This document shows, piece by piece, positions 1 through 64,000 of a stretch of DNA of 64,000 nucleotides (positions are counted from its first letter, which is position 1; every line of letters starts with the position of its first letter). The stretch spans positions 62,001-126,000 of the forward strand of contig NZ_JAUSBX010000090.1 of the NCBI RefSeq assembly GCF_030651835.1. Direction: 5' to 3'. The notes under the pieces are model-generated. The model was not told where the DNA came from. It worked only from the letters and a program-made list of their open reading frames with translations, and made no database searches. Source of the DNA: Methylicorpusculum sp. Its GTDB lineage: Bacteria > Pseudomonadota > Gammaproteobacteria > Methylococcales > Methylomonadaceae. Position numbers and translations under genes: made by a program.

Positions 1-571
1 CCCGCTGGCCCAATACCGAACAACTCATGGAATGCCGGGTTGAAGCATAGCCATGTAAAAAGCCCAAGCTATTACCCAAGACGCGAATGCCTTGATGGGT
101 GTTGACAGAAGCACCTTCGGAATTAGTGATATCGGCATGGTAACTGCGGGCTGCGTCTTCGCAGGCAATCGCCATATTAATGGCTTGATCGGCAGTGAGT
201 GTCCAAGGATGATAAAGGTCAAGATCCGGGAACTCGGTCGCTAACCAACTAGGCTCGGGCAATCCGGCATAAGCATCTTCATTGGCATAGCGCGCAAAAC
301 TTAACGCGGCGGTGACGGTTTCCTTGATCGAGGTTTCGGACAAATCGTTGGTGCTGGCCGAACCCTTGCGCTGCCCGATGTAAACCGTAACACCCAGACC
401 TTGATCACAATGGTGTTCTATGGTTTCCACATCGCCCATGCGCGCCGTTACGGATAGACCATTTTCAATGCTTAAACCGGCTTCGGCAGCACTGGCGCCC
501 TGTTCTTTCGCTTCGTCCAATAACAATTGAACCAGCGCGGTTAATCGATTGATTTCGTCTTGATTTTGCAA
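1..571 (-). CDS. pmbA: PmbA/TldE metallopeptidase subunit, partial (C-terminus off the window)
   Basis: The N-terminal ~190 residues of PmbA (TldE), partner of TldD in the heterodimeric peptidase that trims microcin B17 precursor and CcdA in E. coli. Reading from a TTG start at 571 gives QNQDEINRLTALVQLLLDE, then a continuous PmbA-like frame with RKGSASTNDLSETSI and the conserved YANEDAYAGLP stretch. No ATG lies near the start. The TTG is preceded by AGGGAA at a suitable distance, so I chose it. The gene is cut by the left edge. tldD ends 41 bases upstream on the same strand, so the two subunits are probably co-transcribed. Confidence 0.88.
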   Translation of the reverse strand, partial: MQNQDEINRLTALVQLLLDEAKEQGASAAEAGLSIENGLSVTARMGDVETIEHHCDQGLGVTVYIGQRKGSASTNDLSETSIKETVTAALSFARYANEDAYAGLPEPSWLATEFPDLDLYHPWTLTADQAINMAIACEDAARSYHADITNSEGASVNTHQGIRVLGNSLGFLHGYASTRHSMSCSVLGQR

Positions 572-612
572 AGTGATTCCCTATTGATTATTTAGGTGAG
601 TGACAATCGTCA

Positions 613-2052
613 TCAAATACTGGTTCCGCCTACCGTCAAGCCATCGATTTTGAGCGTAGGCTGACCTACGCCAACCGGCACGCTTTGACCATCTTTTCCG
701 CAGGTGCCCACGCCGCTGTCCAATTGCAGGTCATTACCGACCATCGACACGCGGGTCAGCACGTCCGGACCGTTGCCAATCAGCGTCGCGCCTTTGACGG
801 GTCGGGTCAGCTTGCCATTTTCAATCAAATAGGCTTCGCTGGCCGAGAAGACAAATTTTCCTGACGTGATATCGACCTGACCGCCGCCAAAATTCTTTGC
901 ATACAAACCTTTTTCAACCGAGCGAATGATTTCTTCGGCATCATGAGCGCCCGGCAACATATAGGTGTTGGTCATGCGGGGCATCGGCAAATGCGCATAA
1001 GACTCACGGCGCCCGTTTCCGGTTGGACTGACGCCCATCAACCGGGCGTTGAGCTTATCCTGCATATAACCTTTGAGGATGCCGTTTTCGATCAAAACGG
1101 TATTTTCGGTAGGTGTACCTTCGTCATCAATCGACAATGACCCCCTGCGTCCAGGCAGCGTGCCGTCATCCACAACGGTACATAAACTGGAACCCACCCG
1201 CTCACCGACCCTACCGCTGAACGCGGAGGTGCCTTTTCTATTAAAATCACCTTCAAGTCCGTGCCCTATCGCTTCATGCAGCAAGATACCGGGCCAACCG
1301 GAACCTAAGACCACGGTCATATTGCCGGCCGGCGCTTCAACGGCTTCAAGATTAACCAAAGCCAATCTGACGGCTTCCTTTCCATAGTCCAGCGCTTTGT
1401 CTTCATCGAAAAACATTGTGTAATCACACCGTCCGCCACCGCCCATACTGCCCTGTTCACGTCTTCCGTTCTGTACCACGATCACGGTTACATTCATTCT
1501 GACCAGAGGGCGGATATCGGCAGTCAACTGGCCGTCCTGACTGGCCACCAAAATGCTGTCATGCGCGCCGATCAGGCTGATGATAACTTCTTCAATCCGG
1601 CTGTCGAGCTTTCGGGTTTCACTGTCCACTTTGCGCAGCAAATCGACTTTCTGTTGATCCGCCAGCGATTTAAGCGGGTTGGATGTACCGTAATAAGGCT
1701 GGGAATAACTGGGCTTAAACAGCGCCGAGCGCGCTTCCTGACCTTGTCGGACAATCGCTTTGACATTATTGGCCGCTTCCAGCAGTACCGGCAATTCAAT
1801 CCTGTCACTGTAGGCAAATCCGGTTTTCTCACCGGCAACCGCCCTGACGCCTGCGCCTTTTTCAATACTATGACTGCCTTCCTTGATAATCCCGCTCTCC
1901 ATAACCCAGGATTCAAAATGGCTGGACTGAAAATAGATATCGGCGGCATCCACCTGCGCACTGAGCAAGCTATTCATAATTTTTTCGATATCGCTGTCTT
2001 GCAAACCTGTGGGCGCGAGTATCGATTGTCTGGCTTGAGTAAGTCTGTCCAT
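613..2052 (-). CDS. tldD: Metalloprotease TldD
   Basis: Full-length TldD (479 aa, normal for the family), the zinc-bearing catalytic subunit of the TldD/TldE peptidase. The signature is the HExxxH motif within [13 protein letters not shown] (H259, E260, H264); the glycine-rich C-terminus ([21 protein letters not shown]) is also typical. It lies just upstream of pmbA on the same strand. In E. coli tldD likewise follows yhdP. Here a lipoprotein gene and a nitrilase-family gene are inserted between yhdP and tldD. Cytosolic, no signal peptide. Confidence 0.97.
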
Positions 2053-2183
2053 ATGCTTTAGTTGGTTTGATTATGGGTTGTTTGATTTATTCTGATAAAA
2101 ATGATGGGAAGTTAGGGCAATAGCCTAAAAGCAAATAACCCATCTCCGCGATAAAAATCAGTCTATCGCTCTATAGTGATCCG

Positions 2184-2858
2184 TCAATTGAAAAGACCCG
2201 GCACGCTGAGCGTTCCGTCTTTTCCGTCAACTTCTTCATAGACGCCATCACGCAACACTTTAAACAAGGTTTCCAATAAACGGTCCGGACCGTCTTTTAA
2301 TTCGTCATCCCTATCCGGCTTATCATCCGGTTTGCCGAACGTTTTTTCGCTATCCTTATCCTCTACAATTTTCGCGGTAATTTCAGTGAGCTGCCCGGCC
2401 TCTCTTAACTGCAGCGAATAAATACGCTCCTCGTAATTATCCGCCGACAAAAATCCTGACAAAAAACCTTTTTGGTTGGGGTTATCCGGGTCATAACTGA
2501 CGTAGATATAGCCTTCATCACGGTTTTTATCGGTAATCTCGATCTCCTGCTGATTTAAAACCAGACCTAAAATAAACCAGGATTGATCAAAAGATTCATT
2601 GATTACCAGCGTTGAGGCAAGGCCGCTGGTTTCCAGCTTGACTTTATCGCCCAGCCCTTTTTTTATTGAGGCGGAAGTGGCAACCGGATCTATCTTCTCG
2701 ACGGGATGTTCCGGCTTGACTACAGTCAGCTCGGGAGGACGCTCGAGAATTTCGGTGTTTCTGTATTTTGATTCAGGCTCCGCACAAGAGATCAAGGCAG
2801 CGGCATGAAATCCTGCGAAAACACAATACACGATTTTTTGAATTGAGCGATTCATCAT
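2184..2858 (-). CDS. bamC: Outer-membrane assembly lipoprotein, BamC/NlpB-like
   Basis: A 224-aa lipoprotein: an N-terminal hydrophobic segment ends in the lipobox LISC (Cys at about residue 25), followed by the YRNTEILERPPEL tract that resembles the unstructured BamC N-terminus. Residues ~75-150 fit one BamC helix-grip domain (SFDQSWFILGLVL, YIYVSYDPDN, YSLQLREAGQLTEITAKI). BamC is an accessory lipoprotein of the BAM complex. In enterics it follows dapA; here it sits between a nitrilase-family gene and tldD, so the symbol rests on sequence impression rather than synteny. The C-terminus has a D/K-rich linker and a short second domain, making the protein shorter than E. coli BamC. Confidence 0.68.
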   Translation of the reverse strand: MMNRSIQKIVYCVFAGFHAAALISCAEPESKYRNTEILERPPELTVVKPEHPVEKIDPVATSASIKKGLGDKVKLETSGLASTLVINESFDQSWFILGLVLNQQEIEITDKNRDEGYIYVSYDPDNPNQKGFLSGFLSADNYEERIYSLQLREAGQLTEITAKIVEDKDSEKTFGKPDDKPDRDDELKDGPDRLLETLFKVLRDGVYEEVDGKDGTLSVPGLFN

Positions 2859-2894
2859 ATCAGTTCGGTTGTTAACAAATTCTTTTAGGCTTTA

Positions 2895-3707
2895 TCAGTC
2901 AAAGCGCCGGTGATGCAACACGGGGAAACTTGATCTGACTCTGGCAAGACGTTCATGATCGATATCAGCACAGACAAAGCCGGCCCCGGTTTTGTAACAA
3001 TCCAAAACCAGCCCCCAGGGATCAATGATCATACTGTGCCCATAGGTTTTCCTGCCGTTAATATGAAATCCGCCCTGATTCGGCGCGATGACATAAGATA
3101 AATTTTCTATGGCGCGGGCACGCAAAAGAGTCTCCCAATGCGCTGCACCGGTCTGAGCCGTAAATGCAGAAGGAACCAGCAGTATTTCCGCGCCTAAAGC
3201 CACCAGCTTTCGGTAAAACTCAGGAAATCTCAGATCGTAACAAACCGACAATCCCAACTTACCGAACGGGGTATCGATAACGACCAGCGAATCGCCTTGC
3301 TCAATCGAATTGGATTCACGGTAGACTTCCTCGGTATCGGGAACTGCTACGTCAAACAAGTGCATTTTGTCGTAACGCCCGGCGCGTTCACCCTTGTCGT
3401 TATAAACCAGACTGGAGGCTCTGACTTTATTTTCCTGGTCACCGGCAATGGGAATGGTTCCACCTATCACCCAAATGCCATGCTTCAGAGCCGTTTCAGC
3501 AAGAAAATCCTGGATCGGTCCTGTCCCGTCTTGTTCTTTAACTTTCAGTTTATCCAGTTCGTGCTCGCCCATCAGCGCAAAATTCTCCGGCAAAACGACC
3601 AGTTTTGCTCCGGCATTGACGGCTTCACCTATCAGTCGGCCTGCTTCTGTTAAATTTGAAGAAACACTGGGGCCTGAAGCCATTTGTATGGCTGCGCATT
3701 TGCTCAT
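2895..3707 (-). CDS. Carbon-nitrogen hydrolase, Nit1/deaminated-glutathione amidase type
   Basis: A 270-aa nitrilase-superfamily amidase with the whole catalytic triad visible: E41 (VLPENFALMG), K114 (RYDKMHLFDV) and nucleophile C156 (LSVCYDLRFPEFYR). The ENFALMG and YDKMHLFDV motifs are typical of the Nit1/NIT2 branch, whose members hydrolyse deaminated glutathione (metabolite repair) or omega-amides. Many proteobacteria carry this gene beside tldD and rng, as here. Substrate assignment is by family only. The ATG start is followed directly by the strand SKCAAIQMASG, which fits the fold. Confidence 0.9.
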   Translation of the reverse strand: MSKCAAIQMASGPSVSSNLTEAGRLIGEAVNAGAKLVVLPENFALMGEHELDKLKVKEQDGTGPIQDFLAETALKHGIWVIGGTIPIAGDQENKVRASSLVYNDKGERAGRYDKMHLFDVAVPDTEEVYRESNSIEQGDSLVVIDTPFGKLGLSVCYDLRFPEFYRKLVALGAEILLVPSAFTAQTGAAHWETLLRARAIENLSYVIAPNQGGFHINGRKTYGHSMIIDPWGLVLDCYKTGAGFVCADIDHERLARVRSSFPVLHHRRFD

Positions 3708-3794
3708 TTTTATTCCCTTTTTATTATTTTACAATCAAAGTGCTGGATCATAAGAGGGCAATGTATCTCAGTTAAGACCCTCGGATAGACAAAA

Positions 3795-3819
3795 ATGCAG
3801 GAGTGGACCGTGCCCGCAA
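3795..3819 (+). repeat. REP-like palindromic unit (left member of a pair)
   Basis: The unit starts ATGCAGGAGTGGACCG. Its reverse complement matches the unit at 3993-4017 in most positions, so the two form an inverted pair ~175 bases apart. The GTAGGAGCGGGCC-type core resembles REP sequences of pseudomonads and relatives. Confidence 0.5.
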
Positions 3820-3992
3820 CTTATACCCTTCGTAGATCGAAATTCGGCACAGGGGTGCCCGTCAAAGGACGCCGTAAATACATCCTTATAGGCTCTATAC
3901 CGGCATCCATGCTGGCAAAGCCTTTGCCGAACAACCCGTTGCCTCCTTAGGCACTGCCGAAATTTGAAGTGCGAAAGGTATTAATGGGTTCA

Positions 3993-4017
3993 ATCGCGGG
4001 CATGGCCCGCTCCTACA
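3993..4017 (-). repeat. REP-like palindromic unit (right member of a pair)
   Basis: Contains GCGGGCATGGCCCGC, a near-perfect palindrome, followed by TCCTACA. It is the inverted counterpart of the unit at 3795-3819. Such inverted pairs (BIME-type) form hairpins and are usually intergenic, as here. Confidence 0.55.
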
Positions 4018-4186
4018 AAATATGCTTAACTTTACGTCACTGCTAAACCGGGAGCTTTCATTTTCGGGGGTGGTGAAAGCATCTTCATGATCGTTGGATT
4101 TTATCTATTCTGAAAACCGCTATTGGCTGATGGTAGCAAAGCCGATTCTGTTTGACTCAAAATAGTCGGCTTTTGCACGCTATAAA

Positions 4187-7100
4187 TCACGGCTCCTCTT
4201 CATCGGTAACCCAAGGAAATCCGGTAATGCCCTTCCAGGTTTTTTGAAATAAACCATCGTTTTCGTGGGTAGGGATAACCTCAGGATTCTGCCAGGTGCC
4301 TTTTAACTGATACTCCGAACGGAAAAAAATACCATCCTGGTAATCGTTCGTCATCGCTCCTGCAATCAGTCCGGTAACCCGGCCAAGGATTGTACCAGCA
4401 ATAGGCACGGCATCAGAACTTTTAGGTACCACGCTGACCAGTTGATCCAGTGTTTTGTCGATCAAACTGGTTTTTCCCGTGATCGTGATTTTTGCAGGCA
4501 CGGCATCAACGACCAGATTGTGCGTGTCCGCTATACCCCGGTTCAGATTGATTCGGCCTTTGATGCTGTTGAACATCAAACCTTCTTTGTACACATCGCG
4601 AAAATCCAGCTGTAAGCGCTTAACCCATTGGGAAAAGGCCAATATCCCCAATACCCGGCCTAATCCAGGTTCAATGCTCAATAAACGGCCGTCTCGCCAT
4701 TTAACATCGACATAACCGTTTATACCGGCCAGATTAAATTGGTGCGGCCCTCCTTCCCAATTCAAGGCGAAATCATCAAAGACCTTTCCGCCTCGCATAT
4801 CTTTATAAAGGCCCAGCTTTCTCAGCAACGGACCAAGCTTTTCGCTTTTTAAAAACCCCTTCACTTGTGTCTGGGTCTGGTTACCCTTAATTTTCCAGCT
4901 ACCGGTCAGACTCAATTCATGCCGCTGACTCGTCAGCTCAACCTTATTGAAATAAACACCGTCCTCGGTTCGCTTTGATGACAGTGCGAGCTGACCCAGA
5001 TCAACCGTGTTCCAGAGGATTTTTTTACTGTTGATGTCAAATAATGGCAAAACAGGATTAGCCTGCGATTGCCCTCCGTCCAAGTGGAACTGATTGACGC
5101 CGTGAAGATCGATAAAATCCATATCCAGAGTAATTTTGTCATTGCCCGACCAATCCAACGGCATTTTAAAATCGCCTTTAGCAATAGCTGCGGTAATGGA
5201 GCCTACCCAATAAGATTCTGTTCTCTTTAACTTCAGATACACTGCACCCAGATCGTTCTGATTACTGATCAAGTGCTGCGTATGCACTTCGAATTCATCA
5301 ATAAAATCGGGACTGACACCCCCTTTTACCGGACCGCTATTCAACCAGCCTTTAACATCCAGCCGTTCACTATTGACTTCAAAACGGACCCGTTGCTCTT
5401 CCGGAGCAACTGCTTTCCCCTCTCCAATTAAAAAATGTCCGGCATACAGCTGTTTTTGCGGTACATCAATTTTGAGTGCGGCTTTAAGAGTATTGCCGTA
5501 GGTCAAGCCGATTGGAAGAAATTGTTCATCACCCAGATCAAAATTCAATACCAGATTTTTTTTCTGTTGCTTGGTTTTAGCCATATTTTCAGGCAAATCA
5601 ATATTCATCCCGATCAGATCGGTAGTGATGATTAATTCAGGCGGTTGATTTTGAGCCGACGGCAAACGCAGTTGCAGGCGGTAATCTGAACTGCCTTCGG
5701 CTACCGCCCAGAAAGGCATGTCAAATTGTTTCCTGAGCGCATCAATACCGGCATGACCATTGACGTATATATCGGTCTGTTCCGGTTTGGTGTCGATATC
5801 CAGCTTAATGGGATTACCCAATGTCGAGGCCGTAATACCCTTGCCGTAAACTCCCATCTGATCGAAGCGAAGAGCGCCTTTAATCTGCGTGACCGGAAGA
5901 TCAAAAGCATGCACTCTAAGTGAGGCATTCTCCAGACTTGCATCGCCGTTGACAGACAACGGAGCCACATCATCCAGAGGAATTTTGAGATCAAGATTGA
6001 CCTGACTGCTTCCTTTTGGCGTAATCGCCGACAGCAAGGAATTGGCGGTTGACTTGAGCGGCGTCGCTTTTAAATAGGCCATGATACCGGCCATTTCACC
6101 TTGGGCTTTTCCTTTGATAAGCACGTGCTGACTGGTTTCTAACGAGGGGATGGTGACCAGGGCTTCATTGATTTTACAAGCCAATGACTGGGCAGAATGA
6201 ATATCGACCGTCAAACCCTCACCCAAAAACTCGACCTGAGCATCGAGTTTTGTCAGATGAGGCCAATCAGCGCTGTATTCCAGCTCACCGTCTGCAACAT
6301 CGAAAAGCACCTGAAATACACCTTGCCCTTTATTAAAAGGGTAATCATCCAGCCTTCCGTGAATCGATAGCCCGCCACGAGGAACGTTACCTGCAACAAA
6401 CGCATGGTCCAACCATGCCAAAGCACCCGGATTCATGATGCCGACCGGATAATATTGACTGGCAGTTCGGGCATCGGCAATAGAAAAATCGCCATGTAAA
6501 TCAAGAAATGGTGAATCCCCGTTTTTGGGAATGGTCAGCTTCACGCGGCTTAGGGTCTTGATGGACGGAGAATCCAGAACAAGATCAGCGGTGCTTATTT
6601 TCCAGTCGTCTTTTGTTTGACGCCAAAAAACCCGACCTTTAAAGCGCTGCAAAGCCAAATGGTTACGAAACAGTTCCGATGCTGAAACATCGAGATTTTC
6701 CGCATCCACTGTCAGTTGGCCTTGATCGGCATTACCTTTTACATAACCGGACAAGCCCTGCAACCCAGGCAATGGCGCCTTTTCGGCCAGCCCCAAGTTT
6801 CTGAACTTACCCTCGACGGTAAAAGCCTGAGTGTCGATATCGGCGGCCAGCTTAAAATCCAGCAACTGGCCGGTCATACTCGGCAGGCCCGCATCCCCTG
6901 CTTTGGCTTCCGGCATCAACTTGAGCAACATTGAAAGAGGTTCCAGATCCATTTTTTTTACCGCCAATGAAACCCGTTGAGCAGATCCTTGCGAATCATT
7001 CTGCACGGCCAGGCTGAATTGTCCGGGAGACCAAATCGACTCTCTGGTCTCAATGAGTAAATCATTGACATCCAGCTGCCAACGTTCAGGACTTTGCTGC

Positions 7101-8005
7101 CTCCAGCGAAACCGGGTCTCTAATTTTTCCAAAGCCAGCGGCGCCTTTGAGGATTGCGTCTTGACGGACAGTTTTTTGACGACCCCTTCGCCTTGAACTT
7201 GCTGTAATTGCGACTGTTGCCAGTTCATCCAAACCCTGAAGTCGGCAAGGCCCGAGTTAATCAACAATTTAGAAGGCATCTCTCCTGTCAAAAATTGCGC
7301 CAGCTGCACATCATTACCTTCCAGAAAAACCTGTCCGGTCATCTGGCCGGGTTCAAAGAAATTCCCCTCAAAAACCATTGAGAGCCGCAATGAACGCCCC
7401 AATTTGTCGGGAAGATCCAGCAACATGTGCATGCTATGCCGGCCATCAACCGTATCGTTTTTAATGACCAAATCGACCTGATCAAACTGCACAGGCTTAG
7501 CTTTAAGCTGCTCATTCTGCCAAGTAATACGGCTATGTAATAATTCAAATTTACTGCCTTGCAGTAACCAAAGTGGCTTTTCATCCCCGGCCCCGGCTTT
7601 GAGCCCGGCAATCGCAAAACTGCCATCGGCCTTGCGCTTTGCAGTCAGCTCGGCGCCCACCAGTGTCAACCAGGAAGATGACCACAATTGCCGGGTCAGA
7701 GCCAAATCCCAGAGATTGATACTCAGCCTTATTTCATCCAGTTTTATTGCAGCTTTTGGCGAGTTGTTATCACTGGGTATGTCAATCTCTTGCAACTTAA
7801 CTACGGCGGTAAAGCGATGCATTCCGGCGCTGAGCTTGCCGATTCTGACCGGTGTATCAATTAACGCGCTGACTTCCTTTTCCAATACCGCTTTATAACG
7901 CTCGACACCGGTCATCAAGATTCGAATTCCCGTCAAACCTAATGCTGCTGTCAATAGAGACCAGAAAATGAGGTGCCGTGTCGCACGCGTAATATGATGA
8001 ATCAC
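4187..8005 (-). CDS. yhdP: YhdP family AsmA-like envelope lipid-transport protein
   Basis: A 1272-aa giant of the YhdP family (TIGR02099, DUF3971/AsmA-like). One N-terminal membrane anchor (residues ~11-32, LIFWSLLTAALGLTGIRIL) precedes the chorein-like N-terminal region (VRIGKLSAGMHRFTAVVKLQEIDI). A very long beta-rich periplasmic body follows, ending in an AsmA-type C-terminal part (DTHNLVVDAVPAKITITGKTS). Known members bridge inner and outer membrane and move phospholipids. The start is GTG at 8005. It lies downstream of rng, as in E. coli (maf-rng-yhdP-tldD). Confidence 0.95.
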   Translation of the reverse strand: MIHHITRATRHLIFWSLLTAALGLTGIRILMTGVERYKAVLEKEVSALIDTPVRIGKLSAGMHRFTAVVKLQEIDIPSDNNSPKAAIKLDEIRLSINLWDLALTRQLWSSSWLTLVGAELTAKRKADGSFAIAGLKAGAGDEKPLWLLQGSKFELLHSRITWQNEQLKAKPVQFDQVDLVIKNDTVDGRHSMHMLLDLPDKLGRSLRLSMVFEGNFFEPGQMTGQVFLEGNDVQLAQFLTGEMPSKLLINSGLADFRVWMNWQQSQLQQVQGEGVVKKLSVKTQSSKAPLALEKLETRFRWRQQSPERWQLDVNDLLIETRESIWSPGQFSLAVQNDSQGSAQRVSLAVKKMDLEPLSMLLKLMPEAKAGDAGLPSMTGQLLDFKLAADIDTQAFTVEGKFRNLGLAEKAPLPGLQGLSGYVKGNADQGQLTVDAENLDVSASELFRNHLALQRFKGRVFWRQTKDDWKISTADLVLDSPSIKTLSRVKLTIPKNGDSPFLDLHGDFSIADARTASQYYPVGIMNPGALAWLDHAFVAGNVPRGGLSIHGRLDDYPFNKGQGVFQVLFDVADGELEYSADWPHLTKLDAQVEFLGEGLTVDIHSAQSLACKINEALVTIPSLETSQHVLIKGKAQGEMAGIMAYLKATPLKSTANSLLSAITPKGSSQVNLDLKIPLDDVAPLSVNGDASLENASLRVHAFDLPVTQIKGALRFDQMGVYGKGITASTLGNPIKLDIDTKPEQTDIYVNGHAGIDALRKQFDMPFWAVAEGSSDYRLQLRLPSAQNQPPELIITTDLIGMNIDLPENMAKTKQQKKNLVLNFDLGDEQFLPIGLTYGNTLKAALKIDVPQKQLYAGHFLIGEGKAVAPEEQRVRFEVNSERLDVKGWLNSGPVKGGVSPDFIDEFEVHTQHLISNQNDLGAVYLKLKRTESYWVGSITAAIAKGDFKMPLDWSGNDKITLDMDFIDLHGVNQFHLDGGQSQANPVLPLFDINSKKILWNTVDLGQLALSSKRTEDGVYFNKVELTSQRHELSLTGSWKIKGNQTQTQVKGFLKSEKLGPLLRKLGLYKDMRGGKVFDDFALNWEGGPHQFNLAGINGYVDVKWRDGRLLSIEPGLGRVLGILAFSQWVKRLQLDFRDVYKEGLMFNSIKGRINLNRGIADTHNLVVDAVPAKITITGKTSLIDKTLDQLVSVVPKSSDAVPIAGTILGRVTGLIAGAMTNDYQDGIFFRSEYQLKGTWQNPEVIPTHENDGLFQKTWKGITGFPWVTDEEEP

Positions 8006-8232
8006 TGATTTAAATCCACTGGGTGCCGCTCATATAGTCGATGGCACGAGGAATCTCCAATGCTTTGGCATGATCGTTAAAAAATATGCATTCGTATGTC
8101 GTAATGGTTGAACCGGAAAGCAGGCAAGCGGGATTGAGTTAGAGGCCGCTGCTCATTTTTGGATAATCCGCTCGCTGGCACTGGCCATGCGATCAGTCCA
8201 TAGGGCAAAGCTGGCCAAACAAAGCCATGTTA

Positions 8233-9687
8233 CTAAAGCAGCACCACATCATATTGTTCCTGATTGTATTGCGCTTCCGCCCTGAATTTAATACGAACGC
8301 CTAGAAACATTTCCAGTTCGGCAAGCATGTCAGCTTCTTCATCCAACAGCATCTCTACCACTTCGTTAGAAGCCAGAACCATTAATTTCTGGACATTATA
8401 TTGCCTGACTTCACGAATAATCTCCCGGAAAATTTCCAGACAGACCGATTCCGCCGTTTTAAGAACTCCCCGTCCACCGCAGGCCGAACAAGGTTCGCAT
8501 AATATATGCTCCAGGCTTTCCCGGGTTCTTTTACGGGTCATTTCGACAAGACCCAAAGCGGATACTTCCGTGATTTTGGTTTTGGCATGGTCTTTTTCCA
8601 AATGCCGCTCCAATGCCTGTAAGACCTGTTCCTTGTGATCTTTACTCTGCATATCGATAAAATCGATAATGATGATACCGCCCAGGTTACGTAACCTCAA
8701 CTGACGGCAAATCGCCTGAGCCGCCTCAAGATTGGTCTTGAATATCGTTTCTTCCAGATTGCGCCCACCGACATAGCTGCCGGTATTGACATCCACCGTG
8801 GTCATTGCTTCGGTTTGATCGAAGACCAGATGCCCGCCGGATTTTAATTTTACTTTACGATCCAGCGCGCGCTGTATCTCGTCTTCAACATTGTAGATAT
8901 CAAAAACCGGGCATTCTCCGGTGTAATGCTCTATGACACCAACAATATCAGGCACAAAGACTTCTGCAAATTCGATGAGCTTATGATAAGTTTCTCTAGA
9001 ATCTACCCGGACGCGTTCAATACCTTCCTTGTAAAGATCACGCAGCGTTCTGACACTGAGCGGCAAATCTTTATGAATAAACTGCCTGGGAGTGGCCTGC
9101 TCAATTTTTGCGGATATTGATTCCCATAACTTCAAAAGAAAAGTCATATCGGACATCAGAATAGGTTCATCTACACATTCGGCAGCCGTTCTGGCAATAA
9201 ATCCGCCACACTGATTCTTCTCTCGAAAAGCCTCAAGACACGTCCTAAGCCTTGCTCTTTCTTTTTCGCATTCTATCCGCTGAGACACACCGCTATTATG
9301 CGTATAGGGCATATAGACCTGATAGCGGGAAGGGATGGATATTTCTGTCGTTAGCCGGGCACCTTTGCTGCCAATCGGGTCTTTTGTCACCTGGACAACG
9401 ACATGCTGACCCTCATGCAGATAGTGCTCGATATTGGCTGAACCTTTTTTTTCCAGGTCCTTGGTGCATAAATCGGAAAGATGGAGAAATGCTGCTCTCG
9501 GTAAACCAATATCAATAAAAGCCGCTTGCATGCCGGGCAGCACCCGGCAAACCTCTCCCTTATAGATATTGCCTACCAATCCTCGCTGCTTGGTCCTTTC
9601 AATGACCAGCTCCTGCAGGACGCCATTTTCAATAACGGCCACTCGTGTTTCAGGCGGCGTCACGTTAATCAGAATTTCTTCACTCAT
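8233..9687 (-). CDS. rng: Ribonuclease G
   Basis: A 484-aa RNase E/G family endonuclease. It has an S1 RNA-binding domain near residues 35-130 (GNIYKGEVCRVLPGMQAAFIDIG), the catalytic DNase-I-like region with metal-binding Asp residues (TTVDVNTGSYVGGRN and IIIDFIDM), and the zinc-link cysteines CEPCSACGGRG. The length matches RNase G and excludes RNase E, which has a long C-terminal scaffold. It matures 16S rRNA 5' ends and turns over some mRNAs. The start codon overlaps the maf stop by four bases, indicating translational coupling. Confidence 0.97.
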   Translation of the reverse strand: MSEEILINVTPPETRVAVIENGVLQELVIERTKQRGLVGNIYKGEVCRVLPGMQAAFIDIGLPRAAFLHLSDLCTKDLEKKGSANIEHYLHEGQHVVVQVTKDPIGSKGARLTTEISIPSRYQVYMPYTHNSGVSQRIECEKERARLRTCLEAFREKNQCGGFIARTAAECVDEPILMSDMTFLLKLWESISAKIEQATPRQFIHKDLPLSVRTLRDLYKEGIERVRVDSRETYHKLIEFAEVFVPDIVGVIEHYTGECPVFDIYNVEDEIQRALDRKVKLKSGGHLVFDQTEAMTTVDVNTGSYVGGRNLEETIFKTNLEAAQAICRQLRLRNLGGIIIIDFIDMQSKDHKEQVLQALERHLEKDHAKTKITEVSALGLVEMTRKRTRESLEHILCEPCSACGGRGVLKTAESVCLEIFREIIREVRQYNVQKLMVLASNEVVEMLLDEEADMLAELEMFLGVRIKFRAEAQYNQEQYDVVLL

Positions 9688-10259
9688 CTTAAAATTTCAA
9701 TTCCTTGTTTCGCCAGTAACTCGGCTGTTTCATAGAGAGGCAAACCCACTACGCCGGAAAAACTGCCGTTGATTGTCTTGACAAAAATACTGGCTAATCC
9801 CTGAATGGCATAAGCACCGGCCTTATCATCAGGCTCACCGGTTTCCCAGTATGCCACTATTTCAGCCTCACTGAGTTGTCGAAAAGTGACTTCGGTAATA
9901 CTGACAGCTTCTTCATGCTGCCTGCCCCTCAACGAAATTGCAGAGAAAACATGATGAGTTGTCCCGGACAACTGCCGCAACATTGACAAGCCCTGATCCC
10001 GATTAAGCGGCTTACCCAGAATGCTGCCGTTCAGAATCACCGCCGTATCGGCCGCCAGAACAGGTTTAGAAACACCGGTAATGGCAGCGCACGCGGCCGA
10101 CTTTTCAGCCGCAACACGCTGAACATAAACAAGAGGCGGCTCGGCCATTTTGGGCGTCTCGTCAATATCCACAGGACATACCTCGTAACGGACACCAATC
10201 TGGTCCAATAATTCCCGGCGTCTAGGTGAGGCTGATGCCAATATGATGTGAGCCGTCAT
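9684..10259 (-). CDS. maf: Maf-type nucleoside triphosphate pyrophosphatase (YhdE type)
   Basis: A 191-aa Maf protein opening with the signature IILASASPRRRELL. It also has DIDETP, the AADTAVILNGSILGKP stretch and the DKAGAYAIQGLASIFV motif. Maf enzymes of the YhdE branch hydrolyse dTTP/UTP and are linked to septum control and house-cleaning. It overlaps rng by four bases and rlmH by four bases, so the three genes are one transcription unit. Confidence 0.95.
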   Translation of the reverse strand: MTAHIILASASPRRRELLDQIGVRYEVCPVDIDETPKMAEPPLVYVQRVAAEKSAACAAITGVSKPVLAADTAVILNGSILGKPLNRDQGLSMLRQLSGTTHHVFSAISLRGRQHEEAVSITEVTFRQLSEAEIVAYWETGEPDDKAGAYAIQGLASIFVKTINGSFSGVVGLPLYETAELLAKQGIEILR

Positions 10260-10726
10260 TCGCGGTGATAGGGGTGGTTATTAAGAAGGGTCCAGGCCCT
10301 GTAAAGCTGTTCGGCAATCATGACCCGCACCAGCGGATGAGGAAAAGTCAGTCGTGACAAACTCCAGGATTCACTGGCCAAGCCTTTAGCTTCATCCGAT
10401 AAGCCTTCAGGTCCGCCGACCAGCAAGGCTACATTTCGTCCCTGCCCTAACCACCGCTGCATTGCCTGGGATAATTCGGGCGTAGACCAACTTTTTCCAG
10501 TAACATCCAAAGTGACCACATGCGTATCTTTTGCAATCGCAGACTGCATTCTTTCGCCTTCTTCTCTGACGATACGCGCGACATCGCTGTTTTTAGTTCG
10601 TTTCCCGGCGGCAATCTCCTTTAACACCAATTCGCACTCCCTTGGCATCCGCTTTGCGTATTCATCAAACCCCTGCTGAACCCACGCGGGCATTTTTTGG
10701 CCTATTGAAACGAGTTGTATCTGCAT
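10256..10726 (-). CDS. rlmH: 23S rRNA pseudouridine-1915 N3-methyltransferase
   Basis: A SPOUT-class methyltransferase of 156 aa, the usual RlmH length, starting MQIQLVSIGQKMPAWV. It carries the knot motifs VALLVGGPEGLS and LSRLTFPHPLVRVMIAEQLYRAWTL and the C-terminal YHRE. It methylates m3Psi1915 in helix 69 of assembled 70S ribosomes. An in-frame extension to 10915 exists, but the residues upstream do not resemble the family, so I start at the ATG at 10726. In many relatives rlmH follows rsfS (ybeB); here no gene precedes it on this strand. Confidence 0.95.
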   Translation of the reverse strand: MQIQLVSIGQKMPAWVQQGFDEYAKRMPRECELVLKEIAAGKRTKNSDVARIVREEGERMQSAIAKDTHVVTLDVTGKSWSTPELSQAMQRWLGQGRNVALLVGGPEGLSDEAKGLASESWSLSRLTFPHPLVRVMIAEQLYRAWTLLNNHPYHRE

Positions 10727-10934
10727 GCGCGGCAGAATACACAGAACCCCAACACCTTGCAATGAGGTTTTAAAATCTTTGGTTCGTTCAATTTTACAAG
10801 CCATAACATAGAAACTGGCTGACAAACCAATTTTGTAGGCAACGACTTTAAATCTTAAGCTTGCCCAATTTGCGAATATCAATACTCGGTCTAATCTTAA
10901 ATCGAACTCAGGCAATTTTTAAACGGGGTTGAAC

Positions 10935-11708
10935 ATGCCGGTCAGTTTGATTCTGGAACGTATATTCAAGTGGCTTTTCTGGATAAGCCTCATGACAGCG
11001 GCCATCAGCGCCTTTTACAAAGACCGGCTTCCTGAGCCTGAATTTTACGCTGCAAACGAATTGCCTGAACCTGTTCAATCCGAACTGGGCGAAGAAACCC
11101 TGCCGTTTATGCTGGATGTCAATCATCAGACTTATTTGATTAAACCGCGATACAGCTATGAATTGAACGGCATCGTGGTCAGTTACAGTAATGCCGGCAG
11201 TTTTGGCAATATTTGGCACCATAAGCGCTGGAAAGATTTTATCAATCTTCGTGATTTATGCGTTATTTGGGGTGATAACGTCGCAACCGGCGTTTACAAG
11301 CAAATGAAATTTAAAAATGACAGCTGGACTTGCTGGGCATCATGGCTGGATCCGGCAACAGGTGCTCTGTTTAAAAATGAAGCTTTATCAAACAATCATC
11401 TGCTGAGTGATCAGACCTTAATCAAAAAAGCCTTACTCGCTGCCGAACCCGGCGACCATATCAGACTGAAAGGTTTTTTATCTGAATATGAAAATAAAGG
11501 CAACGGCTTTAAACGCGGAACCAGTATTTCACGTTTCGATACCGGCAATGGCGCCTGCGAAACAATTTATCTTACCGATTTTGAGATCGTCAAAAAAGCC
11601 AATACCAGCCTCAGAAAACTATTCAGCTTCGCAAAATGGCTATGTATCATTTCACTGTCAGGCTTTCTGATCGCCTTTATCGTGGCGCCGTTTCGAATAA
11701 ATAATTAA
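10935..11708 (+). CDS. Uncharacterised protein with two terminal membrane helices
   Basis: About 257 aa, not recognised. A hydrophobic helix at residues ~10-26 and another near the C-terminus (WLCIISLSGFLIAFIVA) flank a ~200-residue central domain. The central part contains GIVVSYSNAGSFGNIWHHKRW, an LRDLCVIWGDN motif, and ends with GNGACETIYLTDFEIV. It looks like a folded soluble domain held between two helices; the periplasmic side is inferred. The ATG at 10935 has GGGG six bases upstream; a TTG two codons earlier is also possible. It diverges from the rlmH-maf-rng unit. Confidence 0.75.
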   Translation: MPVSLILERIFKWLFWISLMTAAISAFYKDRLPEPEFYAANELPEPVQSELGEETLPFMLDVNHQTYLIKPRYSYELNGIVVSYSNAGSFGNIWHHKRWKDFINLRDLCVIWGDNVATGVYKQMKFKNDSWTCWASWLDPATGALFKNEALSNNHLLSDQTLIKKALLAAEPGDHIRLKGFLSEYENKGNGFKRGTSISRFDTGNGACETIYLTDFEIVKKANTSLRKLFSFAKWLCIISLSGFLIAFIVAPFRINN

Positions 11709-11770
11709 TCATCGATAAAAAATCGGTGCCAGATCATTTGAAAAACCTTCTTTTTAAGATCCTGAAATAA

Positions 11771-11788
11771 ACGGCATAAAAAATGCTG
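11771..11788 (+). promoter_or_regulatory. Candidate sigma-54 (-24/-12) promoter for the PEP-CTERM genes
   Basis: The sequence CGGCATAAAAAATGCT carries GG (11773-11774) and GC (11785-11786) separated by exactly ten bases, the invariant sigma-54 spacing, with GGCAT and TGCT matching the conserved arms. It would start transcription about 30 bases before the ATG at 11830. The predicted leader overlaps a small inverted repeat TAGGGA-N5-TCCCTA (11791-11807). Confidence 0.5.
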
Positions 11789-11829
11789 GATAGGGATTAA
11801 CTCCCTACCCACTAAAAGAAGGTTGACGA

Positions 11830-12549
11830 ATGAAATACGCGCACTACTTTAAAATACTGGTACCGGTCATCGCCTTGGCGGTAATACAAACAAGCACTGC
11901 CGAGGCCGCGCTCATCATCGATAATTTTACTGATCGCCAACAGGTCAAAGACGATTTAACCACGGCCGGAACCACCAGCAACTCAATGCTTTTGAGTGGA
12001 TCGGCATCCAGCCTGAGCGGAGCCCAAAGAACCTTCAGCGCCACATCAAATGGAATACCCAATTCTGAAAACGAGGGAGCAAAGCGCTCTATCAATACTC
12101 ACATCAGCGCTGAAGATGGATTCCTATCTTTTTCCAACGCTGAAAAATCAAACGGTACCGCATCAATTCTTTACGACAACTTCGGAATCGTTGACTTTAC
12201 TGCCTATGCTGATGCCTTTCTGATTGAAATTCTTACGATTGATCTAAATGCTGAATTAGAGTTGATCATTAACAATAACTCATTTTCGGGTCCACAATTA
12301 TTTAATGCTATTGGCAGTTTTTATATTGACTTCAGCAGCTTCAGTAACCCTTCGGAGCTGGCATCTGTACAAAATTTTGCCTTAACTGTTAAAGGCGTCC
12401 AGGCACTGGATCTCGACTTCAAATTTTCTGCCTTGAACAGAGCCGGTTCAGCATCAACTGCCGCAGTACCTGAACCCTCTTTGTATGCCTTACTAGCGAT
12501 AGGCTTACTGGTATTTGGGGCACTTAATCGCAAACAGATCCAATTTTAA
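11830..12549 (+). CDS. PEP-CTERM sorting-signal protein
   Basis: A 239-aa exported protein with a signal peptide (residues 1-26, VIALAVIQTSTAEAA). It ends in a canonical PEP-CTERM tail: VPEPS, then a hydrophobic helix (LYALLAIGLLVFGAL), then basic NRKQ. Such tails are recognised by an exosortase and processed at the outer face, generally for export in biofilm or EPS settings. The body (LIIDNFTDRQQVKDD, then GAQRTFSA) is beta-rich and resembles the next gene, so the two are tandem paralogues. Ribosome site GAAGG precedes the ATG. No exosortase gene lies in this window. Confidence 0.9.
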   Translation: MKYAHYFKILVPVIALAVIQTSTAEAALIIDNFTDRQQVKDDLTTAGTTSNSMLLSGSASSLSGAQRTFSATSNGIPNSENEGAKRSINTHISAEDGFLSFSNAEKSNGTASILYDNFGIVDFTAYADAFLIEILTIDLNAELELIINNNSFSGPQLFNAIGSFYIDFSSFSNPSELASVQNFALTVKGVQALDLDFKFSALNRAGSASTAAVPEPSLYALLAIGLLVFGALNRKQIQF

Positions 12550-12594
12550 TTGCCATTCATCATCAGCCTAAATTTATACCCGAGATTTAATCTT

Positions 12595-13266
12595 ATGAAC
12601 TCACTAAAAATTAGCAAAATCGCGACCTTACTGTCATTTTCCTTTGGCTTGGCATTTTCTTCATTCAGCCAGGCAAACTCTCTGGTTATCGACAATTTCT
12701 CGGATTACCAATATGTCTATGACCTGGGGGGCGACAATATCGCTACAACAGAGGGCCCGCTTGCTATTGCTGGAACCGGTTTGACCGGAGCAACCCGAAC
12801 CCTGATCGCACACGCCACAGGCAGCAATTTTCATGAAACGGCTATCGAAACCGATAACTCCTTATCCATTTCCAACACCTCACAATCAGCCGGGAATGCA
12901 TCGGTAATCTGGAACTTCAACCTGACTGACTTTACGCTGCATGGAAACGCCATCATGCTTCAAGTCTTGGCAATCGATATTCAGTCAGGCGTCTTTGTAC
13001 AAATGATTGCCAACGGCTCATCTTCATCCAATCAAATAGCGATTAACGGGGCGGGCGATCTCTATGTCAACTTCAGCGACTTTGATAATGCCTCTGTTTT
13101 CCAAGGACTCAACCAATTCCAGCTGAATTTTAAAGGGCCGCAAAGCTGGGACGCCGAATTTAAAGTATTGACTGCAACCACGCCAGTTCCTTTGCCTCCT
13201 GCTTTTGCGTTGATGAGCCTTGCCCTGTTTGGCATCGGTTCATTTCGTAAATATCAACATAGCTAA
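12595..13266 (+). CDS. PEP-CTERM-like protein (VPLPP variant), paralogue of the upstream gene
   Basis: About 223 aa. Signal peptide MNSLKISKIATLLSFSFGLAF, then LVIDNFSDYQYVYDLGG, GATRTLIA and NFNLTDFTLHGNAIMLQVLAIDI, which parallel the upstream protein along its length. The tail reads VPLPPAFALMSLALFGIGSFRK, the known VPLP variant of the exosortase signal. I chose the ATG at 12595 because it opens the signal peptide directly; the in-frame TTG 15 codons earlier gives a poor N-terminus. It follows the first paralogue by 45 bases and is probably co-transcribed. Confidence 0.88.
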   Translation: MNSLKISKIATLLSFSFGLAFSSFSQANSLVIDNFSDYQYVYDLGGDNIATTEGPLAIAGTGLTGATRTLIAHATGSNFHETAIETDNSLSISNTSQSAGNASVIWNFNLTDFTLHGNAIMLQVLAIDIQSGVFVQMIANGSSSSNQIAINGAGDLYVNFSDFDNASVFQGLNQFQLNFKGPQSWDAEFKVLTATTPVPLPPAFALMSLALFGIGSFRKYQHS

Positions 13267-13739
13267 GCAAACCGGATTAACACCACTGACACTTTTGGCA
13301 TTTAGATGCCATAAGTGTCAGTGCCCTTGTCATTTTTGACAGCTCCCCCAGCAACTCTCAATTTGAAGAGAAAAAAGGGATGGGGGAAGCTTTTTGAGGA
13401 TGTCGGCAGCAAGGGATGCTGCTGTCAAGCCCCCATGGAAGGGTTTACGGCGTTCCTCAAAAGGCTTTTACCAGCCCAAAATGATGCCGAAAAGATTAAA
13501 CTGAGAATTGCTGCAGCTCCCCCGCCTCACTGAATTACCTTTCGATTGATATAATAATGCTCTGATTCACCAACCCTCGCTGACCAAAAGCTACTGACAA
13601 TTTTTCATTGATCTTCTGGGTAAATTCAATAATTATTATTCAATTTCAATGTGATACTATGTCCCGCACAATTACGGCGCGGCATTTTTCTCCAATTAAA
13701 ACGCTGTTTACGTTCACAATAACAATAATAAATTGAACG
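13267..13739. other. Non-coding gap holding MITE copy 1
   Basis: Apart from the MITE-like element, the gap has an imperfect hairpin just after the PEP-CTERM genes (13291-13322, where GACACTTTTGGCAT faces ATGCCATAAGTGTC), a plausible transcription terminator without a clear U-tract. The last 200 bases are AT-rich and probably contain the promoter of the gene at 13740; no boxes were convincing. Confidence 0.5.
13340..13522 (+). repeat. MITE-like element, copy 1, with 9-bp target duplication
   Basis: The element proper is 13349-13513 (165 bp). It has terminal inverted repeats CAGCAACTCTCA (left) and TGAGAATTGCTG (right), extending inward as ATTTGA/TTAAAC. Inner arms (GGGAAGCTTTTTGAGG against CCTCAAAAGGCTTTTACC) make it a long imperfect hairpin. 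It is flanked by a perfect 9-bp direct repeat CAGCTCCCC (13340-13348 and 13514-13522). Two further full copies lie at 25392 and 42379. No transposase is encoded. Confidence 0.88.
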
Positions 13740-15017
13740 ATGGATAATCGAATACTCATAAAAATGAAAAATGGCGGGTTGGGCCGTCTCATTAATATTA
13801 TTCAGACGCTTTTTGTCAGTTTGTTGCGTATCTGGTCCATACCTATCGTACTCATGCTCAGTGTGGCTTCAGGATTTACGACCTACTACGGCATGTCTTT
13901 TTTTATTACTCCCTGGATTGCGCTGATCATTACCATTGCAATTCAGTCCATCATGGTGATCTGCTCAGTCGAAATTGCCGGCATTCACTGGACCGCCAAC
14001 CGGACGCGTTACCTAAGCGTTTTGCTGTCTCTTTTGATTGCAGTAACGGCCTCGGTTTCCTTTTCTTATTTTAAGTTTTATCAAATCTCCGAACGCGACA
14101 GCATCAGGATTAACAGGCTTAACCAGGTCAGAACAGATGTTGGGCAATATCTCCAGAAAATCATGGCGATCAAAGGTGAAGTTCTTGTCGAACAAAGATC
14201 TGAGCTGGATAAACTCGGCAAAGAAGTTGCGCAAGCTTATTTCGGAACCCATCCTGAAATTGTTGAAAGTTATAAGCGCCAGGTTGGCGAGGGCCCTTTT
14301 TATAAGCACTACAAACAACAGCTAGAGGAGAAAAAGGAGCAGTTTAAGACGTTTGAATCGGAGCTTTTAAAACTGGACACATTGATCAATCAAACATCCA
14401 TAAACCTGGAGTTACTCGACAAAGATCCGCAAGAAGCCCATGAAGGCTATCAAAACCTGCTGCTCGGTTTGCAAGCCATTCAGATACAGTTCAATCAACA
14501 GGTAGCAAAATTTCATGACAGTTTGCCCGCAGCGCCCAGACTTATGCCGTATTCGGAGTATATTCAAGGTATTAAGCCGTCATTTGCGATGTGGTCCGGT
14601 TTTTCCCTGTTTGCGCTTACTTGTGCAGCCATGGTCGATTTCTTTACCGTATTGCTTTCTTACCGATTGGAATTTACGGCGCCCGGCCCATTGACCGAGC
14701 AGGAAGAAGAACTCGTTTTTGAATGCCTTCGGCAATTTACCGAATTTCGTATTAATGAAAATGATGCGCTGGAAATGGTTATTGAAAAAACTGAAATTGA
14801 ACGTGCCAGAAAATACGTGGACTGGCCTCGTATGTTTGCGGTAGGTTTACTACTTAGCCGTGGCTTCATGCGTAAAATTGACAACAGAACCGTTGAATTT
14901 GCCCCGACACTTTATCCGCTGATTGCCGAGAAAATGAGCGACAAGCTTCAACAAATAAAAATGCGCTCGAAATCAGCCACAGAAACAACTGGTGCCGGAG
15001 ATCATCAAAATGATTAA
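13740..15017 (+). CDS. Uncharacterised polytopic membrane protein with large coiled-coil loop
   Basis: 425 aa, family not recognised. Three hydrophobic helices near residues 28-50, 57-79 and 90-112 are followed by a ~150-residue charged coiled-coil region (GEVLVEQRSELDKLGKEVAQ, KQQLEEKKEQFKTFESELLKLD). A fourth helix (SGFSLFALTCAAMVDFFTVLLSY) follows, then a soluble C-terminal domain of ~115 residues (LTEQEEELVFECLRQFTEFRINENDALEMV) that reads like a small helical domain. It overlaps the next coiled-coil gene by eight bases, so the two products are very probably made together and may interact. Confidence 0.8.
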   Translation: MDNRILIKMKNGGLGRLINIIQTLFVSLLRIWSIPIVLMLSVASGFTTYYGMSFFITPWIALIITIAIQSIMVICSVEIAGIHWTANRTRYLSVLLSLLIAVTASVSFSYFKFYQISERDSIRINRLNQVRTDVGQYLQKIMAIKGEVLVEQRSELDKLGKEVAQAYFGTHPEIVESYKRQVGEGPFYKHYKQQLEEKKEQFKTFESELLKLDTLINQTSINLELLDKDPQEAHEGYQNLLLGLQAIQIQFNQQVAKFHDSLPAAPRLMPYSEYIQGIKPSFAMWSGFSLFALTCAAMVDFFTVLLSYRLEFTAPGPLTEQEEELVFECLRQFTEFRINENDALEMVIEKTEIERARKYVDWPRMFAVGLLLSRGFMRKIDNRTVEFAPTLYPLIAEKMSDKLQQIKMRSKSATETTGAGDHQND

Positions 15018-16311
15018 TTCGCCTTTGGACATCTGGCTTGCTGAAATCAATCCCCAAGCCGAAAATCAGAGCGAAGAGTGGGACCCCGGATTTGATGCAG
15101 GCCGTCAGATTGTTATAGCTCATTTAGGCCCCTGGCAAACCATTTTTGAGCGGCCCGAGGCTTTTAAGCCTCGTTTTTACCACCGACTCTATCCTATCCC
15201 GATTAAGGACTGGCAAGTTCTTGTTGAAACCACCTTATATGATGGCTATTGCCGTTTCGAAACGACGTTGTCTATGAGACTGCAGGCGACATTGAAATAT
15301 GTGATAAAAAACAGTGAGCACGTAGAAACCATCAACCAATATGCTCAAAGCAATTGCGAAAGTCTGATCCGGCTGATTGTCGACCAGGAACTACGTCGGT
15401 TGACTGAAAACGACTGGGTTGAAGACGGCTTGGAATTGACTGAGAAAGCGATTCAAAGCCGCATCAATGAGACGCTGATTACACAGCATCTTCAATGCAC
15501 CACCCAATGTTTTATCAGGCCTCATTTCAGCGAAATAGAAGGCGATAACCAGGGCGTCGATCACTTTGCAAGAGAAAGCCTCTACCTGAAAGTACTTAAA
15601 AAAAACTTTGAGTTTCAAGAGCGCTTGAATAAAGAACGTTTCGAACACGAGCAAATTGCCGAGCAATCCCTGCTGGAAAAACGCCTTAAAATGATAGAAC
15701 AGCGCAATAAAGAAGATGACTTAAAGCGAATAGAACAGGCGTTGATTGCCGATAACACCAAACGCCAACTGGAAGAGAAGCAGCAACAGCAACTTGATCA
15801 ATTTCAAATGGAAGAGCGTTTGCATCTCCAGGAAATTCGGCATCGAGCTCACCTCAAAGAAGTGGAGCAAAAACATCAGCTGGAACTTGAAAAAAAACTG
15901 CTTGACGAAAAACTGATGCATCAGAAGTTATTAAAGGAAAAAGAAAGAGAACTGCAAATACAGGAGTTCAAGCAAGAACAGGCTCAGTGGAACGAAACAA
16001 AAGAACATTTGGAACTTGAAAAGATCAATCAGGAAAAACGGCTTAAACAATTGGAAGCTGAAGCCGCTATTTCGCTACAAGAGTTGAAATTAGGCGAAGA
16101 ACTCAAGCTCGAAGAAAAATTACATGCTGAAAAGCTGAGGCATCAAAGCCGGTTAAAAGACATAGAACTGGATCTGCAAATAGACGAACAAAGAAAGCGC
16201 TATGAAGCAACTCTGCACAGCGAAGAATTTCTTCGACGGGATATTGAATTATTGATTTTGGAAAAGCAACGTTCCGATTTGCTGAATGAAATCAAGAACA
16301 CCGAATCCTGA
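15010..16311 (+). CDS. Uncharacterised protein with long C-terminal coiled coil
   Basis: About 433 aa, no signal peptide, family not recognised. Residues 1-190 form a globular region (DIWLAEINPQAENQSEEWDPG, FYHRLYPIPIKDWQVLVETTL). From ~200 to the end it is an almost uninterrupted charged coiled coil rich in E, K, Q and L. The ATG at 15010 overlaps the upstream stop (ATGATTAA) and has GGAG nine bases before it; a GTG at 14992 is the alternative. Translational coupling with a membrane protein that also has a coiled coil suggests a membrane-attached complex; function unknown. Confidence 0.8.
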   Translation: MINSPLDIWLAEINPQAENQSEEWDPGFDAGRQIVIAHLGPWQTIFERPEAFKPRFYHRLYPIPIKDWQVLVETTLYDGYCRFETTLSMRLQATLKYVIKNSEHVETINQYAQSNCESLIRLIVDQELRRLTENDWVEDGLELTEKAIQSRINETLITQHLQCTTQCFIRPHFSEIEGDNQGVDHFARESLYLKVLKKNFEFQERLNKERFEHEQIAEQSLLEKRLKMIEQRNKEDDLKRIEQALIADNTKRQLEEKQQQQLDQFQMEERLHLQEIRHRAHLKEVEQKHQLELEKKLLDEKLMHQKLLKEKERELQIQEFKQEQAQWNETKEHLELEKINQEKRLKQLEAEAAISLQELKLGEELKLEEKLHAEKLRHQSRLKDIELDLQIDEQRKRYEATLHSEEFLRRDIELLILEKQRSDLLNEIKNTES

Positions 16312-16407
16312 AAAGAGTGATCAAAGAGCCCAAGTCACTGCCAAGCATAATCCAAAGCAAGTGAATGATAAATCTTGTCTCAATCTATCTTGTAATAAAA
16401 ATGCAAC

Positions 16408-16430
16408 AGTTGAAGTGCAATAGCTATAAT
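16408..16430 (+). promoter_or_regulatory. Promoter-like motif shared with the regB upstream region
   Basis: A 23-base stretch ending in ATAGCTATAAT, 128 bases before the glucan synthase start, matches 51545-51567 (34 bases before regB) at 20 of 23 positions. The TATAAT could be a -10 box, but there is no good -35 at 17 bases. Shared factor binding or a shared promoter type is inference. Confidence 0.4.
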
Positions 16431-16558
16431 TAAGCCGCTTAATGCCACCTGTTTTTACCCATAAGGAATAATCAAATCATCCAGGTCCTACTCTAAAAAT
16501 CATTCATATTGACCCACTGATCTGTCATCTCAACTACCCAAGAGCCCAAAGCTACTGA

Positions 16559-19144
16559 ATGAAAGCCAAAACACTGACCTTATTTATTATCTCGATACTG
16601 CTTATTATCAATCTGAGTATCTGGAGCTATGTCAATAACCCGTTAAAAATACCGTCGTGGAATAAAACGATGATGGGGGTGACATTCAGCCCGATGCGCC
16701 GGGACTCTGATCCCATGAACAATCGTTACCCTTCCTTGGAACAAATTGAGGAAGATGTCAGCTTACTCGCCAACAAAGTCTATGCGATAAGAACATACAG
16801 CTCCCTCGACGGCATGGAACATGTGCCTGAATTCGCTTTAAAAAATAAGCTGAATGTCACTATGGGCGCCTGGATCGATACTAATCTCGAAAAAAACCGC
16901 CGGGAAATTGAGAGCCTGATTAACCTCAGCAATGAAAATTCCCCGACCATTGTCCGTTTGCTGGTGGGCAATGAGGTTCTTCTAAGAAACGATATCCCTG
17001 TCGAACAGTTAATAGACTATATTCGCGAAGTCAAGAAACGCACCTGGCGCCCGGTCAGTACCTCAGAAACCTGGGACCGTTGGATAGCCCATCCGGAACT
17101 GGCAAACGAAGTCGACTATATCGCGGTGCATATTCTGCCTTACTGGGAAGGCATTTCTGTTGAGGCAGCAGTGGATTATATTTTCTTCCGCTACAACGCG
17201 ATGAAAGAGGCTTTCCCGAACAAACCGATAGTAATCACGGAAGTGGGTTGGCCTTCAGATGGTCAAGCGTTCAAACACGCCACACCCTCCTTGACCAATC
17301 AGGCCAAATTTCTGAGACAGTTCCTGAATAGGGCCTCAAAAGAAAAAGTCAATTATTACGTGATCGAAGCATTCGACCAGCCCTGGAAAATTGCACGAGA
17401 AGGCTCTTCCGGCGCTTATTGGGGCATCTACAATGCCGATAGAAAGCCCAAGTTCCCGATGGTCGGTGATGTACTGGCAATGCCTCAATGGCAGGACTGG
17501 GCTACTGGTGCGGCCATATTCAGCTTCATCCTGATGGGACTGTTTTTATTCAGCCGCCGCCAGCTTAAATTACCGGGGCTGTTATTTTTCGGCATCATCG
17601 CCAATATCGCCGCTTCTGTTCTGATTTGGTCGGCATCGATTGCAGCCCAGCAATATCAAACGACCTTCTCTATCGTATTCTGGTTGATCCTTCTACTGAT
17701 GCAGGCGTTAGCTATTTTGATCCTGCTGACTGAAAGCCTTGAAATAGCCGAGGTTATCTGGCATAGAAAAGGTTCAAGAACATTTCAGCCGCTAAAACCG
17801 GAAAGTAATTTCGTCTTTCCGAAAGTATCGATACATTTACCTATCCACAACGAACCGCCAGAAATGGTCAGAGAGACGCTGGAAGCGCTCGCAAAGATTG
17901 ATTATCCCGAATACGAAGTACTGGTTCTGGACAATAACACCCGAGATCCGGCAGTTTGGCAGCCTGTGCGAGACGATTGTGAACGGCTGGGGGCAAAGTT
18001 CCGGTTTTTTCACCTTGAAAACTGGCCCGGGTATAAAGCCGGCGCTATCAACTATGGGTTGGATCAGACCGCTGATGACGCAGAAATCATTGCGGTTATC
18101 GATAGCGATTACATCATTTCACCCGATTGGCTGAAATCGATGGTGCCTTATTTTGAAAACGACACTGTCGGCTTTGTTCAATCGCCGCAGGATTACCGCG
18201 ACCTACACGAAAACCTGTTTAAGCAGGTTTGTTACTGGGAATATGCCGGCTTTTTCAATATCGGCATGGTACAGCGTAATGAGTACAACGCTATCATTCA
18301 ACACGGCACGATGACATTGATTCGAAAATCGGCTCTGGTTGAGACCGGGCGCTGGAGTGAATGGTGTATCTGCGAAGACAGCGAACTGGGCTTGCGTCTT
18401 TATGAGGCCGGTTATGACTCCGTCTACTGCAAAGAATCGTTTGGCCGCGGTGTCATGCCGGATACCTTTTCCGGCTATATGACACAACGTTTCCGCTGGG
18501 TATATGGCGCCATGATGATCATCAAACATCATTGGCGGGAATTTCTGCCCAGTAAAAAATCATCCTTAACAACCGCCCAACGATACTACTTTATTGCCGG
18601 TTGGTTGCCGTGGTTTTCGGATGCATTGGCGCTTTTGTTGACTATCGCCAGTCTGGTGATGACCGCCTTGCTGGTATCCGACCCGTTACACAGCGAATTA
18701 CCGGTCAATGCGCTGCTGCTACCGACGATTGGCTTGTTCGGATTTAAAATCATCCGAACGCTTTGGTTGTATAAAGCCCGGGTTAACTGTTCAATCTTGC
18801 AATCATTCGGCGCGGCACTTTCCGGATTATCGCTGACCCACACCGTGGCAAAAGGCACGATACAGGGCTTGTTTACTTCCGGGAAGCCGTTTATGCGCAC
18901 GCCCAAACTTGAAAAGCAAGGCCCATTTATTGCCGGTTTGGCCACGATCTGGCAAGAATTACTGCTGCTGTCCTTACTGATTACCGCCATTCTGTCGATG
19001 CACTCATTGGAGCATTTCGACAATTTGAGCGGAAAACTCTGGATTGCAGTGCTGTCGGTCCAATCGGTACCTTACATCGCATCACTGCTAATCTTGCTCA
19101 TGAGTATTGCGCCTAATTACTTGCCTTCGAGAAAAAAATCGTAA
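16559..19144 (+). CDS. Bifunctional GH17 glucanase/transglycosylase - GT2 beta-glucan synthase
   Basis: An 861-aa fusion. An N-terminal anchor (residues 8-24) precedes a GH17 domain (~38-310) with both catalytic glutamates in view: E139 in VGNEVLL and E228 in ITEVGWPSDG. Four or so membrane helices follow (~315-400), then a GT2 cellulose-synthase-like domain (VSIHLPIHNEPPEMV, LDNNT, VIDSDY, CEDSELGLRL, QRFRWVYG) and C-terminal helices. The GT2 part resembles NdvB-type synthases of cyclic beta-1,3/1,6-glucans; the GH17 part would branch or cyclise the product. The neighbouring OpgC-type gene supports a periplasmic or exported glucan. Confidence 0.9.
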   Translation: MKAKTLTLFIISILLIINLSIWSYVNNPLKIPSWNKTMMGVTFSPMRRDSDPMNNRYPSLEQIEEDVSLLANKVYAIRTYSSLDGMEHVPEFALKNKLNVTMGAWIDTNLEKNRREIESLINLSNENSPTIVRLLVGNEVLLRNDIPVEQLIDYIREVKKRTWRPVSTSETWDRWIAHPELANEVDYIAVHILPYWEGISVEAAVDYIFFRYNAMKEAFPNKPIVITEVGWPSDGQAFKHATPSLTNQAKFLRQFLNRASKEKVNYYVIEAFDQPWKIAREGSSGAYWGIYNADRKPKFPMVGDVLAMPQWQDWATGAAIFSFILMGLFLFSRRQLKLPGLLFFGIIANIAASVLIWSASIAAQQYQTTFSIVFWLILLLMQALAILILLTESLEIAEVIWHRKGSRTFQPLKPESNFVFPKVSIHLPIHNEPPEMVRETLEALAKIDYPEYEVLVLDNNTRDPAVWQPVRDDCERLGAKFRFFHLENWPGYKAGAINYGLDQTADDAEIIAVIDSDYIISPDWLKSMVPYFENDTVGFVQSPQDYRDLHENLFKQVCYWEYAGFFNIGMVQRNEYNAIIQHGTMTLIRKSALVETGRWSEWCICEDSELGLRLYEAGYDSVYCKESFGRGVMPDTFSGYMTQRFRWVYGAMMIIKHHWREFLPSKKSSLTTAQRYYFIAGWLPWFSDALALLLTIASLVMTALLVSDPLHSELPVNALLLPTIGLFGFKIIRTLWLYKARVNCSILQSFGAALSGLSLTHTVAKGTIQGLFTSGKPFMRTPKLEKQGPFIAGLATIWQELLLLSLLITAILSMHSLEHFDNLSGKLWIAVLSVQSVPYIASLLILLMSIAPNYLPSRKKS

Positions 19145-19230
19145 ACAACGGTTAACTATTTTCACTATCGACACTGGGTAACGCATAGCCTGACAAAGAT
19201 GAAGCCATGCTCCAACCCGGAAAATAAAAC

Positions 19231-19254
19231 GGTCGTGACGCCTTCGTCACGGCC
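19231..19254 (+). terminator. Stem-loop after the glucan synthase gene
   Basis: GGTCGTGACG pairs with CGTCACGGCC around a CCTT loop (ten pairs, one G-T). There is no U-tract on the plus strand; on the minus strand a T-rich stretch follows. It may stop transcription or serve as a processing hairpin. Confidence 0.4.
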
Positions 19255-19444
19255 GAGACTTGCAACAATAAAATACGCCAGCCAGGATTTCATGAACTTT
19301 AACGAAAAAAGCAAGCATGAATCCTGACTAGCGTTTATTACCTAACGATTAAAAACAGGCTTGCCAAACCTTAAAAATAATAAGAGTGCTTTTAAGCACC
19401 TCTATCTTTCAATAACCCTGCTCAAACGCTACCAGGCAATTCCC

Positions 19445-20626
19445 ATGAACATTGACTGCCCTGCTGATTCCTCAGCTTTTATTCAATCCGGTCGCGACTT
19501 GCGGCTTGATTTTTTGCGCGGCTTAATCATGCTGTTGGTCGTGTTAATTCACTTATCTTATTTATCTTTACTAAGTATGTTTGCCTGGGAGCGTATTGGT
19601 TTTGTCTCCAGCGCGGAAGGATTTGTCTTTTTATCAGGCACCGTCTTGGGATTGGTGAGCAAAAAAAGGATGACCACAGAAGCCTGGTTTACGACGGCAA
19701 GACGCTTATGGCGGCGATCGGTTCAGCTCTATATTGCCTATTTGGTCATTATTTTCAGTATTGTTCTATTCAGAATGATTCCCGGCATTGAAACATTCGA
19801 TGTAACACATTGGATAGATTTCAACACTGGCTTGGTCTACCCTGTATTTCCTGATCCGGATTTACCTTGGTCAACTTTTCTGGAGCGCGCTCTACTCTTA
19901 CGTATGGGGCCTCATCAGTTCCAAATCATAGGGCTCTATATTCTGTTAATCGCTTTTTCGCCCATCATTTTATTTTTGATTCGCCAGGGTAAAACGCTTT
20001 GGGTTTTGGTGTGGATTTGGACCATCTTTACTTTGGACGATTTTTACCATTTCAATGTCACCCATGCGCAATTTGAATATGCGTTCCCTTTGTTGTCCTG
20101 GCAAGCATTGTTCTTTACCGGCATCGCGATAGGCTATCACCGTAAAACCATGTTCAGCTATATCACAGCTCCGAAGCAACAATGGCTAAATAACCTGGCT
20201 TGGCTTGTTGCATTGGGACTTTTCTTTCTGGCGATGAACAATACCAATGCCCTTTTTTGGCCAGGTCCTACGTTTTCTTTAATTGACCCGGAAGCCTATA
20301 CCGAAATGTACGTTCGTTGGTTTGACAAGACATGGCTTGGTGTTGGCCGAGTGATTAACAATGCGGCATTGTTTATTATTTTGTTTAACGCATTGACTTA
20401 TCATTGGCCCAAATTCAATAAGCTTTTGGGCTGGTTTTTAATTCCTATCGGACAAGCTTCTTTGTACGTTTTTATCCTGCATATCTACTTTATTGTTCTG
20501 ATCAGCAGCACCCCCTTACCAGGCTATGAAAATATTTTAATCAACACCGGTATTCACCTGTTTACACTGATAATGATATGGTGGATGGTAAAAAATCAGT
20601 TTCTATTTAAAATTATTCCTCGTTAA
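19445..20626 (+). CDS. opgC: OpgC-family membrane acyltransferase
   Basis: About 393 aa with ten or so hydrophobic helices. The N-terminal RDLRLDFLRGLIMLLVVLIH and SSAEGFVFLSGTVLGLV motifs mark the OpgC family (acyltransferase-3-like). OpgC succinylates osmoregulated periplasmic glucans, and NdvD-type homologues act on cyclic glucans. I start at the ATG at 19445, 18 residues before the RDLRLDFLRG motif; an in-frame TTG at 19361 would add 28 residues without family character. Its position beside the GH17-GT2 synthase suggests it decorates that glucan. The acyl group is not predictable. Confidence 0.85.
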   Translation: MNIDCPADSSAFIQSGRDLRLDFLRGLIMLLVVLIHLSYLSLLSMFAWERIGFVSSAEGFVFLSGTVLGLVSKKRMTTEAWFTTARRLWRRSVQLYIAYLVIIFSIVLFRMIPGIETFDVTHWIDFNTGLVYPVFPDPDLPWSTFLERALLLRMGPHQFQIIGLYILLIAFSPIILFLIRQGKTLWVLVWIWTIFTLDDFYHFNVTHAQFEYAFPLLSWQALFFTGIAIGYHRKTMFSYITAPKQQWLNNLAWLVALGLFFLAMNNTNALFWPGPTFSLIDPEAYTEMYVRWFDKTWLGVGRVINNAALFIILFNALTYHWPKFNKLLGWFLIPIGQASLYVFILHIYFIVLISSTPLPGYENILINTGIHLFTLIMIWWMVKNQFLFKIIPR

Positions 20627-20684
20627 ACGCGTATCTGATGACAGACAAGCAAACGGCTGGATTTTCAATTTTTTTTATTTCTGG

Positions 20685-21443
20685 TTAAAACCTGAAATTT
20701 GAACGCTGATTTCGTGACAGTGCGCTCTGCGCGGCAAGATAATCCGGCCTGTGCAATGGGCCAATTAAAACCAGACCGGTTACAAAACCACCCACATGCG
20801 CCCAAAAAGCAACACCACCGGTAGAGCCTCCTAAAGCCGGTAAACCGCTGAGCACCTGAAGCAAAAACCAATAACCCAGCATAAATGCGGCCGGCACTGA
20901 TGCTGAGGTAATATAAAATCCGATAGGTATAACAGTCTGTATTTCGGCTTTTGGATAAAGCCTAGCATAAGCGCCCATGACGCCGCCGATAGCTCCAGAT
21001 GCCCCCACCATAGGTGTAACCGCACCCGGAGCAGTAAGAATTTGAGCCATTGCCGCAGCAAATGCACACATCAGATAAAAAAACACAAAATGCCATTTAT
21101 CCATCACATCCTCCACGTTATCGCCAAATATCCATAGAAACCACATATTGGCGATTAAATGAAACCAGCTCCCATGCAGAAACGCATGAGATACCAGCGT
21201 AGTTATGCTGCCCCCATCTCCCAACAGACACGCATAGTTTCCGGTGATTTGTATCTTGGTGTCACTGGTGACTGAACCCAGCAATTCTCCAGGAATAAGT
21301 CCGTAGTGGCATAAAGACTGGGCAAGCCCCAACTCACTGCCTGCACCTTGAACAAAAAACCAGATAAAGATGTTGGCGGCAATAATGACTATCGTAACAA
21401 CAGGCTGATGTAACGTAGGGTTTTCATCGCGGATGGGTATCAT
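20685..21443 (-). CDS. Rhomboid family intramembrane serine protease
   Basis: 252 aa, six to seven hydrophobic helices. The catalytic dyad is visible: S149 in VGASGAIGG and H216 in FWAHVGGFVTG. The first-loop HLIANMWFLWIFGDNVEDVM motif is the classic rhomboid L1 signature. It cleaves transmembrane substrates within the membrane; no substrate can be named from context. It is convergent with the OpgC gene and stands alone. Confidence 0.95.
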   Translation of the reverse strand: MIPIRDENPTLHQPVVTIVIIAANIFIWFFVQGAGSELGLAQSLCHYGLIPGELLGSVTSDTKIQITGNYACLLGDGGSITTLVSHAFLHGSWFHLIANMWFLWIFGDNVEDVMDKWHFVFFYLMCAFAAAMAQILTAPGAVTPMVGASGAIGGVMGAYARLYPKAEIQTVIPIGFYITSASVPAAFMLGYWFLLQVLSGLPALGGSTGGVAFWAHVGGFVTGLVLIGPLHRPDYLAAQSALSRNQRSNFRF

Positions 21444-21971
21444 TGACCGTGCTCCATAGTGTTTAGATGCTGAAAAATACTTGAAAAATAGTAAACCGGT
21501 GCCATGTTAATTCTGTAATAGTAACTACTCGGTCGCTTGGAATAGAGGGTGTAGTTGATTGATTGAAATCAAGCAACTACACCCAATAAAACAGGAGGGA
21601 GCGAGCAGATACCCATAAACTTTCCTGATTATAAAGCTGTTTCAACTCTAACCCTGTGTCCGTAGTCGACCGTAGCAATTCCCAGTTTGAAATTTTCAGC
21701 ATCACTTTGGGCTGGGATTGCCGAAATTCAGACCCCAGGGACAGCTCGAAGCTTACCCTCCATGGCACTGGATACCCGTTTCCGGAAGGGCATGACGGGC
21801 TTATGGAGTTAGCTGAAACAGCATGATAATCAGGTAAACTTTTGATGTAGGTAGTCAACACCGTTCTATTGTAAACCGCCATTAATTTGATTAGCTTATG
21901 ATGTTTATTGACGATCACCTGGTATTTTGTGAGCCGTCACCACTGATAGCCATTCATTCGAGGATATAAAA
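21444..21971. other. Non-coding gap with decayed repeat pieces
   Basis: No supported gene. A 113-codon open frame on the minus strand (21577-21918) has no family resemblance and runs through repeat debris, so I treat it as spurious. The gap contains a decayed reversed MITE end (21673-21717) and a degenerate segment around 21760-21800 (CTGGATACCCG, GGCATGACGGG) of the common 'GGATTCCCG...ATGACGG' type. Confidence 0.5.
21673..21717 (-). repeat. Decayed partial copy of the MITE-like element, reversed
   Basis: AGCAATTCCCAGTTTGA followed by TTTTCAGCATCACTTTGGGCTGG matches the reverse complement of the right arm of MITE copies 1-3 with a few substitutions. The similarity fades after GGCTGGGA, though ACCCTCCATGG at ~21752 still recalls the element centre. 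No clear opposite end or target duplication was found. Confidence 0.6.
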
Positions 21972-23939
21972 ATGGACGAACCCAAAGATTCGAAGCTAGT
22001 ACAGACCCTCTTTGCTTTTATAAACGGGGCATTCACTTTTGTAAAAAAGTTTTTGAAATGGGCTTACGAAGCTCTCTCAGGAAAACCTTCGCCTCAAAAA
22101 CAAAAGGCACCCTCTACAGAAGATACGAACGCATCTCAACCTTTTAGAACTTTCCTCATTGTACTCGGCGTTTTGGTGGTTTTATCTATTTTTAACCGTG
22201 TAGAAGACATTCAAAAAGACGAACTCCCTTATAACAAATTTCTGCAGCTCGTCAGCGAAAATAAAATTGAACGCGCTGTCATCACTGAAAAAGCTATCAC
22301 TGGATTGATCAAATCGGAAGACAGCTCGAAACCGCCAGAGCATTTTGTTACTTTCCCTTTAAATAATGACTCGCTGGCCCAAAAGCTGGCCGAGCACAAT
22401 GTCGAATTTATCGTCAGAAGCGGCGAAAACTGGTTAACCAACCTGCTGTTTAACTGGGTCATTCCTATGTTGATTCTAGCGGCGATCTGGCTCTGGTTTT
22501 TTAAACGGATGGCAGGAGGTTCTCCTGGTGCCGGACGCGGATTTCTGAATATGGGCAATAAAGTTCGTATTCAACCGGAATCTACGCAAAAACTTACCTT
22601 TGACGATGTCGCCGGCTCCGAAAGCGCCAAACAGGAGCTTAAAGAATCCATCGATTTTCTTAAAGCGCCGGAAAGAATTCAGAGGCTTGGCGGACGCATG
22701 CCTAAAGGCCTTTTACTGGTAGGCCCCCCCGGCACCGGCAAAACCCTGTTGGCAAGAGCGGTATCCGGTGAAGCGGGGGTTCCGTTTTTCAATATCAGCG
22801 GCTCGGAATTCATTGAATTATTTGTCGGTGTGGGTGCTGCGCGCGTGCGCGATTTATTCGAACAAGCCCGCCAAAAAGCCCCCTGTATTGTTTTTATTGA
22901 CGAACTGGACGCTATCGGCCGTTCCCGAAGCGGACCTGTGATGATTGGCGGACATGATGAACGCGAACAAACACTCAATCAATTACTGACCGAAATGGAT
23001 GGCTTTGATCCCTCCTCCGGTGTCGTAGTCATGGCCGCGACCAATCGCCCTGAAATTCTTGATAAAGCCCTGCTCAGAGCGGGCCGTTTTGACCGGCAAA
23101 TTGTGGTCGACAAACCGGATCTGGAAGACCGGATCAAAATTCTGAAACTGCACACTCAAGCCATACAACTGGCCAATGATGTTGATTTAACAGTAGTTGG
23201 CCGGAGAACCCCAGGCCTTGTCGGAGCAGACTTGGCCAACATCGCGAATGAGGCCGCCATCATTGCTGTTCGCGTTGATCATTCTCAAGTCAGAATGGAG
23301 GATTTCGAAGCGGCCATTGAGCGCATTCTTACCGGACCCGAGAAGAAAAGCCGCTTACTGGGGCCTGATGAAAAACGCCGCGTTGCTTTCCACGAAGCAG
23401 GCCATGCCTTGGTTGCCGAATCAGTGCCAACCGGTCAGCCGGTACATAAAATATCGATTATTCCTCGCGGTGTTTCAGCTTTAGGCTACACCTTGCAGTT
23501 ACCGGTTGAAGAAAAGTTTTTATCAACCGAAAGCGAATTGAAAGATCAAATCGCTATTTTACTGGGCGGAAGGATGGCGGAGTCGATTGCATTAGGCAAC
23601 ATATCAACAGGCGCTCAGAATGATCTTGAAAAAGCCAGTGAAATTGCCAGAGCCATGGTGTGCTCATTGGGTATGAGCGAAAAACTGGGCGCTGTTACTT
23701 ATGGAAAACGGCAACAATTGCAGTTTCTTGAATCTGAAGTGTCGGAACAGCGCAACTTCAGTGATGACACCGCACGCTTAATCGATACCGAAATCAAAGC
23801 ATTGATTGATGAAGGTATTGCGCGTGCGACCGAAATACTGATCAAAAAACGCCCGGTGTTAGACCGGATTGCCGAGGTTTTGCTTGAAAAAGAAGTCATT
23901 CTGCATGATGAGATGAAGTCTTTAATGGAAACCGGTTAG
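21972..23939 (+). CDS. ftsH: FtsH-type AAA+ zinc metalloprotease (membrane)
   Basis: A 655-aa FtsH. Cytosolic N-terminal extension of ~58 residues, TM1 (~60-75), short periplasmic domain, TM2 (~160-177), AAA module with Walker A GPPGTGKT (251-258), Walker [12 protein letters not shown] and [22 protein letters not shown], then M41 peptidase with HEAGH (474-478). It degrades membrane and short-lived cytosolic proteins. Canonical FtsH begins almost at TM1, so the long amphipathic N-terminus ([22 protein letters not shown]) is unusual. The gene lacks the usual rlmE/folP neighbours, so this is probably a paralogue. Confidence 0.92.
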
Positions 23940-23979
23940 ACTTGTATCTTCGGGCATCATAAGTGATGCTGATGAAATG

Positions 23980-24021
23980 AAGCCCAATAAGTGTAAGCTA
24001 TATATCGTACATGTTGGGCTT
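23980..24021 (+). terminator. Possible terminator after ftsH
   Basis: AAGCCCAA (23980-23987) pairs with TTGGGCTT (24014-24021) around a 26-base loop, followed by TGTT. The loop is long and the U-run short, so this is tentative. Confidence 0.35.
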
Positions 24022-24160
24022 TGTTAACGCTCAATCAAACTAAGATAGATTGTTGCTAACGATAAACGCAGAGTGTTGGAACAAATGGGAAGCCGACAAA
24101 TTATTTGCCGACAACCTTAGTGATTTATCCGGACCAATGATCGAAATGAAATGTTCCGAA

Positions 24161-25027
24161 TTAATTAACGCCTGATTCTGACTGCAAAGCTAAAATCGAT
24201 TTTGAATTATGCGCCAGCCATTCTTTGATGCGCTGAGAATCACCCACCGGAGTTAATTTACCCGAGGCATTCAGCAAAACAATAATGGTTGGTCTTTCCT
24301 CGAACCATGATTGCATGACCAGGCATTTTCCGGCTTCATTGATATATCCTGTTTTGGAGACACCGATCTTCCATTTAGGATTTTTGACCAAAGGATTAGT
24401 ATTGTTGAACACCAAACTGCGCTTACCGACTGGCTGATAATGTTGTTGTGTCGTCGTAAACTCTCTGATCAGCGGGTATCTGGCTGCTGCAGCGACCATC
24501 TTGGCCAAATCGCGCGCACTGGAAGAATTTTCGGCATACAACCCGGTAGGATCCCGAAAACGAGTATGATTAAGACCTAAAATTAAAGCCTTACGATTCA
24601 TTGCATTGATAAAGGCCCGCTTACCACCTGGATAGTTTCTGGAAAGTGCTGATGCCGCCCTATTTTCTGAAGACATCAGCGCCAACCTTAACATTTCATA
24701 GACCGTCATCGAGGTACCGACCGTCAAGCGTGAACGGCTATGTTTGAAATTGTCGACATCTTCAGAAGCAATAGTCAGTATTTTGTCCAGACGGGGGCTT
24801 GAATCCAAAAGCACCATTGCCGTCATCAATTTTGTAACCGATGCAATCGGGACTATTTTCTGAGAATTTTTTTCGTAAAGAATATTGCCTGTGAGCTGAT
24901 CAATCACAATCGCAGAGGCCGACTGCAAAGACAAGCGATTACCTGCCGTGGCAGCTGATGTAAACAATAATAGTGATAACAGGACGAATTGAATCGTCTG
25001 AACAGGAGGGGATTGTGACAGTCTCAT
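24161..25027 (-). CDS. pbpG: D-alanyl-D-alanine endopeptidase (PBP7 type)
   Basis: A penicillin-binding protein of about 288 aa. Signal peptide at residues ~12-28, then all three active-site motifs: S63-V-T-K66 (IASVTKLM), S120-E-N122 (MSSENRAASAL) and K225-T-G227 (SKTGYINEAGKC). The length and lack of a C-terminal membrane helix point to PBP7/8, which cuts D-Ala-mDAP cross-links in peptidoglycan, rather than PBP5. I use the ATG at 25027, with AAAGAG just upstream; an in-frame TTG seven codons earlier is less likely. Monocistronic. Confidence 0.93.
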   Translation of the reverse strand: MRLSQSPPVQTIQFVLLSLLLFTSAATAGNRLSLQSASAIVIDQLTGNILYEKNSQKIVPIASVTKLMTAMVLLDSSPRLDKILTIASEDVDNFKHSRSRLTVGTSMTVYEMLRLALMSSENRAASALSRNYPGGKRAFINAMNRKALILGLNHTRFRDPTGLYAENSSSARDLAKMVAAAARYPLIREFTTTQQHYQPVGKRSLVFNNTNPLVKNPKWKIGVSKTGYINEAGKCLVMQSWFEERPTIIVLLNASGKLTPVGDSQRIKEWLAHNSKSILALQSESGVN

Positions 25028-25767
25028 AAACTCTTTAATTTGCAGCAAAAAATAAAATATTCTAACGGGTTGCGCGCTCAGCCTTAATGGAAGATAAAAC
25101 TGATTATTTTCTTAAAGACAAAAAACCATCATTAAATCTTCTCGCCACCCTATTAATTTAGGATCATTTTTTTATAGGTTAGAACAATAACCCAGGAATT
25201 CAAACAAAACAATAAAAGCGCAGCCGTATATGGCTCATTTGTTTTAAGATCTTAAAGTTAGACTAACACTTTAAACTAAATTGTCGGTTATGATAGCCTA
25301 CCCCTCGAATTTAACAACCTTGATTTTAAGACTTTGCGCGACAATACGCGCCAAAGCTGACCGATTTGTTTTTTATTGGGCAATCCTCAATCAGCCAATC
25401 TCAATTTGAAGGGAAAAAAGGGCTGGGGGGAAGTTTTTTGAGGATGTCGGCAGCAGGGATGCTGTTGCCAAGCCCCATGGAAGGATTTACGGCGTTCCTC
25501 AAAAGACTTTCCCCAGCCCAAAATGAGGCCGAAAAGATCAAACTGAGAATTACTGACCCTCAATACAGCTTATTTTTAATAAGTGATCTTTTGTTATACT
25601 TTTGCTCAAAAACCTAAGTCTTCATTCCGAATTATGATCTCTGTATTCTCGAATTTATCGAATGAACCAGGAACTCCGTCGTATGATTTTAGACCATGAA
25701 GACAGATCCATTGGAATTCTAACCCTACATGCTGCTCATCCCTCCAGCCCCTAGAGAATAATCACTT
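25028..25767. other. Non-coding gap holding MITE copy 2
   Basis: About 740 bases without a credible gene. The first 330 bases are AT-rich and probably carry the pbpG promoter. The MITE-like element lies at 25392-25555. A short open frame across it (25366-25617) only reflects the element and is not a gene. The last ~200 bases should hold the lpxD promoter; no boxes are convincing. Confidence 0.5.
25383..25564 (+). repeat. MITE-like element, copy 2, with 9-bp target duplication
   Basis: Element 25392-25555 (164 bp). Left end CAGCCAATCTCA and right end TGAGAATTACTG are slightly diverged from the consensus CAGCAATTCTCA. Flanks are ATCCTCAAT (25383-25391) and ACCCTCAAT (25556-25564), matching at eight of nine positions. 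The interior aligns throughout with copies 1 and 3, including GAGGATGTCGGCAGCAGGGA. Confidence 0.85.
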
Positions 25768-26805
25768 ATGACTATCACAATAGAAGCCCTTGCGAAACTG
25801 TGTGACGCCGAAATAATCGGCGGCAATGCCGGAAACCCAATTACTTCTGCCGCCGATATCAAATCAGCCGGTACTCATCAAGTAACCGTTTTAAATGATC
25901 CCAAGTATGCTAAATATCTGATCGACAGCAAGGCTTCGGCTTGCTTTATGAGCGCGCAATCCGCGCAACAGGAATTTCCTGAAGGCATGGCAAAGCTTGT
26001 ATCTAAAAATCCGGATATCAGCTTCATCACGGCGGTCAATGCCCTTCATCCCCAAACAGACTATGCAAGGGATATATCCAAACATGCAGCTATTGCAGAC
26101 TCCGTCCAACTGGGTCCCAATATTTATGCCGGTGCTTTTGTTTCAATTGAAGCTGATTCATCTATTGGAGAAGGCACAGAAATTCATAGCGGCGCCAGAA
26201 TCGGTCGTCATGTCCATATCGGAAAAAACTGCCGGATCTATGCGAATGTGGTTATTTACGATAACAGTCAGATCGGTGATGACGTCATTATTCATGCAGG
26301 AAGCATCATTGGCGCAGATGGTTTCGGCTATAAACAACAAAATGACAAACATATTAAAGTGCCGCACATCGGCAATATCATTATTGAAAACAAAGTGGAA
26401 ATCGGTGCAAATAGCTGTATTGACAGGGGCACTTTCGGCTCAACTGTCATCGGAGCAGGGACAAAAATCGATAACCTGGTTCAAATCGGGCACAATAATG
26501 CCATAGGCGAAAACGTTATTATCTGCGGTCAATCCGGCATATCAGGCTCATGCATCATTGAAAACAACGCCATTCTCGCAGGCAGCACAGGCGTTGCAGA
26601 TCATGTGCGTATCGGTCATCATGCTGTCGTCATGGCTCGCTCCGGCATCTCCGGCAATGTTGAACCGGCTACGCAAGTGTGGGGGAGCCCCGCAAAAGAC
26701 AAAAAAGTCGCCTGGCGGGAATTGGCCGCACTGGCAAAACTTCCTGAATTACTAAAGAAAGTTAAGGCGCTGGAAGAAAAGATCTCGCTACTCGCCAAAG
26801 AATAA
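25768..26805 (+). CDS. lpxD: UDP-3-O-(3-hydroxyacyl)glucosamine N-acyltransferase
   Basis: A 345-aa LpxD: N-terminal uridine-binding domain, then a left-handed beta-helix of hexapeptide repeats (IGEGTEI, IGRHVHIGKNC, IGDDVII) with catalytic H242 in VQIGHNNAIG, and a C-terminal helix (LLKKVKALEEKI). It adds the second 3-hydroxyacyl chain in lipid A synthesis. lpxD normally sits in bamA-skp-lpxD-fabZ-lpxA; here it is alone with a Nudix gene, so it may be a second, divergent copy. The other copy cannot be seen from this window. Confidence 0.93.
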   Translation: MTITIEALAKLCDAEIIGGNAGNPITSAADIKSAGTHQVTVLNDPKYAKYLIDSKASACFMSAQSAQQEFPEGMAKLVSKNPDISFITAVNALHPQTDYARDISKHAAIADSVQLGPNIYAGAFVSIEADSSIGEGTEIHSGARIGRHVHIGKNCRIYANVVIYDNSQIGDDVIIHAGSIIGADGFGYKQQNDKHIKVPHIGNIIIENKVEIGANSCIDRGTFGSTVIGAGTKIDNLVQIGHNNAIGENVIICGQSGISGSCIIENNAILAGSTGVADHVRIGHHAVVMARSGISGNVEPATQVWGSPAKDKKVAWRELAALAKLPELLKKVKALEEKISLLAKE

Positions 26806-26832
26806 AAATCCCGGACTTAAGGACCAATGATC

Positions 26833-27270
26833 ATGGCCAAACCGATTACACCCTTGCTGGCAGCCGACGCTATCATTGAACTGGTGGACCGACCTGATAA
26901 GCCTATTGTTTTGATAGAACGCGCCTTCCCGCCCCTGGGGTGGGCCATACCTGGAGGATTTGTCGATATCGGCGAGACGCTGGAACACGCGGCAATACGA
27001 GAGGCAAAAGAAGAAACGGGACTGGACATAGTACTGACGGCCTTATTAGGTCTGTATTCAAATCCAGTGCGTGACCCTAGAAATCATACCGTTACTGCCG
27101 TTTATGTCGCTCAAGCGACCGGAACACCGCTTGCCGCTGATGATGCAAGGAATTTCGGGCTATTCAGCCCGGATTCACTGCCCAATGAACTGGCCTTTGA
27201 TCATGCATTGGTTCTTGCTGATTATCTGAACTTCAGAACATCGAGCAGAACGGCACCACTGAGAACTTAA
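26833..27270 (+). CDS. Nudix hydrolase
   Basis: About 145 aa with an exact Nudix box, GGFVDIGETLEHAAIREAKEETGLDI (GX5EX7REUXEEXGU) at residues ~39-64. The fold and the FPPLGWAIPGGF lead-in resemble ADP-ribose or NAD-type pyrophosphatases, but the substrate cannot be assigned. The ATG at 26833 has AAGGA at a better distance than the ATG at 26827. It follows lpxD by 27 bases and is probably co-transcribed. Confidence 0.9.
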   Translation: MAKPITPLLAADAIIELVDRPDKPIVLIERAFPPLGWAIPGGFVDIGETLEHAAIREAKEETGLDIVLTALLGLYSNPVRDPRNHTVTAVYVAQATGTPLAADDARNFGLFSPDSLPNELAFDHALVLADYLNFRTSSRTAPLRT

Positions 27271-27402
27271 GCAAAAATTGAGTTGACTGATATTGATGTG
27301 AGGGTTTCGAATGCCATAGCATTCGGCTGACGCTAACAAAAAATATGTGTAGTAAAAAATAGCCTATTCATTATTGCCATCTATACTTTCCCGGATGCAT
27401 CG

Positions 27403-27431
27403 TTGACTTCCAAACGGTGTTAAGTTACTTT
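27403..27431 (+). promoter_or_regulatory. Candidate sigma-70 promoter for the TIGR04073-type gene
   Basis: TTGACT (27403-27408), a 17-base spacer, then TACTTT (27426-27431). About 118 bases upstream of the start at 27549. A five-codon frame (27448-27465, MTDAD) with an AAAGGG site sits in the leader. Confidence 0.45.
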
Positions 27432-27548
27432 CAAAAAGGGAATAACCATGACAGACGCGGATTAAAGACAGTACCGTCTATGCCATAAAAACAACTGTTT
27501 AAGATTTCACAGGAAGCGTTAATCTTGAATTTTATGAGGAGAATAACA

Positions 27549-27962
27549 ATGAATAAAAAGCAAATCCTAACCGCCTGCATGATGACCGGGGCTTTACTGA
27601 CCGGTCCGTCAGCTTTTGCAGACGAACATAAACACGGCTATTTCTCATGTCTAAGCGATAAAATCAGTCAAGGTTTTTTCAACACTACCACTGGCTTTAT
27701 TGAATTACCCAAAAACATTATCAATATCAGTCACGATCAAAACATATTTGTTGGCCTGACCTGGGGAACGGTTCGCGGCGTTGCTCATGCTGTTGGCCGG
27801 ACTGTCGTAGGTGCAGCGGAACTGGTTACCTCGCCGATTCCGACTGATGATTATATCTCGCCACCTTATGTCTGGGATCGTTTCAGTGAAGACACGCGCT
27901 ATTTCGGCCTAAATTTTCCTGGCTTTTGGACCACCTATGGTCCATTGGATGACGGCGATTAA
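27549..27962 (+). CDS. Exosortase-system-associated protein, TIGR04073 type
   Basis: About 137 aa with a clear signal peptide (MNKKQILTACMMTGALLTGPSAFA). The mature part has GFFNTTTGFIELPKNIINIS, a glycine-rich helix (GTVRGVAHAVGRTVVGAAELVTSPIP) and a C-terminal YVWDRFSEDTRYFGLNFPGF, which fits my recollection of the TIGR04073 family found in species with exosortases. Function unknown. The ATG at 27549 has AGGAG nine bases upstream; an earlier in-frame ATG lacks one. The two PEP-CTERM proteins at 11.8-13.3 kb agree with an exosortase-bearing genome. Confidence 0.75.
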   Translation: MNKKQILTACMMTGALLTGPSAFADEHKHGYFSCLSDKISQGFFNTTTGFIELPKNIINISHDQNIFVGLTWGTVRGVAHAVGRTVVGAAELVTSPIPTDDYISPPYVWDRFSEDTRYFGLNFPGFWTTYGPLDDGD

Positions 27963-28034
27963 GCATCAAACCCATTGGATAAACGTTTGAATCATTGTCC
28001 CAAGGCCAATGATGCGTATCAAGAGGATAAAATT

Positions 28035-28730
28035 ATGAATAAACACTTTATTTATTTGCCATTTGCCGTACTCGTCGCTTCGCTGACGGCTTGTACCCCT
28101 CCAACCAAAGATATTCCAGGCCTTACATCAGAAATTGATGCAGCAATGGCCGGCCACTACGGCCAATCGATTTACCACGAAGAACTTGCAGAGGAAAGTC
28201 TGGAAGATGCCAATAAAATTCTTGATCACTGGAAAAATGATCACTACTGGAACATTGATCTTCGTCAAAAAGCCATGACCGCTGCTGAAGAAGCGGCTCA
28301 TCATCGTAAGGAGTCAGAAAAGGAATTGTGCAAATGGTTAACATCCGTCCATAGTCACAACCATCATCAGGGAGAAGTTGCGCAGCACGCAGCCGCCTAT
28401 TTCAAGACCGGAAGCGCTGTGCCTTACCAGACTAACCACCATGAAATTGCCTCGTTGGGCAAATATCTTGAGACTCACCCAGATGCTACAGCCCAGGTAA
28501 CTGCTTACACGGATACCGTAGGAAGCGTTCAAAGCAATCAAATATTGTCCGAAAAGCGTGCTTCAACAGTCGCCAATATGTTGATCGCTCAAGGCGCCAG
28601 AGCCTCGCAACTCAACACCAAAGCGCTAGGCGAAGCCGAAGGTCCTGACCGTACCGCCAATCAAAAACACCGGGTTGTCATGATCAGTACTGCTCATCCA
28701 AATTATATAGACTGTCCTGACCTTAAATAA
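28035..28730 (+). CDS. OmpA-family lipoprotein
   Basis: About 231 aa. Lipoprotein signal ends LTACTPP (Cys20). A helical middle region (EELAEESLEDANKILDHWKND, AAEEAAHHRKES) leads to a C-terminal OmpA-like peptidoglycan-binding domain (TAQVTAYTDTVGSVQSNQILSEKRASTVANML, then ANQKHRVV). It probably anchors the outer membrane to peptidoglycan. The ATG at 28035 has AGAGGA upstream. It follows the TIGR04073-type gene by 72 bases and is likely in one operon with it. Confidence 0.9.
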   Translation: MNKHFIYLPFAVLVASLTACTPPTKDIPGLTSEIDAAMAGHYGQSIYHEELAEESLEDANKILDHWKNDHYWNIDLRQKAMTAAEEAAHHRKESEKELCKWLTSVHSHNHHQGEVAQHAAAYFKTGSAVPYQTNHHEIASLGKYLETHPDATAQVTAYTDTVGSVQSNQILSEKRASTVANMLIAQGARASQLNTKALGEAEGPDRTANQKHRVVMISTAHPNYIDCPDLK

Positions 28731-28736
28731 CTCAAC

Positions 28737-28770
28737 GAGCTCCGCAGCAACTTATCTCACTGCGGAGCTC
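28737..28770. terminator. Perfect 11-bp stem-loop between convergent genes
   Basis: GAGCTCCGCAG (28737-28747) pairs perfectly with CTGCGGAGCTC (28760-28770) around a 12-base loop. It sits between the OmpA-family gene (plus) and the DUF523-DUF1722 gene (minus), a position suited to a bidirectional terminator, although no strong U-tract follows. Confidence 0.6.
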
Positions 28771-28784
28771 CAATCAGGACTCAC

Positions 28785-29651
28785 TTAAGGATTGACTTCG
28801 CCTAATGCACTTGGATAAGGGGAGAAATAGTAAGACGATTGAATATAAGGATCGGGACACTTACGAAAATGATGCTTCAACAACGTGATAGGCGCTATCA
28901 AAGGCACCTCACAGTTACGATAAGACTCAATTAACTCGCATAACTCGGCTTTATCATCCCTGCCTAATTCTTTTTTCAAATAACCTTGGATATGTTGCAA
29001 AACGTTCACATGATTGGCTCGCGAAGGGACCGTCAGCAAGGTGTTCATCAATTGCAAAATATATTGATTGGCAACTTCCGCCAGATTTTCTTTAGTTAAA
29101 CCCGCCAGCAACTGTCCCAAATCCCGGTAATCGGCATGACTCATAATAATTAACTTATGCCGAGCATGAAATTCGATCAGACCATGCGCCGTCAAGCCTT
29201 CTTTTTTCAGCATTTGCCAACGGTAAACAACGTGAATGCGTTTAAAAAAATTATCGCGAAAACAAGCATTTTCCAGTCGAACATCTTCTTCTACCGGCAG
29301 CAGCGGAAAATTACGCATAATTTTTAGCGCCTCAAGCCCTATGCTATCTTTGCCATTAGAGGGATTGCCAAAATTCTTCGCCACCTCAGACGCTGAAGCC
29401 AGGTTTTTCTTTTTGATGATGTACCCGCAGAGCTGAGTGCCTTCTCCTAAATCCGAACCAGGCCGTATTAAAGCTTCAGAATGGGTTGTTGGAAAAACGG
29501 TTAACTCTGCTTCTTCACTGACCGCAAACGGGAAAAATTCAAAAAAATGACAGGCCGCCTCATTGATAACCGCATCTTTTTTTGGAATTGCTCCACTATT
29601 TGCCAACTGATCAAACAAACAACTACTGACACCTATGGGAATTTTTTTCAT
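28785..29651 (-). CDS. DUF523-DUF1722 (YbgA-like) protein with degenerate DUF523 cysteines
   Basis: 288 aa. The N-terminus (IGVSSCLFDQLANSG) matches the DUF523 opening and keeps its first cysteine. The segment FPFAVSEEAELTVF stands where the family has an xPVCPE motif, and IIKKKNLASASEVA where it has KxxSPSCG, so the other two [4Fe-4S]-ligand cysteines appear lost. The C-terminal DUF1722 domain (VYRWQMLKKEGLTAHGLIEFHARHKLIIMSHADYRDLGQLLA) is intact. TudS-type DUF523 proteins are desulfurases; this one probably cannot hold that cluster. Related genes often sit near photolyase genes; none is here. Confidence 0.82.
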   Translation of the reverse strand: MKKIPIGVSSCLFDQLANSGAIPKKDAVINEAACHFFEFFPFAVSEEAELTVFPTTHSEALIRPGSDLGEGTQLCGYIIKKKNLASASEVAKNFGNPSNGKDSIGLEALKIMRNFPLLPVEEDVRLENACFRDNFFKRIHVVYRWQMLKKEGLTAHGLIEFHARHKLIIMSHADYRDLGQLLAGLTKENLAEVANQYILQLMNTLLTVPSRANHVNVLQHIQGYLKKELGRDDKAELCELIESYRNCEVPLIAPITLLKHHFRKCPDPYIQSSYYFSPYPSALGEVNP

Positions 29652-30069
29652 AGCGTTTTCGAAGTCCCGGATTACTGAAGTGCGCTGATTGTATGTCTGA
29701 TGCTCGCGAAATACAAAAAATTCTGAACTGCCGCCAGATGTGGGCGATTTTGCCAGCCTAATTAACCTGCGTTACTCTTCGTTAAAGCCGTGCCCTAAAT
29801 CCAGGTCGAATTCTGGAAATCTTAACTTACAAGCCGGCCTTATGTTTCAATGCAACATATTCGAAACACTTATTAGTTTCAAACAAACTGTTATAGAAAC
29901 GTTGAGTGAAACATATCCAATTACACAGAAAGTATAATCTCACCAACATCACCTTAATAAACAACTACTTATTCTTAATATTATTCCTTGGCATAGTTTT
30001 AGCAATACAGATATTGCACAGGTCTTAAATTAGACTTATATAAAAATAACATGCTTTAAGGGAATCAAA
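29652..30069. other. Non-coding gap between divergent genes
   Basis: About 420 bases, AT-rich, serving the divergent DUF523-DUF1722 and DUF1264 genes. I see no gene; a 65-codon plus-strand frame at 29740 has no ribosome site or family character. A likely promoter for the DUF1264 gene is listed at 30014. Confidence 0.5.
30014..30042 (+). promoter_or_regulatory. Candidate sigma-70 promoter for the DUF1264 lipoprotein gene
   Basis: TTGCAC (30014-30019), 17-base spacer, TATATA (30037-30042), 27 bases before the ATG at 30070. Confidence 0.5.
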
Positions 30070-30684
30070 ATGAAACAAAAACTATTACTCATCGGCAGCA
30101 TACTGTTGTTGATGTCCGGATGCGCAACAACAACGACCCTATCACAAGCAGAAAACCATGAACACCACGGCCAGGCAAAACTGACAGCACCTGATCAGCC
30201 CAAGCTTTATAACGAAGCTCTAAATCCTCGCCAAATTGAACATCCTGATCACTTGGGCTTTAATGATTTACATATTCAGGCAATCAGACATCTGGTGCCG
30301 GATACTCATAGCGTCCACGATCCCAAACTGCAAGTTATCGTTCATCATCACTGCAAAGCTTACGATGACGGCACTTTCGTCTGCATGATGTTCCCTACCG
30401 GCATGAAAGACCAGGACAAACCGATTGGTTTCGAATACATCATTACCACCGAGCAATTCAACACCTTGCCTGAAGCAGAGAAAAAATACTGGCATTACCA
30501 TAAAGTAGAAGTCGCCAAAGCGCACGCGACATTTCCTGACTTGACACAAGAAGAAGCTGCTAAAATTCTACCTGCAGTTCATGAAACTTACGGCAAGGTC
30601 ATTTATTTTCAAAAACCTGATGATAAATATCCATTAGGCGAACCCTATATCGTTATCGTGCAGCACATGCCTGAACAAGATTAA
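30070..30684 (+). CDS. DUF1264 (oil-body-associated-protein-like) lipoprotein
   Basis: 204 aa. Lipoprotein signal MKQKLLLIGSILLLMSGC (Cys18), then the DUF1264 domain: HHHCKAYDDGTFVCMMFP, GFEYIITTEQFNTLPEAEKKYWHYHKVEVAKA. Conserved histidines and acidic residues suggest metal or small-ligand binding, but no activity is established for the family. A strong terminator follows at once, so it is its own transcription unit beside the di-heme peroxidase cluster. Confidence 0.88.
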   Translation: MKQKLLLIGSILLLMSGCATTTTLSQAENHEHHGQAKLTAPDQPKLYNEALNPRQIEHPDHLGFNDLHIQAIRHLVPDTHSVHDPKLQVIVHHHCKAYDDGTFVCMMFPTGMKDQDKPIGFEYIITTEQFNTLPEAEKKYWHYHKVEVAKAHATFPDLTQEEAAKILPAVHETYGKVIYFQKPDDKYPLGEPYIVIVQHMPEQD

Positions 30685-30727
30685 AAGTTCAACCCCCCTT
30701 AGTGTGTAGCGATACACACCTTTATAG

Positions 30728-30770
30728 CCAGCGGAATCAGGTCTTCACAGCCTCCGCTGGTGTTTTTTTT
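30728..30770 (+). terminator. Rho-independent terminator after the DUF1264 gene
   Basis: CCAGCGGA (30728-30735) pairs with TCCGCTGG (30753-30760), followed by TGTTTTTTTT. Classic intrinsic terminator ending ten bases before the next start codon. Confidence 0.9.
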
Positions 30771-30781
30771 GGGAGGCTTAG

Positions 30782-31849
30782 ATGCGATTACTGATAAAAA
30801 TTCTGCTGGGATTACTGGTTACCACTGCGTCTTTTGCAGACAAAAACCTGGGCTTACCCCCTTTATCGATCCCTACCGATAATCCTCAAACGACTGAAAA
30901 AGTTAAGCTGGGTCAACTGCTGTTTAATGATAAACGTTTAAGCGCTGATGGCTCGATCAGTTGCGCCAGCTGCCATCGTGCTGACACGGCCTTCACGGAT
31001 GGACTGCCTGTTTCCAAAGGCATAAAGCAGCAATTGGGAACACGTAATGCACCTACCGTAATCAATTCGGCTTATTACGAAACACAATTTCTGGACGGCA
31101 GAGAAAGCAGCCTGGAAGCTCAAGCGAAAGGTCCATTGGTCAACCCGGTCGAGCATGGCTTCACTCATCTTCAACAGGTTGTTGATGTGGTCAAACAAGA
31201 TGCCGCCTATAGAGAACAGTTCCAACAGGTTTTTAATGTTCTGCCTGATAGCATTACTATCGAGCATATCGCCAAAGCCATTGCCAGCTTCGAACGGACA
31301 TTAATTACGGGTGATTCAGCTTTTGATCGTTACTATTTTGGCAAGGATCAATCGGCGCTATCAGACAGTGCAGCACGCGGATCGCGTATTTTCCGACGCA
31401 AAGGAAACTGCATGACGTGCCATGAAATATCTTGGAACAACGCCTTGTTTACGGACAATCGTTTTTACAATGTCGGCATCGGTTTCGAGCGGTTGAAACC
31501 GGTTTTAACTGAATTGACTTCGGCAATCAATCAACAAACAGAAGTAGACATTACCGGGCTGACTGATGCCCAGCGCTCTGAACTGGGTCGGTTTGCTGTC
31601 ACCAGGATTCCTGCAGATCTCGGCCGATTCAAAACCCCTACTCTCCGCAACATTGCAGAGACTGCACCTTATATGCACGACGGCAGCCTCAAAACACTGG
31701 AGGAAGTGATAGAGCATTATGATAAGGGCGGCATCAGCAATGCCTATATCGATCCCAAGATTTTCCCTTTACATTTGACCGCGCAGGAAAAGGCCGATTT
31801 GGTGGCCTTTTTAAAATCCCTGACCAGCCCTGAAAATGAGCTGAATTAA
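30782..31849 (+). CDS. Di-heme cytochrome c peroxidase / MauG family protein
   Basis: 355 aa with a signal peptide (cleaved near SFADKN) and two CxxCH heme-c sites: C61-ASC-H65 and C210-MTC-H214. The family landmarks LGQLLFNDKRLSADGSISCASCH, ARNAPTVINS-like RNAPTVINSAYYE, FLDGRESSLEAQA and FKTPTLRNIAETAPYMHDGSLKTLEEVIEHY are present. It acts in the periplasm, either reducing H2O2 with cytochrome electrons (CcpA) or oxidising a protein or small-molecule substrate (MauG/MbnH-like). The start follows GGGAGG. It is first in a likely operon with the cytochrome and carbonic anhydrase genes. Confidence 0.93.
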   Translation: MRLLIKILLGLLVTTASFADKNLGLPPLSIPTDNPQTTEKVKLGQLLFNDKRLSADGSISCASCHRADTAFTDGLPVSKGIKQQLGTRNAPTVINSAYYETQFLDGRESSLEAQAKGPLVNPVEHGFTHLQQVVDVVKQDAAYREQFQQVFNVLPDSITIEHIAKAIASFERTLITGDSAFDRYYFGKDQSALSDSAARGSRIFRRKGNCMTCHEISWNNALFTDNRFYNVGIGFERLKPVLTELTSAINQQTEVDITGLTDAQRSELGRFAVTRIPADLGRFKTPTLRNIAETAPYMHDGSLKTLEEVIEHYDKGGISNAYIDPKIFPLHLTAQEKADLVAFLKSLTSPENELN

Positions 31850-31877
31850 TTACGCATAACTTATTAAGAGCCCAGTC

Positions 31878-32750
31878 ATGAATAAATCAAGTTTAGCTTT
31901 AGTCTTATGGCTATCGGCAACTACCCTATCCTTTGCAGCTGAAAGTGATAATCGTCAGGCATTAAAACTGACTGAGGCCCAGCGTCATCATGTTTTGAGT
32001 GAAATGCGTACTTTATTGGATGGCACTCAAAAAATTCTCTCTGCCTTAGCTGACGAGGATATGACTCGGGTTGCAGAGTCTGCAGAGGCTTTAGGGTTAA
32101 AAATGGAGCACAAAGCGGAAGACCACCTGCATCACCTGCTGCCCAAAGAATTTATGCAACTGGGCATGTCATTGCATCAGAACTTCGATCAAATCGCCGC
32201 TGATGCCAAAAATGGGGCCAATCAAAAACAAATCTTGCACCAATTAAGTGCGGCTATGGGCAAATGCGCCGCGTGTCACAACGCCTATCAGATTCGCACC
32301 GAAAATCCCGATCACACACGGCTTGATGAAGTGGCGCAACGCGGTGCGCACGTCATGCCGTTTGATCTGGAGCAAACTTTGCATGTTTTTACAAAAACTG
32401 AGCAGGGTGGAGTGCAGCAAGTGATTGTCAAAGATAAAACCAATACCGGACAAATCGAACTGATTCGGGCGCATCTGGCCAAGATTGCAGACGAGTTCAA
32501 GCATGGTGATTATTCCAATCCGTCTAAAATTCACGGCGATACCATGCCGGGACTGGCCGAGTTGCGCAAGGCTCAGCCCGAACAGATTCAAATTAACTAC
32601 AATGAATTAACCGATGGCGCCCAAATTACCTATACCAGTGATCAACCCGCACTCATCCATGCGCTTCATCAATGGTTTGATGCACAACTGAGCGATCACG
32701 CCCGTCATGCGGTTCCGAACCATCAGCATCACTTAATGCATGGCAAGTAG
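31878..32750 (+). CDS. Periplasmic cytochrome c with C-terminal helical domain
   Basis: 290 aa. Signal peptide to ~residue 20, then a four-helix-like region with a single heme site C130-AAC-H134 near its end, as in cytochrome c'/c556. The second half (QIELIRAHLAKIADEFKHGDYSNPSKIHGDTMPGLAEL, ITYTSDQPALIHALHQWFDAQLSDHARHAV) is a separate domain I have seen annotated loosely as 'aspartate carbamoyltransferase' in such genomes, without real basis. Histidine-rich tail (NHQHHLMHGK). It follows the di-heme peroxidase by 28 bases and is a plausible electron partner. Confidence 0.82.
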   Translation: MNKSSLALVLWLSATTLSFAAESDNRQALKLTEAQRHHVLSEMRTLLDGTQKILSALADEDMTRVAESAEALGLKMEHKAEDHLHHLLPKEFMQLGMSLHQNFDQIAADAKNGANQKQILHQLSAAMGKCAACHNAYQIRTENPDHTRLDEVAQRGAHVMPFDLEQTLHVFTKTEQGGVQQVIVKDKTNTGQIELIRAHLAKIADEFKHGDYSNPSKIHGDTMPGLAELRKAQPEQIQINYNELTDGAQITYTSDQPALIHALHQWFDAQLSDHARHAVPNHQHHLMHGK

Positions 32751-32758
32751 AGAGGGCA

Positions 32759-33547
32759 ATGCAAAAAACGCCCAAAATGAATAAACTTTTAATACTTCTG
32801 TTGTTGCTCTGTTTGCAGGCCTGCGCCTATAAGACCAACAAAGCAATCGCTGAATCCGGCAACCAATCAGATCCTCAGAGTCGCGCGCCCGAAAAATACA
32901 GCTTGCCCAGCATTGACCCCGGACTTCATCAATCACCCATCAATATTTTTACCAACCGCACAAAAAAGGAAATGAACCATGACCATTTTGTGGTCCATTT
33001 TCAAGACAAAGTAACGGCTGTTGAAAACCTGGGGCATACGATTCAGCTTGATTTCAACGCCGGCAGCACCATCACAATCAAAGACAAAACCTATACCTTC
33101 AAACAAATGCACTTTCATACACCTTCGGAGCATTTGATTGATGGCATGACTTTTCCCATGGAATTGCATATCGTCAGTGCAACGGAAAACTCAGTCACGC
33201 CTGATTATCTGGTCATCGCCGTTTTATTCAAAATGGGCGAAGAAAATCAATTCATCAACGAATTTATCAACCTGACCCCCTCGCTTCCTTACAGCAAAAC
33301 TTTCGTAAAGGACAATTCAATCAAATTAAACGACCTCTTATCGTTAAGCCCGACAGGCGATCTGGGTCATCACTATCATTACACTGGCTCCCTGACAACC
33401 GCGCCTTACACTGAGACAGTAGACTGGTTTGTTTTAAAAAAGATTTATCAGGCTTCTCCTGAACAAATAAAGAAAATCAACACCATTGAAGGCAATAATG
33501 CGCGTCATATCGAACCCAAAAACGATAGACTCGTTGATGATGAGTGA
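32759..33547 (+). CDS. Alpha-type carbonic anhydrase (lipoprotein)
   Basis: 262 aa. Hydrophobic leader ending LQAC, so probably a lipoprotein. The alpha-CA core is clear: HQSPINIFT, then zinc ligands H118 and H120 (MHFHTPSEH) and H137 (MELHIVSA), with LPYSKTF and the YHYTGSLTTAPYTETVDWFVL segment. It would hydrate CO2 in the periplasm. The start could also be the ATG at 32777. It sits nine bases after the cytochrome gene, in the same operon. A perfect 21-bp inverted repeat spans its stop codon. Confidence 0.9.
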   Translation: MQKTPKMNKLLILLLLLCLQACAYKTNKAIAESGNQSDPQSRAPEKYSLPSIDPGLHQSPINIFTNRTKKEMNHDHFVVHFQDKVTAVENLGHTIQLDFNAGSTITIKDKTYTFKQMHFHTPSEHLIDGMTFPMELHIVSATENSVTPDYLVIAVLFKMGEENQFINEFINLTPSLPYSKTFVKDNSIKLNDLLSLSPTGDLGHHYHYTGSLTTAPYTETVDWFVLKKIYQASPEQIKKINTIEGNNARHIEPKNDRLVDDE

Positions 33548-33574
33548 TTTTTAACTCATCATCAACGAGTCTAT
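33525..33574 (+). terminator. Perfect 21-bp stem-loop overlapping the carbonic anhydrase stop codon
   Basis: Left arm 33525-33545 and right arm 33554-33574 are perfect reverse complements (core TCGTTGATGATGAGT) around an eight-base loop GATTTTTA. The left arm encodes the last residues up to the first base of the TGA stop. No U-run follows on the plus strand (AAAAATT), so it may protect the mRNA 3' end, or end transcription in a factor-dependent way. Confidence 0.65.
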
Positions 33575-33659
33575 AAAAATTCCGGCTATCGCCCAGCTAA
33601 ATCCCTTAAATTAGTTACAATAATTCCCATTATAAATTACCTTTGAAGGCTTGGGCTCG

Positions 33660-34355
33660 ATGAAAAAAATCTCGGCGTTAGTTTTATCTCTTCTCTTTTC
33701 GTCGGCAGTTTGCGCTGATTCCAATGATGACTCCAGCATTTGGCTCAGTAACACCTATCAAACCGATTTTGGAGGCAGTCATTATCTGGCGTTTCTGGAA
33801 CTGGCCCCTCGCTCTAAAAACGATAATAACGACTTCAGTCAATTACTGATCCGCCCGATAGTAGGCTATAAATTGACCGAAGAGCTCCAGCTTTGGCTGG
33901 GATACACGTGGCATGGTGAATACAATGATTCATCTTCGATTAAATTCGATAACGCCACCCATGATGTCATGCAGCAATTACAATGGATTCATAACCTCAC
34001 TCCGGAACTTAATTTTCAGTACCGGTTACGCTTTGAAGAGCGATTTTTTGTCGATGCCGATGTGGCGTACCGTGTGCGTCACCGCTTCCGTTTTGTCTAT
34101 TCCATTCCCGACACCAAGGCCTACCTGATTGCCCTGGATGAATTGTTTGTTTATTTTAATTCGTTAAATTACAGTGCTCGCGAGACCTCAGTCCAGCCAG
34201 GAATCAATCAAAACCGGTCTTACGCGGGAGTTGGTTATAAATTAACGCCGCAAATCAATATTGATACCGGCTATCAGTTGCAATATGTGAATAATTTTGG
34301 AGCGCCGGATGTTTATAACCATGTCTGGTTTACCAATCTGAACTTCACCTTCTAA
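33660..34355 (+). CDS. DUF2490 outer-membrane-like protein
   Basis: About 231 aa. Signal peptide MKKISALVLSLLFSSAVCA, then a DUF2490 pattern: alternating aromatic beta strands (SIWLSNTYQTDF, LWLGYTWHGEY, FQYRLRFEERFF, RVRHRFRFVYS) ending NHVWFTNLNFTF with terminal Phe, typical of a small outer-membrane beta barrel. The ATG at 33660 opens the signal peptide. It lies downstream of the carbonic anhydrase gene, beyond the hairpin, so it may be a separate unit. Function of the family is unknown. Confidence 0.85.
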   Translation: MKKISALVLSLLFSSAVCADSNDDSSIWLSNTYQTDFGGSHYLAFLELAPRSKNDNNDFSQLLIRPIVGYKLTEELQLWLGYTWHGEYNDSSSIKFDNATHDVMQQLQWIHNLTPELNFQYRLRFEERFFVDADVAYRVRHRFRFVYSIPDTKAYLIALDELFVYFNSLNYSARETSVQPGINQNRSYAGVGYKLTPQINIDTGYQLQYVNNFGAPDVYNHVWFTNLNFTF

Positions 34356-34609
34356 CGGCGCTACGGACGGCATTAGCGCTAACAAGGCTTTGCTGCAAAA
34401 TGCAGCCTGTTTATCACCGATATCCTTGCTATACTGGAATCCATTTCCTTATTTATTAAAAGGTTTTAAATTAGCTTCCCCATGCAGGACAGGGTGTAAC
34501 GCGCCGGCCAATTCCGATCGGAAGCCAATGAATTGCGCACCAAGCCTGGGAAAGCCTTTCCAGAATGCCAATCCCGGCACAGTTAACGATTAAGTAGAGA
34601 ATAGATAAA

Positions 34610-36088
34610 ATGCTGAGTGTTGTGAGTCAGTGGTTTGACACCTCAAATCTGATGCCGCACGGTTATTGCCTGCTATGGAACCCCTTGCTGTTATGGGTAT
34701 TTGTCACCTCTGACCTGATTATTGCGGCCTCTTACTATTCCATCCCTTTCGCCCTCTGGTTTTTTGCCAAACGCCGCCCTGATATTCAAAACCGCTGGCT
34801 AATTATTTTATTTGGCCTGTTTGTGATGGCATGTGGAACGACCCATTTTTTCGATGTGCTTAATATTTGGTATCCCAATTATTGGACAGATGCACTGGTA
34901 CGCATCATTACCGCCATTCTGTCACTGACAACCGCGATTGTTCTGTGGATAATTATGCCTTCTGCTTTAAAAGCGCCATCTGTTCAGCAACTTGAAACAG
35001 CGAATAACAAATATAAAGGATCGGCTCAATATGCCCGCAGCCTGATTGAGGCAAGCCTGGACCCATTGGTCACTATCAGTACCGAAGGAAAAATCATGGA
35101 CGTCAATGTTGCAACAGAAAAAATAACCGGTGTCGAACGTCAGAAATTGATCGGCAGTGATTTTTCCGAATATTTCACGGAACCGGATAAAGCGCGCCAG
35201 GTTTACGAGGAAGTCTATGCCAAGGGTTTTGTCATGGATTATCCATTGGCTATTTACCATACCTCGGGTTACGTGACCGATGTGCTTTATAACGCAACGG
35301 CTTACCAAGATGAATCGGGCCATGTAGCCGGCGTCTTTGCCGCAGCCCGTAATATAACCGAACGTAAAACTTACGAAGAACAGCTGAAAATCGCAAACCG
35401 GGAGCTGGAAGCCTTCGCCTACTCCGTGTCGCATGACCTGCGAGCCCCGTTACGCGGCATTGACGGCTGGAGTCTGGCATTACTGGAAGACTATGGACAC
35501 ACTCTGGATGAACAGGCTCAGGGCTATCTGGAGACGGTTCGATCAGAAACGCAACGCATGGGACAGTTGATTGACGACCTGTTGCTGTTGTCGCGCGTGA
35601 GCCGCGGCGAATTAAACAATGAACAGGTTGATTTAAGCGCTATTGCTCAAACTGTCTCAGAACGCTTGCAACGGGCGGAACCGGAGCGCAAGATTGAGTT
35701 TGTTATTCAATCAAACCTCTCAACACGAGGCGATGCCCGCTTATTGGAAGTCGTTTTGACCAACCTGCTCAGCAATGCCTGCAAGTTCACGGCACTGCGT
35801 TCCGAAGCTAAAATTGAGTTTTTCCATATCATTGAGCGAGATAAGAAAAGCAATACTCCTTACCAATTATTCGTGATACGCGACAATGGCGTTGGTTTTG
35901 ACATGGCTCACGCGCAAAATCTGTTTGGCGCCTTTCAGCGCCTGCATAAAGCCAGCGAATACCCGGGAACCGGTATCGGTCTCGCAACAGTTCAGCGCAT
36001 CGTGCACCGCCACCATGGCAGGATTTGGGCCGAAGCTCACCTGGACCAGGGTGCCACGTTCTTCTTCACTCTTGGAGACTCAGCTTGA
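34610..36088 (+). CDS. Histidine kinase with ethylene-receptor-like membrane domain
   Basis: 492 aa. Three membrane helices (~26-52, 63-82, 95-116) match the ETR1 ethylene-binding domain: TSDLIIAASYYSIPFALWFF and ILFGLFVMACGTTHFFDVL, with D35, Y42, C75 and H79 at the same spacing as plant ETR1 D25, Y32, C65 and H69 (the copper ligands are the Cys and His). A PAS domain follows (~140-255), then HisKA with H275 (YSVSHDLRAPLRG) and a HATPase (NACKFT, DNGVGFD, GTGIGLATVQRI) of the phytochrome-kinase type. Likely a copper-dependent gas or redox sensor; the ligand is inferred. It overlaps its response regulator by four bases. Confidence 0.9.
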   Translation: MLSVVSQWFDTSNLMPHGYCLLWNPLLLWVFVTSDLIIAASYYSIPFALWFFAKRRPDIQNRWLIILFGLFVMACGTTHFFDVLNIWYPNYWTDALVRIITAILSLTTAIVLWIIMPSALKAPSVQQLETANNKYKGSAQYARSLIEASLDPLVTISTEGKIMDVNVATEKITGVERQKLIGSDFSEYFTEPDKARQVYEEVYAKGFVMDYPLAIYHTSGYVTDVLYNATAYQDESGHVAGVFAAARNITERKTYEEQLKIANRELEAFAYSVSHDLRAPLRGIDGWSLALLEDYGHTLDEQAQGYLETVRSETQRMGQLIDDLLLLSRVSRGELNNEQVDLSAIAQTVSERLQRAEPERKIEFVIQSNLSTRGDARLLEVVLTNLLSNACKFTALRSEAKIEFFHIIERDKKSNTPYQLFVIRDNGVGFDMAHAQNLFGAFQRLHKASEYPGTGIGLATVQRIVHRHHGRIWAEAHLDQGATFFFTLGDSA

Positions 36089-36519
36089 ATACCAAGACAA
36101 TTTTACTCGTTGAAGATAACCCCAGCGATGTCAGCTTGACCCGCCGGGCACTGGTGAAAAACTCTATCAGCAACCCCCTGGTCGTTGCTGAGGATGGACA
36201 GGACGCATTAGATTATATTTTCTGTAACGGTGAATACAGTACCCGAAATTTCAGTGATCTACCGGTACTCATACTGCTTGACCTAAAACTGCCCAAAATC
36301 GGTGGCTTGGAAGTGCTGCGCAGGCTTCGCGCCGATCCGCGCACCCGGCGAATTCCGGTAGTGATTCTAACCTCGTCAGGCCAGGAGGAAGACATTACCG
36401 CCGGTTATGACTGTGGTACCAACAGTTACATTCGCAAGCCGGTTAATTTCACAGATTTTGCAGAAACCATCAAGCAATTAGGCCTTTATTGGCTGGTTAT
36501 CAACGAACCACCGCCTTAG
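36085..36519 (+). CDS. CheY-like single-domain response regulator (Rcp1 type)
   Basis: About 144 aa, a receiver domain only: ILLVEDNPSDVSLTRRAL, ILLDLKLPKIGGLEVLRRLR (phospho-Asp), PVVILTSSGQEEDI and YIRKPVNFTDF. The SGQEEDI and single-domain form are typical of Rcp1-like partners of phytochrome-type kinases. The TTG at 36085 overlaps the kinase stop (TTGA) and has GGAG upstream. Without an output domain it must signal through protein contact. Confidence 0.9.
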   Translation: MNTKTILLVEDNPSDVSLTRRALVKNSISNPLVVAEDGQDALDYIFCNGEYSTRNFSDLPVLILLDLKLPKIGGLEVLRRLRADPRTRRIPVVILTSSGQEEDITAGYDCGTNSYIRKPVNFTDFAETIKQLGLYWLVINEPPP

Positions 36520-36676
36520 ACTTAAGATTGCAGGATCTATCTACCCTACTCAGCTTCGCGGCTTGATGGAGCAGATTCTGCCAGCGATTCAGTCCAGCCT
36601 ATTACAAGGCAGGACGAGTCACTACGCCTAAATAAATTTGTTTGCTGCTATCTGAGTTTTGCAGCGCTTGTTCCAT

Positions 36677-36922
36677 TCATCCGTCTTGTCGATGCTTGAT
36701 TTCAGTCATAATCCGGTCAACTTCCAGGGTGGGCAGATAATCCAAATCCCAATGGCTGGTATAGTTTTCCTTTAATCGCCTCTTGCCGGGATGAATCGAT
36801 TCGGCTTCGTCTCCGTGAGGTACGGCGGCTGTCGTAATTAAGTGATCTTCAGGCTCAATAGTAACGGTTTCCTGTTGATCCGTTTTAAACAGACTTTGTA
36901 TTTTTTCACACAGCTGACTCAT
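36677..36922 (-). CDS. Small hypothetical protein
   Basis: 81 aa, not recognised. Acidic to neutral, no membrane helix; C-terminal LEVDRIMTEIKHRQDG looks helical. A strong ribosome site (AAAGGAG, eight bases before the ATG) argues that it is real. It lies downstream of the ABC ATPase gene on the same strand, exactly where a permease would be expected, but is far too small to be one. Confidence 0.6.
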   Translation of the reverse strand: MSQLCEKIQSLFKTDQQETVTIEPEDHLITTAAVPHGDEAESIHPGKRRLKENYTSHWDLDYLPTLEVDRIMTEIKHRQDG

Positions 36923-37034
36923 AGCGACTCCTTTTACCTGATCGTGATAAAACTGACTTGTGCTACCAAGCTACCCCCGCTTTTGATTTAATCAAGGCAA
37001 CCTGGATGAAACAAAGCGGAATCCGGAAAATAAG

Positions 37035-37697
37035 CTAATTTTGGATTTGTCCGTCGACCAGACGTATCTTGCGTCCCGCACGACTGCCTAAAGTGGGGTC
37101 GTGGGTAATTATCACTAATGTCACGCCTTGTTGATTAAGCTTTTCCAGCAATTCGATAATGTCCTTGCCTGATTGGCTGTCAAGATTTCCGGTGGGTTCA
37201 TCCGCCAGCAAAAGTTGAGGCTTCATGCTCATGGCACGGGCAATGGCAACGCGTTGCAACTGTCCTCCGGATAACTGGTCGGGCTTGTGCTCTGCCCTAT
37301 CCAGCAAATTGACGGCAGCAAGCCCTTCTTTAACCCGCACTTTTCGCTCTTTAGGCGAGATGCCTGCCAAAATCATCGGCATTTCAATATTTTGGGCAGC
37401 GGATAGACGAGGAATCAAGTGGAAAAATTGAAACACAAAACCGATATTTTCCCTCCGAACTTTGGCCTGCTCATCATCGCTTAGCAGGGTCACGTCGCGG
37501 CCATTAAAAAAGTAGCGTCCGGATGAAGGTTGATCCAGCAGTGCGATGGTATTCAACAGCGTCGACTTTCCTGAACCTGAAGGCCCCATGATGGAAAGAT
37601 ACTCACCCTGAGTAATCGTCAGATTGATAGCGCTTAAGGCATGGACGATTTGTTCACCGACCTGAAAGCGTCTGTGGATGTTTTCCAGTTGAATCAT
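37035..37697 (-). CDS. ABC transporter ATP-binding protein (MacB/LolD type)
   Basis: 220 aa with Walker A GPSGSGKST, Q-loop (FVFQFFHLIPRLSAAQNIEMPMI), signature LSGGQLQRVAIARA and Walker B LLLADEPTGNLD. These are hallmarks of the MacB/LolD/FtsE class that drive FtsX-like permeases. The start overlaps the adaptor gene by four bases. No permease follows within this window, so the partner must be encoded elsewhere or lost. Confidence 0.93.
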   Translation of the reverse strand: MIQLENIHRRFQVGEQIVHALSAINLTITQGEYLSIMGPSGSGKSTLLNTIALLDQPSSGRYFFNGRDVTLLSDDEQAKVRRENIGFVFQFFHLIPRLSAAQNIEMPMILAGISPKERKVRVKEGLAAVNLLDRAEHKPDQLSGGQLQRVAIARAMSMKPQLLLADEPTGNLDSQSGKDIIELLEKLNQQGVTLVIITHDPTLGSRAGRKIRLVDGQIQN

Positions 37698-38830
37698 GGC
37701 GCAAGACGAACTTTAACACCCGCGGCAACGCCCTCTTTACCCATCGACGTAACGACTCTGTCACCTTCCTGCAGGCCGGATGCAATTTCGGTAAAACTCC
37801 AATTACTCAGTCCCGGCACAAAAGTCCGCTCTTCGAGTACGTCATGCTGAGCAATCAGTAAAACTGTGTTATTTTCCATGATGGCCTCGGCAGGCAAGCG
37901 CAGAGCGTTCTGCTTTTCAGCCAGCACCACTTCAATATCCGCGCTGTACCCCGGCAGCCAGACCATTAAATCATCGGCATCGGTTACCTTGACTTCAACT
38001 TCAACGGTTCGGGCTTGCTTCTCTTTTTCCTGGACATAAGGCGCGATCCTTGACACTTTGCCGGTACAGCGTTTTTCCGGAAAAGCATCCAGCGAAACGC
38101 AGGCCTGCATCCCGAGTCTGATTCGTCCGGCATCCACTTCATCAATCGGAGCGGAGATATAAAGGCAGCTCAAATCGAGCAAATCAATGGCGGGTAAGGT
38201 CGGAATGCCTGGAGGAGAAGGCGTGACAAATTCACCTAATTCGGCATTGATTTCGGCAACGGTACCGTCAAACGGCGCGGTGATAAACGTGCGTTCGACA
38301 GCGGCTTGAGCAACCGTAAGCTGTGCCTTGCTGACTTCAATGGCCTGTTCGGCACCCAGGCACTGAGCCCTTTGTGCTTTGGCCTCAGTAACCGATTTAT
38401 CAAGCTGATCTTCGGAAATAAACTGATTACGCGAGCGCAGCTTGGAGTATCGTGCGGCTTCACGTTCCGCCCCCGCGGCTCGTTGACACACCTGTTCGGC
38501 ATCGGTATAGCTGGTTTTGATCTTAGCCTTGTTAAGTTCAACCTGAGCCTTGAGGTCGGCATTCCACACTTCCAGCAACAGCTGGTTTTTTTTGACCGCC
38601 TCGCCTTTTTCTACATGCAGACCAGCCACTTGCCCCCCGGTTGCCGGGGCAAGATAGGCGCGCCGACAGGCTTTGACCGTTCCCACGCGGGTATTGGATA
38701 CGGTGGCCGACACCTCTCCTGCTTTAACCGTGTAGAACTCAACTTCAATCCGTTCAGGAGCTTTGTTGAAATAATACAAAACAGCAGCCGAAGCCAACAC
38801 GCCAGCTGCTGCTAACAGTTTTTTAAGCAT
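37694..38830 (-). CDS. Periplasmic adaptor (HlyD/MacA family)
   Basis: 378 aa. N-terminal anchor (LAAAGVLASAAVLYYF), lipoyl/biotinyl half-motif (RVGTVKACRRAYLAPATGGQVAGLHVEKGEAVKKNQLLLEVW), coiled-coil hairpin (~95-165), then lipoyl second half (TFITAPFDGTVAEINAELGEFV) and beta-barrel domains. It links an inner-membrane exporter to the outer membrane. The ATG shares one base with the icd stop codon, so isocitrate dehydrogenase and this exporter are co-transcribed. Confidence 0.92.
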   Translation of the reverse strand: MLKKLLAAAGVLASAAVLYYFNKAPERIEVEFYTVKAGEVSATVSNTRVGTVKACRRAYLAPATGGQVAGLHVEKGEAVKKNQLLLEVWNADLKAQVELNKAKIKTSYTDAEQVCQRAAGAEREAARYSKLRSRNQFISEDQLDKSVTEAKAQRAQCLGAEQAIEVSKAQLTVAQAAVERTFITAPFDGTVAEINAELGEFVTPSPPGIPTLPAIDLLDLSCLYISAPIDEVDAGRIRLGMQACVSLDAFPEKRCTGKVSRIAPYVQEKEKQARTVEVEVKVTDADDLMVWLPGYSADIEVVLAEKQNALRLPAEAIMENNTVLLIAQHDVLEERTFVPGLSNWSFTEIASGLQEGDRVVTSMGKEGVAAGVKVRLAP

Positions 38831-40056
38831 TACCCTAAACGGTTTTCCAGATTGACCCTGAGCACTTCAAGAAAATCTTCTGTCGTCAGATAATGGGTGT
38901 CATTCAGATCATCCCCATAAATGCACAATGCCAAATCCTTGGTCATCTGCCCTGCCTCGACAGTATCGACACAGACCTTTTCCAGGGTTTCACAAAAATG
39001 GGATAAAGCCTCGTTATTGTCCAGCTTCGCTCTAAAAGCTAACCCGCGTGTCCAGGCAAAAATTGAAGCAATAGGATTGGTAGAGGTTTTTTTACCTTGC
39101 TGATGCATGCGATAGTGCCGGGTCACGGTGCCGTGGGCTGCTTCCGCTTCCATGGTTTTTCCATCCGGAGTCACCAGCGTCGAGGTCATCAAGCCCAACG
39201 AACCAAAGCCCTGAGCCACGGTATCGGACTGCACGTCGCCATCGTAGTTTTTACAGGCCCAAACAAAGGCGCCGTTCCATTTCAGAGCGGAAGCAACCAT
39301 GTCGTCGATCAACTTATGTTCATAGACAATACCCTTGGCTTCATAGCGCTCACGATATTCGGCTTGATAAATGGCTTCGAAAATATCTTTGAAACGGCCG
39401 TCATATTTTTTGAGAATGGTATTTTTAGTGGACAAATAAAGCGGCCATTCTCTGTCCAGGGCAACGTTAAAACAGCTGCGTGCAAAACCGGCAATCGATT
39501 CGTCGGTGTTGTACATCGCCATGGCCACGCCATCGCCTTCAAAATGATAGACCTCAAAGCTTTGTTCTTCACTGCCATCATCCGGAGTAAAGGTAATCTG
39601 CAACTTGCCTTTACCTTTTGTAACAAAATCAGTGGCGCGGTATTGATCACCAAAGGCATGACGGCCGATACAAATCGGTTTTGTCCAATTAGGCACCAGA
39701 CGGGGAACATTTTCGCAAATGATGGGCTCGCGAAACACGGTACCATCCAGAATATTCCGGATGGTACCGTTTGGCGATTTCCACATTTTTTTCAGATTGA
39801 ACTCTTCAACCCGTGCTTCATCCGGCGTTATTGTCGCGCATTTGATTCCGACACCGTATTTTTGGATCGCATGTGCTGCGTCAATTGTGACTTGATCCTC
39901 GGTTTCATCACGATGCTCAATACCTAAATCGTAATACTCGATAGGCACATCCACATAAGGCAGAATTAACTTCTGTTTAATGAAATGCCAGATAATCCGG
40001 GTCATTTCATCACCATCCATTTCGACAACGGGCGAATTGACAACGATTTTTTTCAT
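38830..40056 (-). CDS. icd: NADP-dependent isocitrate dehydrogenase (eukaryote-like homodimeric type)
   Basis: About 408 aa. The N-terminus [25 protein letters not shown] and the [20 protein letters not shown] stretch are those of the type II (mitochondrial/cytosolic-like) NADP-IDH, not the E. coli Icd type. It converts isocitrate to 2-oxoglutarate with NADPH. I start at the ATG at 40056, with GGAG seven bases upstream; the TTG four codons before overlaps the ribosome site. The stop overlaps the adaptor gene by one base. Confidence 0.95.
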
Positions 40057-40181
40057 GATGGACTCCAAGGGTATTGAGGGTGAGTGTATTCCGAAAATCA
40101 GGCGTGGCGGAGCCAGGGTAAAGAGTCACTTTTTATAGCAAACTGTTGCCGGGAAAGGGCAGCCTTTCCCGGTAAAAGTGT

Positions 40182-40982
40182 CTATAAAGAAAACAACTCG
40201 CGCATTTTCCGGCCGGGACTGTCGGCGCGCATAAACGCTTCACCAACCAGAAAAGTGTATATCCCGTTATCCAGCATTAATTTGACATCGTCAGGTGTAT
40301 GAATACCGCTTTCAGTAATGATCAAACGGTCATCGGGCACCTGCGCTTTTAAATCCAGGGTCGTCTGCAAACGGGTCTCGAAGGTCCGCAGGTTACGATT
40401 ATTGATACCGATCAAAGGCGTGTCCAGCGTTAAGGCGCGGGTCATTTCATCGGCATCATGCACTTCAACCAGCACATCCATGCCCAGTTCGCTCGCGGTG
40501 TCCGCCAGCGCATGCAGGGCGGGGTCATCCAATGCCGCAACGATCAGCAAGATACAGTCTGCCCCCAAGGCTCGAGCTTCAAACACCTGATAAGCATCGA
40601 TCATAAAGTCTTTACGCAACACCGGCAGCGGACAGCGCTCTCTGACCATTTGCAAATACACTTCCGAACCTTGAAAGTATTCCTTATCGGTTAAAACAGA
40701 GAGGCAGGTAGCGCCATTCATCGCATAATCCTGACCGATCAAAATCGGCTGAAAATCTTCGCGAATGACGCCTTGACTGGGCGAGGCTTTTTTTATTTCG
40801 GCAATAATGGCTGGTTTTCGGGTAGCCGCCTGATACTGTAAAGCCTTATAAAAACCTCTCGGCTTTTCAACACCGCTGGCCAGGTCCTTGAGCATCTCTA
40901 TCGAGGCGCTCAGTTTGCGTTTTGCCACTTCTTCAACTTTGGTGTCGAGAATTTTTTTCAGAATATCCGGAGTATCGCTCAT
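40182..40982 (-). CDS. trpC: Indole-3-glycerol-phosphate synthase
   Basis: A monofunctional TrpC of 266 aa, (beta/alpha)8 barrel: [93 protein letters not shown] and [14 protein letters not shown]. It turns CdRP into indole-3-glycerol phosphate. No TrpF fusion. It overlaps trpD by four bases. Confidence 0.97.
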
Positions 40983-42010
40983 GATGACTTGTTAGTTATG
41001 TTATTGGAAAATTCAACCAGGGCATCCAACTTGGCTTTTGCTGCGCCACTGGCAATGACCTGCAAGGCTTTTTGCACGCCGAACTGTAAATTATCACTCA
41101 GATTGGCGGCATAAATGGCGGCTCCGGCATTTAATGCAACAATATCCCGGGCTGCACCCGGCTGATTATCCAGGACTTGTTTCATCATTTTTAAACTGGA
41201 TGCCGCATTATCAACGATCAAATCACTGAGCTGACCGCGCTTTAAACCAAACTGAACGGGGGTGATCGAATAGCAGTTGATATTGCCGTTTTTAAGTTCC
41301 GCCACATGAGTGGAACAGGCAATACTGATTTCATCCAAGCCATCTTCGGCATTGACCACCAGCACATGACGGCTACCCAATTTTTTTAACACTTCCGCCA
41401 TGGGTCGAAGCCATTCCTTACCAAATACACCGATCAGCTGATTGGGGGCAGATGCGGGGTTGGATAAGGGACCCAGCAAGTTGAATAAAGTTCTGACCCC
41501 CATTTCCCTGCGGGGTCCGATGGTATGCTTCATGGCGCCATGATGTTTGGGGGCAAATAAAAAGCCGATTCCTATTGTATTGATGCACTGACTGACTTGT
41601 TCGGTGCCAAGATCAAGATTTACGCCTGCCGCCTCCAAAACATCCGCACTTCCGGAGCTGCTGGAAACCGAGCGGTTACCGTGTTTGGCAACCTGAGCAC
41701 CTGCCGCCGCTGCTACAAATGCGGCTGTGGTTGATATATTAAAGGTATGAGCCCCATCGCCACCTGTTCCACAGGTATCGATCACATGCTCGCCGGTCAC
41801 GCTGACATGATCGGCCAAATCTCGCATGACCTGGGCTGCGGCCGCAATTTCTTCCACCGTTTCACCTTTGCAGCGTAGCGCAACCAAAATGGCGGCAATT
41901 TGTGCATCAGATGCCTGACCGGTCATGATTAAATGCATCATGTCGCGCATTTGCTCTCCGGATAATGAACGTTTTTCCAGGAGTGTCTGCAGTGCTTGTT
42001 TGATTTCCAT
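40979..42010 (-). CDS. trpD: Anthranilate phosphoribosyltransferase
   Basis: 343 aa with the PRPP-binding [17 protein letters not shown] motif, the anthranilate-site [19 protein letters not shown] and [17 protein letters not shown]. It joins anthranilate to PRPP in tryptophan synthesis. In many gammaproteobacteria the order is trpE-trpG-trpD-trpC on one strand; here trpDC is on the minus strand and trpEG is 5 kb away on the plus strand. Confidence 0.97.
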
Positions 42011-42615
42011 GGTGTAATTGAGTAATAAAATACTGAGTGTTTAGTTATTGGTTAAGCAAGGAATTAACAAATATCGTCCATAAGAGGATGTTCGTAGATT
42101 TACGCGGGGATTGAATGCTTATTGAAGTATGATCTTTGTCCCAAGTAGAATGCATGCCTGCATCCTGCCACAAAAACGATCGATTGACCATCCTTGCCCG
42201 TTGAACTTTTTAATGATCTCGAACAAGTCCGTAATCTTTTTTTACCCTGTCAGCTTACCGCTTAACAAAGCGGTTTAACTCCCATACGGCAATTACCTAA
42301 ATCCCTGCAGGTAACATTTCGCGAACTATCTGCTGTTTTTAGAATTATCCTTGATATTGCAAGTGTTTCGGAAGATCGCAGCAATTCTCAATTTGAAGGG
42401 AAAAAAGGGCTGGGAGAAGCTTTTTGAGGATGTCGGCAGCAGGGATGCTGCTGTCAAGCCCCCATGGAAGGGTTTACGGCGTTCCTCAAAAGGCTTTTCC
42501 CAGCCAAAAATGACGCCGAAACGATCAAACTGAGAATTGCTGGGAAGATGGATAAAAAAAGACTGATGAGTTGCAGACGTTATAAAATTGGATCTCCGCA
42601 AGTACAGGTGCCGTT
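42011..42615. other. Non-coding gap holding MITE copy 3
   Basis: About 600 bases between divergent trpDC and the thioredoxin-CcdA gene. It holds the third MITE-like element (42379-42542). The first 300 bases show no gene or clear promoter boxes. Short frames across the element (42351, 42326) only reflect the repeat. Confidence 0.5.
42370..42551 (+). repeat. MITE-like element, copy 3, with 9-bp target duplication
   Basis: Element 42379-42542 (164 bp), the best-preserved copy: perfect 12-bp terminal repeats CAGCAATTCTCA and TGAGAATTGCTG, and inner arms GGCTGGGAGAAGCTTTTTGAGG-like (left) against a CCTCAAAAGGCTTTTCCCAGCC-like right arm. Flanks GGAAGATCG (42370-42378) and GGAAGATGG (42543-42551) match at eight of nine bases. 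It ends 73 bases before the start of the next gene. Confidence 0.88.
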
Positions 42616-43845
42616 ATGAAATTTCCAGTGTTTTTAGTGATGGTTTTAGGGGCTTGGCTCAACGTCGGCTATAGCGCTGAAAAATCCTCAGAATCCGTTA
42701 TTGAACTTAATTTTTTCTGGTCTCATCGATGTTCTCACTGCCTTGAGGCGAAACCGTTTATCGAGGAACTGGACGCGCGATATGACTGGCTAAGCGTAAA
42801 AAGCTACGATTTGATGAATAATCAGGAAAATGTGCAGCGTTATATCACGATGGCTAAAGCTCTCAATGATCCGGCCAACGCGATACCCGGGTTTATTTTT
42901 TGTGACCGTATCCGGGTGGGTTTTGACAGTCCGGCCCGAATGGGTAAAGAACTGGAACGCGAGCTGATCGAATGCCATGAGTCCAACGCGGGCCAGGCAG
43001 CATCCACACAATTGGCTTTGCCTTTGCTGGGCACGATTGATTATCAGGCTTATTCACTGCCGTTCATGACGGTGTTTATTGCGGCGCTGGACGCCTTCAA
43101 CCCTTGCGCCTTTTTTGTCTTATTGTTCCTGCTAAGTCTTATCGCGCATGGCCACAGCAGGCAGCGAATTGCAATCATAGGCGGAATATTCGTGGTATTT
43201 TCCGGCGGCATGTATTTTATATTCATGGCCGCCTGGCTCAACCTTTTTTTAATGACGCAACAACTGGAACTAATTACCGCGCTGGCCGGCATTATCGCGG
43301 TTTTAATTGCAGGGATTAATATCAAGGATTATTTTTTCTTCAAACAAGGGCTATCCTTGAGCATTCCCGAATCGGCCAAGCCCATGCTTTTTCAACGTAT
43401 GCGCTCAATCCTGCAGGCCGGAAACTGGCCCGCCATGGTCGGGGCGACGGTGGTATTGGCCATAGCAGCAAACAGCTACGAACTTTTATGCACAGCGGGC
43501 CTGCCCATGATTTACACCCGCATTTTGACCTTACACGCCTTATCGACCCCCTCTTATTATGCTTATCTGGCACTTTATAATATGGTTTACGTCATACCGC
43601 TACTCGTCATCGTGGTGATCTATACCCTGACCTTGGGCAGTAGAAAATTGACAGAGCAACAAGGGCGCCTGTTGAAATTATTATCCGGCTTAATGATGTT
43701 GAACCTGGGCATAATGTTGTTAGTTGCCCCGGAATGGCTGAATAATATGCTGGCGTCATTGACCGTGCTGGGATCGGCACTATTAATAACCTGTTTGGCT
43801 TATCTACTCGAAAGGATGAAAACAGGAAAATTGAATACGGACTGA
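42616..43845 (+). CDS. Secreted thioredoxin-like domain fused to CcdA/DsbD-like membrane domain
   Basis: 409 aa. Signal peptide (to ~residue 20), a thioredoxin-like domain with the redox pair C39-SH-C42, then about eight helices of a DsbD/CcdA transmembrane domain with its paired cysteines C164 (FNPCAFFVLL) and C292 (YELLCTAGLP). Electrons would flow from cytosolic thioredoxin through C164/C292 to the periplasmic CSHC pair. Domain order is reversed relative to E. coli DsbD's C-terminal thioredoxin domain. Substrate unknown: protein thiols, cytochrome maturation or metal enzymes are possible. Confidence 0.88.
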   Translation: MKFPVFLVMVLGAWLNVGYSAEKSSESVIELNFFWSHRCSHCLEAKPFIEELDARYDWLSVKSYDLMNNQENVQRYITMAKALNDPANAIPGFIFCDRIRVGFDSPARMGKELERELIECHESNAGQAASTQLALPLLGTIDYQAYSLPFMTVFIAALDAFNPCAFFVLLFLLSLIAHGHSRQRIAIIGGIFVVFSGGMYFIFMAAWLNLFLMTQQLELITALAGIIAVLIAGINIKDYFFFKQGLSLSIPESAKPMLFQRMRSILQAGNWPAMVGATVVLAIAANSYELLCTAGLPMIYTRILTLHALSTPSYYAYLALYNMVYVIPLLVIVVIYTLTLGSRKLTEQQGRLLKLLSGLMMLNLGIMLLVAPEWLNNMLASLTVLGSALLITCLAYLLERMKTGKLNTD

Positions 43846-43892
43846 TTTTGGTTTCGTATTCTGATAAAAATTTATAAACTCTGAGTATACCT

Positions 43893-44555
43893 ATGCGACT
43901 TTTGTTAGTAGAAGATGATGAAATTTTAGGCGATGGCATCAAGGCCGGCCTGACTATGGAAGGCTATGCAGTGGATTGGGTCATGGATGGCAATCTCGCT
44001 AATGAGGCGTTGAAAACGAATTCTTATGAACTGGTGGTATTGGATCTTAACCTGCCGGGAATGGAAGGAATGGATGTGTTAAAAGAATTGCGCAAACGCA
44101 AGGATGAAACGCCTGTTCTGGTTTTGACAGCGAAAGATACGGTGGATGACCGCATTCAAGGACTGGATAGCGGCGCTGATGATTTTGTGGCCAAACCCTT
44201 TGAATTATCGGAAGTCTGCGCACGACTCAGGGCGCTGGCAAGAAGACAGTCAGGACGCAGCGTCCCGCAAATCGAACATCAGGGCGTGGTGCTGGACCCG
44301 GCTTCGCATGTCGTAACTGTCAAAAACAAACGTATTGATTTGTCCCAAAAAGAATTTGGCATTTTGAATTTTCTAATGAGCAATATCGGCCGGGTGATTT
44401 CTCGCGCGCGAATTGAAGAAGCCCTTTATTCCTGGGGATCTGAAATTGAAAGCAATTCGGTAGAAGTCCATATCCATCACTTACGAAAAAAACTGGGCGC
44501 CAAATTCATCCGGACAGTTCGCGGCGTAGGTTACATCATTGATGAAGCTGAATGA
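43893..44555 (+). CDS. OmpR/PhoB-family response regulator
   Basis: 220 aa. Receiver domain with phospho-acceptor D51 (LVVLDLNLPGMEGMDVL), conserved LTAKDTVDDRIQGLDSGADDFVAKPF, then a winged-helix DNA-binding domain (LSQKEFGILNFLMSNIGRVISRARIEEALYSW, VEVHIHHLRKKLG, IRTVRGVGYII). This is the QseB/PmrA type. It overlaps the following sensor kinase by four bases. Confidence 0.95.
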   Translation: MRLLLVEDDEILGDGIKAGLTMEGYAVDWVMDGNLANEALKTNSYELVVLDLNLPGMEGMDVLKELRKRKDETPVLVLTAKDTVDDRIQGLDSGADDFVAKPFELSEVCARLRALARRQSGRSVPQIEHQGVVLDPASHVVTVKNKRIDLSQKEFGILNFLMSNIGRVISRARIEEALYSWGSEIESNSVEVHIHHLRKKLGAKFIRTVRGVGYIIDEAE

Positions 44556-45988
44556 AATATTCGCTACGGAATATTTTACTGTTTACACTGCTCTCGGCAT
44601 CCGCGCTGATCTGGGGTGTTACGGCCTATGTCAGTTACCGGCTCACCCGGGACGAAGTCGTTAAGCTTTTCGACGCGGAATTAGCTCAATCGGCCCATGC
44701 TCTTTATTCTTTCGTCGGCCACTTGCTGTACGAAGGTTCTTTAAATGAACTGTGGGATTTGGACAGTCCCGAGAAAATTTTGACCCACAGTACTTTTAAT
44801 TCCAAATACACGCAAAAAATTGCTTTTCAGCTGATTTCCAAGACGGAAGGATTGATCTTGCGCTCGCGAACCGCGCCGGTCAAACCCATGACGGATTCGC
44901 TCAACGGCTTTACCAAAATGGAAATTGACGGCTATTTATGGCATGTCTTCAGTATTTCGGATGATAAGGATGAATACATCATCCATGTGGGCCAACGGGA
45001 CGATGTGCGCCGCGAGTTAAAAGATGAAATAGTCAGCCATCTGATCAAACCGTTGTTATTCAGCTTACCTTTTCTGGGCGTTGTCATCGGCCTGATCGTC
45101 AGGCGTGCGTTAAAACCGGTCAATCGTCTGACCCAGCAACTTGCCAGGCGTGAGGCGAATTATCTGAAACCTTTGTCAACGCGGCACTTACCGACTGAAA
45201 TTGTCCCTGTCGTTGAAGAGATCAATACACTTTTTCTGCAATTGGAAAAAGCGTTTGAAAACGAACGGCGCTTTACTGCGGATGCCTCACATGAATTAAA
45301 AACACCGCTGGCGGGACTGCTGACCCAAGCGCAGGTAGCCATGAAAACGTCTGATGAAGGCATGCGGCAGCAAGCATTGGGACGCATTGAACAAGCCGTC
45401 AAAAGAATGACCAACATGGTGCAGCAACTATTGACGTTTTCCCGGATAGAGTCAGACCCTACTTACCTGAACAAACAATATGTTGAATTAAGCCGCGAAG
45501 TGATACAAATTATTGCCGAACTGGAGCCTGAAGCACATAAAAAGCAAATCAGCATGAGTTTTGAGCACAACAGCGTGGCTTACGTGAAAGTCAATGTTCC
45601 GTTGATCGGCATTCTGATCCGAAACATCCTGGACAACGCCGTTAAATATACGCCAAGAGGCGGCAAGATTGTGATCAGTCTGACGCAAAGAAAAGCGCTG
45701 GAATTATGTGTTGAAGACTCGGGGCCCGGCATAGCCATTGAGCAATATGACGATGCCTATAAACGATTTTACCGGTGCATAGAAACCGCAAACAAGGTTC
45801 AGGGCACGGGTTTGGGTCTATCGATGGTTCAACGTATCTCTTTGTTGCACGATGCCGAGTTACACATGGATAAATCAAGGTTTGGCGGTTTGAAATTGGC
45901 CGTGCTGTTTCCTTTATTGCCGGAAGCCAATCCTGTCAAAAACATCAAGAACGTTAAAAAACAGCTTTTTGGTAATGTTATTGACTGA
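44552..45988 (+). CDS. Sensor histidine kinase (QseC/PmrB-like)
   Basis: 478 aa. TM1 (~9-28), periplasmic domain of the 2CSK_N type (RLTRDEVVKLFDAELAQSAHALYSFVGHLL), TM2 (~167-184), HAMP, HisKA with H247 (ADASHELKTPLAGL), and HATPase with N-box NILDNAVKYTP, CVEDSGPGI and GTGLGLSMVQRI. It pairs with the upstream regulator. The signal is unknown; such QseBC/PmrAB-like systems sense metals, cationic molecules or envelope cues. Confidence 0.94.
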   Translation: MKYSLRNILLFTLLSASALIWGVTAYVSYRLTRDEVVKLFDAELAQSAHALYSFVGHLLYEGSLNELWDLDSPEKILTHSTFNSKYTQKIAFQLISKTEGLILRSRTAPVKPMTDSLNGFTKMEIDGYLWHVFSISDDKDEYIIHVGQRDDVRRELKDEIVSHLIKPLLFSLPFLGVVIGLIVRRALKPVNRLTQQLARREANYLKPLSTRHLPTEIVPVVEEINTLFLQLEKAFENERRFTADASHELKTPLAGLLTQAQVAMKTSDEGMRQQALGRIEQAVKRMTNMVQQLLTFSRIESDPTYLNKQYVELSREVIQIIAELEPEAHKKQISMSFEHNSVAYVKVNVPLIGILIRNILDNAVKYTPRGGKIVISLTQRKALELCVEDSGPGIAIEQYDDAYKRFYRCIETANKVQGTGLGLSMVQRISLLHDAELHMDKSRFGGLKLAVLFPLLPEANPVKNIKNVKKQLFGNVID

Positions 45989-46019
45989 TTAAACTTTCAA
46001 GAAAAGCGGGCCTGCCTAT

Positions 46020-46895
46020 TTATTCTACCGGAAAGATGCTGTCCGGCTCTGCGATTACCGGATTTATCAGCGTACCTATTTTCTCAATGCTGACACGCAC
46101 CGTTTGCCCGGGCTTCATATAGCCTCGCGGTTTCATTTTTACACCGACTCCGGCTGGCGTGCCTGTTGTAATGACATCGCCGGGTTCCAGCATCATGGCC
46201 TGGGTTAAGTAAGCGATCATCTCAAAACAGTTGAAAATCATATGCCGCGTATTGGATGACTGACGCTTTTCATCATCCAGCCAGGTTTCCAGAGCCAATT
46301 GATGCGGATCGCCTATTTCATCGGACGTAACCAGCCAAGGTCCCAATGGCCCATGGGTATCAAACGACTTTCCCAACGTCCAGGTGGCGGAACGAAACTG
46401 CCAGTCGCGCACCGACACATCATTTGCAATCGTATAGCCTGCGATCACTTCATGGGCCTTATCAACGGCTACGTGACGGCACCGTTTGCCAATGACAAAA
46501 GCCAGCTCCCCTTCATAATCCAGTTTTTCGGACACTTTGGGCCGGTGAATCGCAGCACCCTGTCCTATGACACAGGAACTTTGCTTGGTAAAAAATGTAG
46601 GGTATTCGGGTTTTTCCAGTTCAGTCTCATCAATATGATCTGCGTAATTAAGACCCACACCCAGAAACTTGCGGGGCCGTGGCACCGGCGCTTGCAAGAT
46701 TACGTCCGCTAAGGCGATGCGCTGCGTGTTTTTCGCTACCAATTGCTGCATGGCATCGATAGAGGAAGCCCCCCCCTCAAGAAATCCAATCATGTCTTCA
46801 GGTATGGTCTTTACACCCAAACTATCCACAATCCAATCGCCCACAACCGCCCCGACCCGGGTCTTGCCCTTAAAAGTAAATGTTGCCAGTTTCAT
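46020..46895 (-). CDS. Fumarylacetoacetate hydrolase family protein
   Basis: 291 aa FAH-fold enzyme: FLGVGLNYADHIDET, then metal-binding acidic residues in LDYEGELAFVIGKRC and ANDVSVRDWQ, and KSFDTHGPLGPWLVT, ITTGTPAGVGVKMKP. Members act as acylpyruvase, oxaloacetate decarboxylase or hydratase in catechol pathways; no pathway neighbours help choose. It is convergent with the sensor kinase gene and divergent from trpE. Confidence 0.93.
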   Translation of the reverse strand: MKLATFTFKGKTRVGAVVGDWIVDSLGVKTIPEDMIGFLEGGASSIDAMQQLVAKNTQRIALADVILQAPVPRPRKFLGVGLNYADHIDETELEKPEYPTFFTKQSSCVIGQGAAIHRPKVSEKLDYEGELAFVIGKRCRHVAVDKAHEVIAGYTIANDVSVRDWQFRSATWTLGKSFDTHGPLGPWLVTSDEIGDPHQLALETWLDDEKRQSSNTRHMIFNCFEMIAYLTQAMMLEPGDVITTGTPAGVGVKMKPRGYMKPGQTVRVSIEKIGTLINPVIAEPDSIFPVE

Positions 46896-47119
46896 TGCTT
46901 TTAAATACCCGGATGATTTTGTTGATTGGCATTGTATAACGAAGAGCGAAAGACCAAAAAAAAGTTATAATGCTGAAACTAAAAGCAAGTGACCCGTAAG
47001 TACAAGGGAAATTGACCTCGCGTTATGCTGAAAGCCGGCCGGACCGGTTAAATTTTATTCGTACGGACAAGAAACGTCACTGTTACAACAAGACTGAACA
47101 TAAACCAACGATATCTGCA

Positions 47120-48607
47120 ATGACACGCGAAGAGTTCAATCAATACGCCCGACAGGGCTTCAATCGTATCCCTGTCAGCCGGGAAATTCTTGCTGATTTG
47201 GACACGCCGCTCAGCGCTTATCTTAAACTGGCTGACGGACCTTATTCCTATCTGTTTGAATCCGTGCATGGCGGAGAACAGTGGGGCCGCTATTCCATTA
47301 TCGGATTGCCTTGCCGCACCCTCGTCAAAATCAACGGCCATAAGATCGAAGTTGAGCATAACGGACAAATTGAGGAATCGGCTACGCACACTAATCCTTT
47401 GGAATGGATTGAATCCTTCAAAGAACGTTACCGTGTCCCGGATATCAAATCCCTGCCTCGATTCAATGGCGGGCTGGTGGGTTATTTCGGCTACGAAACT
47501 ATCGGTTATATAGAGCCGCGGCTGGAATCATCGAATAAGCCGGATCCTTTGGGCACGCCCGATATCCTGTTAATGGTTTCGGAAGAAATGCTGGTTTTCG
47601 ATAATTTGTCCGGAAAAATGCTGCTGCTGACTCACGCCAATCCGGAAGAGGACAACGCGTATGACAATGCATTGACCCGGCTTCGTGAATTGGCCTCCAA
47701 GTTGCGGGAATTAAAAGCCAGACCGCAATCAAACAAGCCCCCCAAACACGTTGAAGAATCGCATTTTGTTTCCGGATTCACGCAACAGGGTTTTGAAGAT
47801 GCAGTGCTCAAGGCCAAGGACTATATTTTTGATGGCGACATTATGCAGGTTGTATTGTCGCAACGCTTATCCATCCCCTATACCGCTTCACCTCTGGATC
47901 TATACCGCGCCCTGCGCTGCCTTAATCCTTCCCCGTACATGTACTTTTTAAATCTGGACGATTTTCATATCGTCGGTTCCTCGCCTGAGATCCTGGTGCG
48001 ACTGGAAGAAGGAACTGTTACGGTCAGGCCCATAGCAGGCACCCGTCCTCGCGGTGCGACGTACGAGCTGGATCTGGCTTTGGAACAGGAGCTGCTGGCT
48101 GATCCAAAAGAATTGGCCGAACATTTGATGCTGATCGATTTGGGTCGCAATGATACAGGACGCGTTGCGGAGATAGGCTCAGTGCAACTCACTGATAAAA
48201 TGATCGTGGAACGGTATTCGCATGTCATGCATATCGTCTCCAACGTCACAGGACAACTGAAAAAAGGCAAAAACGCCTTTGATGTATTGGCTGCTACATT
48301 TCCGGCAGGCACGGTCAGCGGCGCGCCAAAAATACGAGCCATGGAAATCATTGATGAACTGGAACCCGTCAAACGAGGAGTTTATTCAGGCGCTGTGGGT
48401 TATATCGCCTGGTCCGGCAATCTGGATACCGCCATTGCAATACGAACAGCAGTGATCAAGGATCAAACTTTACATATTCAAGCCGGTGCAGGAATTGTTT
48501 ACGATTCGGTGCCAAGAAACGAATGGGATGAGACGATGAATAAAGGCCGGGCTATTTTTCGAGCGGTCAGTATGGCAGAGGCTGGGCTGGAAGGAGATCC
48601 GTCATGA
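47120..48607 (+). CDS. trpE: Anthranilate synthase component I
   Basis: A TrpE of about 495 aa. The N-terminal half has the feedback region ([28 protein letters not shown]); the C-terminal chorismate-binding half has [72 protein letters not shown] and [13 protein letters not shown]. It makes anthranilate from chorismate with TrpG. The start is the ATG at 47120; an upstream in-frame TTG (47012) gives non-family residues. The stop overlaps trpG by four bases. Confidence 0.97.
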
Positions 48608-49191
48608 GTGTAAAAGTAGTGATGATCGACAATTACGACTCCTTCACTTACAACCTGGTGCAGTATTTGGGTGAACTGGATGCCGAGGTCATCGTGGTCC
48701 GCAATGACGAAGCGAGTATCGCCGATATCGAAGGCATTGCGCCCGATAAAATCGTCATATCTCCAGGACCTTGCACGCCCAAGGAGGCCGGCATTTCGGT
48801 GGAAGCCATCCTTAAATTCGCTGGACGCCTGCCGATTCTGGGCGTCTGCCTGGGCCATCAAAGTATCGGCTATGCTTTTGGCGGCCATATTATCCATGCC
48901 AAAAGTATTATGCACGGCAAAACGTCTTTGGTTTATCACAAGAATCAGGGCGTATTTAAAAGTTTGAATAACCCGTTTACCGCAACGCGTTACCATTCTT
49001 TAGTGATTGATCAGGCGAGTTTACCCGATTGTCTTGAAGTCACAGCCTGGACAGAGGACGAACAGGGCAATCTTGATGAAATAATGGGCGTCAGGCATAA
49101 AACGATGCCGATTGAGGGTGTACAATTTCACCCGGAATCGATTTTGACCGAGCATGGCCACGATATGCTCAGAAATTTTTTGCAGGGATGA
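48604..49191 (+). CDS. trpG: Anthranilate synthase component II (glutamine amidotransferase)
   Basis: A class I amidotransferase of 195 aa with [14 protein letters not shown] at the N-terminus, nucleophile C82 ([16 protein letters not shown]) and the C-terminal His-Glu pair in [13 protein letters not shown]. It supplies ammonia to TrpE, and in many bacteria also to PabB. Translationally coupled to trpE. Confidence 0.97.
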
Positions 49192-49289
49192 TGTCCGGGA
49201 TTTCCGCAAGGCTTCGGATTGCCAAGCTAAACATCAACCTATGCTTGCCGGTTTTTTAAAGCGCGGGCTTCGGCGATGACTTTTTGTAT

Positions 49290-49988
49290 TCAACGAAAAT
49301 ATAAAGTCTTGATCTTCAGCATTGCATCATCCAAAACATCAATAGCATCTTCGCAGCTTATCAAGGACTTTTCGTTTTCAAGAATATGATCAGCCAGCTG
49401 ACTAATCGCATACCAGTGATAGGGATGATCTACAAACCTAAACGCCTCTAAAAACAGGCTATTGAGCTTTTCTAGGCGTTTATCCTTATCTCCGATAAAC
49501 CCATCCAAATACTCTGCTACTCGCTCAAGATCTGATGATCCCCCGTAATACTTAAGGGCTTCCACATTGATCAGTCTTGCATTAAAGCATTCATCATCCA
49601 ATTGAGCGACATACTTGGCTTCAGCCAAAGGTCCCGCCAATATATTGATAATATCCGCCTCATAAGCGACTTGATAAGCGTGCAATTGATGATCGGAAAA
49701 ATAACGGCTACTTTCTATAACCGATACCGGCAAACTGCCGATTAAATGCCCACCTTCAACCGTTGCCAGCCAATTCGATTTTGACCGTTCCAATGCGTCA
49801 TGATTTGCCCCTTCCTCTGAACATAAATTGCCAATAGTGATTTGAAAAAATACCGGTGGTAGATTTTTTAGACGGTTACTCAAATGAATGGCCGCCGCAT
49901 GCCCTGCCTCATGGTAGGCGGTGCGGGCAATCAATTCTTCCTGGACTAAAGGTATTGAATTATCAATCTGTTGGTAATTTCTTTTCAT
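49290..49988 (-). CDS. Free-standing M41 (FtsH-like) peptidase domain protein
   Basis: 232 aa, no membrane helix and no AAA module. It opens with the FtsH-type zinc motif H26-EAG-H30 (TAYHEAGHAAAIHLSNRL), followed by a stretch that matches the FtsH region carrying the further metal ligand (INILAGPLAEAKYVAQ, compare [10 protein letters not shown] in FtsH), and helical SDLERVAEYLDGF. So the protease half of FtsH stands alone. Whether it cleaves proteins without an unfoldase is unknown. The ATG is preceded by AGGGTACCC. Monocistronic. Confidence 0.82.
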   Translation of the reverse strand: MKRNYQQIDNSIPLVQEELIARTAYHEAGHAAAIHLSNRLKNLPPVFFQITIGNLCSEEGANHDALERSKSNWLATVEGGHLIGSLPVSVIESSRYFSDHQLHAYQVAYEADIINILAGPLAEAKYVAQLDDECFNARLINVEALKYYGGSSDLERVAEYLDGFIGDKDKRLEKLNSLFLEAFRFVDHPYHWYAISQLADHILENEKSLISCEDAIDVLDDAMLKIKTLYFR

Positions 49989-50563
49989 GGGTACCCTCTG
50001 TCTTGAAAAAGAATGCGGTTAAATAAATCAACCGCATGTAATGAGGAAGGTTATCAACCCTTGAATACTCAACAAAGTTACGTCAATCAAGAGTTTTAAA
50101 TAGTGTAGTATCAGCGAGTGGTTATGCAAATGTGGCATATTGACGCGTGACGATATGCCACAGCCATTGGCACAATTATTGAAGGTATATTATCATTTTG
50201 CCTTGATCACTATCGGACAAAGCTAGATAAACCAAGGGGTTGACAACGAAAACCCGAGATTTGCACCATTTTTTCAGCTTAAGAATGAGGCAAATAACAC
50301 AGCAGAATGAGTCTATTCACGCTAATCCCTTCAGGCTAACGCCTAATCCCGGCAGACTACAGCATTGACTTTTTATAAAAAAATGATATGCGTTTAAACA
50401 TTTGAATCAAAATGCATACAGTTATAAAAAGTGATCCCGGATTCTTACCTTAATTTAGCGCCACCATGACAAGCATGAACGATAAACGAGAATATGTGTC
50501 TCAAAGTGGCGGATAACCAGCCTAAATCAACACCTTTGATCCCTGTTCAGCGAGGAAATAACC
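49989..50563. other. Non-coding gap with a strong inverted repeat
   Basis: About 575 bases between the divergent M41-like gene and msrA. It holds the 10-bp inverted repeat at 50131-50162 (listed). A TGGCAC at 50168 recalls a sigma-54 -24 box, but the -12 box lacks the GC. No gene seen. Confidence 0.5.
50131..50162. promoter_or_regulatory. Perfect 10-bp inverted repeat, possible operator
   Basis: TGTGGCATAT (50131-50140) and ATATGCCACA (50153-50162) around the 12-base centre TGACGCGTGACG, about 140 bases upstream of the M41-like peptidase start and 400 upstream of msrA. It could be an operator or an RNA hairpin. Confidence 0.45.
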
Positions 50564-51202
50564 ATGTTCTCATTTTTAAACCAGAAGCTGTCAAAACCAT
50601 TATCTTCTGAATCATTGCCGGGCCGCGACCAACCGCTGCCCATTATCAACAAGCACTGCGTTAATGGGCATCCCATTGCGCCGCCTTTTCCACAAGACAT
50701 GCAAACGATACTGTTTGGCATGGGCTGTTTCTGGGGAGCAGAAAGAAAATTCTGGCAAACCCCTGGCGTATTCAGCACCGCAGTGGGTTATTCCGGCGGC
50801 AATACCAAAAACCCGACTTACGAAGAAGTATGCAGCGGTCTAACGGGGCATAGTGAGGTAGTTCTTGTGGTCTATTCTGCTGACGACATCAGTTTCGAAA
50901 GCTTGCTTAAAATCTTCTGGGAATCTCATAATCCTACTCAGGGAATGCGGCAGGGAAATGACACCGGCACTCAGTATAGATCCTGTATTTATACTTATTC
51001 GGATACTCAGCTTAATACTGCATTGGCGTCAAAAGAACATTATCAAACCCGATTAACTCAAAGCGGATTACCCCTTATTACCACTGAAATAGAACCTGTT
51101 GATATATTTTATTATGCTGAAACATATCACCAGCAATACCTTCACAAAAACCCGGACGGATATTGTGGTTTAAAAGGCATAGGCGTTTGTTTTGAATCAT
51201 AG
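50564..51202 (+). CDS. msrA: Peptide-methionine (S)-S-oxide reductase
   Basis: 212 aa. The MsrA motif G-C55-FWGAE is present, with [33 protein letters not shown] and [25 protein letters not shown]; the C-terminal cysteines serve as resolving residues. It repairs S-methionine sulfoxide with thioredoxin. The ~45-residue N-terminal extension ([13 protein letters not shown]) is as in E. coli MsrA, with no signal peptide. Confidence 0.96.
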
Positions 51203-51236
51203 AAAGATAATCAATTGCCAAATTTCAGGCAAAAAA

Positions 51237-51258
51237 AAGCGGTTCAAAAAAACCGCTT
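51237..51258. terminator. Stem-loop after msrA
   Basis: AAGCGGTT (51237-51244) pairs with AACCGCTT (51251-51258), loop CAAAAA, preceded by an A-run. On the minus strand this forms a hairpin followed by U's; on the plus strand the U-tract is missing. It probably ends msrA transcription only weakly. Confidence 0.45.
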
Positions 51259-51360
51259 ATAAAGATATTAGGAAGGATATAACGCAACTTTTAGCTGAGG
51301 GGTCAAATTGGTTCCCTTAAAAGTTAGGTTAATAATAGCAACACTATTTGCAAGAAAAAA

Positions 51361-51377
51361 TGTGACATATTGTCGCA
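51361..51377. promoter_or_regulatory. RegA/PrrA-like box upstream of regB
   Basis: TGTGACATATTGTCGCA is an imperfect inverted repeat of the GCGNC-Nx-GNCGC kind bound by RegA/PrrA regulators, ~225 bases before the regB start. The left half is GTGAC rather than GCGRC. Autoregulation is inference. Confidence 0.4.
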
Positions 51378-51544
51378 CTCACAATAACAAGGAAGTATCC
51401 TGGCTATTTAAGCCCCCAAACTGCGCCGACTTACCGGGCATAAGGGATTCAACATCGCTTAAATCCTGTTCTCTAAACTACCCAGAACCAGTATATATGC
51501 CGAGATAATATTCAAACACCATAAAATTCATTACTGATTTACCG

Positions 51545-51567
51545 AGTTGAAGTACGATAGCTATAAA
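51545..51567 (+). promoter_or_regulatory. Promoter-like motif shared with the glucan synthase upstream region
   Basis: Begins AGTTGAAGTACGATAG and ends CTATAAA, 34 bases before the regB start. It matches 16408-16430 at 20 of 23 positions. The TATAAA could be the -10 box of the regB promoter. Confidence 0.4.
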
Positions 51568-51601
51568 ATATTTAATCCGTTTATGCATCAGGCCAACAAA
51601 C

Positions 51602-53041
51602 ATGTTTTCTCAAGTATTGCCTAAATCAGAAATATCAGCTCGCCAAAACCTGAAATGGCTATTCATTCTCAGAAACCTGATGATGGCCGGTGAAGCCTTA
51701 CTTATCATCATTTCAGTTCAGGGGTTAAACATAAGATTGCCGCATGAGCAGCTTTGGCTTGTAATTTTATCCATTGGAGCAGTCAATTTATATACCTGGA
51801 TGCGCCTCAGGACAGATGATCCTGTCACCGAACTCGAAATATTTTCACAACTCGTCATTGATGTTTTAGGTATCGCTTCCCTGCTTTATCTGACAGGCGG
51901 GGCATCTAACCCTATTATTTGGGTCTTTTTGATGCCGTTAATCATCACAGCGATCATGTTGCCACATAACTATGCCTGGTATATGGTCATTTTAACGACA
52001 TCCATGTATACCATCCTGATTGCTTACAACATACCACTACCCTCTATCGAACCTCATATGCCGTCGATAGAGCCGGATATAGCCGCACTGGAAATTTACC
52101 AGGCCGATATGCAGCATTCGGCTAAAGAGCATTATCAAATACTTCGCAAAGCTCATGAACTGAAGGACCATCATTATTTTAATCTGCATATATTTGGCAT
52201 GTGGTTCGGCTTTGTATTTAGTGCGGGTCTGGTGGCTTTTTTTGTTGTTGAACTGGCAAGAACACTGAGAGCTCAAGAACGAACGCTCGCTGAAGCCAGG
52301 GAAAATGCATTACGAGATGAGCGCGTAGTATCATTGGGAACGCTGGCAGCCAGTGCCGCGCATGACATCAGTACACCACTGGGAACCATTGCAATAGTCG
52401 CGCATGAGTTAGAAAAAGAATATCCTATACACCGCTTTCCTGACCTTCACCAAAAGACACTGATCATGCAGCAACAGGTTAACCGGTGTAAAGAAGCACT
52501 GTCAGTAATGTCGGCAAGCGCAGGCGAAATGCGAGCCGAGTCCGGACAAATAATGCTGGTTGAAGAATACATTGACGAAGTCATTCGACAATGGCGCGCA
52601 CATAAACCGGAAATCAAACTTAGATTATTCGTCAATCCCTGCGTACCCACGAATGCTAGAATTATCGCAGAACGCACGCTGACCCACTCGCTGATCAATA
52701 TTCTCAATAATGCTGCCGAAGCAACCGAAACGGATCTCGGTATTGAGCTTCATGTTTCCTGGGATCTGGAGCATGTCTACATCAAAATTCGAGACTTTGG
52801 AGCGGGTGTTCCTGATAACATCCTGGAACTTGCTCGAAAACAACCGGTCATCAGCAGTAAACACGGAATGGGCGTAGGACTCTTCCTAACCTGCAGCACA
52901 ATCAGCCGTATCGGCGGCAAGATTGATTTTATAAATTTGGAAACCGGTGGCGCTAGCGTAGAAATAGTGCTGCCATTGCTTGCTATGAGAGATGATCACT
53001 ATGAATCAGGAATTGGAGAAACCACGTCTTTTATTGGTTGA
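51602..53041 (+). CDS. regB: Redox sensor histidine kinase RegB/PrrB
   Basis: 479 aa. Six hydrophobic helices; between them the RegB quinone-binding heptapeptide GGxxNPx (LTGGASNPIIW, residues 99-105, with Ile where RegB has Phe). The H-box is AASAAHDISTPLGTIA (H254), and a cysteine follows 42 residues later (C296, QQVNRCKEAL), equivalent to the redox-active RegB Cys265. The HATPase part has NILNNAAEATE, IRDFGAGVPDN and GMGVGLFLTCSTI. RegB senses quinone pool and oxygen status. It overlaps regA by 41 bases. Confidence 0.93.
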   Translation: MFSQVLPKSEISARQNLKWLFILRNLMMAGEALLIIISVQGLNIRLPHEQLWLVILSIGAVNLYTWMRLRTDDPVTELEIFSQLVIDVLGIASLLYLTGGASNPIIWVFLMPLIITAIMLPHNYAWYMVILTTSMYTILIAYNIPLPSIEPHMPSIEPDIAALEIYQADMQHSAKEHYQILRKAHELKDHHYFNLHIFGMWFGFVFSAGLVAFFVVELARTLRAQERTLAEARENALRDERVVSLGTLAASAAHDISTPLGTIAIVAHELEKEYPIHRFPDLHQKTLIMQQQVNRCKEALSVMSASAGEMRAESGQIMLVEEYIDEVIRQWRAHKPEIKLRLFVNPCVPTNARIIAERTLTHSLINILNNAAEATETDLGIELHVSWDLEHVYIKIRDFGAGVPDNILELARKQPVISSKHGMGVGLFLTCSTISRIGGKIDFINLETGGASVEIVLPLLAMRDDHYESGIGETTSFIG

Positions 53042-53546
53042 TGATGATGAGACGTTTTGTAATGTGCTTAAAAACGCATTGGAAAAGCGTAATTACGAGG
53101 TCATTGTTGCTAATGACGTAGAAAGTGGCATAAAGATGGCCGAAATCAGTGAGCCTGAATATGCTGTTATTGACCTGCGTATCGGTTATCAATCAGGCTT
53201 AGAATTGGTGAAGAAACTGATTTCGTTAGACGGCAACACGCAAATAGTCATGTTGACAGGCTTTGCCAGCATAGCCACGGCTGTAGAAGCGATCAAGCTG
53301 GGCGCCATACACTATTTGACCAAACCCGCTAATGCCGATGAAATCGTTAACGCCCTCAACAAAAATGAAGGGGATACGTCTGTCAGTATTAACGAAAATC
53401 CATTATCGGTTAAACGGTTGGAGTGGGAGCACCTGCAAAAAGTCCTGATGCAACACGATGGAAACATATCAGCAGCCGCTCGCGCACTCAATATGCACCG
53501 CAGAACCTTGCAGAGAAAACTCGAAAAAAGACCCGTCAGGGAATAG
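53001..53546 (+). CDS. regA: Response regulator RegA/PrrA/ActR
   Basis: About 181 aa. Receiver domain (LLLVDDDETFCNVL, phospho-acceptor D58 in YAVIDLRIG, VMLTGFASIATAVEAIKLGAIHYLTKPA) and a Fis-type HTH at the C-terminus (WEHLQKVLMQHDGNISAAARALNMHRRTLQRKL), which is the RegA signature. It controls respiration, carbon fixation and energy genes in response to redox. ATGs at 52992 and 53001 are both possible; 53001 has the better-spaced GAGA site. Confidence 0.93.
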   Translation: MNQELEKPRLLLVDDDETFCNVLKNALEKRNYEVIVANDVESGIKMAEISEPEYAVIDLRIGYQSGLELVKKLISLDGNTQIVMLTGFASIATAVEAIKLGAIHYLTKPANADEIVNALNKNEGDTSVSINENPLSVKRLEWEHLQKVLMQHDGNISAAARALNMHRRTLQRKLEKRPVRE

Positions 53547-53638
53547 ATCATCACTGACAGAGATTGATGACGGTGCGTCCCTGCACCACCACCGTAAGAA
53601 TTGAACAACTATTTTGATTTAAGGAAGATTATATTTGT

Positions 53639-54550
53639 TTAACTTTTGCCTGTCTTGGATTTAATCCAGGACCACGCAGGACATAACACCTTACCCTTAA
53701 CTAATCCGGTCACTTTTTTTACCAGATAACAAACAACTCCACTCAATTTTGTTTGCTCATCCAATTCCAGTTTTTTAACCGAAAACACTCTGAGTTTCTC
53801 GGATTGTAAAGCTAGACCTTCTACATAAACATAATTGTAAGCCCACATTTCCGAGAGCGATACAAACCACATGAAGGCGAAAGAGGCGCCCATACCGGTA
53901 CCTGCAATAATGACCAGCCAAGCAAACATGGGGTCTAGCTTGGTCAGCCACCATGACAAAATATCGGCGATCAAAAACGCATAAGGCATTCCTATTGCGA
54001 TATTTTTAATCTTATTCGGCGCTGTTTCAGAAAAACTGAAAATAAGCCCCACAAACATAAATATAAAACTGATACCGAACAAATGGATATGTGACACACG
54101 CGTCAATGAAGAGAAAGTCGCACCTTCATCCTGCTCTGTCACAGCTTTCAACTGTTTGAAATCGTTATAGTTAGGAATACTCCCTGATTCGGCGTTATGA
54201 CACATCACGCAGCGTTGCTCGATAATTTTTTTCACACCACTGGACTCATACTCATCTTCCTCTGCACCATCACGTGTCCATTGAATAATGGTAAATCGCT
54301 CTTCTTCAGAAGCATAAGACTTCATGGAACCGTTCAGTTGCGTTTCCATCACGGTACCCGACCGGTTTCCGTAATAACTGTAAACAATGTCGTCAATCGA
54401 CAATCCGAATTTACCGTCAGCCATGCCATGCGTAAAAAGAATCTGGATCAATGCAAAAAGATAACCAATGCCAACGGTTAATAGATAACCGGAAAACAGG
54501 ACTTTGATCGGACTATCCAGATCTTTCAATTGCGCTTTTAATGGATTCAT
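53639..54550 (-). CDS. Membrane protein with periplasmic c-type heme motif
   Basis: About 303 aa, family not named. TM1 (~18-38), a ~115-residue loop with one CxxCH site (C114-VMC-H118, QRCVMCHNAESGS), then three or four helices (SHIHLFGISFIFMFVGLIFSF, IADILSWWLTK, WLVIIAGTGMGASFAFMWFVSL) and a cytosolic tail. The histidine pair in SHIHLFG could be further heme ligands. Likely an electron-transfer or redox-sensing membrane cytochrome. The ATG at 54550 has GGAAAA upstream. It converges with regBA, which may control it; that is inference. Confidence 0.78.
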   Translation of the reverse strand: MNPLKAQLKDLDSPIKVLFSGYLLTVGIGYLFALIQILFTHGMADGKFGLSIDDIVYSYYGNRSGTVMETQLNGSMKSYASEEERFTIIQWTRDGAEEDEYESSGVKKIIEQRCVMCHNAESGSIPNYNDFKQLKAVTEQDEGATFSSLTRVSHIHLFGISFIFMFVGLIFSFSETAPNKIKNIAIGMPYAFLIADILSWWLTKLDPMFAWLVIIAGTGMGASFAFMWFVSLSEMWAYNYVYVEGLALQSEKLRVFSVKKLELDEQTKLSGVVCYLVKKVTGLVKGKVLCPAWSWIKSKTGKS

Positions 54551-55212
54551 ATGTTTTTCCAACTAATTAATAAACTATTTAAAACTCTTGATCATAAATA
54601 CCCATTAACTGGCCGCAAGTTCCTTGGAAGCGCGTTTTTTAATCAACACACCGATAACCCTAGTTGCATTAGCCACACTAAAATGGGCAAGTTATTGTTA
54701 TTTATTACTAAAAGCTATTTGTATACAAATGACGGTGATTTAAAATCAGGATGCATACGGCTCAGTTAAGATTCAACATGATTTAATCATAGACCGTCTG
54801 CAATAATCAGGCCTTCAGCTCTAAAATCCCAGGCACACAATGTCCTCTGGCGCTATAAGTCATGCCTTTAAAATTCTCCAGCCTGTTAAACCTTGATACC
54901 GGGTGAAACGCGCACCCAAGCAGTGCAAACCATGTGCCCATGGAGCCTTAAAATTGTGCAAGCATAGGGAACCTTATTGCTTTTGCTCATCTTTTCAGCG
55001 GGTAGCTACTCGCCCGTTTTGAATTAAGAGTGCAGGTAATAAGCAGATACTTCAGCTGGTACAAAGTGGCTAAATGATACGGCCCAAAAACCGTTGAAAT
55101 GAAAAGTGCTTCGATCAATTCATTGGATATACAACTAACTCACGGCCCTGTATTCGTAAACTTACGCTTTATTTCTTGCAGATAATGCTGGACAGACTAA
55201 ATGTAACAAACA
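54551..55212. other. Non-coding gap with a palindrome
   Basis: About 660 bases. A perfect 14-bp palindrome ATTTGTATACAAAT lies at 54717-54730, 167 bases upstream of the heme membrane-protein gene, and may be a regulator site. I see no gene; a 72-codon plus-strand frame at 54551 lacks a ribosome site and family character. 54780-55200 shows nothing recognisable. Confidence 0.5.
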
Positions 55213-55650
55213 TTAAATTTTCTTTAATACAACCGGACGAGAAAAATAAGGAAAAAAGAAAGAAGCCTGCATTTTATTGATTACCCATAACGTCACACCC
55301 AAGCTCAAAAACGACACACCTGCCACCGTTAAATCCGGTTTATCATAATCGGGCGGGAGTAATTCCTGAACACTGATCCCCACCAATACCATGACCACCA
55401 GAGGCGCCAAGTATAAAAGCATGGACGCTCGAATTAAGACACTTTCCTGAATGCCGATGACCACTTCATCACCCGTTCTTAAATCAATATCGCTATCGAC
55501 CTCAACAGATCTTTTACGGATCATCTTACTCAATACTGACGTTGAACAAGAGCCATTTTGCTTACAGCTGCCGCAGCCGGAAGCGGGCTTACTCTCAACC
55601 CAGACATGGTGATTTTCGACTTTTGAAACTACTGCTGTTTCTTCTATCAT
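55213..55650 (-). CDS. rseC: SoxR-reducing-system / sigma-E modulator protein RseC
   Basis: 145 aa. The cysteine cluster CGSCKQNGSC near residues 26-35 and two central helices (MLLYLAPLVVMVLVGISVQ, VAGVSFLSLGVTLWVINKM) are the RseC layout. RseC works with the Rsx/Rnf complex to reduce SoxR or modulates sigma-E. It normally follows rpoE-rseAB; here it is alone beside a GNAT gene. Confidence 0.92.
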   Translation of the reverse strand: MIEETAVVSKVENHHVWVESKPASGCGSCKQNGSCSTSVLSKMIRKRSVEVDSDIDLRTGDEVVIGIQESVLIRASMLLYLAPLVVMVLVGISVQELLPPDYDKPDLTVAGVSFLSLGVTLWVINKMQASFFFPYFSRPVVLKKI

Positions 55651-55762
55651 TGCGAATACCCAATGCTAAGATTCGTTAATGATTCACATTCTACCCTGAC
55701 TTTAAGAAATGCTAAAAAATTCCGTCCTGCAATTTGACGATAGAACCGGTTTACGGCATGGG

Positions 55763-56221
55763 TTAATCCAGAAAAATACGAAACGGGATCATGGGTGACT
55801 TTGTAAAGCCATGGCTTTGATAAAAATGATGAGCTGAAAAACAATCATGATCGGTTAGTAAAGTAATGCGCTTGCAGCCTTTTTGCCTTGCGGTTTCAAT
55901 CGCACACATCAACAACTGCGAACCGATACCTTGCTTACGATGATCAGGCATAACGACCATGTCTTCGAGCAAACCCACCCGATTACCCAGAGCAGTCGAC
56001 ACGGTAAACAACAAACTGACCATACCGACAACATTCAGGCGCGATCGGGCCACAAGTATCAATCCAGACTCAGGTTTATCGATTATTAAGCGCAAACCGC
56101 GTTGTTGCGCATCGCTATCCGGCGTGAACTCTGCCTCCTGCGAAAACAAAATCGCCAACAAGCCGCAAAGCGCAGGAATATCACTGGCTAATGCCGGTGT
56201 TATGTTAATGTTTGAATTCAT
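55763..56221 (-). CDS. GNAT family N-acetyltransferase
   Basis: 152 aa with the acetyl-CoA-binding motif A (LLEDMVVMPDHRKQGIGSQLLMCAIETARQKGC) and the C-terminal SAHHFYQSHGFTKSP. Substrate unknown. No neighbours specify one. Confidence 0.92.
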   Translation of the reverse strand: MNSNINITPALASDIPALCGLLAILFSQEAEFTPDSDAQQRGLRLIIDKPESGLILVARSRLNVVGMVSLLFTVSTALGNRVGLLEDMVVMPDHRKQGIGSQLLMCAIETARQKGCKRITLLTDHDCFSAHHFYQSHGFTKSPMIPFRIFLD

Positions 56222-56268
56222 TATTTCGCCCTTAAGTTAAGCGCTATTCGCATCTCGCTTAGTCCAGG

Positions 56269-56571
56269 TCAGCCTCTTACCGGATTGCCTTGTTGATCAA
56301 AAGCCAGCACCGTGATTTCGTCATCCAATCCGGTGATTTTGGCTTCCTGTAGACCGCCACTCTCGTGATAACGGTAGCAATGCAGTAGTTCGACTTCGCC
56401 ATAAACAACTTTTTCGCAGCGGATCAGCCGTTCTTTTGCATCGAAATACCCTCGAAAAAAAGTATTACGGTTATCAAGTTCGCTATCAGATAGCTCATTT
56501 ACCAATTTTAAAGGTAATTTCATACCACTGTAGCTGACAAAATAACGGCAATCGCTTTTTTCAAGTTCCAT
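56269..56571 (-). CDS. DUF6156-like small protein
   Basis: About 100 aa from the ATG at 56571 (GGGA upstream). It contains CRYFVSYSGMKLPLKLVNEL, NRNTFFRGYFDAKERLIRCEKVVYGEVELLHCYRYHESGGLQEA, which fits my memory of DUF6156. Function unknown. An in-frame extension to 56685 would add 38 residues without family character. Beta-strand-rich, no membrane segment. Divergent from the AAA ATPase gene. Confidence 0.65.
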   Translation of the reverse strand: MELEKSDCRYFVSYSGMKLPLKLVNELSDSELDNRNTFFRGYFDAKERLIRCEKVVYGEVELLHCYRYHESGGLQEAKITGLDDEITVLAFDQQGNPVRG

Positions 56572-56824
56572 GTTAATCCCGGCTGTATTAATTAAAACCG
56601 AAGATTTAGCAAGGTTTGTGCCTTGAATAAAGAGCGCTTGAAGCCCTGTGTTGGTCAGCAAACTGATTGTTTCGCTGTGTCGCAATTCAATCTTTAGCTT
56701 CGCTCACTTGTTGCTTTTACAACAATTCACGTTAAGCAGAGACCTGGATTGCCTGAATAGATCAAGTCTCCGCTCATGGCTCTGATTTTGCTCGGTATTA
56801 GGTATTTCAATTGTTTGAGCCCAT

Positions 56825-58546
56825 ATGAAACTGCAGATAGAAAAACATCATCTTGAATTGTTGCTTGCCCTGCATCCTCGATTAGCAAGCCTGAACGAAC
56901 AATTGCGCTTCGGTAACAAGGTGCAGGTGTTATTCGATCAACTCAGCCCTGCTGAATTATCCAGTTTGTCTGAGATTTATCACCAAACTGGCGGGGCTTT
57001 TCTGCAACAGGCGGCGCTCCTGTCTACATTACAAAAAGTAGTGATGAATGACAGCTCACGCTATCACGCGGATCAGTTGGAAATGTTGCTACCTGATATC
57101 GCCCGCTATTTGCTGGACGATGCAATACGGGGCTGGATGTTTCAGGTACTGGGATCCGGCAGAACCTTGGCTTATTTGATAACCCGCATCGATTACACGC
57201 CGCCGGGAGAGGAAGAAGCCGGACGCATCCTGATAGAACTGAAAGCCAACAGCAAGGGAAAAATAAACATTGAATCACTGATCATTCGCAGCAAGGACCT
57301 GACTGAAAAAACTATCGCCGAAATTTTCATCAGCAAAGGTTATCTCAAAGAGACGCCGGAATTGATAGCCAGTTATGACGAAGCGGCTGGACGTTATTTT
57401 GATTGGCGCGCACGATACGGCGAGCAATTTTCCGGCTGGGGAACCGGACTTTATGCGGACGACCCTTCCGCCAGCCACCGCAATAACGATTGGACCCGCA
57501 AAAACACAGTCGTTTTGTCCTCAGCGGGCGGCGCATGCAGATTGGTCAATGATGAAAACATTCTCAGTGAACGCGCCTTGAGCCTGGATGCGTCAGGCGA
57601 CATACTCGGTAAATATCTGCGCAAAGCCGGTAAAAGCATGCGCTATGACAGTAAAGCAGAACAAGCGGTGGAAGCTTTCAAGGATGAAATCCCGGCGGGA
57701 CTGTTTACTGAATTGCCGATTCACGGCTATATCCTGATGTTTCATCTGGAGCTTCATCACCATGTCTGGGTTCATGTCGACGATATCCAGCCTTATCTCT
57801 ATCAGCCGGAACTGAAGCAGAAACTCATTCTGCCTCCCGAACAAACCGACTTGATCGATATTTTGACCGCCGAAATGGATATGCTGATGGACGATATCGT
57901 TGCCGGAAAATCCGGCGGCACCACTGTATTGTGCGCAGGACCTGCCGGTGTGGGAAAAACACTGACTGCAGAAGTTTACTCGGAGATAATCAAGCGCCCC
58001 CTGTACCGGGTCCATTCCGGACAATTGGGGTTGAACGTTGCTGAAATGGAGAAAACCCTGAAAGATATTCTGATCCGAGCCCAGCGCTGGGGCGCAGTCA
58101 TGCTGATCGACGAGGCAGATGTCTATATCAAGCGGCGCAATGACAATTTAGCTTCAAACGCGGTAGTCGGCGTATTTTTGCGGGTTTTGGAATATTTCAA
58201 CGGCTTGCTGTTTCTCACGACCAACCGGGTCGATGACATCGACGAAGCCATCATTTCCCGCTGCATTGCGATGATTCGCTATCACGCGCCGAATAACGCC
58301 GATCGCCGAAAAATCTGGCAGGTCATGACTGCACAGTTTTCTTTACCAATAAACGATGATTTGATTGCCGAACTGGCTGAACTGTTTCCCGGAGCGACCG
58401 GGCGGGATATCAAAGGATTGACCAAATTGGTCGCCAAATTCTGTCAGCAAAAACAGTTACCGCCGAATTTGGAGGTCTTCAAACGCTGTTCGGTGTTCCG
58501 AGGTCTGGAAATGGTGGAAATAGCAGAAAGCAACAACTACACCTAA
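56825..58546 (+). CDS. AAA family ATPase with a long unique N-terminal region
   Basis: 573 aa. Residues 1-340 are an uncharacterised region (RYFDWRARYGEQFSGWGTGLY near 190-210; GYILMFHLELHHHVWVHVDDIQPYLY near 301-326). Residues 341-560 are a AAA module: Walker A GPAGVGKT (372-379), Walker B MLIDEAD (426-432), sensor FLTTNRVDDIDEAIISRC, and arginine-rich C-terminal lid (GATGRDIKGLTKLV). It resembles BCS1/CDC48-like single-AAA remodelers. Substrate unknown; no protease or adaptor lies next to it. Probably cytosolic. Confidence 0.85.
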   Translation: MKLQIEKHHLELLLALHPRLASLNEQLRFGNKVQVLFDQLSPAELSSLSEIYHQTGGAFLQQAALLSTLQKVVMNDSSRYHADQLEMLLPDIARYLLDDAIRGWMFQVLGSGRTLAYLITRIDYTPPGEEEAGRILIELKANSKGKINIESLIIRSKDLTEKTIAEIFISKGYLKETPELIASYDEAAGRYFDWRARYGEQFSGWGTGLYADDPSASHRNNDWTRKNTVVLSSAGGACRLVNDENILSERALSLDASGDILGKYLRKAGKSMRYDSKAEQAVEAFKDEIPAGLFTELPIHGYILMFHLELHHHVWVHVDDIQPYLYQPELKQKLILPPEQTDLIDILTAEMDMLMDDIVAGKSGGTTVLCAGPAGVGKTLTAEVYSEIIKRPLYRVHSGQLGLNVAEMEKTLKDILIRAQRWGAVMLIDEADVYIKRRNDNLASNAVVGVFLRVLEYFNGLLFLTTNRVDDIDEAIISRCIAMIRYHAPNNADRRKIWQVMTAQFSLPINDDLIAELAELFPGATGRDIKGLTKLVAKFCQQKQLPPNLEVFKRCSVFRGLEMVEIAESNNYT

Positions 58547-58923
58547 TCTGATCGAAAAAACGTCTAGCTCCAGATCGGGCGGTGTGTGTTTGGCGAGGAT
58601 GTCGGCCGCCTGAATAGTTCCGCCTTGACTGGCTTTAAGGCGGTCATTGACCGACACATCCCGCAACTTTAGCAAAGTCGACCGTTTTTTCAGTATGAAA
58701 GGAAGCAATCAGAGGCTTATTCAGATCCTGTGATATTGAAACTTCAACCTCTAAAATACATTGTTGCAACCACAACAAAATCAACCATTTCAGATGAAAA
58801 ATGACAGTTTTCATCCTAAAGCCTGTGCTATTAATCAATTGATTTAAATAATAAAAACTATATTTCGGCGACTTGGTAACAATTTTGCTTATCTGTGTGT
58901 ACTTATTAATCACGGAGTAATTC
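58547..58923. other. Gap between the AAA ATPase and Nif11-type genes
   Basis: About 375 bases. The left two thirds hold the possible minus-strand gene remnant. The last 100 bases are AT-rich and should contain the promoter of the Nif11-type gene. Confidence 0.45.
58550..58814 (-). pseudogene. Possible frameshifted gene remnant
   Basis: On the minus strand a frame starting MKTVIFHLKWLILLWLQQC and running to VEVSISQDLNKPLIASFHTEKTVDFAKV stops soon after, while the next frame reads on with LRDVSVNDRLKASQGGTI and QAADILAKHTPPDLELDVF. Both halves look protein-like and would join by one frameshift near 58676-58686. No family recognised, so this may be chance. Confidence 0.3.
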
Positions 58924-59142
58924 ATGTCGACCAAGATAATTAAAGATTTTTCTGACAAAGCCAAAACCGAACCTGAGCTTAAAGAGAAATTAAAAGCGTG
59001 TTTAAAAATCAAGGAATTAATCACGCTGGCCAAGGAATACGGCTACGAAATAGATGAAGTTGGGCTTTACCCGCCTAATGAACCTCAATTCACTGAGGAG
59101 CAACTCTCTGAAAAAATGGCTAAAGCACTACTGAGAGTTTAA
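58924..59142 (+). CDS. Nif11-like leader-peptide family protein (orphan)
   Basis: 72 aa: the pattern IKDFSDKAKTEPELKEKLKAC, then ELITLAKEYGYEIDEVGLYPP matches the Nif11 domain (LkekLkxa...lvxiAkexGyxf). GGAG lies eight bases before the ATG. Nif11 domains occur as leader peptides of lanthipeptide/RiPP precursors and also as small proteins of nitrogen-fixers. Here there is no GG cleavage site, no Cys-rich core, and no modification or export enzyme nearby, so it may be a stand-alone regulatory protein. Confidence 0.78.
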   Translation: MSTKIIKDFSDKAKTEPELKEKLKACLKIKELITLAKEYGYEIDEVGLYPPNEPQFTEEQLSEKMAKALLRV

Positions 59143-59203
59143 TTTTAGCCTTAAGCGGCCTCCGTCAGGATTATGAGGGAAGCCGCTGCAGCCCATTATC
59201 CGG

Positions 59204-59773
59204 CTAGCGATAAATAGCGTGAATGACTGACGTAGTGTAGCGTGAAACTTTAAGCGAATCGGACCAGTAATGAGCGGATAACCCGGCTTTTTGTTTCAAG
59301 TGTTTTAAAAAATCGAGGGGGCGGGATAAGCTCTCCCAGACCGAAGGCAAAAAAGTTCCGCGATGGCTGCCATCTTCAAGGATCAAGCCATCGATACCCG
59401 GCCGGAGCTGAGCGAGTAAATCCTGTTCAGATGAAAATACCATCGGCTCGGGAGCGCTGAGTATAGAAATATGAAGTTCCAGACCATCAAGCTCCGTCTC
59501 AGAAAGCGGCGCAAAGCGATGGTCTCTGAATGCTGCAGCAAAAGCATTTTCGGCGACATCCTGAACCAAAGGCCTGACGGCTTGCAGCATACCAATACAG
59601 CCACGTAGTTCATGATGACGCTCCAGAGTCACAAACGTTGCCGCCATCTCCTGCAATTGCGGCGGATAGTCAGACAAAATAACCGGCAAGGCGCGACCGG
59701 TCTTAAACCCATACGCGATAGAGGCTCTGGCAACACTGATCAAACGCTGTTGGTGAGCTTCAATTAACCACAT
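59204..59773 (-). CDS. AmmeMemoRadiSam system protein A (AMMECR1)
   Basis: About 189 aa. AMMECR1 hallmark LRGCIGMLQAVRPLVQDVAENAFAAAFRDHRFAPL and ISILSAPEPM are clear, with GIDGLILEDGSHRGTFLPSVWE. Members co-occur with a MEMO1 protein and a radical SAM enzyme; the reaction is not known. The start is ATG 59773 (or GTG 59779); it overlaps the MEMO gene by 14-20 bases, so the two are translated together. Confidence 0.92.
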   Translation of the reverse strand: MWLIEAHQQRLISVARASIAYGFKTGRALPVILSDYPPQLQEMAATFVTLERHHELRGCIGMLQAVRPLVQDVAENAFAAAFRDHRFAPLSETELDGLELHISILSAPEPMVFSSEQDLLAQLRPGIDGLILEDGSHRGTFLPSVWESLSRPLDFLKHLKQKAGLSAHYWSDSLKVSRYTTSVIHAIYR

Positions 59774-60542
59774 AAGCACCGTACCCTACCACACGGCGTT
59801 TATCGCCCGCCGTATCACCGGAGTTACGCAAATCGATGGTTTTTATCGTGAAGGATTTATCCCTCAACAGTTTCAATAATCCCGCCACGGGAGCCCTGCC
59901 GCACGCAGAATCATAAGTCAAATGCTCGTAATCCAGATTTTCAATCAAGTGACTGGTGTTTTGATCCAGTTTCTTTGCGCTGGCGTAATCATGGTAATGA
60001 CTTAGATCGGAACTGATGACAATCAATGTTTCATTCCCGCCCCATAAAGCGTCCAGCACTTGACTGACTTGCCCCGGCGAGGCCTCACCCACGACCAATG
60101 GCACCAAATTAAACGCTCCCAACGTGCGTTGTAAAAAGGGCAAATGCACTTCCAGGCTATGCTCCAGGACATGGGCATGATCTAAACACGTCACAAAAGG
60201 AAATTGCAAGAGTGACTGAACCGCATCGCAATCAACAGGCACACCGCCTAGCGGCGTTGTAAACGTAACTGCGCTGCTCGCGGCCAGACCTTGAAACGCA
60301 ACCCGGTGCGATGGCCCCAATAAAACTACTCGATCAATATGAGAATCTGATGATTTAATCAAGCGGTAAGCACTGGCGGCAATCGGCCCCGAATAAATAT
60401 AACCGGCATGAGGCACAATAATTGCTTTGGGGGTAGGCTCATCGACCTTCGCGCTTGCCAGTAAGTCATCAACCATGGTTTGCAGTTCCTGCGAATCAGC
60501 AGGATAAAACGCGCCTGCAACAGCGGGCATTCTGTTCATCAT
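59760..60542 (-). CDS. AmmeMemoRadiSam system protein B (MEMO1)
   Basis: About 260 aa. The MEMO family pattern is clear: PAVAGAFYPADSQEL, PKAIIVPHAGYIYSGPIAASAYR, VLLGPSHRV, ALEHSLEVHLPFLQ-like VLEHSLEVHLPFLQ, VISSDLSHYHDYASAKKLD, with histidines that bind a metal in relatives. Its fold resembles extradiol dioxygenases. It is the middle member of the conserved trio and divergent from the radical SAM gene. Confidence 0.93.
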   Translation of the reverse strand: MMNRMPAVAGAFYPADSQELQTMVDDLLASAKVDEPTPKAIIVPHAGYIYSGPIAASAYRLIKSSDSHIDRVVLLGPSHRVAFQGLAASSAVTFTTPLGGVPVDCDAVQSLLQFPFVTCLDHAHVLEHSLEVHLPFLQRTLGAFNLVPLVVGEASPGQVSQVLDALWGGNETLIVISSDLSHYHDYASAKKLDQNTSHLIENLDYEHLTYDSACGRAPVAGLLKLLRDKSFTIKTIDLRNSGDTAGDKRRVVGYGAYVVN

Positions 60543-60670
60543 AAGCAAAATCCTGTATAACTTTTACAGAGAAAAATGGATAGAAAAGCGCTTCCCATTT
60601 AACATTACCGAGTTATTCCACTTAACTTCAAAGACTTTTATTTTAGTAAAGTGTTCCGGGAGTAAAGACA

Positions 60671-61759
60671 ATGACTACCTTTATCACACAGGACACAGTA
60701 ACAACAAAATACTGGCACACCTTAGAGGATGGCCGTATTCAATGCGATCTTTGCCCGCGTTTCTGCAAATTACACGAAGGCCAGCGTGGTCTGTGTTTTA
60801 TCAGGAAAAACCTGAACCATCAGGTTGTCATGACCAGCTACGGGCGTTCCAGCGGGTTTGCTGTTGACCCTATCGAAAAAAAACCGCTCAATCATTTTCT
60901 ACCCGGCACGCCTATTTTGTCGTTCGGCACCGCAGGCTGCAATCTGGCGTGCAAATTCTGCCAAAACTGGGATATCAGCAAATCAAGGGAAATGGATGCC
61001 TTGATGAGCATGGCTTCTCCCGAGGCCATTGCCAAAGCGGCCATCGCTCATAACTGCGCCAGTGTGGCTTATACCTATAACGATCCCGTGATCTTCCATG
61101 AGTATGCGATAGATACCGCCAAGGCTTGCCGTGAATTAGGTATTAAATCGGTCGCCGTGACGGCGGGTTATGTCTGCCCCGAACCTCGCGCTGAATTTTA
61201 TCAATGGATGGATGCCGCCAACATCGACTTAAAAGCGTTTTCTGAAAGCTTTTATCACACGATCACCGGCAGTCATCTGGATGCCGTCCTGGATACGCTG
61301 AAATATCTGAAACACGAAACCTCAGTCTGGATTGAACTCACCACCTTGCTGATTCCCGGTAAAAATGATTCAGAAGCCGAACTGGAAGCAATGACCCAAT
61401 GGGTAGTTGAGCATTTAGGCCCCGAAGTCCCCATGCATTTTACTGCATTTCATCCCGATTGGAAAATGAGGGATACCCCGCATACGCCGAAAGATACGTT
61501 GCTAATGGCGCGTAATATCGCGATAAAAAACGGCGTTCGTTATGCCTATGTCGGCAATGTCCATAACAAAACCGGACAAAGCACTTATTGTCATCAGTGC
61601 GGGAGCATGCTGATTGGCCGGGATGGCTATATTTTATCGGACTGGCATCTTGATGAATCAGGTCATTGCCGTACCTGTGGCACGCGCTGCGCCGGAGTAT
61701 TTGATACGCAACCCGGCCAATGGGGTGCGCGGCGACAGTCAGTTCGTATAAGAGGTTAA
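60671..61759 (+). CDS. amrS: AmmeMemoRadiSam system radical SAM enzyme
   Basis: 362 aa. An N-terminal Cys cluster (CDLCPRFCKLHEGQRGLCFIR), the [4Fe-4S]-SAM motif CNLACKFCQNW, then a barrel with YTYNDPVIFHEYA and SVAVTAGYVCPEPR. A C-terminal zinc-ribbon-like part carries CHQCG and CRTCGTRC. It resembles PflA-type activases. With the divergent AMMECR1 and MEMO1 genes it completes the system, whose substrate is unknown. Strong ribosome site GGGAG. Confidence 0.94.
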   Translation: MTTFITQDTVTTKYWHTLEDGRIQCDLCPRFCKLHEGQRGLCFIRKNLNHQVVMTSYGRSSGFAVDPIEKKPLNHFLPGTPILSFGTAGCNLACKFCQNWDISKSREMDALMSMASPEAIAKAAIAHNCASVAYTYNDPVIFHEYAIDTAKACRELGIKSVAVTAGYVCPEPRAEFYQWMDAANIDLKAFSESFYHTITGSHLDAVLDTLKYLKHETSVWIELTTLLIPGKNDSEAELEAMTQWVVEHLGPEVPMHFTAFHPDWKMRDTPHTPKDTLLMARNIAIKNGVRYAYVGNVHNKTGQSTYCHQCGSMLIGRDGYILSDWHLDESGHCRTCGTRCAGVFDTQPGQWGARRQSVRIRG

Positions 61760-61886
61760 CCTGGAAAAATTATTTGACCGACGAAAAAAGTACTTTTTCA
61801 ACAAGATAATCAATCGCATATCATCCAGGCCAAAGCCGCGAACCACACTAAAGATCAACCATATCGGGCATCGACTCATTTCAGAT

Positions 61887-62453
61887 TTATGCACGCGACA
61901 TGAATTTCCCGGTCAGCGTATTGATTTTGATCAACTCACCCGTTTTTAGATATTCAGGCACTTGCACCTCAATGCCGGTGGTCAGTCTGGCGGGTTTGGT
62001 GCGACCTGTTGCCGTTGCACCTTTGATTTCCGGGGCGGTTTCGACAATTTCCAAGGCCACAACAGCGGGCAACTCAATGCCTAAAATTTCGTCATCGACC
62101 AACAAGGCGGCAATATCTTCCAATCCTTCCGTCAAATAACCTATTTCATCTTCCAAATCATCAGCGCCCAGTGTGTATTGGGTGTAATCCTCCATATTCA
62201 TGAATATGTAATTACCGCTATCAACATAAGAAAACTGGACTTTGACTCTGACAAAGTCGGCATCTTTGAAATAGTCATCCCCTTTTAAGGATTCATCCAG
62301 CTTTTGTCCGGTTTTGAGATTATTGAACCGTACCTTGTACAACGTCGATGCGCCTCTTGAAGACGGGCTGCGCACTTCAACCTGCTTGACTACATGAGGA
62401 ACCCCATTGATATCAACCACCATACCTTTCTTTAAATCACCTGCTTTTGCCAC
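61887..62453 (-). CDS. efpL: Elongation factor P-like protein EfpL/YeiP
   Basis: 188 aa, three OB/KOW domains. The loop corresponding to the EF-P modification site reads SPSSRGASTLYKVRFNNL, with Arg at the tip (YeiP type), instead of the Lys modified in EF-P. The C-terminal domain has TGIEVQVPEYLKTGELIKINTLTGKFMSRA. EfpL helps ribosomes through difficult, proline-containing motifs without the EF-P modification. Confidence 0.92.
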   Translation of the reverse strand: MAKAGDLKKGMVVDINGVPHVVKQVEVRSPSSRGASTLYKVRFNNLKTGQKLDESLKGDDYFKDADFVRVKVQFSYVDSGNYIFMNMEDYTQYTLGADDLEDEIGYLTEGLEDIAALLVDDEILGIELPAVVALEIVETAPEIKGATATGRTKPARLTTGIEVQVPEYLKTGELIKINTLTGKFMSRA

Positions 62454-62785
62454 GCAAAACTCCTGAAAATATTAAACCCATGAAACGCTATTCTTAAAAA
62501 AGGCACTGATCACGTTAATGCTAGAAAGCATATTAAAGCCGTCATTCCGGCATGAATTGCCGGAGCCGTTAGACCGAGGAAGATCGATGTCACACCGATG
62601 TGAAAGTCCAATGCCATACATGGCTTCTGAACCCCGGCAATCCATGCCGGGGCGACGCCAGCTATTAACGTGAGCAGAGCCTAAAAAACCCTGCTAGTAA
62701 ACGGGTAATCATCGATTTTGACCATTGCAATTTTGTTCAAATAAAGCGCACGCGACAAATTCGCCTTCACCCAATCGGTCAATAC
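62454..62785. other. Non-coding gap with paired palindromic repeats
   Basis: About 330 bases between efpL and the glutathione peroxidase gene. It contains the inverted repeat pair at 62541-62655; otherwise no gene or promoter was recognised. Confidence 0.5.
62541..62655. repeat. Inverted pair of palindromic repeats (BIME-like)
   Basis: Unit 1: GTCATTCCGGCATGAATTGCC starting at 62541 (hairpin CCGGCA/TGCCGG, 62547-62563). Unit 2: CCCCGGCA/TGCCGGGG hairpin (62632-62652) followed by CGAC. Unit 2 is the reverse complement of the same repeat, so the two face each other. It lies between two minus-strand genes. Confidence 0.65.
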
Positions 62786-63322
62786 CTACTGTTGCAACAA
62801 AACCTTAATTTTAGCTTCCATAGCCTCTGGTTCAACGGACGAAGCAAAGGCTTCCACGTTAAGACCTTTCCGGTCAATCAGGTACTTATAAAAGTTCCAT
62901 TCCGGCGCAGTTCCTGTCAATTGGGCCAATTTCCTGAATAAAGCATTCGCCTCATTGCCTTTAACACGACTTTCCGCAAATACCGGAAAAGTCACACCGT
63001 AATTGATGTAACAGACATTCGCGGTTTTTTCCTCGTCTTTGAATTCTTGATTAAAGTCGTTTGATGGAAAACCCAATATCACCAGACCTTGATCCTTATA
63101 TTTTTGGTACAGCGTTTCCAATGATTTAAATTGAGGGGTATACCCGCAATTACTGGCCGTATTGACCGCTAAAATGACCTTTCCTTGAAAGGCCTGACAG
63201 AGCTCCAGCGTTTCGCTGGATCTTAATTTTCGCATTGAAAAATCAAGTAAATCAGAACATTCTTCCGCCATAACCGGACCATTAATACAACTCAACAAGA
63301 GTAACAAGGCTAACTTTCTCAA
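62786..63322 (-). CDS. Secreted glutathione-peroxidase-like protein
   Basis: About 178 aa with signal peptide (LRKLALLLLLSCINGPVMA). The Gpx fold is clear: FQGKVILAVNTASNCGYTPQFKSLETLYQKYKDQGLVILGFPSNDFNQEF (nucleophile Cys in SNCGY, no selenocysteine) and WNFYKYLIDRKG. Many bacterial forms use thioredoxin. I choose the TTG at 63322 because GGAG lies nine bases upstream and it gives a clean signal peptide. It starts one base after the upstream gene's stop, so the two are coupled. Confidence 0.88.
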   Translation of the reverse strand: MRKLALLLLLSCINGPVMAEECSDLLDFSMRKLRSSETLELCQAFQGKVILAVNTASNCGYTPQFKSLETLYQKYKDQGLVILGFPSNDFNQEFKDEEKTANVCYINYGVTFPVFAESRVKGNEANALFRKLAQLTGTAPEWNFYKYLIDRKGLNVEAFASSVEPEAMEAKIKVLLQQ

Positions 63323-63323
63323 T

Positions 63324-63590
63324 TTAATTGCTCCAACCCAAATGTTTATCAACCCAACGCAGACTCAACCAATACCAAAAAGTCATTGGGAGCATCATGG
63401 CAACCCAGCTCCAATCATCAATCAAAAATAATAACTTGACCCACTCGACTTCATGGAACCACTCCACCCAAGGTACACAATACAAACTAAAAAGCAAAGA
63501 ACTCCAAACTAAAATTAAAGCGCCTTTACGGGTTTCAATACTTGAGAAGGCCAAAAACACCCAAAGCGGGGTTTTGTCGGTTTTTTGCAT
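63324..63590 (-). CDS. Small two-helix membrane protein
   Basis: 88 aa, not recognised. Two hydrophobic helices (ALILVWSSLLFSLYCVPWV and WVAMMLPMTFWYWLSL). Ribosome site GGAG before the ATG. It ends one base before the glutathione peroxidase start; the pair looks like one operon. Tryptophan-rich. Confidence 0.7.
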   Translation of the reverse strand: MQKTDKTPLWVFLAFSSIETRKGALILVWSSLLFSLYCVPWVEWFHEVEWVKLLFLIDDWSWVAMMLPMTFWYWLSLRWVDKHLGWSN

Positions 63591-63737
63591 TATTATTTCT
63601 CCGTTTCGTTACTTTAAGATACCGACCCAAGCGGCCATTGATGAGTATTTTTATCTTTGCTACTTGCACATTTAAACTACTGCGACTATATAAGCTATTT
63701 TTGCAATTTACTCCATAAATAACAATAAGAGAGAAGC

Positions 63738-64000
63738 ATGGATTCCGAAAGACGCAGCCATAGACGCATAAAACCAAAAGGATTGAGCGCCGATATTATT
63801 ATTGCCCGGACTAACGATCAGGAACTGCCCTTAAATGGCGATATTCTGGATATCAGTTACAGCGGTATAAGAATCAAGTTAAGTAAACCATTAGCGTCCA
63901 ATATTGAAGGCAAAGTAAAAATCACAATGACCTTACCGGAATCGGGGACTCCTTTTATTGTCCACGGCACGCTCAAACATCAATTTAATGACGATGAATG
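63738..64000 (+). CDS. PilZ-domain protein, partial (C-terminus off the window)
   Basis: The first 87 residues: MDSERRSHRRIKPKGLSAD, then GDILDISYSGIRIKLSKPL. The RRxxR-type N-terminus and (D/N)xSxxG motif are the c-di-GMP-binding elements of PilZ domains. Short PilZ proteins act as c-di-GMP effectors. The ATG at 63738 has GAGAAG upstream. The frame is open to the edge. Confidence 0.85.
   Translation, partial: MDSERRSHRRIKPKGLSADIIIARTNDQELPLNGDILDISYSGIRIKLSKPLASNIEGKVKITMTLPESGTPFIVHGTLKHQFNDDE

Follow-up and report, generated by a model that had tools for sequence, protein, structure and literature searches.

The closest described relatives of the locus considered here are (i) the PrsK/PrsR/sigma-54 system, (ii) the pepA gene of Aquincola tertiaricarbonis, and (iii) the XrtD/VPLPA-CTERM system (TIGR04152 and TIGR03370). 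In the first, as set out by Haft et al. (2006; PMC1569441), PEP-CTERM genes of proteobacterial genomes encoding PrsK, PrsR and a PrsT-like protein lie behind a -24/-12 motif, namely motif 2, found on average 71 nt and at minimum 23 nt before the gene, with motif 1, i.e., 17 nt ending in TTTACA, 32–92 nt further upstream, and more than 65% of the PEP-CTERM genes stand alone. In the second, according to the published account (PMC9850573), the PEP-CTERM promoter depends on RpoN1 and its transcription start has been mapped, the gene being a single one beside prsT with a role in floc formation.

The window, i.e., the whole 64-kb stretch of Methylicorpusculum sp. DNA analysed here, contains two adjacent paralogous genes preceded by a -24/-12 site, which are best read, with a probability of roughly 80%, as a two-gene sigma-54 (RpoN) operon for exopolysaccharide-matrix proteins with PrsR as the most likely activator. 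As such, the locus is a further example of the system described in 2006 and nothing new in kind; what it adds is modest, namely a conserved tandem of VPEP and VP[LV]P[PA] tails and the lack of the PrsR box in the window's lineage. Like the genes of Haft et al. (2006; PMC1569441), the pair follows a -24/-12 motif, its genome, likewise proteobacterial, encodes PrsK, PrsR and a PrsT-like protein, and the motif-to-start distance of 42 nt falls inside their range, but motif 1 was not found in the window and the unit holds two paralogues instead of a lone gene. With pepA (PMC9850573), it shares a PEP-CTERM gene with upstream GG/GC elements but not the single-gene arrangement; against the PepA family, gene 1 reaches 24.6 for a cut-off of 80 and gene 2 is unlisted. 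With the XrtD system it has in common that its genome encodes XrtD and many VPxPA-tailed proteins, whereas the VPLPP tail of gene 2 lacks the AVW-L-G-SGL core and is unlisted by TIGR03370.

The gene pair, its probable transcription unit and the predicted fold

Gene 1 (11830–12549, + strand) encodes a PEP-CTERM protein of 239 aa, predicted to be exported and to have a fold resembling carbohydrate-binding modules; its tail, VPEPSLYALLAIGLLVFGALNRKQIQF, runs from VPEPS to RKQIQF in the ORF translation; it passes TIGR02595 (20.2 bits, cut-off 16) and falls narrowly short of Pfam PF07589 (20.4 bits, cut-off 20.7). Its probable ribosome-binding site, AAGAAGG, is read at 11816–11822 (+ strand), the AAGG part being identical in an alignment of three sister genomes. 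Gene 2 (12595–13266, + strand) encodes a paralogue of 223 aa with the tail VPLPPAFALMSLALFGIGSFRKYQHS, running from VPLPP to RKYQHS; the mechanical ORF list starts it at a TTG at 12550, within the intergenic gap, but a start at the ATG at 12595 is more likely. Aligned over 215 columns, the products of genes 1 and 2 share 32% identity (E 1e-27), which bears out the tandem PEP-CTERM paralogues claimed by an earlier, sequence-only reading of this DNA, with the precision that the PEP-type tail of gene 2 has a three-part layout of PEP motif, hydrophobic helix and basic end recognisable by eye only: TIGR02595 leaves it unlisted, PF07589 gives 13.0 bits for a cut-off of 20.7, and no curated sorting model is reached.

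Genes 1 and 2 look like one transcription unit closed by a hairpin. The gap between them measures 45 nt in the window, 41 nt in sister genome G002 and in Methylomonas SURF-1 (in the latter by chosen start) and 17 nt in Methylomonas koyamae (G012), and a terminator scan found no terminator-like site on the + strand of this gap in the window. Upstream of gene 2 no sigma-54 site was found in any of the five genomes carrying the pair (best score 7.3; window 0.5), and a sigma-70-like site inside gene 1 (12269–12298), from which gene 2 might in principle be transcribed, is no more than chance would give (3 such sites in the region for 3.6 expected). Downstream of gene 2, fold prediction places a hairpin at 13284–13323 (+ strand), the probable end of the unit; the 65-nt stretch holding it folds at -28.5 kcal/mol, a stability reached by none of 200 shuffles, and a strong hairpin lies 3' of gene 2 in all five pair genomes, the shuffle test applying to the window alone. 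The U-run does not follow this hairpin immediately and the terminator scan leaves it unlisted, so that its role as a terminator is one we infer. Further downstream, a gene at 16559–19144 encodes a GH17 glycoside hydrolase domain fused to a GT2 glycosyltransferase, possibly a beta-glucan synthase.

The predicted model, built with nine sequences (mean pLDDT 75.4), shows a beta-sandwich between the signal helix and a C-terminal helix. The best structural matches are the carbohydrate-binding modules CBM11, CBM29 and CBM30 and the N-terminal domains of GH50 agarases (Foldseek E-values near 1e-4; VIA-align Z of about 9.3–9.8 over 129–139 residues), together with a complex I assembly factor, which at Z 9.9 ranks first by that measure; Z values of 9.3–9.9 are slightly above the typical best of 7–8 quoted for the tool. 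Searching by sequence against solved structures returned only weak fimbrial subunit matches (best E 0.0014), and a plasmid search gave no match. The CBM and GH50 matches have an identity of about 6–12% and Foldseek TM-scores of at most 0.5, on a medium-confidence model, and function is not derivable from this fold likeness; by analogy with the modelled sandwich, the proteins of the pair may bind glycan.

The -24/-12 site and its conservation

A sigma-54-type core promoter, CGGCATAAAAAATGCT, lies at 11772–11787 (+ strand). As the sequence-only reading had stated, and as can be read directly, GG (11773–11774) and GC (11785–11786) are separated by exactly ten bases, and the A of the gene 1 ATG (11830) follows 44 bases after the C at 11786. 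Taken alone, this site is middling to weak evidence of a promoter. It has 3 mismatches to TGGCAC-N5-TTGCW, and sites with at most that many number 267 in the 64-kb window for 318 expected from shuffles; it lacks the T of TGGCA and is, jointly with that of G002, the weakest of eight homologous sites. With a sigma-54 matrix not derived from these genomes, it scores 11.3. In its own genome, 10 of the 351 background upstream regions score as high, as do 6 of 96 control upstream regions of four other genomes and 6 of 500 shuffled versions of the sequence upstream of gene 1. The background comparison is imperfectly matched, background genes being the longest ATG or GTG ORFs and PEP genes having hand-picked starts, and the 351 regions may include the gene of locus L064 (in L085) and the window's gene 2. 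These figures speak for the reading that the GG-N10-GC match is due to chance and a sigma-70 promoter drives the genes, which is tenable on the window by itself; against it, a simple scan found no sigma-70-like site on the + strand between 11600 and 11830, and -24/-12 sites occur at the homologous loci of all eight genomes, six of them stronger than the window's, which makes chance very improbable. The chance reading was accordingly set aside once homologues were compared, and since the window site alone is weak, it is this comparison that carries the case.

Homologues were found in seven of the 41 genomes searched (the window's own included) and in one extra genome, SURF-1, making eight genomes from five lineages, and in every one a -24/-12 site lies upstream of the pair or of the single homologue. 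The sites read CGGCATAAAAAATGCT in the window and G002 (score 11.3), TGGCATAGAAAATGCT in G001 (13.3), TGGCCTGCTATTTGCT in G026 (14.4), TGGCACAGGGCGTGCT in M. koyamae and TGGCACAAGGCGTGCT in SURF-1 (both 15.3), TGGCATCATCATTGCA in G004 (15.5), and TGGCATACGATTTGCT in G010 (16.0). In the seven genomes other than SURF-1, between 0 and 6 of 500 shuffles of the respective upstream region reached the site's score, and 13.3 was reached by only 1 of the 96 control regions (from G001, G010, G012 and G026). The distance from site to start is 41–81 nt in seven genomes and 155 nt in G004. Alignment of the three sister genomes, i.e., window, G001 and G002, was informative and that of seven distant loci was not. 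Together with a single RpoN encoded in the genome (PF04552, 234.2 bits), the recurrence of the site at eight of eight loci indicates that the sigma-54 promoter proposed from the window is very probably correct.

The sequence-only reading had also suggested a motif search before other PEP-CTERM genes, and this showed an enrichment: among PEP/VPxPA genes of the same genome, 6 of 27 score at least 13 against 7 of 351 in the background (Fisher 9e-5), gene 1 ranking seventh among those scored. The 27 comprise 26 of 30 distinct PEP/VPxPA loci plus gene 2, loci L007, L008, L018 and L068 having been dropped for a missing start or a cut gene. This genome contains 15 matches to the pattern TGGCAYN5TTGCW and 2 to its reversed form, used as a control, and two of the 15 matches precede scored VPxPA genes (L052 and L065).

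Under the preferred reading, RNA polymerase carrying sigma-54 (RpoN) would wait at 11772–11787 to be remodelled by an enhancer-binding activator, for which PrsR, driven by PrsK, is the most likely candidate; transcription would then begin around 11798 and cover both genes, ending at the 13284–13323 hairpin. Both proteins would be exported by their signal peptides, held by the C-terminal PEP-type tail and cleaved by an exosortase, so as to end up, once released, in or on the polysaccharide matrix; there, the carbohydrate-binding-like beta-sandwich might bind glycan.

PrsR and the upstream region

The genome encodes PrsK (688.6 bits, cut-off 300) and PrsR (700.0 bits, cut-off 502.6) by adjacent genes beside an XrtA-type exopolysaccharide locus, as well as a PrsT-like protein slightly under its curated cut-off (288.3 bits against 312.2). 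Moreover, all seven family-bearing genomes fall among the 20 of 41 with PrsR over cut-off (probability 0.003, kinship ignored). Control of the pair by PrsK and PrsR, as put forward in the sequence-only reading, stands as far as the regulators are encoded, but the canonical box is missing: 32–92 nt upstream of the window site the best score is -8.6, which 306 of the 351 background regions match or exceed, and widening the search to 100 nt yielded only TGTCAGGCTTTCTGATC (1.9, matched or exceeded by 39 of 351), which falls within the upstream ORF. At the homologous promoters the canonical box is found in one of eight, namely in G026, 64 nt upstream, with a matrix trained on nine boxes, none of them from these eight promoters. 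PrsR control of the gene pair is, by analogy with the known system, plausible.

The region upstream of the site differs among close relatives. At about 11712–11713, the alignment (no strand assigned) reveals a junction at which some 75 nt of G001 and G002 are absent from the window, by loss here or gain there. In G002, this segment includes the palindrome TGTCTGGATACCAGACA, and its counterpart in G001 contains no clear PrsR box. The palindromic pattern, TGTC-N9-GACA, is found 65 nt upstream of the sigma-54 site in G002 and 63 nt upstream of it in G004, and in none of the 351 background regions, the pattern having been chosen after being seen in these two genomes; by the independent PrsR-box matrix the two palindromes are unremarkable (110 and 62 of the 351 background regions score at least as high), so that their support comes from the post hoc test only. 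The homologues accordingly share a conserved core promoter, with an enhancer that is less certain.

Across the 41 genomes, TTTACA lies 50–80 nt before a sigma-54 site in 50 matches from 28 genomes, against 3 in the reversed control. Twenty-seven of these composites were examined, i.e., 30 pattern loci without L106, L107 and L115, which a position filter removed (L096 entered by a looser filter); nine of them begin with TGTC or CGTC, near TGTCA-N6-TTTACA, and five of these nine lead into a VPEP-tailed protein. In the window's own genome, box and sigma-54 site are combined once, before another PEP-CTERM gene (L003, C66:34713).

It is conceivable, at somewhat less than even odds, that the sigma-54 promoter is real and that another activator, or PrsR without its usual box, controls the pair. 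The window has no PrsR box and is about 75 nt short of its sister genomes, and its genome encodes at least 31 TIGR02915-related regulators. Besides, of the six other sigma-54-type PEP/VPxPA genes scoring at least 13, only L003 has the canonical box, which is itself part of the matrix training set; the box of L010 is weak (9.0; 3 of 351 background regions as good), and L052 and L056 share the stretch GTCATATCACA in place of one. Against such a reading stand the canonical box of G026, the palindromes of G002 and G004, and the restriction of the family, among the 41 genomes, to those with PrsR over cut-off (SURF-1 lying outside the search). PrsR is retained here as the most likely activator.

Three further observations concern the activators of this genome. 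Firstly, GTCATATCACA lies about 65–95 nt before the sigma-54 sites of the VPxPA genes at L052 (G000:C159) and L056 (G000:C130), which may point to a different sigma-54 activator serving some of the exosortase cargo. Secondly, the VPVPA-tailed gene at L062 (G000:C112:51242, - strand) is preceded by a sigma-54-like site, TGGCTTAAATATTGCG, with a PrsR-like box, TGTCAGGATTTTTTGCG, 64 nt further upstream, from which PrsR may serve an XrtD-type tail too; its box score of 12.3 equals the top background score, and as L062 lies in background locus L071, that top score is probably L062 itself. Thirdly, a TTGA about 25 or 34 nt before TGGCA, perhaps an IHF-like site, is present in the window (11738–11741) and at the boxed loci L090, L099, L112 and L113, i.e., in 4 of 9 boxed promoters (0.8 expected) and 3 of 18 unboxed ones (1.5 expected), the null being a simple shuffle and the rows being related.

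Exosortases and the two tails

The earlier suggestion that the paralogues, differing in sorting motif, might be handled by different exosortases has fared unevenly. Two such enzymes are indeed encoded, namely XrtD (TIGR04152, 588.3 bits, cut-off 400) and an XrtA-like EpsH of 301 aa (TIGR02602, 129.5 against 105.55), but the window's second tail is nearer to the VPEP class than to the 22 XrtD-type tails of this genome. That gene 1 is sorted by the XrtA-like enzyme and gene 2 by XrtD is doubtful, and the evidence differs between genera. In all five pair genomes, from two genera, a VPEP tail comes first and a VP[LV]P[PA] tail second, and each genome has two exosortases over the TIGR02602 cut-off, one being XrtD where typed; the two Methylomonas genomes each have one typed as XrtA (327.3 for a cut-off of 208) and one typed as XrtD. 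G026 has one exosortase, XrtA-like, and one VPEP gene, and in G010, where no exosortase was found, the tail is gone by eye. The correspondence is loosened by a third, shorter TIGR04178 match in M. koyamae (G012), by G004, in which the one VPAPP gene found is accompanied by three exosortase matches, two above and one below the EpsH cut-off, and by the XrtA-like enzyme of the window's genus, which stays under the XrtA cut-off (143.8 against 208).

The tails themselves were compared with a classifier built from 22 XrtD-type tails and only 7 VPEP tails. The three first-gene tails scored fall on the VPEP side (-11.6 to -21.0). The second-gene tails of Methylomonas lean to XrtD (+6.4 and +10.9), like three held-out atypical VPxPA tails (5.9–8.7), whereas those of the window's genus lean to VPEP (-9.0, -1.9 and -1.3) and the 22 XrtD-type tails score at least 18.6 leave-one-out. 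TIGR03370 leaves gene 2 unlisted, both in the own-genome search (E 1) and by hmmscan (E 10). Judged by these sequences, the idea of two exosortases is weaker in the window than in Methylomonas, and it is open.

Two side observations belong here. In the window's own genome (G000), XrtD-type tails, VPxPxAVW-L-G-SGL-GL, far outnumber VPEP tails, the 22 in the classifier being taken from among them. The G010 homologue (L034, reverse strand, C45:24760–25341; L049, 9746–10426, - strand) keeps its site TGGCATACGATTTGCT and has no PEP-type tail by eye; neither TIGR04178 nor TIGR02602 finds an exosortase in this genome, which nevertheless encodes a PrsR of 708.7 bits.

In a tree, the gene 1 and gene 2 copies form two groups, with one change in 97% of bootstrap trees and support of 69/90, a pattern that fits a single ancient duplication, with the reservation that long branches are joined. 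A broader account, less probable still than the division of labour between enzymes that it includes, would have an ancient tandem duplication, seen in five genomes of two genera, give one sigma-54 operon two carbohydrate-binding-like products with different surface addresses, one copy retaining a VPEP tail for XrtA and the other having shifted to a VP[LV]P[PA] tail for XrtD, the enhancer box being lost or replaced in the window's lineage while the core promoter was kept. If true, one signal would load two exosortase pathways at once.

To our knowledge, exosortase tail recognition has little direct test behind it. The pair offers a natural matched comparison in this respect, its genes being seemingly co-expressed and their products related in body but unlike in tail, in genomes that encode two exosortases. 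As regards regulation, it extends the PrsR/sigma-54 rule of 2006, in that the core promoter is conserved across five lineages and the activator box is not.
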